From Paludibacteraceae bacterium (lineage in GTDB: Bacteria > Bacteroidota > Bacteroidia > Bacteroidales > Paludibacteraceae), in the NCBI GenBank assembly GCA_017446585.1, contig JAFSQL010000002.1, forward strand, positions 93,084-138,679: a DNA stretch of 45,596 nt. The letters are read 5' to 3'. Positions within the stretch are counted from its first letter, which is position 1. Each line of letters opens with the position of its first letter. Below, in pieces: positions 1 through 45,596 of the stretch. The position numbers and the translations under genes are program-made. The notes below the pieces were generated by a model. The model made no database searches. It was not told where the DNA came from and worked only from the letters and a program-made list of their open reading frames with translations.

Positions 1-186
1 CAAAATTACTATTGGATGATGGGTGACAATCGTCACAACAGCGCGGACAGCCGCGTGTGGGGATATGTGCCGGAGGATCACATCGTGGGTCGTCCGTTGT
101 TCATCTGGCTGTCTATAGACAAGGACAAGGGTTGGACGGAAGGTAAGATCAGGTGGAGAAGATTCTTTAAGGGAGCGAAACGGTGA
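1..186 (+). CDS. lepB: Signal peptidase I, C-terminal end (partial)
   Basis: The first 61 codons, open at the window edge, encode the C-terminal end of a type I signal peptidase, which removes signal peptides from exported proteins at the inner membrane. The stretch MGDNRHNSADSRVWGYV matches the conserved box E of the family (GDNR, S-D-S-R, G-V), followed by a VGRP-F-W segment typical of the end of the enzyme. The catalytic Ser and Lys lie upstream and are not visible. The stop at 184-186 is followed 32 bases later by the WbqC-family start, suggesting co-transcription. Identification is strong despite truncation. Confidence 0.93.
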   Translation, partial: QNYYWMMGDNRHNSADSRVWGYVPEDHIVGRPLFIWLSIDKDKGWTEGKIRWRRFFKGAKR

Positions 187-190
187 GGAG

Positions 191-213
191 GTTTAAGAAT
201 TAAGAGTTGAGAA
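191..213 (+). repeat. Intergenic TTAAGAATTAAGAG-type repeat
   Basis: A GTTTAAGAATTAAGAG stretch sits between lepB and the WbqC-family gene. Related A-rich strings occur before purB (31397-31410) and before the glycosyltransferase gene (42047-42070), always in a gap just upstream of a gene. This copy contains an in-frame TTG at 207, which is a reason to distrust that start for the next gene. Confidence 0.5.
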
Positions 214-218
214 CAGAG

Positions 219-779
219 ATGACGTTGTCAACGGCATATTTGCCCACTATAGGTTACATGCGGGCGGTGTTGAGGGCGGAAGAGGTGGAGATAGACTTGG
301 GTGAGCACTTCGTGAAACGTTCGGAGCGGTCGAGGTGCATAATCAGCAACGGAGGCAGGGAGGTGATGCTAAGCGTCCCGGTGAGCGCTGCGGAGGGTTA
401 CGACCAATTGTCGCACGTGCCGATGAGCGAGGTGAGAATAGCGCGTGAGGGTCGATGGCGTGAGGTGCATGCGGAAGCGTTGAGGTCGGCGTACGGGAAG
501 ACTCCGTATTTTGATTATTACGAGGATTTGATTTTGCCGATTTATGAGGGCGGACAGGAGCGGTTGTGGGAGTTGAACAAGGCGTTGCTGGAGGTGGTGA
601 TGCGTCTTTTGGACATAGAGACGGAGAAGGTGAGGTACACAGAGAGGTATGACGCTGGGAAGGTGACGCTGGAGGAGTTGAGACAGGGCAAGGTTGGCGA
701 CTGGGAGGCGGGGGCATGTGTGCTGGACATGCTGATGGAATTGGGTCCGGAGGCAAGGCTGCTGCTACTGAATGGTTAA
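219..779 (+). CDS. WbqC-family protein
   Basis: A 186-residue protein of the WbqC-like family. It opens with LSTAYLPTIGYMRAVL and has a central KTPYFDYYEDLILPIYEGG segment, both typical of the family. WbqC members occur in O-antigen and other polysaccharide clusters and are thought to act in sugar or glycolipid biosynthesis, but the reaction is not settled. The frame extends upstream to a TTG at 207, inside an intergenic repeat; the ATG at 219 gives the usual N-terminus and was preferred. A WbqC-family gene directly after lepB is an arrangement I recall from other Bacteroidales. The coding strand is very G-rich. Family assignment is good; function is open. Confidence 0.8.
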   Translation: MTLSTAYLPTIGYMRAVLRAEEVEIDLGEHFVKRSERSRCIISNGGREVMLSVPVSAAEGYDQLSHVPMSEVRIAREGRWREVHAEALRSAYGKTPYFDYYEDLILPIYEGGQERLWELNKALLEVVMRLLDIETEKVRYTERYDAGKVTLEELRQGKVGDWEAGACVLDMLMELGPEARLLLLNG

Positions 780-802
780 CCATAGTGAACGGATAGACGC
801 AT

Positions 803-1600
803 ATGAAAAAATGGATTTACAGTCTGCTTGGTCTGGTTCTGGCAGGACCCATAGGGGCGGCGATAGGCTACTTGATTGGCATGGATGGTGACAAGGATGA
901 GAAGGGAAATAGTGGCGAGCCGAAGGCTGACTTGAAGAGTGAGTTCTTCATATCGCTGATGGTGCTGGTGGCAGCGATGATGAAGGCGGACGGGAGGGTC
1001 TTGAAGAGCGAGTTGGAGGTGGTCAAGACCTTTCTGCGGAAGAACTTCAAGGAAAAAGACGCTAAAAAGGCGTTACGGCTTCTGAAGGACCTACTGAACA
1101 ACGACTATAACGTACGCGCGGTAGCGGACCAGATAGGGCGAAACACGAACTACTCAATGCGCTTGGAGTTGCTGCACCTGCTGTGGGCGATAGTGGCGGC
1201 GGACGGTAGAATCAGCGAGAGCGAGGTGCAAATGGCTCGTGTGATAGCGCAAGGCATGTTTCTGAACGAAGCGGATGCGAGAAGCATTGAGGCCATGTAC
1301 AGAAGCGGAAGCAACAATGGTTGGAGCAACGCAAACCAAGGATGGAGCAACGCTAATCAAGGTTGGAGCAGTGCGAGGGAGGCAAAGACAAACGATGATG
1401 CGGATTGGGCATACACGATATTGGAAATAAGCAGAGACGCGAGTGACGAGGAAGTGAAGCGGGCATATCGACGCATGGCGATGAAGTTCCACCCGGACAA
1501 GGTGTCGTCATTGGGACCGGAAGCGCAACGAGTCGCCACGGAGAAGTTCAGGAAGGTGCAAGAGGCGTATGAATACATAAAGCGAATGAGAGCGATATGA
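803..1600 (+). CDS. TerB-like/DnaJ-domain co-chaperone (DjlA-like)
   Basis: A 265-residue protein. Residues 5-27 form a glycine-rich hydrophobic segment that could be a membrane anchor. Residues about 47-155 resemble a TerB/DjlA helical domain, with two EF-like MKADGR/AADGR turns. Residues about 199-263 are a J domain with the HPD motif at 230-232. J domains stimulate the ATPase of DnaK, so this is probably a membrane-associated Hsp70 co-chaperone. Between the domains, residues about 169-190 carry a short tandem repeat of the type GWSNANQ. The ATG at 803 lies 23 bases after the WbqC stop. The stop codon falls inside an 11-bp tandem repeat. Confidence 0.85.
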   Translation: MKKWIYSLLGLVLAGPIGAAIGYLIGMDGDKDEKGNSGEPKADLKSEFFISLMVLVAAMMKADGRVLKSELEVVKTFLRKNFKEKDAKKALRLLKDLLNNDYNVRAVADQIGRNTNYSMRLELLHLLWAIVAADGRISESEVQMARVIAQGMFLNEADARSIEAMYRSGSNNGWSNANQGWSNANQGWSSAREAKTNDDADWAYTILEISRDASDEEVKRAYRRMAMKFHPDKVSSLGPEAQRVATEKFRKVQEAYEYIKRMRAI

Positions 1601-1619
1601 TACCGACGTGATACCGACA
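1598..1619 (+). repeat. 11-bp tandem duplication over the djlA-like stop codon
   Basis: TGATACCGACG (1598-1608) is followed directly by TGATACCGACA (1609-1619). The first copy supplies the TGA stop of the TerB/DnaJ gene. Confidence 0.85.
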
Positions 1620-1629
1620 TGTTGCCGAT

Positions 1630-1659
1630 AATAGCATTTGCTATAAAATAGCATTTGCT
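1630..1659 (+). repeat. 13-bp direct repeat before the secreted protein gene
   Basis: AATAGCATTTGCT occurs at 1630-1642 and again at 1647-1659 with a 4-base spacer. Each copy contains TAGCATTTG, one base longer than the TAnnTTTG -7 element, so the pair could be regulatory. The repeat itself is certain; its role is inferred. Confidence 0.7.
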
Positions 1660-1673
1660 TTTTGGGGAAGCGA

Positions 1674-3941
1674 ATGAGAGGAATGACGGCTGGCACTAAA
1701 AGTTTTGAGTTTTTTTATAGGAGGACGTTGACCACGGCATCTTGGACGAAATATTGCTTCGCGCTCATGCTCGCCTTCTTCACCATCACCGCATGGGGAG
1801 CGGAGGACTACACCACGCAGGGCAAGGAGTTTTGGGTCTCATTCTTTTCCCAAAGCGTCAGGGACGACGAGAGCCAAGACCTCTTCGTCAGCATTGCCGC
1901 CCGGAGGGATTGCTCTGGCACCATAGAGTCGGCGGACGGCGGTTGGAGTGCGGCGTTCACCATCGCCGCGGGCGAGGTCAGGAAGATTAGCGTACCCAAG
2001 GAGCGGGCGTTGATGCAGAGTGAGTATGACACCGTTTACACCTCACGTCGGGGACTGCGCATCAGCACGACCGACACCGTGGCGGTCTATGCGGGCAACT
2101 ATCAGCAACACTCGTTTGACGCCGCTGCGGTATTGCCCGTGACGTCGCTCAGCGACGAGTATATAGCGACGACCTATCACGCCACGGACGTGTCGGCAAC
2201 CCTCGTCGTGGCGACAGAAGACGGCACCACGATCAGGTTCACGCCGTCTAACCCCATTCGATTCCTGAAAGCGGACGAGAGCGAGGAACTCTATGAGAGC
2301 GGCGTGACTTACGAACGGACGTTGCAGCGCGGCGAGTGCCTGTTGCTGGCGGCATCGTGCCTGATGGGAACAAGGATTGAGGCGTTGGACTGCAAGAAGG
2401 TGGCGGTCTTCTCTGGCAACTACTGCCCCTATGTCCCGTCAACGTGTCCCGCCTGCGACTTGCTCATGGAGCAGGTGCCTCCCCTCTCGGCATGGGGAAG
2501 GCAGTTCGTGGTCGTGCCCACGCTGCAGCGCGAGCGTGACAGCCGCGTGGTCATGTTGCCGTCGGCTGAGAACACGACGCTGACGCTGAAGATTGACGGC
2601 AGAAGCCAGAGTCTGACCTTCTCGCCCGGTCAGTATGTGGAGATAGAGTTGGGCGAGAAGGATGTCTTCATCAGCGCAACCGACGCCATTTCAGTCACGC
2701 AATACGCCATTGGCAGCTCATGCAGCGGCAGCGGTGACCCGATGATGATGTGGATAAACCCGCTGGAGCAATCCATAACCGATGTCGTGTTCAGCCCGTG
2801 TCCGTCGGCACAAATCACGAACCACTACGCGCTTGTCATAGCGCAGACCGAGAAGGCGGCAAAGACCACCTTGGACGGAACGAACATAGGCAACCTGTTC
2901 GCCCCGTGCGAGCAGAGCCCTGACTATTCGTTCGCGCGCATTCCGGTAACCATCGGGGCGCACCGTCTGAGCAACGAGGAGGGAATCATGGTCTATGCCT
3001 ACGGCTATGCCGGTGGCGAGGGATCGCAACAATACGAGAGTTACGGCTACTATTGCGGAGCGAGCCAGAAGAACGTGAGAGACCATTTTGAACTGTCGGG
3101 AGGCACAAGCGACTTGATGCCCGACGAGGACGCGGAATTGCTCATCACGATAGGCAGTGATGACGTAAATAATGTCAAAGTCACGCTGAACGGCGACGAC
3201 ATCACGAGCCGGTTGCCCGCCATCAGCACGCAGAAGGGCACGCAGAGCGTCATGATCGGCAACGAGTCGCTGCGTGAGGGTGAGAACGTCATCAATGTCA
3301 CCTTCAGTCGCAAGTGCCAAACGACGGAGGAGGAAAAAACCATTTGCCGAGCGTTCTCGAAGCGGCTATCGGCAACCATCTGCCACGGAAGCACTTACAT
3401 CTTCGAGGGGCAGACGCTGACAACGAGCGGCGAGTATAACGCCGTGGTGAAGAAAGGCAACAGTTGCGACACGCTGAAGACATTGGACCTGACCGTGAGG
3501 GATGAGAACATCGAGTACAGGGTGGTGGAATTGCTGTGGGGCGACACGTGTTGGATTGACGGCAAAGGATATACCAAGGTGGGCACTTACGAGCACCACT
3601 TCACCGACCGGTACGGATGTGACAGCACGCTCTACACCACGATTGTAAGGAAGTGGACATCATGTCCCGACGTGAAGATTCCGTCGTTTTTCAGTCCCAA
3701 CGGAGACGGTGAGAACGACCGTTGGCGGATAGAGAACATCACGTGCTATGAGAAGGCGGCGGTGCGCATCTACGACCGCTACTCAAAACTGCTCGCCACG
3801 CTGGACACAGAAGAAGCCCTGAACAAGGGATGGGACGGCACGTACAGGGGAATGCCCGTGCCGCAGGACACGTATTGGTACGAATTGACGCTGCCCGAGA
3901 TAAGAAGCCAAGCGGTGGGACACTTCTTGCTGAAAAGGTAA
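1674..3941 (+). CDS. Secreted IgGFc-binding-like protein with T9SS C-terminal domain
   Basis: About 755 residues. A signal segment (FALMLAFFTITAWGA) lies near residues 30-45. The next ~310 residues begin YTTQGKEFWVSFFSQ, like the IgGFc-binding N-terminal domain found in human Fc-binding protein and many Bacteroidetes surface proteins. Then come Cys-containing repeats of the C-STYxFxGxxL...CDSTL type common in this phylum. The last ~85 residues (PSFFSPNGDGENDRWRI ... WDGTYRGMPVPQDTYWY) are a CHU_C gliding-motility-associated domain, the type B sorting signal of the type IX secretion system. The protein is therefore probably exported through T9SS and displayed or released. Possible starts are TTG 1662, ATG 1674 and ATG 1683; 1674 is a compromise. 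The ligand cannot be read from sequence. Confidence 0.85.
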   Translation: MRGMTAGTKSFEFFYRRTLTTASWTKYCFALMLAFFTITAWGAEDYTTQGKEFWVSFFSQSVRDDESQDLFVSIAARRDCSGTIESADGGWSAAFTIAAGEVRKISVPKERALMQSEYDTVYTSRRGLRISTTDTVAVYAGNYQQHSFDAAAVLPVTSLSDEYIATTYHATDVSATLVVATEDGTTIRFTPSNPIRFLKADESEELYESGVTYERTLQRGECLLLAASCLMGTRIEALDCKKVAVFSGNYCPYVPSTCPACDLLMEQVPPLSAWGRQFVVVPTLQRERDSRVVMLPSAENTTLTLKIDGRSQSLTFSPGQYVEIELGEKDVFISATDAISVTQYAIGSSCSGSGDPMMMWINPLEQSITDVVFSPCPSAQITNHYALVIAQTEKAAKTTLDGTNIGNLFAPCEQSPDYSFARIPVTIGAHRLSNEEGIMVYAYGYAGGEGSQQYESYGYYCGASQKNVRDHFELSGGTSDLMPDEDAELLITIGSDDVNNVKVTLNGDDITSRLPAISTQKGTQSVMIGNESLREGENVINVTFSRKCQTTEEEKTICRAFSKRLSATICHGSTYIFEGQTLTTSGEYNAVVKKGNSCDTLKTLDLTVRDENIEYRVVELLWGDTCWIDGKGYTKVGTYEHHFTDRYGCDSTLYTTIVRKWTSCPDVKIPSFFSPNGDGENDRWRIENITCYEKAAVRIYDRYSKLLATLDTEEALNKGWDGTYRGMPVPQDTYWYELTLPEIRSQAVGHFLLKR

Positions 3942-3975
3942 ACGGAAAAAAGAGTATATTCGCGAAAAGGCAACG

Positions 3976-4305
3976 ATGGACACGAACAAGGTGATATTGA
4001 TAGGCAACGTCGGGGCGGAACCCGAAGTGAACTACATCAGTCGCACGCAAGCCAACGCCCGCTTCCCATTGGGAACGAGCGACGACGACCGTGGCACGAC
4101 CGATTGGCACAGAATCGCATGCCTGCGTTTCGACTTGGCGCAAAAGGCGGAACAATACGTGCACAAGGGAACTCGCGTAAGCGTGGAGGGGACGTTGCGC
4201 TACCGCGAATATGTGAAGGAAGGTCAACGGTTGCGCTACGCTGAAATAGAGGCGCAAAAGATTGACATTGGCATTGACATTGAAAAAACGAAAGAAAGAG
4301 AGTGA
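3976..4305 (+). CDS. ssb: Short single-stranded DNA-binding protein
   Basis: A 109-residue OB-fold protein opening NKVILIGNVGAEPEVNY and with the SSB core TDWHRIACLRFDLAQKAEQYVHKG. SSB coats single-stranded DNA in replication and repair. It is shorter than the usual 150-180 residues: it ends soon after the OB fold and lacks the acidic DDDxPF tail that recruits repair partners. An ssb gene beside gldE is common in Bacteroidetes, often with mutY upstream, which is absent here. Its TGA overlaps the GTG start of gldE by four bases (4302-4305), so the two are probably translationally coupled. It may be a second, specialised SSB. Confidence 0.86.
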   Translation: MDTNKVILIGNVGAEPEVNYISRTQANARFPLGTSDDDRGTTDWHRIACLRFDLAQKAEQYVHKGTRVSVEGTLRYREYVKEGQRLRYAEIEAQKIDIGIDIEKTKERE

Positions 4306-5597
4306 CACTGATACCCATCAACATAGGAGCCATCATATCAGTGGCGGTGACAGTGGTGCTGCTGTTGCTGTCCGCGCTGATGTCGGCAAGCGAAGTCGCC
4401 TTCTTCTCCATCAGCCGCAGCGAGGTGAAGAAGTTGAAAAAGGAGGACACGAAAGACGCTTCGATAGCGAAACTGATGCAGAATCCGTCAAAACTGCTCG
4501 CCACGATATTGACCGCCAACAATTTGGTGAACGTCTCCATCGTCATAGCCTCGACCTACGCCACGCACCACATCATTGACTTCGGTGGCAATCTGCTGCT
4601 GGAGTTTGTCTTTCAGACCATTATCATCACTTTCTTGTTGCTGCTCTTTGGTGAGATTTTGCCCAAAATCTACGCCACGCTGCTCGGCATTCGTTTCGCA
4701 AGGGCTGTGAGCGGCATCATGACGGTGACGGAGAAGATTCTGACTCCCATCACTTGGATACTGACACGGTCAACAAACGCCCTTGGCAAGTGGCTGAACA
4801 AGAACAAGAGGAAAGGAATCTCGGTGGACGAATTGTCAAGTGCCCTGCGACTGACCAACGAGAGCGAAGGGAAAGGCAACAAGGAGAACGCCATATTGGA
4901 GAGCATCGTTCACTTCTCGTCCATCTACGTGAGCGAGGTGATGACTCCACGAACCGAGATGACCTCGCTTTCGGTCGCCGCCCGCTTCAAGCAAGTGCTC
5001 GAACTCATCAAGCAGTGCGGTTACTCGCGCATTCCAGTCTATAGCGGAACGGAGGACAACATTCGCGGCATCTTGTATGTCAAAGACTTGTTGCCGCATC
5101 TCGACAAGGGAGACAACTTCAGGTGGCAAACTTTGGTGAGGAACGCCTACTTCGTTCCCGAGACGAAGAAGATTGACGACCTACTGACGGACTTCCAGAA
5201 GAACAAGATACACATAGCCATCGTTGTCGATGAGTTTGGCGGAACGTCGGGCGTGGTGACCATGAAGGACGTGCTGGAAGAAATCATGGGCAACATAGCC
5301 GACGAGTATGACGACGAACAACAACCGCTGTACAGGAAGACGAACGACGGTCGCTTCGTTTTCGAGGCGAAAATTCCGCTGAATGATTTCTTCAAGATTG
5401 AGAACATCCAAGAGTCTGACTTTGAAAACATCTCCGACGAGGTGGAGACACTGGCGGGACTGCTGTTGGAGATAAAGGGAGAGATTCCGTCACCGGGTCA
5501 GGAAATTGACTTCAAGCAATACCACTTCACGATATTGAAGGCGGACAACCGACATATCCAGTCGGTAAAACTATCTATTGGCAACAAGAAGAGTTGA
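4302..5597 (+). CDS. gldE: Gliding motility-associated protein GldE (CNNM/CBS transporter family)
   Basis: A 431-residue membrane protein. Residues about 1-160 form the DUF21/CNNM membrane domain (with LMSASEVAFFSIS), about 205-330 hold a CBS pair (VMTPRTEM; IAIVVDEFGGTSGVVTMKD), and about 345-427 form a CorC/HlyC domain. The family resembles magnesium/cobalt efflux proteins. GldE is known in flavobacteria to work with GldD in type IX secretion and gliding, and here gldD follows directly. The GTG start overlaps the ssb stop by four bases. In a probably non-gliding bacterium the pair is best read as supporting T9SS. Confidence 0.93.
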   Translation: MTLIPINIGAIISVAVTVVLLLLSALMSASEVAFFSISRSEVKKLKKEDTKDASIAKLMQNPSKLLATILTANNLVNVSIVIASTYATHHIIDFGGNLLLEFVFQTIIITFLLLLFGEILPKIYATLLGIRFARAVSGIMTVTEKILTPITWILTRSTNALGKWLNKNKRKGISVDELSSALRLTNESEGKGNKENAILESIVHFSSIYVSEVMTPRTEMTSLSVAARFKQVLELIKQCGYSRIPVYSGTEDNIRGILYVKDLLPHLDKGDNFRWQTLVRNAYFVPETKKIDDLLTDFQKNKIHIAIVVDEFGGTSGVVTMKDVLEEIMGNIADEYDDEQQPLYRKTNDGRFVFEAKIPLNDFFKIENIQESDFENISDEVETLAGLLLEIKGEIPSPGQEIDFKQYHFTILKADNRHIQSVKLSIGNKKS

Positions 5598-5610
5598 GCG
5601 AAGAAAAAAA

Positions 5611-6192
5611 ATGAGAAAGACAATCGCATATTGCGCTCTTGCATTGGTCATATCCATGTTGGTATCCTCGTGCTCCAAACCCGTTCCCAAGCCCTATTCC
5701 TATTTCAGGATAGACTTGCCCGAGCATGAATACACGGTTTTGGACACCGCTCCCCTACCCTTCACGTTGGAAAGGGCTAAAATCAGCAACGTGACGTATA
5801 ATGGCGTGAGGGGCGAAAACAATCAATGGTTTGACCTTGTCTATGAGAGACTGAACGCTCGCGTTTATTGCAACTACTCGCCCGTCAAGGGGAATTTGAG
5901 ACAACTGAGCGAAGACAGTCGCTCGCTGGTTTACAAACACACGGTACGCGCGGACGCCATCATTGAGCAGAACTTTGATAACGAGGAGGCGAACACGCAC
6001 GCCATCCTGTATCGTATCACGGGCAACGCGGCGTCGCCGTTGCAGTTTGTGGTCACTGACTCCACACGCCACTTCCTCAGAGGTTCCGTCTATTTCAACA
6101 ACACCCCCAATGCGGACTCCATAGCACCTGTTGAACGCTTTGTGGAAGAAGACGTGACGCACCTGATAGAAACCCTGAAATGGAAGGATTGA
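5611..6192 (+). CDS. gldD: Gliding motility lipoprotein GldD
   Basis: A 193-residue lipoprotein with a type II signal peptide: lipobox LVSSC, lipidated Cys21. The mature part begins with Pro-rich KPVPKPYSYFRIDLPEHEY, characteristic of GldD. GldD is essential for gliding and T9SS function in Flavobacterium; its biochemical role is unknown. The frame extends back to ATG 5578 inside gldE, but the ATG at 5611 after an A-rich AAGAAAAAAA leader gives a proper signal peptide and was chosen, leaving a 13-base gap to gldE. Next to gldE this identification is firm. Confidence 0.93.
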   Translation: MRKTIAYCALALVISMLVSSCSKPVPKPYSYFRIDLPEHEYTVLDTAPLPFTLERAKISNVTYNGVRGENNQWFDLVYERLNARVYCNYSPVKGNLRQLSEDSRSLVYKHTVRADAIIEQNFDNEEANTHAILYRITGNAASPLQFVVTDSTRHFLRGSVYFNNTPNADSIAPVERFVEEDVTHLIETLKWKD

Positions 6193-6196
6193 GAGC

Positions 6197-6823
6197 ATGG
6201 TTTTTCGGCAATTCTATATAGACGATGACTTGCAAATAGGCATTTGGAAGATTCAGGAATCGGAAGAAGAACTGATCCGAACGCTCGGGCAATCCCCCCC
6301 TACCCACTTAGGTGACAATGCCAAGAGACGGAGAGAGTGGCTATCGGTCAGGTGCTTGGCAAAGGCAATGAACGACGGCGTAGCCGTGGACATCGCGTAC
6401 GAAGGTAGAAGACCTTTCTTAAAGAATGGAGGCAACATCTCCATTTCACATTCAGGAGACTGGGTTGCCGTCGCCATGGGGAAAAGAGAGGTTGGAATAG
6501 ACATCGAATGCCAGACGGAGAAGGCGATGAACGTGGCAAGTCGATTTATGAACGACGAAGAATACGAACGATGGAGCAAGATGGCGGAAGACAGCCGCCG
6601 ATATTTCGCCACGGTCATTTGGTGCGCCAAGGAGGCTGTTTTCAAGACGTACAAGGACGGATGCGTTGACTTCAAGCACGACATAGCGACCGAAGCGTTC
6701 GAGGAGGAAGCCATGGGCAACTTGAAAGCGACGGACCGCAAAGGCGAGACAGTGAGGCACTATGACGTGAAGTACATGTTACACTCCATGTTTGTTCTTA
6801 CCATATCAACCCCCGTTTCATGA
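6197..6823 (+). CDS. Sfp-type 4'-phosphopantetheinyl transferase
   Basis: A 208-residue enzyme that would move phosphopantetheine from CoA to a Ser of a carrier protein. The superfamily motifs are clear: KRRREWLSVR (43-52), ISISHSGDWVAVAM (81-94), GIDIE with D102 and E104 that bind magnesium, and WCAKEAVFK (142-150). Two-domain length fits the Sfp group rather than AcpS. It starts four bases after gldD and overlaps the next gene by ATGA. PPTase genes next to gldD recur in Bacteroidetes. No PKS or NRPS is in the window, so the partner is probably the fatty-acid carrier protein or an aryl-polyene-type carrier elsewhere. Confidence 0.88.
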   Translation: MVFRQFYIDDDLQIGIWKIQESEEELIRTLGQSPPTHLGDNAKRRREWLSVRCLAKAMNDGVAVDIAYEGRRPFLKNGGNISISHSGDWVAVAMGKREVGIDIECQTEKAMNVASRFMNDEEYERWSKMAEDSRRYFATVIWCAKEAVFKTYKDGCVDFKHDIATEAFEEEAMGNLKATDRKGETVRHYDVKYMLHSMFVLTISTPVS

Positions 6824-7518
6824 TGAAGAAGATTGGCATATTGATTGACCCTGACAAGACGAGCGAGAGCGATGCTGAAACGCTGTGCCAGACGCTGAAG
6901 GCGGAGTGTCCGGACATGATTCTGGTAGGCGGCTCCAGCGTTGACAAAGACATCACTCCCGTTGTAAGCGCGTTGAAAAGGCACTTGACGATTCCCGTCA
7001 TCTTGTTTCCTGGTTCTGCCAACCAGTTCACGTCCAAGGCGGATGCCATCTTGCTTTTGTCGCTCATCTCGGGCAGGAATGCCGAATACCTGATTGGTCA
7101 ACACGTGTTGGCGGCAAACCGCATTGAAGAAAGCGGCATCAAGGTGATTCCGACAGGCTACATCCTGATAGACGGAGGATGCATGACCTCGGTTCAACGA
7201 GTGACCCAAACGGAACCACTTGACCCCAACGACCAAGAGACCATCGTTTCGACAGCACTCGCGGGAAAGTTGTTAGGGCTTCAAGCCCTGTATTTAGAAG
7301 CGGGAAGCGGGGCTCTGAATCCCGTGCCGGAAAACGTCATAGCCGCGGTGAAGCAGAGAACAGGCTTGCCCCTCATCGTGGGCGGAGGCATCAGGGACAA
7401 AGAACATGCGCGAAAGGCGTTGGAGGCGGGTGCTGACGTTATCATCATTGGCAACGCTGCCGAAAAGAATCCGGAATTGATAAGCGAATTGACACGATTG
7501 ACTCACTCTTTCAAATAG
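6820..7518 (+). CDS. Geranylgeranylglyceryl phosphate synthase family protein
   Basis: A 232-residue TIM-barrel protein of the GGGPS/PcrB family. The opening GILIDPDKTSESDA, the YLEAGSGA motif (loop 6 region) and the C-terminal phosphate-binding GGGIRD ... ADVIIIGNAAEKNPEL are family hallmarks. Family members join a polyprenyl diphosphate to glycerol-1-phosphate, forming the ether bond of archaeal-type lipids; the Bacillus PcrB uses heptaprenyl diphosphate. Homologues of the longer group II are known in Bacteroidetes, but what they do in the cell is not established as far as I know. The start overlaps the PPTase stop (ATGA), and the next gene begins eight bases after its stop. Confidence 0.88.
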   Translation: MMKKIGILIDPDKTSESDAETLCQTLKAECPDMILVGGSSVDKDITPVVSALKRHLTIPVILFPGSANQFTSKADAILLLSLISGRNAEYLIGQHVLAANRIEESGIKVIPTGYILIDGGCMTSVQRVTQTEPLDPNDQETIVSTALAGKLLGLQALYLEAGSGALNPVPENVIAAVKQRTGLPLIVGGGIRDKEHARKALEAGADVIIIGNAAEKNPELISELTRLTHSFK

Positions 7519-7526
7519 GAAAAAGG

Positions 7527-8966
7527 ATGGAAGAAATTCTTTTGCGACTATTCACCCAGACACTTGGAGAGCAGGCGGACACGATAACGAAACTGCCCGG
7601 GGCTGGTAGCAACCGCCACTACTACAGACTGAAATCGAAAAATCATGTCGCCATCGGAGTCATCGGAGAAGACGAGGAAGAAGACAAGACCTTCGTTTAC
7701 TTATCCCGACACTTTGAGAAACAAGGTCTCCCGACACCCAGAATCTTGGCGACGACGGACGACTGCAAGGCTTATCTTCAAGAAGACCTCGGTGACATGT
7801 CGCTGTTCGACTTCGTGAAAGGAGGCATCAGTCAACATGACTTCAACGCCGAGCAATGGGGAGCCATGGAGCGCAGCATTGGCATGCTGCCCAAGATTCA
7901 ATTTGAAGGGGCAAAAGGATTGGACTTCGGGAGGTGCTTTCCGCAAGCGGAATTTGACCGAAGGACAGTGATGTGGGACTTGAATTATTTTAAGTATTGC
8001 TTCTTGAAGTCCACGAAAGCCGCTTTTTTAGAGCCGAAGTTGGAAGACGACTTCGAACAACTTGCCAACGACTTGCTGGAGGACAACGAGCCAGGAACGC
8101 CAACGTTCCTGTATCGGGACTTTCAGTCACGCAACGTGATGATACAAAACGGGGAGCCCCGATTCATCGACTATCAAGGAGGCAGGCGCGGTCCCATCTA
8201 TTACGACGTGGCGTCGTTTGTGTTCCAAGCAAGGCTTCAACTGACAGGCGAACAGAGGGAGAAACTGATAGCGACCTATCTGAATGCGTTGCGTTCTTAT
8301 AGAAAGGTGGACGAAAACGAGTTCAAGGAGAAGTTGGTGCTGTTCGTCTTCTTCCGAATGCTTCAGACGCTTGGAGCGTACGGATACAGAGGATATTTCG
8401 AGAGGAAGGAAATCTTTTTGAACGCCATTCCAAGTGCCAAGGACAACTTGAAAACGTTCATGGAGGAACATGCGGACTACCTTGGCAACCGATACCCTTA
8501 CTTGTTTCACCTACTGCAAGTCATCACCCTCGACACGGACAAGAAAGAAGAGTCGTTTGACGGATTGTGCGTCGATGTCTATAGTTTCTCTTACAAGAAA
8601 GGCATTCCAGCGGACACGTCGGGCAATGGCGGAGGCTATGTCTTTGACTGCCGCGGCATGCACAACCCCGGTCGCTACGAGCAGTACAAGTCCATAACCG
8701 GACTGGACCAACCCGTCATCGACTACCTGTTGCAGCAGGGCGAGGTGCAACGCTTCCTGGCTCAGGTCTATGCCCTTGCCGACCCGCACGTACAACGCTA
8801 CATCGACCGTGGCTTCACGCACCTGTCGTTCGCCTTCGGCTGCACGGGCGGTCAGCACCGCTCCGTGTTCTGCGCCCAGAGCCTTGCGGAGCACCTGCAC
8901 AAGCAATTTCCAAACATTCGCGTGCGTCTCTGTCATCGCGAACGAGGCATCACCACCACATTCTAA
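7527..8966 (+). CDS. APH-fold sugar kinase fused to RapZ C-terminal domain (AmgK-like)
   Basis: A 479-residue fusion. Residues 1-330 are an aminoglycoside-phosphotransferase-like kinase: AGSNRHYYRL nucleotide loop near 27-36, catalytic YRDFQSRN with D198 and N203, and metal-binding D215 in IDYQGGRRGP. This resembles AmgK, the N-acetylmuramate/GlcNAc kinase of Pseudomonas cell-wall recycling. Residues 345-479 match the C-terminal half of RNase adaptor RapZ, including FGCTGGQHRSVF from 437. The RapZ N-terminal P-loop NTPase is missing. In E. coli the RapZ C-domain binds GlcN6P and small RNAs. A murU-like gene follows 12 bases later, supporting a MurNAc recycling role. Codon use changes near the domain junction: AGA/AGG and CGA dominate before about 8640, CGC after. 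Confidence 0.85.
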   Translation: MEEILLRLFTQTLGEQADTITKLPGAGSNRHYYRLKSKNHVAIGVIGEDEEEDKTFVYLSRHFEKQGLPTPRILATTDDCKAYLQEDLGDMSLFDFVKGGISQHDFNAEQWGAMERSIGMLPKIQFEGAKGLDFGRCFPQAEFDRRTVMWDLNYFKYCFLKSTKAAFLEPKLEDDFEQLANDLLEDNEPGTPTFLYRDFQSRNVMIQNGEPRFIDYQGGRRGPIYYDVASFVFQARLQLTGEQREKLIATYLNALRSYRKVDENEFKEKLVLFVFFRMLQTLGAYGYRGYFERKEIFLNAIPSAKDNLKTFMEEHADYLGNRYPYLFHLLQVITLDTDKKEESFDGLCVDVYSFSYKKGIPADTSGNGGGYVFDCRGMHNPGRYEQYKSITGLDQPVIDYLLQQGEVQRFLAQVYALADPHVQRYIDRGFTHLSFAFGCTGGQHRSVFCAQSLAEHLHKQFPNIRVRLCHRERGITTTF

Positions 8967-8978
8967 CCCTCTATCATC

Positions 8979-9716
8979 ATGAAAGCACTCATCTTTGCCG
9001 CCGGACTTGGCACACGACTCAAACCCCTCACGAACGACCGTCCCAAAGCCCTTGTGACGGTGAATGGCGTCACGCTGCTCGAGCATGTCATTCGGCGACT
9101 GAGCGCGCAGGGATTTGACGAGATAGTGATCAACGTGCACCACTTCGCCGACCTCATCATCGACTTCCTGCGACAGAAACACAACTTCGGACTCACCATC
9201 CACGTCTCGGATGAGCGTGACTGCCTGTTAGAGACAGGTGGCGGCATCAAAAAGGCGTTGCCGCTGCTCACGCAATCGGGCGAACAACCATTTCTGATTC
9301 ACAACGTTGACATACTGTCCAACGCTGACCTGCGCACCCTCTTCGAGGAGCACAGAGCCTCGGGTGCCGACGCCACGCTGCTCGTGAGTCAACGCAAATC
9401 GTCACGCAACCTCCTGTTCGACAACGACAAGCGACTGCGCGGATGGATGAACCTCGACACCCGACAGACTAAGCCCCGTGACTTTGACGACATGGAGTTG
9501 CGAGACCTTGACGGACGGGCGTTCTCGGGCATACACATCATCTCGCCAACGCTCTTCCGCGACTTCGACGCATGGCAAGGCAAATTCTCCGTCATTGACT
9601 TCTACCTCTCGCTGGTGGAGAGCCGCATGATCAAGGCGAGCGAACAAGAAGGGTTGCACCTCATTGACGTAGGCAAACTCGAGAACTTGGAACAAGCCGC
9701 CCGCTTCTTGGCGTGA
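8979..9716 (+). CDS. MurU-like sugar-1-phosphate nucleotidyltransferase
   Basis: A 245-residue nucleotidyltransferase. The signature AAGLGTRLKPLTNDRPKALV (residues 7-26) binds the nucleotide, and LIHNVDILS near 105-113 carries the metal-binding Asp. It would join NTP and a sugar 1-phosphate, giving an NDP-sugar and pyrophosphate. Alone it could be a mannose-1-phosphate guanylyltransferase. Its position directly behind an AmgK-like kinase makes MurU (MurNAc-1-phosphate uridylyltransferase), which returns MurNAc to UDP-MurNAc, the better guess. It is the last gene of the rightward run and converges on ade. Substrate is inferred from context. Confidence 0.82.
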   Translation: MKALIFAAGLGTRLKPLTNDRPKALVTVNGVTLLEHVIRRLSAQGFDEIVINVHHFADLIIDFLRQKHNFGLTIHVSDERDCLLETGGGIKKALPLLTQSGEQPFLIHNVDILSNADLRTLFEEHRASGADATLLVSQRKSSRNLLFDNDKRLRGWMNLDTRQTKPRDFDDMELRDLDGRAFSGIHIISPTLFRDFDAWQGKFSVIDFYLSLVESRMIKASEQEGLHLIDVGKLENLEQAARFLA

Positions 9717-9780
9717 CAACGAACACCCGTATAATTGAAAAACGCCGTAACGACTTCAAGAGCGAGCAGTGAGAGCGGAT

Positions 9781-9816
9781 GCGTTATTCCACCCATGAGC
9801 GTTATTCCACCCATGA
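9781..9816 (+). repeat. 18-bp perfect tandem repeat at the ade stop codon
   Basis: GCGTTATTCCACCCATGA occurs twice in a row (9781-9798 and 9799-9816). On the minus strand the unit encodes the last residues of adenine deaminase and its TAA stop, so the second copy lies just past the stop. Confidence 0.92.
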
Positions 9817-11415
9817 GAAGGAGGAGTAGCGGAAAAGCCCCCGCTCGCCTATCTTGAGTTCGGGAATCACCAGCAGCGACAGGAAAGACAACTGCATAAA
9901 GGCATACGGAATCTTGCAACCATCGAATTGCAGGATGGCATTCAGTTCGTCACAATGGCGAGCGATATTAGAAACATCGTCATCAGACATCAAACCACCC
10001 ACGGGCAACGGTAACACTCGTGACCTACCGTCAGCAGAGCCAACCGCCAAGCCACCCTTGTGACGCACCACCTCATTGATGGCGGTTACCAGCGCCGCAT
10101 CGCTCACGCCCGCGGCAATGATGTTGTGACTGTCATGCGACACGCTTGCAGCAAACGCCAAGGTGCGTATTCCGAAGCCCCGCACCCAAGCTACTTGCGG
10201 ACGACTGTCCGCCCTGTAGCGATTGAGATAGACGAGTTTGAGGACATCGGCGGACAAGTCCGACTCCATGTTGGAGGTCGTGGTTGTAGGAACGTAGCAC
10301 CCCTCGCCCGTGTGCAGATTACCACCGTCGAGTTCCAGCACCGTCTCCGCCTCACCCGCAGTGACACCGCGACGCAGGTCGTTCAAGCCAATCTCACCCC
10401 GCACGAAGCAGTTGACAATGGGATGGTCGCCATGAGCGGGTACCGCCTTGGCAGAGAAACGCGAGTTGCGCAGTTCGAGACACTCGAAAGAAGTCAGGTC
10501 ACGCACAATCTGGAAATCGGCACGGTCGCCGACACGCAGCAACCCGATATCCAATCCCCAATGCTCAACGGCATTGACGCTCGCCATGCGAATGACGTCG
10601 TAAAGGTCGTGACCGTCAGCCACGGCACGACGCACGATGCGGTCAATATGACCCTCGAACATCAATTGGTCGGGGTGACTGTCGTCGGTGCAGAACATGC
10701 AGCGGTCAGGAGCAATGTCAATGAGCGCATGGAGAGCGGCGTAGTTGCGCGCCGCGCTACCCTCACGAATCAAGATTTTCATGCCCGCTTGCAACTTCTC
10801 CTTCGCCTCGGTCAATGTGGAACACTCATGGTCGGTGGCAATGCCTTCGGACACATAACGTCGAAGATCATCGCCCGACAGCGACGGTGCATGTCCATCT
10901 ATAGGCAAACCGCAAGCACGAGCGGCACGAAGCTTGGTCAACACCTCCTCATCGCCACCCAACACCCCCGGCACGTTCATCATCTCGCTCAATCCGACGA
11001 ACTTGCCACAACGCGCCAAACGTGACGTAGCAGGACCATCAATGACCGCGCCTGCATTGTCCAAAGGCGTGGCGGGCACACAGGACGGGATGGTCCAAAA
11101 GAACGTCACGGGAGAGTTCTCTCCGTTTTTCATCATCCACTCGATGCCACTCTCGCCAACGACATTGGCTATCTCGTGCGGGTCGGTGACCACCGCAATG
11201 GTGCCATGGCGTGACGTGGCCTCGGCAAAGCGTCGCGGCGTGAGCATGCTGCTCTCGACATGCACGTGGGCATCAATCCATCCAGGCAAGATATAATGAT
11301 TCGGCCCGACAGAGTCACGGCGCATCTCGACAATACGCCCAGCGTCGGTCACGATGGCAACTCCATACTGCTCCCTACGCCACACATCAACCAGAATGCC
11401 TTTTGTCACTTCCAT
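9802..11415 (-). CDS. ade: Adenine deaminase
   Basis: A 537-residue amidohydrolase that converts adenine to hypoxanthine and ammonia for purine salvage. Metal-ligand motifs are present: GWIDAHVHVESS near 45-56, the GLSEMMNVPGVL segment, DGHAP, and EGIATDHECST, plus TDDSHPDQL, matching bacterial Ade rather than the adenosine-deaminase-type enzymes. The C-terminal domain includes GVSHDSHNI-like ASVSHDSHNI and ALVTAINEVVRHKGGLAV, also typical. It is the last gene of the leftward yihY-tilS-ade run, starting 12 bases after tilS. A tandem duplication sits at its stop. Purine enzymes guaA and purB are elsewhere in the window but not linked to it. Confidence 0.94.
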   Translation of the reverse strand: MEVTKGILVDVWRREQYGVAIVTDAGRIVEMRRDSVGPNHYILPGWIDAHVHVESSMLTPRRFAEATSRHGTIAVVTDPHEIANVVGESGIEWMMKNGENSPVTFFWTIPSCVPATPLDNAGAVIDGPATSRLARCGKFVGLSEMMNVPGVLGGDEEVLTKLRAARACGLPIDGHAPSLSGDDLRRYVSEGIATDHECSTLTEAKEKLQAGMKILIREGSAARNYAALHALIDIAPDRCMFCTDDSHPDQLMFEGHIDRIVRRAVADGHDLYDVIRMASVNAVEHWGLDIGLLRVGDRADFQIVRDLTSFECLELRNSRFSAKAVPAHGDHPIVNCFVRGEIGLNDLRRGVTAGEAETVLELDGGNLHTGEGCYVPTTTTSNMESDLSADVLKLVYLNRYRADSRPQVAWVRGFGIRTLAFAASVSHDSHNIIAAGVSDAALVTAINEVVRHKGGLAVGSADGRSRVLPLPVGGLMSDDDVSNIARHCDELNAILQFDGCKIPYAFMQLSFLSLLVIPELKIGERGLFRYSSFSWVE

Positions 11416-11427
11416 ATCTTAAAAACA

Positions 11428-12669
11428 CTATGATGATTGGGAATCATGATTATCTTCCTCCACGAGCCGCACTTCCACCACCCGACGCGTGGAGGAGGAG
11501 ACAGAGACACGATGGTCGGCACGAAGCCCGACAACCCAGACGATGCGTCCTTCGCCATCGGTGACAACCATGACCTCGTCCTTCGCCGTCAGAGGAATCT
11601 TCTTGTCGGCAAGCAGGTCGCTCACCTTCTTGCGCCGTCCGTCCATGCCATAAGGGCAGAACACGTCGCCCACCTGCCAAGGACGCAGGAGGAGCGGAAG
11701 GCGTATCTTGTCAGCATCGGCGAGCAGAACGGTGTCAGAAAAGACCTCCGAGGCACGACGATCACGCTCCTCAACACTCAAACGATAAGAAACGCGGGAA
11801 CGAGAACGCGGTTGCACCTGAATCTCTCCCCTATTGACCAAAGCCGTGTAGTCAGCACTTGTGAACAACGCCCCCGTGCGGTTAGCCGACAATGCAGCAC
11901 GCATCTGACGTATCTGAGTGCGGTTGAAACCATAGGCGGAATAGGTGTCGAAGAATGCGCTGTCATCACGCAGGTTCTCAATCGTGCGCAAGAGCAACGC
12001 GCGCGCCTGCGGCTCAATCTTCTCCATGAGAGGGAGAAGCCACAAGCGCACCTTATTGCGTTTGCAGTCAGGCTGGAGGTTGGTGCTGTCGGTCACGAAA
12101 TCCCATCCGTGAGACGCCATGGAACGCAGAATCTCATCGCGACGCACACAGAGCAAAGGTCGAATCACACGGCCCCGAACGGGTTCCATGCCACACAACC
12201 CCTTCAGTCCCGTGCCACGAAGCATGTTGAGAAGAACCGTTTCGATGTTGTCGTCGGCATGATGAGCCACGGCTATGGCTTCCGCCCCCGAAGACTGTCG
12301 CATGCGCTCGAACCACTCGTAGCGTTGCTCACGCGCCGCCATCTCGATGGAGACACCATGGGTCGAGGCGTAAGAGCGCGTGTCGAAATGCTCGATCAGC
12401 AAGGAGACCTTGAGCACGGAACAGAGGTCACGCACGAAGCGTTCGTCACGGTCGCTCTCCTCCGCCCTCAAATGGAAGTTGCAATGCGCCACCACGCAGT
12501 CATAGCCCAAAGCGACGAGACAGCGCAATAAGAAAACCGAGTCGGCACCGCCACTCACCGCGACGAGCAACCGACTGCCAACGGACGGCATCCGCGACTG
12601 GCGCATATATTGAGAAATCCTATTTAAGAGCAAGGACGACAAAACTTTCGGAGAAAAAAAGAATCTCAC
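11428..12669 (-). CDS. tilS: tRNA(Ile)-lysidine synthase
   Basis: This PP-loop ATPase modifies the wobble cytidine of tRNA-Ile(CAU) to lysidine, so that it reads AUA. The PP-loop LLVAVSGGADSVFLL, then HCNFHLRAEESDRDERFVRDLC, VAHHADDNIETVLLNMLRGTGLKGLCGM and VRRDEIL match TilS; the C-terminal third (LLRPWQVGDVFCPYGMDGRRKKVSDLLADKKIP) is the substrate-binding domain. The open frame extends to 12765, overlapping yihY by 79 bases, but those residues look unlike TilS. GTG at 12669 (413 residues, 17-base gap) is my choice; TTG 12642 is an alternative. The gene is normally essential. Confidence 0.9.
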   Translation of the reverse strand: MRFFFSPKVLSSLLLNRISQYMRQSRMPSVGSRLLVAVSGGADSVFLLRCLVALGYDCVVAHCNFHLRAEESDRDERFVRDLCSVLKVSLLIEHFDTRSYASTHGVSIEMAAREQRYEWFERMRQSSGAEAIAVAHHADDNIETVLLNMLRGTGLKGLCGMEPVRGRVIRPLLCVRRDEILRSMASHGWDFVTDSTNLQPDCKRNKVRLWLLPLMEKIEPQARALLLRTIENLRDDSAFFDTYSAYGFNRTQIRQMRAALSANRTGALFTSADYTALVNRGEIQVQPRSRSRVSYRLSVEERDRRASEVFSDTVLLADADKIRLPLLLRPWQVGDVFCPYGMDGRRKKVSDLLADKKIPLTAKDEVMVVTDGEGRIVWVVGLRADHRVSVSSSTRRVVEVRLVEEDNHDSQSS

Positions 12670-12686
12670 ATTCTTATGATTGCATA

Positions 12687-14093
12687 TCACGCACAGACAT
12701 CCTTCACCAACACCTCGCCTTGCCCCTTGACCGCGTCGTCGAGCGAACGCATCACTTTCCAACACTTCGCGAAGACTTCACCTGTCACTCCGTCAGCCTC
12801 ATCGCCAAAGCATTCGCCCCGACGCACATTCCCGATTGACTCCACCCCCACCTTGCGCAAATGCAACAACAAATCAGCCACGCTCAGGCGAGAAACGTCA
12901 ACCGCCGGATAGTAACGACGCTCACCGCTCTTTTCCTCCTCCTCGAACACCAACAAACCATTGTCGTGCAACTCGTTGAGAATGGATCGCACCACCTTCA
13001 TCGGCAAACTGCTTTCACGCGCCACATCGCCGTCGGACAAAGCCCGCTCGCCGCCGACAAAGCGTCGTACCACCATCACCATCAACGACAAGCACAGGAA
13101 CTCGCGGTAACGGATAGACATGTGTCGCACATCGGCATCAAAACGATAATCGTCGGCATGTTGCACCGCGTAGGACAACTCCGCTCCCAACAACACTATG
13201 AGCCACGAAATTTGCAACCACAACAGGAGCAACGGGAAAACGGCAAAGGCACCATAGACCGCATTATAGGAAGAAAGGTAAGCCTGACCATTGATATACA
13301 AAAATTGGAATATCTGAAATGCGATGCCTGTCACCACGCCTGCAATGAGCGCCGAAGACACCTTGACCTTCGTGTTCGGGAAAATCATGAACACCGCCGT
13401 GAACATGAGGATGTTGATGACATAGGGCAACGTCTTGATGCCACGCACCAACCAGACGCTCAACATGCCGAACACATATTCATCGGAGAAGGTAGAGACC
13501 AAGAACATCGAGATGCCACTGCTGGCTACCAACAAGACAGGCAGCGTCAGCATCATGGAAAAATAGGTCGTGAACTGACGCAGGTAGTTGCGTGATTTCT
13601 TCACCTGCCAGATGTCGTTGAAAATCTTCTCAACCCTGCTGAACGCAGACATCACTGACCAGAGCAACATGACCACACCCACTCCGACAAACACGCCTCC
13701 GCTGGCACGGTTCAGATAATTCTCCACAAACCCCATCACCATCCCCGTCAACGCACCATCGCCACCAGACGCTCCGCCATTCATTGACTTGAGCAACATT
13801 TCCTGAACGCCGAAGCCCCGTCCAAGAGCCAACAGCAACGCCATCACAGGAACAATGGCAAACAGCGTGTAATAGACCAAGGCACTCGCTTTTATCATCA
13901 AACGGTCCTCGGTGAACCCTCTGACCGCCAACACCAAAACCTGAACCGTCCGAACAAGCCGAGCCTTGCCCTTGCCCAATTCACCCTCCGTCAATCGCCA
14001 AATGCCTACCGTCAAGAACCACGGCAACCAACGAATGAGCCCCAAGAGACCCTTGCCACGCTTTTCGTCGCCTAACCTTTTTCCGAATAACAT
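12687..14093 (-). CDS. YihY/BrkB-family membrane protein with C-terminal winged-helix-like region
   Basis: A 468-residue protein. Residues about 55-330 are the YihY membrane domain with about six hydrophobic segments (ASALVYYTLFAIVPVMALLLALG at the start; AVYGAFAVFPLLLLWLQISWLIVLLGAELSY at the end). The family was once named RNase BN by mistake; it is now treated as a transporter-like membrane family of unknown role. Residues about 344-405 (LSDGDVARESSLPMKVVRSILNELHDNGLLVF followed by a charged wing) look like a winged-helix domain, an extension found in some Bacteroidetes members. It is the first protein gene of the yihY-tilS-ade run, 56 bases after the rnpB 3' end. Confidence 0.85.
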   Translation of the reverse strand: MLFGKRLGDEKRGKGLLGLIRWLPWFLTVGIWRLTEGELGKGKARLVRTVQVLVLAVRGFTEDRLMIKASALVYYTLFAIVPVMALLLALGRGFGVQEMLLKSMNGGASGGDGALTGMVMGFVENYLNRASGGVFVGVGVVMLLWSVMSAFSRVEKIFNDIWQVKKSRNYLRQFTTYFSMMLTLPVLLVASSGISMFLVSTFSDEYVFGMLSVWLVRGIKTLPYVINILMFTAVFMIFPNTKVKVSSALIAGVVTGIAFQIFQFLYINGQAYLSSYNAVYGAFAVFPLLLLWLQISWLIVLLGAELSYAVQHADDYRFDADVRHMSIRYREFLCLSLMVMVVRRFVGGERALSDGDVARESSLPMKVVRSILNELHDNGLLVFEEEEKSGERRYYPAVDVSRLSVADLLLHLRKVGVESIGNVRRGECFGDEADGVTGEVFAKCWKVMRSLDDAVKGQGEVLVKDVCA

Positions 14094-14149
14094 AGAATAA
14101 AAATTTGCCTGTTCACTTCAAACTAAAAAAATGTGAGAGAATGGCAACT

Positions 14150-14588
14150 CGACATAGGTGGGTTATAAGCCGCGTTCTGTACTTGTTTTCGCTTCACACG
14201 GTCTATCAAAGACCGAAATCGGCGCAAAAACAGCGCTTGTCATTTATCTACGGCAATGGTCACCCATTGCCTGAATCTATCTACCCCCCGGCAGAAAACG
14301 GACGGGCAGCCCTATGCCGGTATACGCGATATTTCAACATGCGGAGCGCGCATGTCGTCCGTCACCGAACGACATCGTGAGCTCTTACCTCACGTTCTCA
14401 CCCTTACCCGAGAGCATGGCGGTCACCCACCATGGTTCGGGCGGTCATTCTCTTCCGCGCTTGCCGAACCTTTCGGTCCCCTTCCCGTTAGGAAGCGCAT
14501 CGCCCTGTGTTGCGCGGACTTTCCTCTTTCGGACACAATCCGAAAGCGACAAGCCACCCACCAACTCCTGCGAGTTACCGTTCCCCCA
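14150..14588 (-). ncRNA. rnpB: RNase P RNA (class A)
   Basis: The minus strand holds the catalytic RNA of RNase P, which trims the 5' leader of pre-tRNAs. The universal core GAGGAAAGTCCG lies at 14526-14515, followed by ACAGGGCG (14508-14501). The 3' universal segment ACAGAACGCGG lies at 14180-14170. The ends pair as helix P1: GGTGGGT at 14562-14556 with ACCCACC at 14163-14157. The 5' end is set about eight bases past a TAAATTTG -7 element and is approximate by some 20 bases. Open reading frames over this stretch are shadows. It explains most of the 658-base gap between yihY and the lipoprotein gene. Confidence 0.93.
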
Positions 14589-14595
14589 CAATTTG

Positions 14596-14603
14596 CAAAT
14601 TTA
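14596..14603 (-). promoter_or_regulatory. Likely -7 element of the rnpB promoter
   Basis: TAAATTTG on the minus strand fits the Bacteroidetes -7 consensus TAnnTTTG and lies just upstream of the expected rnpB start. No TTG was found at the usual distance upstream, so the -33 element is weak or absent. Confidence 0.55.
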
Positions 14604-14678
14604 GAAAATATTCCTTTAATCGACTTTTTCACATCACTCCTTAAATAAGTATAAGGCGCATTTTTTTCGCATATTGCA

Positions 14679-14707
14679 TTGTAAAACATTAACATTGTTT
14701 ATATTTG
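14679..14707 (+). promoter_or_regulatory. Bacteroidetes-type promoter before the lipoprotein gene
   Basis: TTG at 14679-14681, an 18-base spacer and TATATTTG at 14700-14707 match the Bacteroidetes -33/-7 consensus. It lies 43 bases upstream of the ATG at 14751 and diverges from rnpB. Confidence 0.7.
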
Positions 14708-14750
14708 CAAAAGTTAACCGAACATTAAACTTTAAGAAAGATAACAAATT

Positions 14751-15917
14751 ATGAAGAGTCACCTCATTCTTGGATTGGTCATGATGATTATGGGAACTGC
14801 AGCCATGACATCATGCGTAGATGAAGACCTCGACGTAAAAAAAATGTCAAACACGCTGCAAATCGGCCAAGGTTTCGGCGTACCAGCCGGTACAGCTGAA
14901 TTTTCGATTATGGACTTGTTGGACAAATATGACAAGGAGAACAACCCTTCGTTCAACATAGCCACCTATCCTGACGGCTCCATTATTTTTGAGTACACGA
15001 GCGACCTCAAACTGCCAAACCCGCTGAAGTACAAACCAGATGTCTTGCCATCACCACTTCCAGACTCGGTGGTATTGCCCGTCGTTTCCGCCACGATAAA
15101 TTATGACATGATGAACCAATTGCCAGACGGATGTATCATCAAACCTCACCAACCTTACATGACAATCGAAAAGACCAACACGGTGATACCACACGTTTCA
15201 GCAAAATTGTCAAGCATTCAAGCCACGGGCACGAGCGGCATCATGACTTGCACGTATGACAAACAAATAAATCTGCTAACGACCGACACGATTTGGGGCG
15301 GTGTGAAAAACCCACAATCCTTTGCGGACATGATGGCAGACCCTGCAGTGGAAAGTTACACCATTAACTTCGAGGTCAAAGCAAAACTTGACGCGACGGC
15401 AAAAGTGGATGATGACTCGCTCGAGATGAAAAGCAAAATATGTTTCCCTATTTGGTTAGACGCAAACAGTTACATCACCTATGCGGATACCATCAAGGAT
15501 TTCGATATGGGCGACTTGACGGACAACGACTTTTTGAACACCGCGGTTCTCGCTTGCGAAATAAACAACAGCATGCCTTTTGACGTGTCGCTGACCTTCA
15601 CCATGCTGGACGCATCATTCAACCCAATCACGACCGCGGGAACATACAAGAAACACCACATCCAAAGCGCCACGGTTGACGCAAGCGGCAACGTGACAGC
15701 ACCAACGGTGGAAACGATAAAAGTTTTCCAATATGATGAATTGTTGCGTCAAGACCTCAAGAACACGAAGCATTTGAAGATTCAATTTGAACTTCCAAAA
15801 CAAGAAACCGCAACAAAATCATATACGGCAAATCCTATCCAACTGCGAACGAGCAACAAGATAGGTGTGAAGGCGTGGATATACACCAACGATGGCATTA
15901 TCATCAACAAAGAATAA
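14751..15917 (+). CDS. Lipoprotein of unknown function
   Basis: A 388-residue protein I do not recognise. Residues 1-21 are a lipoprotein signal peptide, with lipidated Cys22 in the box AMTSC. The residues after it (VDEDLD) are acidic, which fits the Bacteroidetes lipoprotein export signal for surface display. The rest looks beta-rich and lacks Cys-rich or enzyme-like motifs; there are several Asp/Asn/Thr-rich loops. It has its own promoter and is followed after 54 bases by the DUF5723-OmpA gene, suggesting the two act together at the outer membrane. No function is claimed. Confidence 0.75.
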   Translation: MKSHLILGLVMMIMGTAAMTSCVDEDLDVKKMSNTLQIGQGFGVPAGTAEFSIMDLLDKYDKENNPSFNIATYPDGSIIFEYTSDLKLPNPLKYKPDVLPSPLPDSVVLPVVSATINYDMMNQLPDGCIIKPHQPYMTIEKTNTVIPHVSAKLSSIQATGTSGIMTCTYDKQINLLTTDTIWGGVKNPQSFADMMADPAVESYTINFEVKAKLDATAKVDDDSLEMKSKICFPIWLDANSYITYADTIKDFDMGDLTDNDFLNTAVLACEINNSMPFDVSLTFTMLDASFNPITTAGTYKKHHIQSATVDASGNVTAPTVETIKVFQYDELLRQDLKNTKHLKIQFELPKQETATKSYTANPIQLRTSNKIGVKAWIYTNDGIIINKE

Positions 15918-15971
15918 TCACAAGCGGCAGCATCTTCATTGAATGACCTTAGATAAAACTTTAGACAGAAT

Positions 15972-18311
15972 ATGAATAAGATATTGAAAAAATCATTCAT
16001 CGCCCTATTGCTTTTCGCAGGCTCAGCAGTCGCAATGGCACAGCAAGTGAACACGCTCTACTTCATGAGCAACGTTGAGGAGCGGAGCACGTATAACCCG
16101 GCATTTCAACCAAGTAACGGATTCTGGATTGACATTCCAATTCTGCCAAATTTCAGAGCGGACGTAGGGAACAACTCGTTGAGATTTAACGACCTGATAT
16201 ACAATAAGAATATCAATGGTGTGGATTCCACGATTTCGTTCCTTCACCCAATGGCAGATCGTGATAACTTCTATGACAAACTGGAAAAGAACACGCGTTT
16301 TGAATTTGGAATGACCATCAACATAATTAACCTTGGTTTCCGTTTCGCCAAGAAGAATTATTTGACATTCGGCATCAACCAAAAAATCGAGACGAGCACC
16401 ACATTGCCTCGAGACCTGTTTAGACTTGCCCTTTATGGAACGGACATCCTACAAGGCAGCAGTTTCAACATGTCCGATTTGGGCATTGACGCTTCCGTCT
16501 ATACGGAATTTTCAGTTGGTTATTCCCGCAAACTAACCGACCGACTGTTCGTCGGAGGAAAGTTGAAATACCTGATGGGTCAGGCGAACTTCTCGACTGA
16601 CATTGACAGGCTGTATCTCGTTGCAGGCACTGACGCATGGAGTCTTTCCGGAAGCAAGGGAGCCATTCGCACGTCCGCGCCAAACACGACTATTCCAATC
16701 AAGCCAGACGGCAAAGTGGATGTGGACAACATCAAGTTTGACGACAACTTCAAATGGTACGACCTTGTTTTCACGTCCAACTGGGGTCTCGGATTTGACC
16801 TCGGTGCTACATATCAACTCTTGCCGCAATTACAACTGTCGGCAGCCATCACAGACATAGGTTTTATCCGTTGGCGTGAAAACACCACCATTTCGCATAT
16901 TGATGCCAATTATACATTCGAAGGTCTTACCGACTACAAGATTGACGACAAGATGAGCGACAGATGGGACAATATCAAAGACACGCTGAAGAACGCCATC
17001 AGCAACGATGCCAACAATCATCATTACACCACCCGACTGAGCAGCCGTTTGAATTTAGGCGCGGAATATAGCATCTGGAAGAATCGCATGGGTTTCGGTC
17101 TGTTGTCCTCAACCCTGTTCGCTCCAGCATGCACGACGACAGGTTTGACCGCATCCGCGAACTTCCGTCCAATCAACCAATTCAGTGCCACACTTTCGTA
17201 TTCGGTGGATGACGCATTCATACAAACCGTCGGTCTCGGTTTGCAAGCGAGAATCTTGCCTTGGAGCAACATGTATATAGCGGTGGATAACATTCCGTTA
17301 CATTACACGAAAAACCAATACATTCCTTACAAGTCGAAGCACGTAAACGTACAAGTGGGAGTGGTGATGGCGTTGGGTCACAAGAAGAAAATCAAGGATG
17401 ACGACCATGACGGGGTGAAGAACAAGAAGGACAGGTGTCCAGACACGCCACTTGGTTACTTGGTGGACAAATACGGTTGCACGGTTGACAACGACTCGGA
17501 CGGCGTGGCAGACAACGTGGACCGATGCCCATACACGCTGCCAGAAGCACGCGCTTATGTGGACAGTTTAGGATGCGACAAAGACACGGATGGCGACGGA
17601 GTGCCTGACTATCTTGACAAGTGTCCTACCGACACAGCGGCAATAGCCTTTGTGGACGAGAACGGATGTGACAAGGACACGGATGGCGACGGAGTGCCTG
17701 ACTATCTTGACAAGTGCGCTGACACGCCAGCGGGCGTAGTGGTAGATAGCGTCGGTTGTCCTGTTGACACGGACGGCGACGGTGTCGCAGACTACTTAGA
17801 CAAATGTCCTGACACGCCAACGGGCGTTGCGGTAGATAGCGTCGGTTGTCCTATTTACACGGACGGTGACGGAGTGCCAGACCATTTGGACAAATGCCCT
17901 GAGGTGGCAGGCGTTCCAGAGAACAACGGATGCCCAATCGTCATTACCGAGGCGGCAAAGAAAGCATTCCAACGTGCGATGAAGGGAATACAATTCCAAT
18001 CGGGCAAGGATGTAATCTTGAAGAAATCGTATGGCGTACTGGATGAGGTCGCAAAAGTATTGAAAGACAATCCAGACTATAACGTAGAGATAAACGGTCA
18101 TACGGATAATGTCGGCAAGCCTGCATCCAACATGACGCTGTCAGAGAAACGCGCCCAATCGGTTCGTCGCTACTTGGAGAACAAGGGCATCGATGGCAGC
18201 AGGATGAAAGCACAAGGATTTGGCGACACGAAGCCTATAGACAGCAACAAGACCGCAAGCGGAAGGGCAAACAACAGACGCGTTGAGTTTGTGGTTTCCG
18301 GAATGGAATAA
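15972..18311 (+). CDS. DUF5723 barrel with TSP3 repeats and OmpA domain
   Basis: A 779-residue outer-membrane protein. A signal peptide ends about residue 23 (AVAMAQ). Residues about 25-470 resemble DUF5723 (NTLYFMSNVEERSTYNPAFQP near the start), a barrel-like family of Bacteroidetes. Residues about 475-655 hold five or six thrombospondin type 3 repeats, calcium-binding units of the form DTDGDGVPDYLDKCPDTP with paired Cys. Residues about 660-775 form an OmpA domain (INGHTDNVGKPASNMTLSEKRAQSVRRYL; NNRRVEF) that binds peptidoglycan. It should tether the outer membrane to the wall. Two TSP3 units share 41 identical bases, a sign of recent duplication. A terminator-like hairpin follows. Confidence 0.88.
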   Translation: MNKILKKSFIALLLFAGSAVAMAQQVNTLYFMSNVEERSTYNPAFQPSNGFWIDIPILPNFRADVGNNSLRFNDLIYNKNINGVDSTISFLHPMADRDNFYDKLEKNTRFEFGMTINIINLGFRFAKKNYLTFGINQKIETSTTLPRDLFRLALYGTDILQGSSFNMSDLGIDASVYTEFSVGYSRKLTDRLFVGGKLKYLMGQANFSTDIDRLYLVAGTDAWSLSGSKGAIRTSAPNTTIPIKPDGKVDVDNIKFDDNFKWYDLVFTSNWGLGFDLGATYQLLPQLQLSAAITDIGFIRWRENTTISHIDANYTFEGLTDYKIDDKMSDRWDNIKDTLKNAISNDANNHHYTTRLSSRLNLGAEYSIWKNRMGFGLLSSTLFAPACTTTGLTASANFRPINQFSATLSYSVDDAFIQTVGLGLQARILPWSNMYIAVDNIPLHYTKNQYIPYKSKHVNVQVGVVMALGHKKKIKDDDHDGVKNKKDRCPDTPLGYLVDKYGCTVDNDSDGVADNVDRCPYTLPEARAYVDSLGCDKDTDGDGVPDYLDKCPTDTAAIAFVDENGCDKDTDGDGVPDYLDKCADTPAGVVVDSVGCPVDTDGDGVADYLDKCPDTPTGVAVDSVGCPIYTDGDGVPDHLDKCPEVAGVPENNGCPIVITEAAKKAFQRAMKGIQFQSGKDVILKKSYGVLDEVAKVLKDNPDYNVEINGHTDNVGKPASNMTLSEKRAQSVRRYLENKGIDGSRMKAQGFGDTKPIDSNKTASGRANNRRVEFVVSGME
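17583..17852 (+). repeat. Tandem TSP3-coding DNA repeats
   Basis: A 41-base block at 17583-17623 recurs identically at 17676-17716 (93-base period, 31 codons). A 22-base block at 17741-17762 recurs at 17831-17852 (90-base period). These lie in the TSP type 3 region and could recombine to vary repeat number. Confidence 0.88.
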
Positions 18312-18324
18312 AAAACTGACAAGT

Positions 18325-18346
18325 TGTCACCAAGAATATGGTGACA
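18325..18346 (+). other. 8-bp perfect hairpin downstream of the OmpA-like gene
   Basis: TGTCACCA and TGGTGACA pair perfectly around the loop AGAATA. No T-run follows, so it is not an obvious terminator; it may stabilise the mRNA end or be a protein-binding palindrome. Confidence 0.6.
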
Positions 18347-18360
18347 CGAATAAAAGATGA

Positions 18361-18395
18361 CAGGAACGTGGCAGAAATGTCACGTTCTTGTTTTT
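18361..18395 (+). terminator. Rho-independent terminator after the OmpA-like gene
   Basis: CAGGAACGTG (18361-18370) pairs with CACGTTCTTG (18381-18390) over ten pairs including one G-U, followed by a run of T. It separates the OmpA-like gene from groES. Confidence 0.75.
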
Positions 18396-18482
18396 GGCAC
18401 GTTATTCGTAAATGCATAGTCGTAAAAAAACGGAAAAAGAAGTTGAAACACTAATCATTCACAACATAAAAACGATAAGAAA

Positions 18483-18752
18483 ATGAACATTAAACCATTA
18501 GCAGACAGGGTTGTTATCAAACCTATGGAAGCAGAAACGAAGACGGCAAGCGGCATCATCATCCCAGACACCGCAAAGGAGAAACCACTGCAAGGCGAAG
18601 TGCTCGCCGTAGGCAACGGAACGAAGGACGAAGAGATGGTTCTCAAGGTTGGCGATACCGTACTTTACGGAAAATATAGCGGAACGGAAGTAGAACTTGA
18701 CGGACAAAAGTTCCTCATCATGAAGCAAAGCGACGTGCTCGCAACGCTTTAA
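18483..18752 (+). CDS. groES: Co-chaperonin GroES
   Basis: An 89-residue GroES, the lid of the GroEL folding chamber. [33 protein letters not shown] includes the mobile loop that contacts GroEL, and [14 protein letters not shown] is typical of the C-terminal half. Length is normal for Bacteroidetes. It starts 171 bases after the OmpA-like gene, past a terminator, and lies 55 bases ahead of groEL. I saw no CIRCE operator (TTAGCACTC inverted repeat) upstream, so HrcA control is not supported by the sequence. A possible TTGGCA element lies at 18394-18399, but no matching downstream element is clear. Confidence 0.96.
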
Positions 18753-18801
18753 TTCGATGATGAACAATGAACAATAGATTATAGAATAATAAAACACATA
18801 G

Positions 18802-20439
<1,638 letters not shown>

Positions 20440-20461
20440 TCAACGCATAAATCAAAAAGAG

Positions 20462-20493
20462 AAGCGATTGCCAAGAAGGCAATCGCTTTTTTT
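20462..20493 (+). terminator. groESL terminator
   Basis: AAGCGATTGCC (20462-20472) pairs perfectly with GGCAATCGCTT (20478-20488) around AAGAA, and the 3' arm runs into seven T. It lies 23 bases past the groEL stop. Confidence 0.92.
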
Positions 20494-20521
20494 ATGAAGT
20501 AAAAATCAAAAAAAAAAAAAA

Positions 20522-20698
20522 TCAGAAGCGCGTGCGTTGGCTTGAGAAGATAAACCAAACCAGACCAATCAAAAACGCAGCACCCGCACCAATCAACAAA
20601 GCATTGGAATGAGGAGCCGTGAAGTGATAGACTGCCAAGAGGATAACGCCCAACAGGATAATAAGAACGCCAGACAGGCGGATAAGTATGCTTTTCAT
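20522..20698 (-). CDS. Small two-helix membrane protein, 58 residues
   Basis: A short minus-strand gene read directly from sequence. It starts at ATG 20698 and stops at TGA 20522. The protein begins MKSILIRLSGVLIILLGVIL, has a first hydrophobic helix at about residues 8-24, a short polar turn (HFTAPHSN), a second helix at about 33-51 (ALLIGAGAAFLIGLVWFIF) and a basic end SSQRTRF. The two-helix layout, Lys/Arg at the ends and a TAACTTTG element 43 bases upstream support a real gene. I do not recognise a family. It faces groEL tail to tail and diverges from the NUDIX gene with face-to-face promoter elements. Confidence 0.72.
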   Translation of the reverse strand: MKSILIRLSGVLIILLGVILLAVYHFTAPHSNALLIGAGAAFLIGLVWFIFSSQRTRF

Positions 20699-20718
20699 AA
20701 TAACCGGTTATTTTTGTT

Positions 20719-20726
20719 TATCTTTG
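20719..20726 (+). promoter_or_regulatory. -7 element for the NUDIX gene
   Basis: TATCTTTG matches TAnnTTTG and lies 67 bases before the NUDIX ATG. No TTG stands at the normal -33 distance. A perfect palindrome, TAACCGGTTA (20701-20710), sits in the place of the spacer and could be an operator. Confidence 0.55.
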
Positions 20727-20740
20727 CTATTACAATAGTG

Positions 20741-20748
20741 CAAAGTTA
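20741..20748 (-). promoter_or_regulatory. -7 element for the 58-residue membrane protein
   Basis: TAACTTTG on the minus strand matches TAnnTTTG. The nearest good TTG (20773-20771) is 22 bases further upstream, slightly longer than the usual spacing. It faces the plus-strand element 14 bases away, so both polymerases would compete for the same DNA. Confidence 0.5.
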
Positions 20749-20793
20749 AAGAATAATTACAAACAAAAAACAAGCGAAACACAATCTTTTGTC

Positions 20794-21324
20794 ATGAGCC
20801 AAGGTAGCAGGACATTCGGCTTTTGCCCATGTTGCGGAAGTCCGGAATTTGAAAAAAAGGGTGAAAGGAACTGGAGATGCAAGCGTTGCGGGTTTGATTT
20901 TTATCAAAATGTGGCTTCCGCCGTAGCCGCAATCATCATTGACAAGGACAAGGGACTGCTGACAACGAGACGAGGCATAGAACCGCAGAAAGGCACGTTG
21001 GACTTGCCAGGCGGATTTGTCGAATATGGGGAAACTGCAGAAGAGGCATTGCAGCGGGAGGCGAAAGAAGAATTGGGCGTGAAAATAAACGTGGTGAGAT
21101 ACTTATGGTCGCAAGCCAACATTTATACGTATTCAGGCATTGACGTTCACACGTTAGACCAGTTTTTCCTTTGCGAAATAGATGGGGACGAGCGTTTGAC
21201 CCCCATGGACGACATCAGCGAGACGAAATGGATAAGCATCGAAGATTTGGACGAAAATCAATTCGGACTGACATCCATTCGTGAGACGATAATACGGCTA
21301 AAAAATTGTATCTTTGCAATTTAA
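20794..21324 (+). CDS. NUDIX hydrolase with N-terminal zinc ribbon
   Basis: A 176-residue NUDIX enzyme, which would cleave a nucleoside diphosphate linked to another group. Residues about 11-33 form a zinc ribbon (CPCCGS ... CKRCG) like that of NudC-type NADH pyrophosphatases. The NUDIX box GGFVEYGETAEEALQREAKE is complete with REAKEE catalytic acids. It is shorter than E. coli NudC (257 residues) and lacks the SQPWPFP motif specific to NAD(H) hydrolases, so the substrate is uncertain. It stands alone, with a promoter element of its own; the promoter of the TPR gene lies inside its 3' end. Confidence 0.87.
   Translation: MSQGSRTFGFCPCCGSPEFEKKGERNWRCKRCGFDFYQNVASAVAAIIIDKDKGLLTTRRGIEPQKGTLDLPGGFVEYGETAEEALQREAKEELGVKINVVRYLWSQANIYTYSGIDVHTLDQFFLCEIDGDERLTPMDDISETKWISIEDLDENQFGLTSIRETIIRLKNCIFAI
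21309..21316 (+). promoter_or_regulatory. Likely -7 element of the TPR gene
   Basis: TATCTTTG lies 35 bases before the ATG at 21351, inside the last codons of the NUDIX gene. No TTG was seen at the matching upstream position. Confidence 0.5.
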
Positions 21325-21350
21325 TCGGAAAAGAAGACGCACATAAAAAT

Positions 21351-24300
21351 ATGTCAAAGAGATTATTAGTGGCAATATGCCTGCTCGTGGGCGTTGAGAG
21401 CGCCATGACACAGGAGACATATACGTTTGCCAACGAGGACAGGGCGTTGCAAGACGGTAAGGAGTTGTTTGACCAAAACAAGCACGCCATTTCACAACGA
21501 TATATAGACCGCTACATAGAAGAATCGGAGGGGAAACGAGGCGGAAAGAAATTGACGCTTGCCGACGGCGAACGAATGCAAGAGGCTCATTTTCTGCAAG
21601 CCGCCAACGCATACGCCCTGCAACGCGAGAACGCGGCAAGCCTGCTCCGACAATACTTGATTCGATTTCCATACAGCAAGAGCGTCGATGAGTGTCACTT
21701 CATGCTGGGTAACATCGCTTTCAAGAACAAGCAATACAACCTTGCGCTGAAAGAGTTTAACCAAACGAAAACGACGCGCATAGAGAAGGAGCATCGCGAC
21801 GAGATGACGTTCAATCGCGGTTACTGCTACCTTCGACTTGACGACTTGAAAAGCGCGAAAAGCGAGTTTGCGAGACTGAAGTCAAAGAGCGGTTCACGCT
21901 ACAACAAGAGCGCATTGTATTATTACTCCTATTGCCAATATGCCGAAGGGAATTATGACGACGCGCTTGTGGGATTCGAGAAGGTGATGAACGAACCGGG
22001 ATTGCGTGACATTGTTCCCTACTACATGGTGCAAATCTATTACAAGCAAAAGGACTACGAGAGGTTGATGCCGTTTTGCGAGGAACTGATAGAGAAGCAG
22101 CAAGGCAATCCCAACAACGCCGAGGTTCATCGCATTTTGGGAGAGTGCAAGTTTCACGAGGACGATTACCAAGCGACGATAAAACACTTGACCGCCTACG
22201 AGAAAATGTCACCAAAGGTGGTTCGCGGTGACATGTATATGCTGGGTATCGCATACTTGAAGCAAGGAGAAGAGAAGAACGCCATCCAACGGCTAACGAA
22301 GGTGACGACGGAAGAAGACAGTCTGGCACAGAACGCATTCCTGCACTTGGGACACGCATATATGACATTGGGCGAGAAGAACAACGCTCGCATGGCATAT
22401 TCGAAAGCGGCACGCATTGACGCGGACACGAAACTAAGGGAAGAGGCAGCGTATAATTACGCCCTCGCCACGTATGAGACCACCACTCCATTCGCAGAGA
22501 GCATCACTGCGTTTGAGACGTTCTTGAACGATTATCCAAAATCAAAATACAAGAACGAGATCAATGAGCGGCTCGTGAACATCTACCTGACGACAAAAGA
22601 TTACAGTGCGGCAGCTGCAAGCTTAGAGAGACTGACGGAGTTGAGCCCAAAGATGCGAGACGCGAAGGCGTACATATTGTTTCAACTGGGTACGGAGAAG
22701 TTCGTGATGGGCGAATATGACAACGCCATCAACGCTTTCAACGAGTCGTTGAACACCGGCACGGACGATTACAATAAGGCGCAAGCAATCTATTGGAGAG
22801 CCGAATCGAAATACAGACAAGGGAAGTGGGACGAAGCGAGAGCGGACTATCAAAGGTTTCAGAAAACCGCAGGTGCCGAAAAGGACAAGGATTATCACCT
22901 TGTCAATTACAACATTGGCTACACGTATTTCGAGCAAAGACAATTTGAGGACGCGACGACTTACTTCTTGCGCTATGTGAACAATGAGAAAGACACTCGG
23001 AGCGAGAGTTACAGCGACGGTCTGAATCGATTAGCAGACTGTTACTTCATGCGTCGTGACTTAGACAACGCGGAGAAGTATTACGGAAGAGCTTTTGACA
23101 CGAAGGGCGAGAATTCGGACTACGCGGCATTTCAAGGCGCATACATAAAGGGTTTGAAAAAGGACTATAGCGGCAAGATAAACGGCATGAGGGAGTTGCT
23201 GTCACGCTACGCAACCTCGTCATACAACGACGACGCCTATTATGAAATGGGTCGCGCGCAGGTTCTTGCAGGGGAGACGGACAACGCCATCGAGACGTAC
23301 AAGGCTCTGATCGCGAAGTATCCATCCTCGCCATTTGCGAGCAAGGCGGCATTGGAGATAGGAATGGCGTATAGCAACGAGGGCAATAATGCCAAGGCAA
23401 TAGAGGCGTACAAGGATGTGGTTTCGAGGTTTCCGAACAGCATAGAGACGCAAACGGCGTTGGAGAGCCTTGAGAGCATCTATGTGGAGGAGAACAACGT
23501 GAGCGACTATTTCGCCTACACCCGCACGTTGGGAGCGGGTATCGCACAGGTGGAGAACAGCCGAGAGGATTCGTTGACGTTCTTGGCGGCAGAACGGTTG
23601 TACATGAAGGGCGACAGCACGGCAGCCACTCAGGCGTTGGAGAATTACTTGAAGAACTTCTGTCAAGGGAAGGAGTCAACGAACTGCCTGTTTGCGCAAT
23701 ACTATCTGGCAGACTGTCTGTACACAAGGGCGGAGAAGGAGGAAGCGTACGCGCTGTATAAAACGCTGGCAGAGAAGAAGGGGAACCCATGGATGGAGAG
23801 CGTGGTGGTGAGAGAGGCGCAATTGGCGTTCGACTTGCAGAAGTATGAGGAGGCACTGGACGCATTCAAGCGGCTGAAAGGAATGGCGCAGGAGCAGAAG
23901 AACCGTGAGGCGGCGAGAATAGGGGTGCTAAGGTGCAGTTACCTGACGGATGACAACGCGTCAACGATCAATATTGGCAACGAGATATTAGGGAGCGAGA
24001 GGCTGACGGAGGAGTTGGAGAGGGAGACACGTTATTACTTAGCGAAGGCGTTGATAGAGAACGGCGAAAAGAAGGAAGCACTACCCCACCTCAGGAAAAT
24101 CGGAGCGAACACGAGAACAGAACAAGGAGCGGAAGCCCGCTACATGATAGCGGACTACTATTTCAACGCAGGCGATGACAAGCAAGCGGAGGAAGAGATA
24201 ACGAACTTCATAAAGGAGGGAACACCTCACCAATATTGGTTGGCAAGAGCCTTTGTCCTACTTGCTGATATTAGTCTGAAACAAGGCGACACGTTTCAAG

Positions 24301-24497
24301 CCAAACAATATCTGAACAGTCTGCAAGCCAATTACAAAGCGGAAGATTCCATTCAAGACTTGATTAGCGAACGTATGGACATCATCAACCAGTCTGAACG
24401 AGAATCAATAGAAAAGACTATCGAGCAAGACAAAGGAAATACGGACGCAACCGCAGCTACGGACGAGAACGACAATAAGGAAACTACTGAAAAATGA
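21351..24497 (+). CDS. Large secreted/periplasmic TPR protein
   Basis: About 1048 residues. The frame extends to 21306, but the ATG at 21351 gives a proper signal peptide (KRLLVAICLLVGVESAMTQ). The rest is nearly all tetratricopeptide-like helical repeats, for example residues resembling YNLALKEFNQ, DDALVGFEKV and GEYDNAINAFNESLN, with one YRQGKWDEARADYQRF unit and many Tyr/Ala pairs. The tail is acidic and low in complexity (about the last 35 residues, DNKETTEK at the end). TPR arrays bind proteins. Its stop overlaps the start of an outer-membrane barrel gene by ATGA, so a shared periplasmic or outer-membrane assembly role is plausible. No enzyme domain was seen. Confidence 0.86.
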   Translation: MSKRLLVAICLLVGVESAMTQETYTFANEDRALQDGKELFDQNKHAISQRYIDRYIEESEGKRGGKKLTLADGERMQEAHFLQAANAYALQRENAASLLRQYLIRFPYSKSVDECHFMLGNIAFKNKQYNLALKEFNQTKTTRIEKEHRDEMTFNRGYCYLRLDDLKSAKSEFARLKSKSGSRYNKSALYYYSYCQYAEGNYDDALVGFEKVMNEPGLRDIVPYYMVQIYYKQKDYERLMPFCEELIEKQQGNPNNAEVHRILGECKFHEDDYQATIKHLTAYEKMSPKVVRGDMYMLGIAYLKQGEEKNAIQRLTKVTTEEDSLAQNAFLHLGHAYMTLGEKNNARMAYSKAARIDADTKLREEAAYNYALATYETTTPFAESITAFETFLNDYPKSKYKNEINERLVNIYLTTKDYSAAAASLERLTELSPKMRDAKAYILFQLGTEKFVMGEYDNAINAFNESLNTGTDDYNKAQAIYWRAESKYRQGKWDEARADYQRFQKTAGAEKDKDYHLVNYNIGYTYFEQRQFEDATTYFLRYVNNEKDTRSESYSDGLNRLADCYFMRRDLDNAEKYYGRAFDTKGENSDYAAFQGAYIKGLKKDYSGKINGMRELLSRYATSSYNDDAYYEMGRAQVLAGETDNAIETYKALIAKYPSSPFASKAALEIGMAYSNEGNNAKAIEAYKDVVSRFPNSIETQTALESLESIYVEENNVSDYFAYTRTLGAGIAQVENSREDSLTFLAAERLYMKGDSTAATQALENYLKNFCQGKESTNCLFAQYYLADCLYTRAEKEEAYALYKTLAEKKGNPWMESVVVREAQLAFDLQKYEEALDAFKRLKGMAQEQKNREAARIGVLRCSYLTDDNASTINIGNEILGSERLTEELERETRYYLAKALIENGEKKEALPHLRKIGANTRTEQGAEARYMIADYYFNAGDDKQAEEEITNFIKEGTPHQYWLARAFVLLADISLKQGDTFQAKQYLNSLQANYKAEDSIQDLISERMDIINQSERESIEKTIEQDKGNTDATAATDENDNKETTEK

Positions 24498-26188
24498 GAC
24501 GACATACACTCTTTTTAGCATTGATGGGGTGCGCGTTATTCTGTCAGGCACAAACCACGCCAACTGACAGCAATATCGTAAAGAAGGACATAACAATTCA
24601 AAAGGCTTACACTCCCTTCATCGGGAATTTTGAGAGAAAAGAATTGATGCCTTCGACAACCGAGCCAGAAATCAAGCACAAACCCGCCAATTACTCGACC
24701 TACTCCACTACCATTGCGCCAGAATATCAGGTTCGCAAATTGGGTTCGGCACAATTGAACAATCCTGTCGTCAAGAACGCTCAAGACGGATACTTGCGCT
24801 TCGGACTCGGTAACTGTTGGTCAACATTGGGAGACCTCATGTTACCTATCGTGGAAACATCCAAATACAGCCTTGATTTCAATTTGAATCACAAAGGCAT
24901 GTATAATCGCAGGAAACACCACAAGACAAATGCCGGATTAGGTTACAACAGATTCTTCAAGAACGGGAATCTGTATATTGACGGAAACTATACATATCGT
25001 GGATTCAACTATTACGGAGAAAACAAATTAGAAAAAGACAGCATCTATACCGCACCCAATGGAGCAACGATTAGCGGGGCTGACTTTTTCCGTGACGACG
25101 CCTCCATACACGCCTGGGATTTCGAATTGGGATATAAATCCTACCCTACGGATGAATACGAGAACCGAATCTCTGCCGAAATGAGATATGACGGTTTCAT
25201 GCCTAACGAAGGACTGACCGAACATCGGATGAAAACCAACTTTCTCTATGAAAAGACCTTCAACGAAGGTAATCATTGGGGCATTGACTTCAACATGGAG
25301 AACTATTGGTACAACACTGGTAACCTTGATGTCACCGCCTCAACGCCACATGGCTTCACTTCCGTTCGGCTGAATCCTTACGTTCAAATCGAGAAAGAGA
25401 GATTGTTTGCCCGTGCAGGTATAAGCCTGAACGTTTCAACCGAAGGTCAAGCCGTCGCTCCCGCCCCAGATGTTAGAGCAATCATCACGCTGGTAAAGAA
25501 CACGTGGTATTTATATGGCGGTTTAGAAGGCGACTACCAAACTTATTCGTTAAAAGACGTCATAGAAGAGAATCACTACATAAACCTCAACGAAAAGATA
25601 AAAAACTCCTACTCCCCAGTGGACGTTTACGGAGGTTTCAAGTTGAAGATTCTGTATAATCTGCTATCGGACTTGAGTCTGCGTTACAAATACACCATTA
25701 ACGATCACTTCTTTGTAAACGACACTTCACTATCTCTGAGCGGAAGCCACGTGATGGGAAACGTTTTCGTCAGCCAGATAAAAGACGCATCTGTGTTTAC
25801 GGTTTCATTCTGCAACAAATATGAAATGTCAAAACTGTTGACACTCAACTTTGACGTCAAACACAACTCATGGAATGTCAGAAAAGGTGAAGCATGGGGA
25901 AAACCAAAGTGGCAATGGAACGTAGGAGGTGAACTTCATGCAGGAAAGCGCATGTCCGCATACGTCAACTTTGACATTGAAACAGGAAGAAAGGCATTGA
26001 AATCAGACGGAGGGACCCGCCTTCTGAAGCCCAAATATGACTTGAACATCGGAACTGACTACGCATGGAGCAGTGACCTCTCACTATTTATAAAACTGAA
26101 CAACATTCTGCATCGTCACTACGAACAATGGTATGGTTACGAAGTGAACGGATTCAATGGAATGATTGGATTGATTTATACTTTCTGA
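24494..26188 (+). CDS. Outer-membrane beta-barrel protein
   Basis: A 564-residue protein with a signal peptide (LFLALMGCALFCQAQ). The mature part is rich in alternating Tyr/Phe/Gly strands of the type LDFNLNHKGMYNRR, LYIDGNYTYRGFNYYGE and ends in Phe (GMIGLIYTF), as outer-membrane barrel proteins do. The early DITIQKAYTPFIGNFERKE region could be a short plug or N-terminal tail; no full TonB plug domain is visible. It resembles TonB-receptor-like barrel proteins but is shorter. Its ATG overlaps the TPR stop by four bases, so the two are translationally coupled. No substrate can be named. Confidence 0.8.
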   Translation: MRRHTLFLALMGCALFCQAQTTPTDSNIVKKDITIQKAYTPFIGNFERKELMPSTTEPEIKHKPANYSTYSTTIAPEYQVRKLGSAQLNNPVVKNAQDGYLRFGLGNCWSTLGDLMLPIVETSKYSLDFNLNHKGMYNRRKHHKTNAGLGYNRFFKNGNLYIDGNYTYRGFNYYGENKLEKDSIYTAPNGATISGADFFRDDASIHAWDFELGYKSYPTDEYENRISAEMRYDGFMPNEGLTEHRMKTNFLYEKTFNEGNHWGIDFNMENYWYNTGNLDVTASTPHGFTSVRLNPYVQIEKERLFARAGISLNVSTEGQAVAPAPDVRAIITLVKNTWYLYGGLEGDYQTYSLKDVIEENHYINLNEKIKNSYSPVDVYGGFKLKILYNLLSDLSLRYKYTINDHFFVNDTSLSLSGSHVMGNVFVSQIKDASVFTVSFCNKYEMSKLLTLNFDVKHNSWNVRKGEAWGKPKWQWNVGGELHAGKRMSAYVNFDIETGRKALKSDGGTRLLKPKYDLNIGTDYAWSSDLSLFIKLNNILHRHYEQWYGYEVNGFNGMIGLIYTF

Positions 26189-26218
26189 TAAAGAGTAACA
26201 AAGCAAAACAAACAAAAT

Positions 26219-27763
26219 ATGCAAGAAAAAATTATCATTCTGGACTTTGGTTCACAAACGACACAACTCATCGGAAGGCGAGTTAGAGAGTTAGATACCT
26301 TTTGTGAAATTGTGCCCTACAACAAATTTCCAAAGGACACGAAAGGGATTATCGGTGTCATCTTGTCCGGTTCACCCTATTCCGTTCACGATCCGGAAGC
26401 ATTTAAGGTGGATTTAGATCAGTTTGTCGGCAAGGTTCCCGTTTTGGGCATCTGCTATGGCGCGCAATTCATCGCGAACACGTTAGGAGGAAAGGTTGAA
26501 AGGAGTGCCACACGTGAGTATGGTCGTGCCCTGCTAACGGAGGTGAATACATCAGATGCCTTGTTTAAAGGATTTGAGAAAGATTCACAAGTCTGGATGA
26601 GTCACGGAGACACCATTACCGAGATTCCATCGGATTGTCAAGTGATAGCATCAACACCTTCGGTAAAAAACGCAGCCTATACAAACAAAAGCAAAAATCT
26701 GTGGGCGGTACAATTTCATCCCGAAGTGTTCCACACCTTGCAAGGAAAACTATTGCTTAGCAACTTTGTTGTGAACATTTGCCACAGTCATTGCACGTGG
26801 AGCGCGGCTTCGTTCGTGGAGACGACCGTGGCGGAATTAAAACAACAATTGGGCAACGACCGTGTGATTTTAGGTTTGTCGGGCGGCGTGGATAGCAGCG
26901 TTTGCGCAACATTGCTGAACCGAGCAATAGGCGACCGTCTGACTTGTATCTTTGTTGACCATGGAATGTTGCGCAAGAACGAGTTCGAGAAGGTGATGAA
27001 CGCCTATAAAGGTTTAGGTCTGAAAGTCATTGGAGTAGATGCCTCGGAAAGGTTCTTCAAAGATTTGGAAGGCGTAAGCGATCCAGAGCAGAAAAGAAAA
27101 ATCATAGGACGTGACTTTGTCGAGGTATTCAATGCCGAAGCGAAAAAGATTGTTGACGCCAAGTGGTTGGCGCAGGGAACGATTTACCCTGACAGAATAG
27201 AAAGTTTGAGCATCACGGGAATGACCATAAAAAGTCACCACAACGTCGGTGGACTGCCCAAGGAGATGAAACTGCAACTATGCGAGCCATTGCAATGGCT
27301 CTTTAAGGATGAGGTAAGGCGTGTGGGTTATGAACTTGGCATGCCAGAATCATTGATCAAACGTCATCCATTCCCAGGTCCGGGTCTCGCCGTTCGCATC
27401 TTGGGAGACGTGACGCGAGAGAAAGTGCGCATTTTGCAAGAAGCGGACGACATTTATATAGAGCGCATGCACGAGTGGATTTGTGAAGACGGAGTGTCAC
27501 TCTATGACAAGATATGGCAAGCAGGTGGCGTATTGCTCTCAACCGTGAGGAGCGTAGGCGTAATGGGTGACGAACGAACCTATGAACATCCTGTGGCACT
27601 ACGCGCCGTGACAAGCACGGACGCAATGACCGCCGACTGGGCGCACTTACCATACGAGTTCATGGCAACAGTAAGCAATGAAATCATCAACAAGGTGAGA
27701 GGCGTGAACCGGGTTTGTTATGACATCTCGTCAAAACCACCAGCAACGATTGAGTGGGAATAG
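26219..27763 (+). CDS. guaA: GMP synthase (glutamine-hydrolysing)
   Basis: A 514-residue enzyme converting XMP to GMP with ATP and glutamine. The N-terminal glutaminase domain has the nucleophile in GICYGAQF (C79) and HPE with H167 and E169. The ATP pyrophosphatase domain has the PP-loop LSGGVDSS (220-227). The C-terminal dimerisation domain includes [10 protein letters not shown] and ends with the conserved KPPATIEWE. Length is standard. It follows the barrel gene after 30 bases, and a promoter for pyrG lies just after it. Purine and pyrimidine triphosphate synthesis genes therefore sit side by side. Confidence 0.98.
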
Positions 27764-27774
27764 GAGTTTGAGAG

Positions 27775-27803
27775 TTGAGAGTCATTTATTTTTTCTAATT
27801 TTG
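27775..27803 (+). promoter_or_regulatory. Promoter of pyrG
   Basis: TTG (27775-27777), an 18-base spacer and TAATTTTG (27796-27803) match the Bacteroidetes consensus. It lies between guaA and pyrG, 31 bases upstream of the ATG. Confidence 0.68.
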
Positions 27804-27834
27804 CATTTTGTATTTTCAGTTTAGCAGAAAGGAA

Positions 27835-29433
27835 ATGAAAGATACGAAGTATATTTTCGTGACGGGAGGAGTTGTTTCGTCATTAGGAAAGGGTATAACG
27901 GCAGCGTCGTTAGGAAGGTTGCTTCTGGCGCGCGGTTTCAAGGTGACGAACCAGAAGTTGGATCCGTACATCAACGTGGACCCGGGTACACTGAATCCGT
28001 ATGAGCACGGCGAATGTTACGTGACGACGGACGGTTACGAGTCGGACTTGGACTTGGGTCACTATGAGCGTTTTCTGAACATCAAGACGACACGACACAA
28101 CAACTTGACGACGGGAAGGGTTTATCAGACGGTGATAAACAAGGAGAGGCACGGCGATTTCTTAGGGAAAACCGTCCAAATCATTCCCCACGTGACGGAC
28201 GAGATAAAGAGTTGCATCATGACGTTGGGAGAGAGCGGTGAGTATGACTTCGTGATAACGGAGATAGGCGGCGTGGTAGGTGACATAGAAAGTCTTCCTT
28301 TCATTGAAGCAGTGAGACAATTGAAGTATGAGTTGAAAGAAAGATGCGTGTTCATCCACTTGACTTACGTGCCATACATAGCGGCAGCGAAGGAGTTGAA
28401 GACGAAGCCGACGCAACACAGCGTGAAGACGTTGCAGCAGTCGGGAATACAGCCTGACGTGATCGTGCTGAGGACGGAGCATCACATTACTGACGAGGTG
28501 AAACGGAAGGTTTCGCAGTTCTGCAATGTGACGGAGGACGCAGTGATTGAGTCAATAGACTGCGAGACGATATACCAATGCCCTATCAAGATGGAGGAGG
28601 AGGGTCTGGACAAGGTGGTGTTGAAGAAGTTGGGATGCGAGGTTCCGGAAGCGGACATGAGGGAGTGGAACAACTTCCTGCACAAGATGAAGCACGCGGA
28701 GAAGGAGGTGAAGATAGCATTGGTGGGGAAGTACGTACAACTACAGGACGCATACAAGTCGATAAGCGAGAGTCTGATTCACGCCTGCACGTATAACGAC
28801 AGGAGGCTGAGGTTGACATACGTTTCGAGCGAGGAGTTGAGGAACGAGAACGTGGTGGAGAGGTTAGACGGTCAGGACGGTATCATCATCGCTCCAGGAT
28901 TCGGGAGCAGGGGCATAGAGGGAAAGTTCGTGGCATTGCGCTACGCGCGGGAGAATGACATTCCATGTCTGGGTATCTGTCTGGGCATGCAGTGCATGGC
29001 GATTGAGTTCGCGCGCAATGTGTTGGGGTTCGCTGACGCGAATTCGACGGAGATGGACCCGACGACAAGGCACAATGTGATTGACATCATGGATGATCAG
29101 AAGGACGTTCTGAACCTGGGCGCGAGCATGCGTCTGGGGGCGTATGATTGCACACTGAAGGAGGGAAGTTTGGCTCACGAGGTGTATGGCAAGGACGTAA
29201 TCAGCGAGCGACACAGACACAGATATGAGTTCAACTCGGAATATCGCGAACAGTTTGAGAAGGCGGGTATGATTTGCAGCGGTGAGAATCCGAAGACGGG
29301 TCTGGTTGAGATAATAGAGATGCCGGGGAAGAAGTTCTATCTGGGCACGCAGTTTCACCCAGAGTACAACAGCACGGTGTTGTCGCCATCACCATTGTTC
29401 GTGAATTTCATCAAGAGGATTATTGAGGGTTAA
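27835..29433 (+). CDS. pyrG: CTP synthase
   Basis: A 532-residue enzyme that makes CTP from UTP, ATP and glutamine. The synthetase domain begins KYIFVTGGVVSSLGKG (P-loop) and includes KLDPYINVDPGTLNPYEHGE. The glutaminase domain has the nucleophile in GICLGMQ (C382) and HPEYNS. The frame extends to a TTG at 27808, but ATG 27835, preceded by AGAAAGGAA, gives the conserved N-terminus. Its coding strand is unusually purine-rich, with GAG, AAG and TTG codons favoured over those of guaA. yidC follows after 35 bases. Confidence 0.98.
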   Translation: MKDTKYIFVTGGVVSSLGKGITAASLGRLLLARGFKVTNQKLDPYINVDPGTLNPYEHGECYVTTDGYESDLDLGHYERFLNIKTTRHNNLTTGRVYQTVINKERHGDFLGKTVQIIPHVTDEIKSCIMTLGESGEYDFVITEIGGVVGDIESLPFIEAVRQLKYELKERCVFIHLTYVPYIAAAKELKTKPTQHSVKTLQQSGIQPDVIVLRTEHHITDEVKRKVSQFCNVTEDAVIESIDCETIYQCPIKMEEEGLDKVVLKKLGCEVPEADMREWNNFLHKMKHAEKEVKIALVGKYVQLQDAYKSISESLIHACTYNDRRLRLTYVSSEELRNENVVERLDGQDGIIIAPGFGSRGIEGKFVALRYARENDIPCLGICLGMQCMAIEFARNVLGFADANSTEMDPTTRHNVIDIMDDQKDVLNLGASMRLGAYDCTLKEGSLAHEVYGKDVISERHRHRYEFNSEYREQFEKAGMICSGENPKTGLVEIIEMPGKKFYLGTQFHPEYNSTVLSPSPLFVNFIKRIIEG

Positions 29434-29468
29434 AAGTTAGTTTTTCATTTTATTCAAGTAAAAATATC

Positions 29469-31394
29469 GTGGACCGAAGCACACTCATTGGATTTCTTTT
29501 AATAGCGGCGTTGCTATTCGGATTTTCGTACTATAATCAACCGTCGGAGGAGGAGTTGGCACGTCGTGAATCACAGCGACAGGAACAAGCGGAGAAACAA
29601 CGCAGGGAGGACTTGGCTCGACGCGAAGCGGAGAAACAAGCAAAGGAAGAAGCAGGACAAGACGCAACCATAAGCGACAGCCTAAGGCAGGTAGAATGGG
29701 GCGAGTTTGCCGGGAACACGGGGAAACCAGAAACGTTCTATACAATTGAGAACAACAAAATCAGGCTGACGGTTTCGTCACGAGGAGGTCAAATAGCAAA
29801 AGCGGAGTTGAAGGAGTTCACGACGAACGCGAAGGAGCCTTTGTTTCTCTTTGACAAGGAGAAGGACGGAACATGTTTTTCCGTGACGCTCCTGACACAA
29901 AATGACCGAGTAATCGAGACAAAGGACCTTGATTTCGAGCCGGTGGATTACAAACCGGGACTGGTGGACACGGATTCGGCAACTTATACCTTCAGGGTGA
30001 AGACGAGCCAAGGAGCGACTCTGGACTATGTCTATACGCTAAGGCAGGATGACTACATGGTGGGCTTTGAAATCAAGACGGAGGGGATGGGAAACGTGTT
30101 GCGGAGGAATGTAAGCGACGTGCAAGTGAAGTGGACGTCAAAAATCAAGCAACAGGAACGAAGCAAGAAGTTTGAGGACCGATACGCACGCATTTATTAT
30201 AAACCCGCATCGGATGACGTGGAGAAGATGTCGCCAACGTCAGACGACGAGGAGGACTTGACGACGAAGGTGAAGTGGATAGCGTTTAAGGATCAGTTTT
30301 TCTCATCTATCCTGATAGCCGACGAGGCGATGACTTCAGCGAAGATCAGGAGTAAGATGATAGAGAATGACCCAGTGTATCTGAAGAAATATGACGCGGA
30401 CATCAACATGCCGTTCGACCTGCAGAAGGAGGTGGCGGCAGGGTTCCACTTCTACTTCGGTCCGAACAAGTTTCAGACGCTGAAGGCGTATGACAAGGGT
30501 GTGGAAGGCGACGAGAAGTTGCATTTGGAGGAGGTGATTCAGTTGGGATGGGCGATTTTCGGCTGGATAAACAAGTATGTCATCATTCCGATGTTTAACT
30601 TCTTCTCGCAGTACATCGGTTCAATGGGTATCATCATTTTGATAATGACTATTATTATCAAGTTGGTGATTATGCCTCTGACATACAAGAGTTACTTGAG
30701 CACCGCCAAGATGCGCGTGTTGAAGCCTCAAATAGAGGAAATCAACAAGAAGTACCAAGGACAGGAGAAGATGCAGGAGAGACAACAGGCGACGATGGCG
30801 TTGTACAGAGAGGCGGGAGTGAACCCTATGGGTGGTTGTCTTCCTATGTTGTTGCAAATGCCTGTGTTGTTCGCGATGTTCACGTTCTTCCCGGCAGCGA
30901 TAGAGTTGCGTCAGCAAAGTTTCTTGTGGGCGGAGGACTTGTCCAGCTATGACGCCATTGTGTCATGGGACTTGCAGATTCCGTTTGTTTCGTCGTGGTT
31001 CGGTAATCACTTGTCGCTCTTCTGCCTATTGATGACGGTGACGAACATCATTTACACCTATATCAACTCAAAGACAACGGAGACGGGTCAAGCCCAAATG
31101 CCAGGAATGAAGGCGATGATGTATCTGATGCCGATAATGTTTCTGTTCATCTTTAACGATTACGCATCCGGTCTGTCGTACTATTATTTCATTTCGACGT
31201 TGTTCTCGATTTTGACCACGCTAATCTTCAGGCTCTCAATCAATGAGAAAAAGCTTTTGGCAAAGATGAAGGCATACGCCAAGAATCCGAAGAAGAAGAG
31301 CAAGAGCAAGTGGCAAATGAAGTTGGAGGAGATGCAAAAACGTCAACAAGAAATGATTCGCGAGAACGCAAAGCAAAGGGCGAAGAGGAGATGA
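29469..31394 (+). CDS. yidC: Membrane protein insertase YidC
   Basis: A 641-residue inner-membrane insertase. Residues 1-22 are the first membrane helix (DRSTLIGFLLIAALLFGF); residues about 60-350 form the periplasmic beta domain; residues about 355-600 hold the conserved core with PLTYKSYLSTAKMRVLKPQI, the hydrophilic-groove helices and MGGCLPMLLQMPVLFAMFTF. The tail is strongly basic (KNPKKKSKSKWQMK ... AKQRAKRR), as in insertases that bind ribosomes. The GTG start gives the usual Bacteroidetes N-terminus MDRxT. A Gln/Glu/Arg-rich linker follows the first helix. Confidence 0.97.
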   Translation: MDRSTLIGFLLIAALLFGFSYYNQPSEEELARRESQRQEQAEKQRREDLARREAEKQAKEEAGQDATISDSLRQVEWGEFAGNTGKPETFYTIENNKIRLTVSSRGGQIAKAELKEFTTNAKEPLFLFDKEKDGTCFSVTLLTQNDRVIETKDLDFEPVDYKPGLVDTDSATYTFRVKTSQGATLDYVYTLRQDDYMVGFEIKTEGMGNVLRRNVSDVQVKWTSKIKQQERSKKFEDRYARIYYKPASDDVEKMSPTSDDEEDLTTKVKWIAFKDQFFSSILIADEAMTSAKIRSKMIENDPVYLKKYDADINMPFDLQKEVAAGFHFYFGPNKFQTLKAYDKGVEGDEKLHLEEVIQLGWAIFGWINKYVIIPMFNFFSQYIGSMGIIILIMTIIIKLVIMPLTYKSYLSTAKMRVLKPQIEEINKKYQGQEKMQERQQATMALYREAGVNPMGGCLPMLLQMPVLFAMFTFFPAAIELRQQSFLWAEDLSSYDAIVSWDLQIPFVSSWFGNHLSLFCLLMTVTNIIYTYINSKTTETGQAQMPGMKAMMYLMPIMFLFIFNDYASGLSYYYFISTLFSILTTLIFRLSINEKKLLAKMKAYAKNPKKKSKSKWQMKLEEMQKRQQEMIRENAKQRAKRR

Positions 31395-31396
31395 GT

Positions 31397-31410
31397 GTTA
31401 AGAATTAAGA
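31397..31410 (+). repeat. GTTAAGAATTAAGA repeat before purB
   Basis: A copy of the A-rich intergenic string also found at 191-213 and 42047-42070. It lies in the 68-base gap between yidC and purB. Confidence 0.5.
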
Positions 31411-31419
31411 AAACAAAGG

Positions 31420-31436
31420 ACGGATTGCAAATCCGT
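31420..31436 (+). other. 7-bp hairpin between yidC and purB
   Basis: ACGGATT and AATCCGT pair perfectly around GCA. No T-run follows, so it may be a weak terminator, a stability element or a scrap of a dispersed repeat. Confidence 0.5.
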
Positions 31437-31462
31437 TCGAGCAAAATTAAGAAATAAGAGTT

Positions 31463-32803
31463 ATGTTAGAACCACTAAATGCCGTATCACCAGTTGACGG
31501 ACGATATAGAAGCAAGACAGAGAGTTTAGCACCTTACTTTTCAGAAGGAGCGTTGATAAAGTATCGAGTAAGAGTTGAGGTGGAGTATTTTATCGCTCTG
31601 TGCGAAATACCGTTGCCACAACTGTCAGGAATTGAGAAATCGGCATTCGCGCAATTGAGGCAAATCTACCTCGACTTCACGGACAAGGATGCGGAAGCGG
31701 TCAAAGAGATTGAGAAGACGACCAATCACGATGTGAAGGCGGTGGAGTATTTTTTGAAAGCGAAGTTTGACGAACTGAATCTTTCAAAATATAAGGAGTT
31801 CATACACTTCGGATTGACCAGCCAAGACATCAACAACACGTCCGTTCCCCTCTCATTGAGCGAAGCGTTGAAAGACGTGTTCATTCCGAGCGTGAAAGAG
31901 CTGATTGAAAAGTTGGATCAGCAAGCACGAGAGTGGAAAAACGTCGCCATGTTGGCGAAGACGCATGGACAACCCGCATCACCAACACGCTTGGGAAAGG
32001 AGATAGAGGTGTTCGTAAGCCGTTTGAGCACTCAACTGCAACAATTGGAGTCAATACCTGTGAGCGCGAAGTTTGGCGGAGCGACAGGAAACTTCAACGC
32101 TCACCATGTGGCTTATCCGAAGATTGATTGGAAAGGTTTCGCGGACAAATTTGTAAGCGAACGTCTCGGCATGAGCCGCGAGCCATGGACGACCCAGATA
32201 AGCAATTACGACAATTTGGCAGCCATCCTTGACGCGACGAAACGAATCAACACGATTGTCATTGACTTGGACCGTGACTTCTGGATGTATATCTCGATGG
32301 GTTACTTCAAGCAACAGATTAAGGCGGGTGAAGTGGGTTCAAGCGCCATGCCACACAAGGTAAACCCTATAGATTTTGAAAATTCGGAAGGGAACATGGG
32401 TATTGCCAATGCGATATTGTCGTTCCTGAGCACAAAACTTCCCGTTTCAAGACTTCAGCGCGACCTGACCGACTCGACGGTATTGCGCAACGTTGGCGTT
32501 CCGTACGCCCATGCGCTCATCGCGCTGAAAAGCACGTTGAAAGGTCTAAACAAGTTGCTGCTGAACGAGGTTGCCATCAAAGCGGATTTGGACAATACGT
32601 GGGCAGTGGTAGCAGAAGGCATTCAAACCATCCTGAGACGCGAAGGTTATCCAAAGCCATACGAAACGCTCAAGAACCTGACCCGCACGAACGCGACCAT
32701 CACGAAGGAGAGCATAGAAAACTTTATTGACACACTGCAAGTGAGCGACGAGGTCAAAGAAGAATTGAGGAACATTTCGCCTTTCAACTATACCGGTATT
32801 TGA
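31463..32803 (+). CDS. purB: Adenylosuccinate lyase
   Basis: A 446-residue enzyme of the fumarase/aspartase superfamily. It splits SAICAR and adenylosuccinate, releasing fumarate, in two steps of purine synthesis. The family signature SSAMPHKVNPIDFENSEGN lies near residue 293 and carries the catalytic Ser; TSQDINNT and KTHGQPASPTRLGKE are the other two conserved regions. The length fits the bacterial E. coli-like branch. The ATG at 31463 follows GAAATAAGAG. The ABC exporter gene starts 44 bases later. Confidence 0.97.
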   Translation: MLEPLNAVSPVDGRYRSKTESLAPYFSEGALIKYRVRVEVEYFIALCEIPLPQLSGIEKSAFAQLRQIYLDFTDKDAEAVKEIEKTTNHDVKAVEYFLKAKFDELNLSKYKEFIHFGLTSQDINNTSVPLSLSEALKDVFIPSVKELIEKLDQQAREWKNVAMLAKTHGQPASPTRLGKEIEVFVSRLSTQLQQLESIPVSAKFGGATGNFNAHHVAYPKIDWKGFADKFVSERLGMSREPWTTQISNYDNLAAILDATKRINTIVIDLDRDFWMYISMGYFKQQIKAGEVGSSAMPHKVNPIDFENSEGNMGIANAILSFLSTKLPVSRLQRDLTDSTVLRNVGVPYAHALIALKSTLKGLNKLLLNEVAIKADLDNTWAVVAEGIQTILRREGYPKPYETLKNLTRTNATITKESIENFIDTLQVSDEVKEELRNISPFNYTGI

Positions 32804-32847
32804 AATAGCGACAAGAGCACAGAAACCTACAACGTAGTTTATCAACA

Positions 32848-34689
32848 ATGAAGAACTTCATCATCCTTGCCAGACGATTTTTAGGGAACTACAAGCGTTA
32901 TGTTGTAGGGAACCTGCTGTGCAACGTACTGAGTACGGTTTTTTCACTGTTTTCGTTTGCGACAATCATTCCGATACTTCAGATTCTGTTCGGAATGGAG
33001 GACGGACGTGTTGATAGTTACGTTGAATGGTCATTTTCTGACTCGCTGAAGGATATAGTCGCCGCACTCAAGAACGATGTGTATTACTACATCACCTTGT
33101 ATATTGACACTTATGGTCCGTCAAATACGTTGTTGATATTAGGAGCGTTCTTGGTCATAACGGCGTTGTTGAAGACGGGAACGTATTTTTTGGCAGGGTT
33201 TTATCTCACCCCCATTCAAAATGGCGTGTTGCGTGACTTGCGCAACCAACTCATGAACAAGGTGCTGAGATTGCCAATCGGTTTCTTCAACGAGGAAAGG
33301 AAGGGTGACATCATAGCCCGAATGACAGGAGACGTGACGGAAATAGGCAATTCCATCATGTCAAGCCTTGAAAGTATGTTCAAGAATCCTGTCATGGTTA
33401 TCATCTATTTCGCTGTATTGCTTGCCATATCGTGGCAGATGACGCTTTTTGTCCTTTTGATTCTTCCAGTGGCAGGCGGACTGATTGGCTACGTCGGGAA
33501 AACGTTGAAGAAGAAATCGCTTGAAGGTCAAAATCAAACGGGGCAACTGTTGAGCCAGATAGAAGAGGCATTGGGCGGGCTTCGCATTATCAAGGCATTT
33601 AATGCGGAACACAAAATTTTCCACAAGTTCAGCAAACTCAATGAACAAGTGCGCCGCACGTTTAACAGGATGAACAGGAAGTATATTCTGGCTCATCCCG
33701 TGAGCGAATTTCTTGGCACGGCAATAATAGTTATCGTACTATGGTTCGGTGGTAGCCTCATCCTTGAAGGAGAGTCAACGATTAGCGCACCAGAGTTTAT
33801 TTACTATCTGGTAATTTTCTATAGCATTATCAATCCGATCAAGGATTTGTCCAAAGCGTCGTACACGATACAAAAAGGAATGGCGTCATTGGAACGCGTG
33901 GACATGATTCTGCAAGCGGAAAACCCAATCAAGCAACGTCAAGAAGCGCAAAGTATCACAAAATTCAGAGAAGATATTCGATTTGAACACGTGTCATTCA
34001 AATACCAAAATGACTGGGTTCTGAAAGACATAAACCTGACTATCCAAAAAGGACAAACAGTAGCATTGGTTGGGCAGTCAGGCAGCGGAAAGAGCACGAT
34101 GGTTGACCTGATTCCTCGCTTCTATGACGTGCAGGAAGGTAGCATAAAGATTGACGGTGTTGACATTCGTGACGTTAAGATTTTTGACTTGCGCTCACTG
34201 ATGGGAATTGTCAATCAAGACGCGATTCTGTTTAACGATTCGTTCTTCAACAACATCACCTTCGGTGTGGAACATCCGACAATGGAAGATGTGGTGAACG
34301 CGGCAAAAATAGCCAACGCACATGACTTCATCATGGCGACACCGGATGGATATGACACCAACATCGGTGACAGAGGAGGCAAGTTGAGCGGCGGTCAAAG
34401 ACAACGCATATCCATAGCCAGAGCCATTCTCAAGAATCCGACCATCCTGATTCTGGACGAGGCGACAAGCGCGCTTGACACAGAAAGCGAAAAGTTGGTT
34501 CAAGAAGCCGTGAACAACTTGATGAAGAACCGTACATCAATTGTCGTGGCGCACAGATTAAGCACTATTACGAACGCAGATATTATTTGCGTCCTGAACG
34601 AAGGACAAATAGTAGAACAAGGCAAGCACAATGAATTGATAGCCCTGAACGGCTATTACAAACGACTCTGCGACATGCAGCAACTGTGA
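32848..34689 (+). CDS. MsbA-like ABC exporter (fused TM and ATPase)
   Basis: A 613-residue half-transporter. Residues about 1-340 are the type I exporter membrane domain with six helices; GFFNEERKGDIIARMTGDVTEI is the typical coupling segment. The ATPase domain (about 370-605) has Walker A GQSGSGKST near 409, Q-loop region, signature LSGGQRQR near 512, Walker B ILILDEATSALD and the H-loop AHRLST. In Bacteroidetes such genes are usually called lipid A exporter MsbA-like, but multidrug export is also possible. Homodimer formation is expected. It is followed after 37 bases by the AGCS symporter gene. Confidence 0.92.
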   Translation: MKNFIILARRFLGNYKRYVVGNLLCNVLSTVFSLFSFATIIPILQILFGMEDGRVDSYVEWSFSDSLKDIVAALKNDVYYYITLYIDTYGPSNTLLILGAFLVITALLKTGTYFLAGFYLTPIQNGVLRDLRNQLMNKVLRLPIGFFNEERKGDIIARMTGDVTEIGNSIMSSLESMFKNPVMVIIYFAVLLAISWQMTLFVLLILPVAGGLIGYVGKTLKKKSLEGQNQTGQLLSQIEEALGGLRIIKAFNAEHKIFHKFSKLNEQVRRTFNRMNRKYILAHPVSEFLGTAIIVIVLWFGGSLILEGESTISAPEFIYYLVIFYSIINPIKDLSKASYTIQKGMASLERVDMILQAENPIKQRQEAQSITKFREDIRFEHVSFKYQNDWVLKDINLTIQKGQTVALVGQSGSGKSTMVDLIPRFYDVQEGSIKIDGVDIRDVKIFDLRSLMGIVNQDAILFNDSFFNNITFGVEHPTMEDVVNAAKIANAHDFIMATPDGYDTNIGDRGGKLSGGQRQRISIARAILKNPTILILDEATSALDTESEKLVQEAVNNLMKNRTSIVVAHRLSTITNADIICVLNEGQIVEQGKHNELIALNGYYKRLCDMQQL

Positions 34690-34726
34690 GTTTTCATTTC
34701 ATAATCGCCAAAGAATTTCTCAAGTA

Positions 34727-36064
34727 ATGGAATCAATCTCACAGTTCATCATTTCTTTTTCCGATTGGCTTTGGGGTGGTTTCCTTATCGTTATTCTGAT
34801 GGTGACGCATGTGTTTCTCACCTTGCGATTGGGTTTCATCCAACGCCACTTGCTGAAAGGGATAAGACTGACAATATCGAAAGAGAAAAAGGAAAAGGGC
34901 GACATATCTCCCTTTTCCGCATTGATGACCGCATTGGCAGCGACCATAGGCACAGGAAACATTGTCGGAGTGGCGACGGCAGTGGCGTTGGGAGGTCCCG
35001 GTGCGGTGTTGTGGATGTGGTTTACGGGTGTGTTTGGCATAGCGACAAAATATGCCGAATCATTACTCTCCGTTCATTTTCGAATCAAGAATGCCGACGG
35101 TTCCTTTTCGGGCGGTCCGATGTATGTCATTGAACGAGGATTGCATTGCAAGTGGCTTGCCGCCATATTTTCACTCCTTGTCATTATTTCTTCCTTTGGC
35201 ATAGGCGCGTCAGTGCAATCAAACTCGTTTTCCGCCGCCCTGCAAGAAAGCATAGGAAGTGAGAGCGCAGCATTCACATGGATCACGGCAACGGTTCTGA
35301 CACTGGTAGTTGGCGTTATCATTCTGAATGGGTTGAAAGGTGTTTCCCGAATCTGTAAGGCATTAGTTCCCCTAATGGGTTTCCTTTACGTCGTAGGATG
35401 TATTGTTCTTCTGGTTCTGAATTATCAAACATTGCCATCCACACTTCGACTCATCATAACAAGCGCATTTGATCCAGAGGCGGCAGGAGGAGGATTTGTA
35501 GGGCTTTCGATTGTTTATGTCGCTCGATATGGTGTTGCCCGAGGATTGTTTTCGAACGAATCTGGCATGGGTTCCGCTCCGATCATTGCCGCATCCGCCC
35601 AGACGAACAATCCCGTTCGGCAAGCCTTGGTTTCAGCCACGGGAACATTTTGGGACACTGTCGTTATTTGCGCGCTGACAGGATTGGTTATCGTCAATTC
35701 CGGACAATATGCCGATTCATCGCTACAGGGCATGCAGATAACCAAAGCAGCGTTTAGGCAGATTCCTTTTCTCGGTGACCAGTTCATTTGCATCGCGCTA
35801 ATCACTTTTTCTTTTTCGACCCTGCTCGGTTGGTATATATATGCCGAGAAAAGCGCCCAATACCTATTCGGGAATAAGAGCATTCTACCCTATCGCATTT
35901 GTTTCCTCCTTTCAGTCTTCGCAGGTTGCATAATGTCCATAAATGTCGTGTGGAGTCTCGGTGACATTTTCAATGGATTGATGGCTATACCTAACCTCAT
36001 TTCACTATTGGTTCTTTCACCACTAATAGTGAAACTCACAAAGAAATATATTCGGAAATGCTGA
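34727..36064 (+). CDS. Sodium:alanine/glycine symporter (AGCS family)
   Basis: A 445-residue membrane protein of the AGCS family, which imports alanine or glycine with sodium. The hallmarks are ALAATIGTGNIVGVATAVALGGPGAVLWMW (near residues 68-97) and ARGLFSNESGMGSAPIIAASAQTNNP near 278-303. About ten to eleven hydrophobic helices are visible. The gene overlaps the following amylase gene by seven bases (ATGCTGA, 36058-36064), so both are probably made from one transcript, although their functions seem unrelated. Confidence 0.94.
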   Translation: MESISQFIISFSDWLWGGFLIVILMVTHVFLTLRLGFIQRHLLKGIRLTISKEKKEKGDISPFSALMTALAATIGTGNIVGVATAVALGGPGAVLWMWFTGVFGIATKYAESLLSVHFRIKNADGSFSGGPMYVIERGLHCKWLAAIFSLLVIISSFGIGASVQSNSFSAALQESIGSESAAFTWITATVLTLVVGVIILNGLKGVSRICKALVPLMGFLYVVGCIVLLVLNYQTLPSTLRLIITSAFDPEAAGGGFVGLSIVYVARYGVARGLFSNESGMGSAPIIAASAQTNNPVRQALVSATGTFWDTVVICALTGLVIVNSGQYADSSLQGMQITKAAFRQIPFLGDQFICIALITFSFSTLLGWYIYAEKSAQYLFGNKSILPYRICFLLSVFAGCIMSINVVWSLGDIFNGLMAIPNLISLLVLSPLIVKLTKKYIRKC

Positions 36065-37725
36065 ACATTTATCAAGTTCTGCCACGTTATGTCGGCAACG
36101 AGAATTCCACCCGCAAGCCCAATGGAACGATTGAGGAAAACGGGTGTGGAAAACTCAAATACATCAATGATAACTTTCTGTCCTATCTGAGCGACTGCGG
36201 TTATGATGCCATTTGGTTAACCGGCGTTCTCATGCACGCGACAAAGACCGATTACTCTGGTTTTGGCATTCGCATTGATCATCCAGGAGTAGTCAAGGGA
36301 CAAGCAGGCAGTCCATACGCCATCAAAGATTACTACGCCATTGACCCTGACCTTGCCACACGACCAGATAAAGCCATGCGTGAATTTGAGGAAGTGGTCA
36401 CCAAGGCACACAGAAAAAAGATAAAGGTAATTATTGATTTTGTTCCTAACCACGTGGCTCGTCAATATGGCAGCGGACTCAAACACGAAGGCGTAAGAGA
36501 CTTAGGCTCATCTGACGACACGAATATGTCCTTTAGTCCGCGCAATAATTTCTACTATCTGCCAGGACAAGAACTCAGACCGCAATTTGACGCCCAACAG
36601 TACTATGAGAATCCAGCAAAAGTGTCTGGAAACGATGTCTTCTCCGCTACCCCATCCATTAACGATTGGTACGAAACTGCCAAACTAAACTATGGAGTGG
36701 ACTATCAAAACGGACACAGTTGCCATTTCACGCCAACGCCTGACACGTGGAAAAAGATGACGGAGATACTACTCTACTGGGCAAAAAAAGGAGTGGACGG
36801 TTTTCGGTGCGACATGGCAGAAATGGTTCCTGTAGAATTTTGGAAATATGCCATAGGAAAGGTGAAGAAACAATTTCCGAACATCTTTTTTGTCGCTGAA
36901 GTCTATAATCCACAACAGTATCGCGACTATATTTTCAGAGGAGGTTTTGACTACTTGTACGACAAAGTTGGTCTTTATGACACGCTAAAGGCGGTAACAC
37001 GTCATGAAACATCAGCGAATGATATCACGCCCCGTTGGCAAGAGACGGATGACATCAAAGCGCACATGCTCAACTTTCTTGAAAACCATGATGAGCAACG
37101 CCTTGCTTCCGATTTTGTCTTTGCGGACGGCTATAAGGCGATTCCCGCGCTTGTCGTTTCCGCCCTGCTCAATGACAGTCCTTTTATGGTTTATTTCGGT
37201 CAAGAACTTGGCGAGCAAGGAATGGATAGCGAAGGTTTTAGCGGTAGAGACGGACGTACATCCATATTTGACTATTGGAGCATGGACTCGTTCAATCGCC
37301 TATATGCCAGAGGAGAGGTAAACGGATTGAAACTCACGGAGGAAGAAAGAGAACTCTTAGTTTTGTATGCAAGAGTACTTCAAGCGCGAAAAAGCATTCC
37401 CGCATTAGGAGACGGCAGTTATCGATTTGACCTTCAATATCTTCAGGACAACAATCCTGACTATAATCGTCATCGTTGCTACGCATTCGCGCGATGGAAA
37501 GGCAATTCGAGAGTTCTTGTCATAGCGAACTTTGATGAAAACGGCATTGGACTTGCCCTGAATTTGAACGCGGAATTGCTAAAAAAGATGGGCATTCGCG
37601 AAGGGAAGAACATGCGTTGCCGAGATCTTCTCACCTTGCGTTCATGGACGGAATCGTTCAGCAGCAAACAACCCTCAAGGTTTCAAATAGACCCTTATTC
37701 CGCATTGGTTATTGAAATAAAATAA
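36058..37725 (+). CDS. GH13 alpha-amylase-family glycoside hydrolase
   Basis: A 555-residue GH13 enzyme that would cleave or transfer alpha-1,4-glucans. The four conserved regions are visible: VIIDFVPNHVAR (region I), GFRCDMAE with nucleophile D252 (II), FFVAEVYN with acid/base E281 (III) and FLENHDEQR with D345 (IV). No signal peptide is present, so it is likely cytoplasmic and may work on stored glycogen or imported maltodextrin. It overlaps the AGCS symporter and precedes mazG by ten bases. The debranching/GH57 cluster lies about 2.4 kb downstream. Exact specificity is not readable. Confidence 0.92.
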   Translation: MLNIYQVLPRYVGNENSTRKPNGTIEENGCGKLKYINDNFLSYLSDCGYDAIWLTGVLMHATKTDYSGFGIRIDHPGVVKGQAGSPYAIKDYYAIDPDLATRPDKAMREFEEVVTKAHRKKIKVIIDFVPNHVARQYGSGLKHEGVRDLGSSDDTNMSFSPRNNFYYLPGQELRPQFDAQQYYENPAKVSGNDVFSATPSINDWYETAKLNYGVDYQNGHSCHFTPTPDTWKKMTEILLYWAKKGVDGFRCDMAEMVPVEFWKYAIGKVKKQFPNIFFVAEVYNPQQYRDYIFRGGFDYLYDKVGLYDTLKAVTRHETSANDITPRWQETDDIKAHMLNFLENHDEQRLASDFVFADGYKAIPALVVSALLNDSPFMVYFGQELGEQGMDSEGFSGRDGRTSIFDYWSMDSFNRLYARGEVNGLKLTEEERELLVLYARVLQARKSIPALGDGSYRFDLQYLQDNNPDYNRHRCYAFARWKGNSRVLVIANFDENGIGLALNLNAELLKKMGIREGKNMRCRDLLTLRSWTESFSSKQPSRFQIDPYSALVIEIK

Positions 37726-37735
37726 CGATAGGACA

Positions 37736-38536
37736 ATGAAAAAAAGTCTTCCGCTCAAATCGAAAGAAAACATTGACGCTTTTGCGCAAGTAGCAGAAAT
37801 CATTGACACGCTTCGCGAGCAATGTCCATGGGACTCGAAGCAAACATTCGATTCACTCCGTCCGCTCAGCATAGAGGAAGTTTATGAGTTGGCAGACGCC
37901 ATTGAGGAGAAAGATTATAAAGATATATGCAAGGAATTGGGCGATGTCTTGATGCATATCCTTTTTTATGCGAAAATGGGAGACGAAGAAGGTCAATTCA
38001 CCTTTAAGGATGTCTGCGAACGACTATTGGAAAAACTCATATTCCGTCATCCACATATTTACGGTAACCTGAAAGCGGAAACGCCAGAAGACGTTGAGCG
38101 AAACTGGGAGGAATTGAAACAAAAGGAGAAGGGAGGCAACAAGCGCGTTTTAAGCGGTGTTCCCAAAGCGTTGCCATCGCTCATCAAGGCATATCGCATA
38201 CAAGACAAAGCACGCAATGTCGGATTTGATTGGCAAGACAAAAACGACGTTTGGGAAAAGGTTCAAGAAGAACTTGGAGAGGTGCGCGATGCCATTAGCA
38301 CCGGAAAGACAAATGACATTGAAGCCGAATTCGGTGACCTTCTGTTCAGCATCATAAATGCCGCCCGATTGCATGGCGTGGATCCGGATAACGCCCTTGA
38401 ACGCACTAATCGTAAGTTCACGTCACGTTTCAACTATGTTGAAGATCAAACATTAAAACAAGGCAAGGAATTGAAAGACATGAGCCTTGAACAAATGGAT
38501 CAACTCTGGAACGAAGCGAAAAAGAAAGAAGAATAA
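37736..38536 (+). CDS. mazG: Nucleoside triphosphate pyrophosphohydrolase MazG
   Basis: A 266-residue all-alpha NTP pyrophosphohydrolase that removes non-canonical or excess NTPs. Both MazG repeats are visible: one near residues 20-125 (LREQCPWDSKQTFDSL; EEVYELADAI; KELGDVLMHI) and one near 165-260 (VQEELGEVRDAI; IEAEFGDLLFSIINAARL), with the EExxE/D metal-binding pattern. The length is typical of the two-domain bacterial form. It is last in the rightward run and ends at a hairpin terminator shared with the tRNA on the other strand. Confidence 0.96.
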   Translation: MKKSLPLKSKENIDAFAQVAEIIDTLREQCPWDSKQTFDSLRPLSIEEVYELADAIEEKDYKDICKELGDVLMHILFYAKMGDEEGQFTFKDVCERLLEKLIFRHPHIYGNLKAETPEDVERNWEELKQKEKGGNKRVLSGVPKALPSLIKAYRIQDKARNVGFDWQDKNDVWEKVQEELGEVRDAISTGKTNDIEAEFGDLLFSIINAARLHGVDPDNALERTNRKFTSRFNYVEDQTLKQGKELKDMSLEQMDQLWNEAKKKEE

Positions 38537-38557
38537 TACATCCCCCCAAAAAACAAT

Positions 38558-38594
38558 AAGTCCTAAGATGTGAACATCTTAGGACTTTTGTTTT
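38558..38594. terminator. Bidirectional terminator between mazG and tRNA-Asp
   Basis: A perfect 13-bp stem: AAGTCCTAAGATG (38558-38570), loop TGAA, CATCTTAGGACTT (38575-38587). It is followed by TTGTTTT on the plus strand, and the minus strand also leaves the stem into a T-rich run. It serves mazG from the left and the tRNA from the right. Confidence 0.88.
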
Positions 38595-38597
38595 GAG

Positions 38598-38671
38598 CGG
38601 TGCGGACGGGACTCGAACCCGCGACCTCCGGCGTGACAGGCCGATATTCTAACCAACTGAACTACCGCACC
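38598..38671 (-). tRNA. tRNA-Asp (GTC)
   Basis: The minus strand folds as a 74-base tRNA. The acceptor stem GGTGCGG (38671-38665) pairs with CCGCACC (38605-38599), with discriminator G at 38598. The D arm is AGTTCAGTTGGTTAGA, the anticodon stem-loop carries GTC at 38637-38635, and the T arm is GCGGGTTCGAGTCCCGT. The CCA end is not encoded. A promoter lies upstream at 38750-38722 and a terminator downstream. Confidence 0.97.
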
Positions 38672-38721
38672 ATTTCTATCGCTCAATCAATCTTTGGGAA
38701 CTGCTTCCCTCAATTGCGGTG

Positions 38722-38750
38722 CAAAGATAGAACTTTTTTTTATTCAGCAA
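38722..38750 (-). promoter_or_regulatory. Promoter of tRNA-Asp
   Basis: On the minus strand TTG (38750-38748), an 18-base spacer and TATCTTTG (38729-38722) match the Bacteroidetes consensus, giving a leader of roughly 45 bases before the tRNA. Confidence 0.75.
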
Positions 38751-38801
38751 ACACAGAAAACGTGTTTTTTCAGAAATTATTCTGCTTCTTTTTCTTCAAC
38801 A

Positions 38802-39869
38802 CTACAACTCGTCTTCTGAATCGAATTTCGCAGCCATTCCGTTGGTTGACATTTTCAGGAATCCGACCTCTTGAGGAGTCAGGAAACGGAATTTGCCACG
38901 AGAAACATTCTTCTTGGTCAAACCAGCGAAATAAACACGATCCAGACGCATCACCTTATATCCCAAACTCTCAAAAATGCGTCGAACAATACGGTTACGA
39001 CCGCTATGGATTTCAATTCCAACCACCTTTCGGTCCGAAGGATCTTCGTAGGCTATGTCGTCGGCAGCGATAGGACCATCTTCCAACATGATTCCTTCGC
39101 TTATCTTTTGCAAGTCAGACGGAGCGACAGGCCGGTCAAGACCGACTTGATAGATTTTGCGATGTTCGTATCGAGGGTGTGTCAACTTCATGGCAAGGTC
39201 ACCGTCGTTGGTCAGGAGCAACACACCGGTGGTGTTGCGGTCAAGTCGTCCAACGGGATAAACACGCTCAGGACATGCATCCTTGATAATATCCATGACA
39301 GTGATGCGCGCCTGCGGGTCATCAGTGGTGGTGACACAATCCTTCGGCTTGTTCATAAGGATATAGACGAGTTTCTGCGAACGGACTGGTTGATCATGGA
39401 ACAATACTTTGTCGGAAGACGGAATGACTTTAGTACCTAACTGAGTGACGACCTGTCCGTTGACGGAAACAACGCCAGCCTTAATCAGTTCATCCGCCTC
39501 ACGGCGTGAACAGATACCCGCATTAGCGAGGAAACGGTTCAATCGTACCGGGTCATCAGGAGATTGTGTTTTTCGCTTATAGGCAAGTTGTTTCTTTTTA
39601 CTATATTTAGCGTTGGGATCGTAATTTTCGTCGAACGAACGTTTAGTGCCCCTACGTTCACCATCGGCAATATAGTTATCACTACGTCGGCGGTAGGAAC
39701 GCGGCTCTTCCTGCTTACGTCCAAACGCACGTCGCGGAGCATCGGAAACTACCGAGTCAGAACGACGAGGACGAGGTTCACGCGCACGTGCATCTTCATC
39801 CTGACGTCGAGAGGTGTAACGCGAACGGATACGTCGTATTCCGTCGTTTCTTTTTTTGTCGAAATTCAT
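38802..39869 (-). CDS. RluB-like 23S rRNA pseudouridine synthase with Arg-rich N-terminal extension
   Basis: A 355-residue enzyme. Residues about 108-155 are an S4 RNA-binding domain (RLNRFLANAGICSRREADELI). Residues about 165-340 are the RsuA/RluB/E/F synthase domain, with catalytic D210 in PVGRLDRNTTGVLLLTNDGDL and the IHSGRNRIVRRIFE segment. It converts a uridine of 23S rRNA to pseudouridine; which position cannot be told apart from the related RluE/F. The first ~105 residues are disordered and very basic (RRIRSRYTSRR; EPRPRRSD; YRRRSD), a common but variable extension in Bacteroidetes. It is transcribed away from the glycogen cluster. Confidence 0.9.
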   Translation of the reverse strand: MNFDKKRNDGIRRIRSRYTSRRQDEDARAREPRPRRSDSVVSDAPRRAFGRKQEEPRSYRRRSDNYIADGERRGTKRSFDENYDPNAKYSKKKQLAYKRKTQSPDDPVRLNRFLANAGICSRREADELIKAGVVSVNGQVVTQLGTKVIPSSDKVLFHDQPVRSQKLVYILMNKPKDCVTTTDDPQARITVMDIIKDACPERVYPVGRLDRNTTGVLLLTNDGDLAMKLTHPRYEHRKIYQVGLDRPVAPSDLQKISEGIMLEDGPIAADDIAYEDPSDRKVVGIEIHSGRNRIVRRIFESLGYKVMRLDRVYFAGLTKKNVSRGKFRFLTPQEVGFLKMSTNGMAAKFDSEDEL

Positions 39870-40020
39870 GGCTTTGTTTTTTTGTGCGCGAAGATACGGA
39901 TAAATTCATGTTTGACGGAGTATGAGACTGAAAGTATGCTAAAAAACATATTCGAAGAGTTTTTTTTTATAACACGGATAATTTTGCAGAGAAAGGAGGA
40001 AAATTCGAGGAAAATGAAAG

Positions 40021-40050
40021 TTGTTTTCAGTCGAAATATGCGTACATTTG
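40021..40050 (+). promoter_or_regulatory. Promoter of the glycogen cluster
   Basis: TTG (40021-40023), a 19-base spacer and TACATTTG (40043-40050) match the Bacteroidetes consensus, 43 bases upstream of the debranching enzyme ATG. A second -7-like TAATTTTG is at 39979-39986 but lacks an upstream TTG. Confidence 0.72.
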
Positions 40051-40093
40051 TAGAAATATAAGTATTTAACGCCTTGCAAAGCCTCACAAAGAT

Positions 40094-42040
40094 ATGAGTT
40101 ACTTGAAGTTTGACAAAAGCCAACTGATTAACTTGGAGAAGTCACTTTCCAAAGACATGTTGCGTGTAAACCGTACGGGAGCATATTCCGTCACGACATT
40201 GCCCGATTGCAACACTTCAAAATATGACGGATTACTTGTGGTTCCGATAGCGGAGCTGAATTATGACAATTATGTTTTGCTGTCATCCATTGACGAAACA
40301 GTGATTCAACACGGAGCGGAGTTTAATATGGGTCTTCATCGCTTTCAAGGATGCAACTACTCTCCTAAAGGTCACAAGTACATACGCGAATTCACGATGG
40401 AGACCGTCGCTCGCACGACGTATCGCGTGGGCGGTGTCGTTTTCTCCAAGGAGCGCGTCTTCATCAGCAACGAATCACGCATTCTGATTAAATATAAGGT
40501 CATTGAGGCTCAGAGCGAAGTGACATTGCGTTTTCGCCCTATAGTGGCTTTCCGCTCGGTAAATGAATTGACGCACGAGAACAACCGTATTAACGGAGGG
40601 CACGAAGATGTTCAGAACGGAATCTCGATGGCGTTGTATGAAGGTCTGCCGCGTTTGTTCATGCAGTATTCTCGTAAAATTGAGTTCATTGACCAACCTT
40701 ACTGGTATAAGAATATTGAGTATTGGCGTGAGCAGGAGCGAGGTTATGACTATCTTGAAGATTTGTACTCACCTGGTTTTTTCGAAATCACGCTTGAAGA
40801 GGATGATGAGTTGATTTTCTCCGCAGGAACGTCAGAGGCAAATCCTCAACACTTCAACGACCAATATAAGGCAGAACTTGCGGGCAGGACTTCTCGACTT
40901 GACTTTTTCAACACACTCAAGAACGCGGGCAATCAATTTTGGCAAACACGCGCCAAGGGCGATTATATCATAGCGGGCTATCCGTGGTTCAAATGCAGGG
41001 CAAGGGATGAGTTCATCTCACTGCCGGGACTCTCGTTCGCGAGCAAGAACGACGCGCTATTTGACAAGGTCATGGAAAGCGCATTGCCCGCTGTGAAAGC
41101 ATTCTTGAAGGGGAAAGAGAACACAAGCCAAATTAGCGAGATAGAAGACCCTGACGCATTGTTATGGATGATTTGGGCGATACAAAAATACGCTGATCGC
41201 TATGACATCAAAAAGACAGCGAAGAAATATGGGGACATTGTCATGAATGTAGTCAATTTCATTCGCGAAAACAGGCATCCATTCATCACATGGCATGAAA
41301 ATGGACTGTTGTGGGTCAGCGGATATGACAAGCCTGCAAGTTGGATGAACGGAACCGCTTGGGGAAGGCCGACGCTACCACGCAATGGCTACTTGGTCGA
41401 GATTAACGCACTATGGTATAACGCACTGCGATTTGCGTCTGAAATTGCGGCAAGTCAATTGGACAACTATATGGTTGATTTGCTCAACTATCAAGCCGAA
41501 TTTGCGAAGACATCATTCAATAACACCTTCTGGAACGGGAATTACCTGTATGACTACGTATCGGATAATGACCGCAATCTTGAAGTGCGTCCGAACATGA
41601 TATTCGCCGTTTCGCTCACCCACTCTCCTCTTGACAGGAAACAGCAGAAGAAGGTGGTTGACATCGTGACCCGCGAACTTCTCACGCCTCGCGGACTGCG
41701 AACGTTGTCACCGAAGAGCGGGCAATATAAGCCTATTTATGTGGGCAACGAAATAGAACGTTCGTACAACTATCATAATGGAACGGTGTGGCCTTGGCTC
41801 ATCGGGGCGTTTACCGAAGCGTATTTGAAACTGAACGCAAGATCGGGATTGTTCTTCCTCGAACGCATCTTGGCGGGATTTGAAACAGAAATGGGACAAG
41901 CCTGCATCGGAACCCTTAACGAGCTCTATGACGGTAACCCTCCATACACACCTCGCGGGGCGATGTCGTTCGCCATGTCTGTTGCCGAAACGCTTCGCGC
42001 AATGTCCGTTCTCAAGGCTTTTGAGGCGAACAATGGATAA
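40094..42040 (+). CDS. Glycogen debranching enzyme (amylo-1,6-glucosidase family)
   Basis: A 648-residue protein of the bacterial/archaeal glycogen debranching family. The N-terminal part (about 1-260, with GLHRFQGCNYSPKGHKYIREF) is the GDE N-terminal beta domain; the C-terminal part (about 290-640) is an (alpha/alpha)6 glucosidase domain with WFKCRARDEFISLPGLSFA and HNGTVWPWLIGAFTEAYLK. It removes alpha-1,6 branch points. The next two genes, a glycosyltransferase and a GH57 enzyme, complete a three-gene cluster well known in Bacteroides. No signal peptide is seen, so it acts in the cytoplasm. Confidence 0.93.
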   Translation: MSYLKFDKSQLINLEKSLSKDMLRVNRTGAYSVTTLPDCNTSKYDGLLVVPIAELNYDNYVLLSSIDETVIQHGAEFNMGLHRFQGCNYSPKGHKYIREFTMETVARTTYRVGGVVFSKERVFISNESRILIKYKVIEAQSEVTLRFRPIVAFRSVNELTHENNRINGGHEDVQNGISMALYEGLPRLFMQYSRKIEFIDQPYWYKNIEYWREQERGYDYLEDLYSPGFFEITLEEDDELIFSAGTSEANPQHFNDQYKAELAGRTSRLDFFNTLKNAGNQFWQTRAKGDYIIAGYPWFKCRARDEFISLPGLSFASKNDALFDKVMESALPAVKAFLKGKENTSQISEIEDPDALLWMIWAIQKYADRYDIKKTAKKYGDIVMNVVNFIRENRHPFITWHENGLLWVSGYDKPASWMNGTAWGRPTLPRNGYLVEINALWYNALRFASEIAASQLDNYMVDLLNYQAEFAKTSFNNTFWNGNYLYDYVSDNDRNLEVRPNMIFAVSLTHSPLDRKQQKKVVDIVTRELLTPRGLRTLSPKSGQYKPIYVGNEIERSYNYHNGTVWPWLIGAFTEAYLKLNARSGLFFLERILAGFETEMGQACIGTLNELYDGNPPYTPRGAMSFAMSVAETLRAMSVLKAFEANNG

Positions 42041-42046
42041 AAAGGA

Positions 42047-42070
42047 GTTAAGAATTTAGAGTTAAGAATT
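42047..42070 (+). repeat. Doubled TTAAGAATT-type repeat before the glycosyltransferase gene
   Basis: AGTTAAGAATT occurs at 42047-42057 and again at 42060-42070, in the 53-base gap between the debranching and glycosyltransferase genes. Same family as 191-213 and 31397-31410. Confidence 0.55.
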
Positions 42071-42093
42071 GAACAAAATATAGGAGATATAGG

Positions 42094-43350
42094 ATGAACG
42101 CTTTAATGTTTGGTTGGGAATTTCCACCTCATATCTTAGGCGGACTTGGTACCGCATCCTACGGACTAACACGAGGCATGTCACTCCAAGGCGACATGAA
42201 TATCACCTTCGTATTGCCACATCCCCACGGTGATGAAGACCAGTCGTTCTTGCACATCATCAGCGCGAGTTGCGTTCCTATCGTTCGCAAGGACAATGAT
42301 TGGAACTACGTCAATCAGCGCATTGGCAATATCATGCATCCAGACGAGTATTATCACCTTCGAGACAATATCCGATACGACTTTCGTCGGATTGGGACCG
42401 ATGATTTAGGATGCGTCAACTTCTCCGGCATCTACCCTAAGAACCTGATGGAGGAAATATCCAACTATGAGGCGGTGGCAAGTGTCGTGGCTCACGCAGG
42501 TGGTTTTGACATCATTCACAGCCACGATTGGCTGACATATCCCGCAGGCATCTTTGCTAAACACATCAGCGGGAAGCCACTTGTGATTCACGTACACGCT
42601 ACCGATTTTGACCGTAGTCGCGGCAAGGTGAATCCACAGGTCTATGACATAGAACGTCGCGGCATGGACGAGGCGGACCACATTATCTGCGTCAGCAACC
42701 TGACGCGACAAACGGTGATTGAGAAGTACGGTCAAAATCCTGCCAAGGTCAGCACGGTTCACAACGCGGTGGAACCGCTGGCGGACAGGGAGCAGTTTGT
42801 CAAAACGCCTCGCAAAGACAAGGTGGTCACCTTTTTGGGACGCATCACGATGCAGAAAGGCCCTGAGTATTTTGTGGAAGCGGCACATCGCGTTTTGCAA
42901 AAGACGAAGAATGTACGTTTTGTCATGGCAGGTAGCGGAGACATGATGAACCAAATGATACATCTGGCAGCCTATAAGAACATTGCGGATAAGTTCCATT
43001 TCACGGGCTTCTTGCGCGGCAAGCAAGTGACTGAAATGCTTGCGGAAAGCGATGTCTATATCATGCCTTCCGTAAGTGAGCCGTTTGGCATTTCGCCATT
43101 GGAAGCCATGCAAGTCGGCACTCCGACTATCGTTTCCAAACAATCCGGTTGCGCGGAGATACTCAACAATGCCATCAAGATAGACTATTGGGACATTGAC
43201 GCTCTTGCGGACGCAATACATGCCATAGTTTCATATCCCGCCATGTACAAATCACTTCACGAACAAGGAGAAAGCGAAGTGAACCGCATCACGTGGGAAG
43301 CTGCGGGCAGAAAAGTGAGAGCCATCTATGACAAGGTTCTTGGATGGTGA
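42094..43350 (+). CDS. Glycosyltransferase, probable glycogen synthase
   Basis: A 418-residue GT-B-fold enzyme. The N-terminal domain opens MFGWEFPPHILGGLGTASYGL (the glycine-rich loop of glycogen-synthase-like enzymes) and contains DIIHSHDWLTYPAGIFAK. The C-terminal nucleotide-sugar domain has TFLGRITMQKGPEYFVEAA and SVSEPFGISPLEAMQVGTP with the conserved E-x7-E pattern. It would extend an alpha-1,4-glucan from UDP- or ADP-glucose. It is shorter than E. coli GlgA and more like the GT4/GT5 enzymes paired with debranching enzyme and GH57 in Bacteroidales. The donor sugar nucleotide is not certain. Confidence 0.88.
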   Translation: MNALMFGWEFPPHILGGLGTASYGLTRGMSLQGDMNITFVLPHPHGDEDQSFLHIISASCVPIVRKDNDWNYVNQRIGNIMHPDEYYHLRDNIRYDFRRIGTDDLGCVNFSGIYPKNLMEEISNYEAVASVVAHAGGFDIIHSHDWLTYPAGIFAKHISGKPLVIHVHATDFDRSRGKVNPQVYDIERRGMDEADHIICVSNLTRQTVIEKYGQNPAKVSTVHNAVEPLADREQFVKTPRKDKVVTFLGRITMQKGPEYFVEAAHRVLQKTKNVRFVMAGSGDMMNQMIHLAAYKNIADKFHFTGFLRGKQVTEMLAESDVYIMPSVSEPFGISPLEAMQVGTPTIVSKQSGCAEILNNAIKIDYWDIDALADAIHAIVSYPAMYKSLHEQGESEVNRITWEAAGRKVRAIYDKVLGW

Positions 43351-43394
43351 AAAAAAGAAAAATCCTATAAACGTTAACTCAACACATTAAAAAT

Positions 43395-44765
43395 ATGAAG
43401 TCCATTTGCTTCTTCTTCCAATTGCATCAAGCATTGCAACTCAAGCGTTATCGTTTCTTCGAGATTGGCAACGACCACTATTACTACAATGACTTTGCTG
43501 ATGAAGACGCCATTCGCTATCTTGCGGATAATTGCTACTTGCCTGCAAACAGGACACTCCTTGAAATGATTCATAGCAGCAACGGGAAGTTTAAGGTTGC
43601 ATTTGCCATTTCAGGAGTCATGCTTGAGCAACTTGAGCAATACGCTCCCGAAGTTATTGATTCGTTCAAGGAGTTAGCACAGACGGGTGCGGTCGAGTTT
43701 TTAGGTGAGACTTATGCACACGGACTGTCTTCAATCTATGATGAAAACGAGTTCAAAGCGCAAGTGCAGGAACATTCGGATCGCATCCATGACCTGTTCG
43801 GTCAACGTCCGACCACGTTCCTCAACACGGAAATGATATATAGCGACGAAATTGGCGCGCTCATCTCCAAGTTAGGCTTCAAGGGAGCGATTATGGAAGG
43901 AGCGAAAGCGGTGCTCGGATGGAAGTCACCAAACTATTTGTACAAACATCCATATGCTGGCAATCTCGCGCTTCTGCCTCGCAACAGTGGCATGAGTGAC
44001 AACATTCTGTTCAAGTTCTCGGACTGGGGTTGGGATCAATTCCCTCTCACGGCGGAGAAGTACATCGGATGGGTATCCGCCACTCCGGAAGAAGAAAAAG
44101 TGATGACCATCGGAATGAGTTACAATGCGCTCGGTCTGAACAATCGCCCAGAGAGCGGTATCTTTGACTTCATGAAGGCGTTGCCTTATCACGCCCTGAT
44201 GCAGAAAATATCGTTCGCCACACCAAGCGAAATCATCGAAAAGAACAAACCTACGGACACCCTCTCGACAGGAGAACCTATCTCGTGGGCGGACGAGGAG
44301 AAGGACCTTACCGCATTCTGTGGCAACGACTTGCAATATGAAGCCATTCACAAACTCTATGCCGTAGGCGAACGCGTACGTCTTTGCACCGACAAAGGCA
44401 TCAAGTATGACTGGATGCACTTGCAGAGTTGTGACCATTTTTACTACATGTCCACGAAGCACTTCACGGGTAATGCCGTGGCGCATACGGGTCAGTATGA
44501 GTCGCCTTACGAGGCTTTCATGAACTACATGAACGTGCTGAGTGACTTCTTGCAACGCGTGGATGAGCAATATCCTACGACCATCGAGAATGAAGAATTG
44601 AACGGACTGCTCAAAACCATCAAGAACCAAGAAACAAAGATTTCGGAACTGAAAGCGGAAGTCAAAAAACTCAAAGGCAAAGAGACGAAGAAAGAAACGG
44701 GTGAAGAGAACACCACAGCGAAGAAAACCGCCACAAAGACAACCAAAAGCACGAAAAAGGCGTAA
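43395..44765 (+). CDS. GH57-family alpha-amylase/glucanotransferase
   Basis: A 456-residue GH57 protein. The N-terminal SICFFFQLHQAL contains the family's HQ motif; AVEFLGETYAHGL and FLNTEMIYS follow, with E146 a candidate nucleophile, and FSDWGWDQFPLT is also typical. GH57 enzymes act as amylases, 4-alpha-glucanotransferases or branching enzymes; none can be chosen here. After the catalytic domain, residues about 395-430 form a coiled coil (IKNQETKISELKAEVKKLK) and the last ~25 residues are a Lys/Thr-rich tail (KKTATKTTKSTKKA). It is the third gene of the glycogen cluster. No terminator with a T-run follows. Confidence 0.9.
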   Translation: MKSICFFFQLHQALQLKRYRFFEIGNDHYYYNDFADEDAIRYLADNCYLPANRTLLEMIHSSNGKFKVAFAISGVMLEQLEQYAPEVIDSFKELAQTGAVEFLGETYAHGLSSIYDENEFKAQVQEHSDRIHDLFGQRPTTFLNTEMIYSDEIGALISKLGFKGAIMEGAKAVLGWKSPNYLYKHPYAGNLALLPRNSGMSDNILFKFSDWGWDQFPLTAEKYIGWVSATPEEEKVMTIGMSYNALGLNNRPESGIFDFMKALPYHALMQKISFATPSEIIEKNKPTDTLSTGEPISWADEEKDLTAFCGNDLQYEAIHKLYAVGERVRLCTDKGIKYDWMHLQSCDHFYYMSTKHFTGNAVAHTGQYESPYEAFMNYMNVLSDFLQRVDEQYPTTIENEELNGLLKTIKNQETKISELKAEVKKLKGKETKKETGEENTTAKKTATKTTKSTKKA

Positions 44766-45246
44766 TATTTTAATCTCTTGACCACAACAAATAAATATCA
44801 CACACAAGCGATTAATTCTCAATTAGTTGCGCACATCACAAAAAAAAAGGGGGGGTATATCATTCGTTCTGTATGTACTGTTTAATGGCGTAATTGTATT
44901 TTATAATGTAGATTTTTTTAATGATGAAAACACAACAACACGCAAATACCCTTTTTAGGACAAATAAAGAAACACTATTAACCAATCAATTTTTTAGACT
45001 TATTAAAACACAAAGTCAAAATAACGTGAGGACAAGAATACGAAATATCGCCTATGTCAGACTATACCACACATACACATAACTTCCTGACAATCACCCC
45101 CCCCACGCAAGCAAGGGTAAAGTCGTCACACATATCACCACCATAGCAGGCGGTGCTTTCTCTGCATGAGAAGGCATCGCCTGTATGCGTATATAAACGC
45201 GCCACACAAGATTTTTTCTATTATTAACACCATAAAACAGACTATC
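44766..45246. other. 481-base intergenic region with homopolymer tracts
   Basis: No gene was found. It is AT-rich with a 10-bp imperfect stem (44808-44817 with 44821-44830), an A9G7 run (44840-44855), a C8 run (45097-45104) and one strong hairpin (45147-45183). No TAnnTTTG promoter element could be found on the plus strand, so how the next gene is transcribed is unclear. Confidence 0.7.
45147..45183 (+). other. 16-bp hairpin upstream of the last gene
   Basis: CAGGCGGTGCTTTCTC pairs with GAGAAGGCATCGCCTG around the loop TGCAT over 16 pairs, two of them G-U wobbles. It ends 63 bases before the ATG at 45247. It could be a leader-RNA element, an attenuator without T-run, or a protein-binding inverted repeat. 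Confidence 0.8.
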
Positions 45247-45596
45247 ATGAAAAAGAACATTTTTAAAACACTCGCCGTTACGGTGTTATCGGCAGTGAGT
45301 CTGACAGCATGGGCGGTAGAGCCCTATGCCGGTCTTGTGAACACCACAACAGAAATAACTTTTGACGGCAAGGCCTGGTATTTGATTGAGGACAACTCCA
45401 CAGCCGCAAATGCCGGTACAGTAACACTGCTTGCAAAGGAATGTGTTGCCGCGTCGCAGTATAACCCCGACTATAGTAGCGGCAATACTTATAGCGGTTC
45501 TACAGTGGAAACAGCTGTAAACAATTACTACACGAACAGTATTTCGAGTAATGTAAAAACTGCAATAGTCGACAACAAAATGTTTCTTCTGACAAA
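45247..45596 (+). CDS. Secreted DUF6273-like protein, N-terminal part (partial)
   Basis: The first 116 codons of a gene cut by the window end. A signal peptide (KKNIFKTLAVTVLSAVSLTAWA) is followed by a domain with ITFDGKAWYLIEDN, TVTLLAKECVAASQYN, SGSTVETAVNNYYTNSIS and VKTAIVDNKMFLLT. This pattern (W-LIEDN, LL, S-Y-GST, late LLT) resembles DUF6273, found in large surface proteins of gut and rumen bacteria. The complete protein may be much longer with more domains and perhaps a T9SS signal at its end. It stands alone behind a long spacer. The family guess is tentative; the signal peptide is clear. Confidence 0.72.
   Translation, partial: MKKNIFKTLAVTVLSAVSLTAWAVEPYAGLVNTTTEITFDGKAWYLIEDNSTAANAGTVTLLAKECVAASQYNPDYSSGNTYSGSTVETAVNNYYTNSISSNVKTAIVDNKMFLLT

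Follow-up and report, generated by a model that had tools for sequence, protein, structure and literature searches.

In Pseudomonas, the anabolic route for MurNAc recycling is described as running through AnmK, MupP, AmgK and MurU, with MupP converting MurNAc-6-phosphate (MurNAc-6P) to MurNAc between the AnmK and AmgK steps (PMC5371407). The same source assigns to proteobacteria, particularly the beta and gamma groups, either MurQ or the AmgK-MurU pair (PMC5371407). In Tannerella forsythia, MurNAc-6P is reported to be made by MurK (PMC5790795), and the anabolic route of this organism is given as AmgK and MurU, in an account that predicts no AnmK ortholog (PMC7670621). Because T. forsythia AmgK and MurU, expressed in E. 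coli, served as a labelling control (PMC13041923), an AmgK of Bacteroidota appears to work in vivo.

The second protein family of concern here is RapZ. The C-terminal domain of the E. coli protein is reported to bind GlcN6P with a KD of about 10 nM, at a putative site called highly conserved in RapZ homologues, and RNA binding is described as responding to GlcN6P, whereas GlcN1P, Glc6P and GlcN have no such effect (PMC7073468). In the crystal structures, the pocket holds malonate through the side chains of H190, H252 and R253 and the backbone of T248/G249, sulfate occupies the same pocket in the full-length crystal, and the nearest published fold is a phosphofructokinase subdomain, not PTP (PMC5737377). 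The variants H190A, R253A, C247A and C247S are reported as inactive, the authors suggest that the thiol may be catalytic, and a crystal with GlcN6P contained what was likely a transformed product (PMC9841335). Since the tested pocket variants also lost RNA binding (PMC9841335), the dead C247S variant is not proof of catalysis. In a commentary, the pocket is considered homologous to the loop found in cysteine-dependent protein-tyrosine phosphatases, and GlcN6P is suggested to be hydrolysed over time (PMC7199280); phosphatase activity is reported for YvcJ (PMC7525490) and for Xanthomonas HpaP (PMC6640185, PMC10782981), with the HpaP and YvcJ papers cited together as sources on RapZ homologues (PMC7073468). 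The basic RNA-binding tail of RapZ is reported as restricted to Enterobacteriaceae (PMC7073468) and as not conserved in YvcJ (PMC7525490). The Cys-loop idea for RapZ is already published, and what is new here is the link to a kinase and a candidate substrate; our literature search found no paper combining RapZ and AmgK, but its scope left subscription papers largely outside, so novelty is not proven.

A kinase joined to the C-terminal domain of RapZ

The window, a stretch of 45,596 nucleotides from a Paludibacteraceae genome, encodes a protein in which these two families meet (Table 1). A sequence-only reading had described an APH-fold kinase joined to the RapZ C-terminal domain, with the RapZ NTPase missing and a MurU-like gene following after 12 nt. 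Both open reading frames lie where that reading had placed them, and Pfam returns the same architecture: the APH domain scores 54.5 bits (cut-off 23.2) and PF22740 far exceeds its cut-off of 27 while covering profile positions 3-119 of 121, with no match to the RapZ NTPase (PF03668) anywhere in the 479 residues. The NCBIfam RapZ model likewise matches by the C-terminal part only (aa 340-472). Matches in all relatives searched, at up to 59% identity, confirm that the fusion is real and not a product of chance: a match was found in 31/31 relatives, own genome included, and in 27 of these a single match spanned both halves, although one of the 27 (G022) carries a stop between two adjacent genes.

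Table 1. Features of the fusion gene and its neighbours (positions in the window; aa, residues of the fusion protein).
Feature	Position	Strand	Basis
Fusion gene, AmgK-type kinase + RapZ C-terminal domain, 479 aa, ATG start	7527..8966	+	ORF, Pfam/NCBIfam, relatives
Kinase (APH fold) core, aa 20-259; D198, N203, D215 catalytic	7584..8303	+	Pfam; residues invariant in 36 fusions
RapZ C-terminal domain PF22740, aa 349-472	8571..8942	+	Pfam, 116.8 bits; E. coli RapZ structures 5o5s, 5o5o
~5-residue insertion SGNGG, aa 365-369	8619..8633	+	Alignment; in kinase-associated RapZ-C type, absent from 6 canonical RapZ compared
NPGR, aa 380-383; G382 at position of E. coli RapZ His190	8664..8675	+	Alignment; role of His190 as reported (PMC9841335)
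Cys-x5-Arg-Ser oxyanion loop, C439-T-G-G-Q-H-R445-S446	8841..8864	+	C439, R445, S446 invariant in 36/36 fusions
MurU-like nucleotidyltransferase, 245 aa, 12 nt after fusion	8979..9716	+	ORF, NCBIfam
PcrB/GGGP-synthase-like gene, end 8 nt ahead of fusion	6820..7518	+	ORF, Pfam, NCBIfam

The kinase half had been called an APH-type sugar kinase, with the triad D198, N203 and D215, and set beside AmgK; placement with choline or homoserine kinases had been named as one outcome that would tell against this. The triad is as described and does not vary among 36 aligned fusions. In NCBIfam, the two AmgK models come first, at 40.5 and 26.4 bits (their equivalog cut-offs of 550 and 500 lie far above), and their matches stop inside the kinase half. 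Both models are matched, remotely, by 36/36 fusions, a homoserine-kinase model by one. The nearest solved structure by sequence is 3csv, of which a fragment reaches 243.7 bits against an AmgK model whose cut-off is 500. These comparisons support a kinase half whose nearest relative, among the families compared, is probably AmgK, and not the choline or homoserine kinases. For the gene downstream, the two MurU models rank top among 44 families at 137 and 130.5 bits, short of equivalog cut-offs of 250 and 370, in keeping with its description as MurU-like. The PcrB/GGGP-synthase-like gene upstream is a probable operon partner of the fusion at this locus, with no known functional link to it.

The nearest PDB entry for the C-terminal half is E. 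coli RapZ itself (5o5s, 5o5o). The sequence-only reading had picked out the loop FGCTGGQHRSV, which is indeed there and varies among the 36 fusions at only two positions of the loop region, one F/Y and one Q/R; from G438 through the Val after S446, a single Q to R change is seen. That this loop has the character Cys-x5-Arg is a point absent from that reading. A Cys-x5-Arg loop signature is a mark of PTP, DSP and other Cys-dependent phosphatases. Outside the loop, D374, R376, N380, P381, G382 and H470 are invariant in 36/36 fusions, and 35/36 carry K or R at the position that matches E. coli K170. We compared these sequences with six canonical RapZ proteins, from Fusobacterium, Latilactobacillus, Paracoccus, Tsukamurella, Aeromonas and E. 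coli, the last a chain fragment that ends before the distal His. The loop, the DxR and NP motifs and the distal His are common to fusions and canonical proteins, one canonical sequence having Ser for Thr in the loop. The two types part at the pocket position of E. coli His190, which is Gly in 36/36 fusions and His, Tyr or Phe in the canonical set, and at the insertion of about five residues (SGNGGG region) of the kinase-associated type. Because of the Gly at the His190 position, the ligand of the C-terminal half is probably not simply GlcN6P. The fusion consensus ends at HREQ with a short variable tail, and the basic RNA-binding tail is missing. Searches for phosphatase homology in this half returned only PF22740 in Pfam at E values up to 10, and no phosphatase among the best 60 of 146 PDB sequence matches.

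Distribution and genomic neighbourhood

The RapZ C-domain (RapZ-C) was found in 159/198 genomes of the order and in 36/296 genomes of a phylum-wide draw; 27 of these 36 have it in fusion-length frames and nine in frames of 134-155 aa. Carriers of the fusion, as named among the matches listed in a survey that kept 80 loci of 589 candidates, include Phocaeicola plebeius, Bacteroides timonensis, Parabacteroides chinchillae and Hoylesella timonensis, and the architecture also occurs in MAGs labelled Ignavibacteria, Calditrichia and Elusimicrobia. Two plasmid-collection records, from Bacteroides finegoldii and Parabacteroides distasonis, carry the fusion annotated as 'RNase adapter RapZ' beside a 'nucleotidyltransferase family protein'. 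In the group of a Tannerella MAG, 13/41 genomes gave long fusion-type matches, which do not decide the fusion status of T. forsythia AmgK. The RapZ NTPase family was found in 0/57 genomes with a RapZ C-domain, in a search whose control was positive in 6/14 known genomes (E. coli and five others). With the NTPase absent and the carriers widely distributed, the fusion puts the RapZ C-domain to a use of its own, and one that is widespread.

We then counted neighbours across the 80 loci, four of which had no parsed core; four of the other 76 ended too near a contig edge, leaving 72 scorable. A MurU-like gene lies at most 600 nt downstream in 46/72, and no other neighbour is comparably common, so that the MurU-like partner noted in the window turns out to be the one widely shared across loci. 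In several lineages, L141, L145, L150 and L153-L157 among them, the kinase, RapZ-C and MurU are three separate adjacent genes in the same order; an order kept when the genes separate fits enzymes of one path. At L097, AmpG-like and MurU-like genes run divergently to the fusion, which is followed after 56 nt by a sugar kinase gene with weak likeness to NagK/BadF; an AmpG-like gene also adjoins the kinase-only gene and MurU at L158 (the AmpG matches at both loci, and the NagK match, fall below the model cut-offs). When the flanking regions of 161 loci, of which some overlap, were scanned for motifs, AmpG turned up twice and MurK-like genes twice. The same scan returned no AnmK, NagZ or PcrB, zeros that say little, as the PcrB pattern also missed the window's own PcrB-like gene. 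The linkage to MurU and the AmpG-like neighbours point to a context of MurNAc salvage.

Gene content and the step from MurNAc-6P to MurNAc

We scored AnmK, MurQ, the kinase half and RapZ-C in 151 genomes at least 90% complete (G000, G001, G002, G003, G013, G015, G017, G027 and G029 fell below this and were left out). Kinase and RapZ-C occur together in 98 genomes, where the kinase was matched directly in some and, in others, including most fused order genomes, inferred from fusion-length RapZ-C frames. For MurQ, presence meant a match at E below 1e-50; G025, G121, G322, G340 and G478 are among the few such rows that lie under the curated cut-off. Among the 39 RapZ-C-negative genomes of the order, 20 are listed as such and 18 others, including G470, G493, G495 and G505, were inferred by elimination from the numbering. 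Single assemblies bear on individual entries: kinase and RapZ-C are adjacent, separate genes in G426, the fusion is interrupted by a contig start in G471 and by a contig end ahead of the Cys loop in G012, and the AnmK of G246 is a fragment at a contig end.

AnmK is present in 60 of the 98 genomes with both parts, and MurQ in 14 of those 60. The other 46 have AnmK, kinase and RapZ-C and no MurQ, so that MurNAc-6P should be made there with no etherase found to use it; judged by gene content, these genomes appear to make MurNAc-6P without MurQ. RapZ-C accompanies 60 of the 61 genomes that have both AnmK and the kinase, the exception, G470, having neither RapZ-C nor MurQ. G470 is also the only one of the nine kinase-only genomes with AnmK. 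The absence of AnmK in 8/9 kinase-only genomes versus 38/98 with kinase and RapZ-C gives a Fisher p of 0.005 by genome, relatedness within families being ignored; by family within the order, AnmK is found in 31/46 families with both parts and in 1/5 kinase-only families (p 0.058). MurQ is present in 27/107 kinase-positive versus 30/44 kinase-negative genomes (p 2e-6, again ignoring relatedness within families). Among the 44 genomes with neither kinase nor RapZ-C, 23 have AnmK; MurQ is found in 16 of these and missing from the other seven (G367, G390, G411, G452, G463, G486 and G506, in assemblies of 60 to 800 contigs). A tree of the kinase with 58 rows requires three changes of the kinase-only label, two of them forced by well-supported branches. 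Because the rows with this label are interspersed with fused or split ones, loss of RapZ-C probably happened more than once, with the root unsure owing to a distant outgroup. The simple expectation of an exact match between the occurrence of RapZ-C and that of AnmK failed, on the 38/98 genomes with both parts that lack AnmK and on the seven AnmK-positive genomes that have neither part and no MurQ.

We tentatively propose, at a little under even chances, that the fusion is a bifunctional anabolic enzyme of MurNAc salvage whose C-terminal half is a MurNAc-6P phosphatase feeding the kinase half. The N-terminal half would phosphorylate MurNAc, perhaps GlcNAc too, at the anomeric carbon, like AmgK. 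The C-terminal half would dephosphorylate MurNAc-6P, or a related amino-sugar 6-phosphate, with Cys439 of the Cys-x5-Arg loop as nucleophile, taking the role that MupP, an unrelated HAD phosphatase, fills in Pseudomonas. The free MurNAc would be supplied to the kinase half, and the adjoining MurU would convert the resulting MurNAc-1-phosphate (MurNAc-1P) to UDP-MurNAc. The architecture, the conserved loop, the reshaped pocket, the linkage of kinase, RapZ-C and MurU and the patterns of gene content are observed; the catalysis by each half, the choice of substrate and any channelling from one half to the other are inferred.

In the window's own family, AnmK is absent from 12/12 well-assembled members tested (it was also not found in G000, a genome only about 52% complete). 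There, MurNAc-6P might come from another kinase, as with MurK in T. forsythia, or the C-terminal half might have a different ligand. Several observations stand against the phosphatase reading: the 38/98 genomes without AnmK, the p of only 0.058 at family level, G470, the 7/23 AnmK-positive genomes with neither part and no MurQ, the published PFK-like fold, the lack of an identified general acid, and the fact that a sensor of MurNAc-6P gives the same pattern.

Such a sensor would be a ligand-binding domain for an amino-sugar phosphate (GlcN6P, MurNAc-6P or similar) that raises or lowers the activity of the MurNAc kinase half without itself catalysing a reaction. We regard this as possible, if doubtful. 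Joining a sensor to the kinase of a committed step is plausible, the binding of GlcN6P by the E. coli domain at a site called highly conserved (PMC7073468) speaks for it, and a domain sensing MurNAc-6P would be expected to leave the gene content as we find it. It accords less well with RapZ-C being also a separate gene of the operon, with no covalent tie to the kinase, or with Gly at the His190 position, and it leaves the step from MurNAc-6P to MurNAc unfilled in the 46 AnmK-positive, MurQ-negative genomes, unless another phosphatase fills it. Control of the kinase by GlcN6P, which the sequence-only reading had suggested, may be conceivable but is on balance not preferred, and an enzyme step explains the gene content no less well than a sensor does. 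An improbable variant makes the C-terminal half a phosphatase or binding domain for another sugar phosphate, such as GlcNAc-6P, GlcN6P or a 1,6-bisphosphate, hence its persistence in the 38 genomes without AnmK. The response of E. coli RapZ to GlcN6P and not to its near relatives (PMC7073468) and the NagK/BadF-like kinase gene at L097 are in line with such a ligand, but the operon ties to MurU and, by motif scan, to AmpG in 2/161 loci lead back to MurNAc salvage, and the pocket is unlike that of the canonical RapZ proteins compared.

The sequence-only reading had also raised a link to RNA. A C-terminal half that binds small RNAs or recruits RNase E, as in E. coli RapZ, would agree with the 'RNase adapter RapZ' annotation of the two plasmid-collection records and with the K or R kept at the K170 position, yet the fusions end at or shortly past HREQ, and the tail that RapZ uses for RNA is reported as an enterobacterial feature (PMC7073468) that YvcJ does not conserve (PMC7525490). 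Regulation of RNA by the fusion is unlikely because this tail is missing; together with the absence of the RapZ NTPase from 57/57 genomes, this led us to reject the RNA-regulator reading, which we hold to be very improbable.

Returning to the phosphatase-kinase proposal, a broader version, which we consider rather unlikely, would have RapZ C-domains be at root Cys-dependent amino-sugar-6-phosphate phosphatases. In Bacteroidota and their neighbours, the missing MurNAc-6P phosphatase would have been welded to the MurNAc 1-kinase, so that one protein takes MurNAc-6P to MurNAc-1P and MupP is replaced, while the GlcN6P sensing and RNA handling of E. coli would be a later reuse of the active site. 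Should the C-terminal half be an enzyme, a protein that is widespread in Bacteroidota and goes by 'RNase adapter RapZ' in public records would carry out a full step of cell-wall recycling, and there would be a MurNAc-6P phosphatase with no kinship to MupP. The question of GlcN6P hydrolysis by the RapZ C-domain could then be argued on independent genetic grounds and put to the test in a simple system. Should this half instead be a sensor, an amino-sugar-phosphate switch would be built into a cell-wall salvage kinase. Either outcome alters the reading and annotation of the RapZ family.

Comparison with described systems

With the AmgK (NF045759, NF045698) and MurU (NF045761) pair, the locus shares an APH-fold kinase closest to AmgK and an adjoining MurU-like gene, as in P. 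putida (PMC5371407); it differs in that the window protein scores far under the AmgK equivalog cut-offs and carries RapZ-C, which is fused or adjoining in the relatives. With RapZ and YvcJ, it shares a whole C-domain that aligns throughout with the six canonical RapZ proteins and has the C-[TS]-GG-x-HRS loop, DxR and NP; in contrast to them, it has no NTPase and no basic RNA tail, and has the short insertion, Gly at the His190 position and a fused kinase. The Cys-x5-Arg phosphatases (PTP, DSP and others) offer a parallel for the loop, as C-x5-R-[ST] is invariant in 36/36 fusions in the form C-x-x-G-x-x-R-S, whereas the fusion has G, not H, before the Cys and no sequence match to a phosphatase in the Pfam or PDB rows listed. 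The likeness to MupP, the MurNAc-6P phosphatase of Pseudomonas, is confined to the proposed step, its HAD family being unrelated to RapZ-C; should the proposal hold, the fusion would be a non-homologous replacement of MupP that uses Cys chemistry.

Kinase and RapZ-C encoded apart

In two genomes the fusion-type RapZ-C gene does not lie beside the AmgK-type kinase gene, which is found elsewhere in the same genome (locus L042 of G210 and locus L045 of G301), and the distance from RapZ-C to the gene for the kinase AnmK is ~16 kb in G301 and ~11 kb in G035. The kinase is also present where RapZ-C is absent, in four families (G410, G493, G412, G495, G333, G437, G020 and G505, with the handles G493, G495 and G505 inferred by elimination from the numbering); AnmK and the etherase MurQ were sought in these genomes and neither was found.

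Variant joining and naming

One Bacteroidales genome (G021) carries an apparent in-frame joining of a B3/4 domain, a family of the tRNA-synthetase editing type, to the kinase and RapZ-C, which may be a real fusion or an assembly effect. The records L162 and L163, of Bacteroides finegoldii and Parabacteroides distasonis, bear a plasmid label, yet carry ordinary genes of chromosomal look.

Fusion genes and adjoining features
Feature	Locus	Coordinates	Remark
B3/4 domain, kinase and RapZ-C in one frame	L144 (G021)		736 aa; B3/4 in front
PcrB/geranylgeranylglyceryl-phosphate-synthase-like gene	window	6820-7518	3' end 8 nt ahead of fusion
BadF/NagK-type sugar-kinase-like gene (weak likeness)	L097	6217-7071	284 aa; 56 nt past fusion
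Fusion named 'RNase adapter RapZ'	L162	4981-6411	plasmid-collection record
Fusion named 'RNase adapter RapZ'	L163	4981-6411	plasmid-collection record

Genes flanking the fusion

In the window, phosphopantetheinyl transferase and gldD are followed by the PcrB-like gene and then the fusion, and these neighbours have no obvious tie to MurNAc salvage. At L097, divergent AmpG-like and MurU-like genes lie upstream of the fusion. The BadF/NagK-like product encoded downstream there, at 284 aa, compares with 283 aa for MurK of T. forsythia (PMC5790795).
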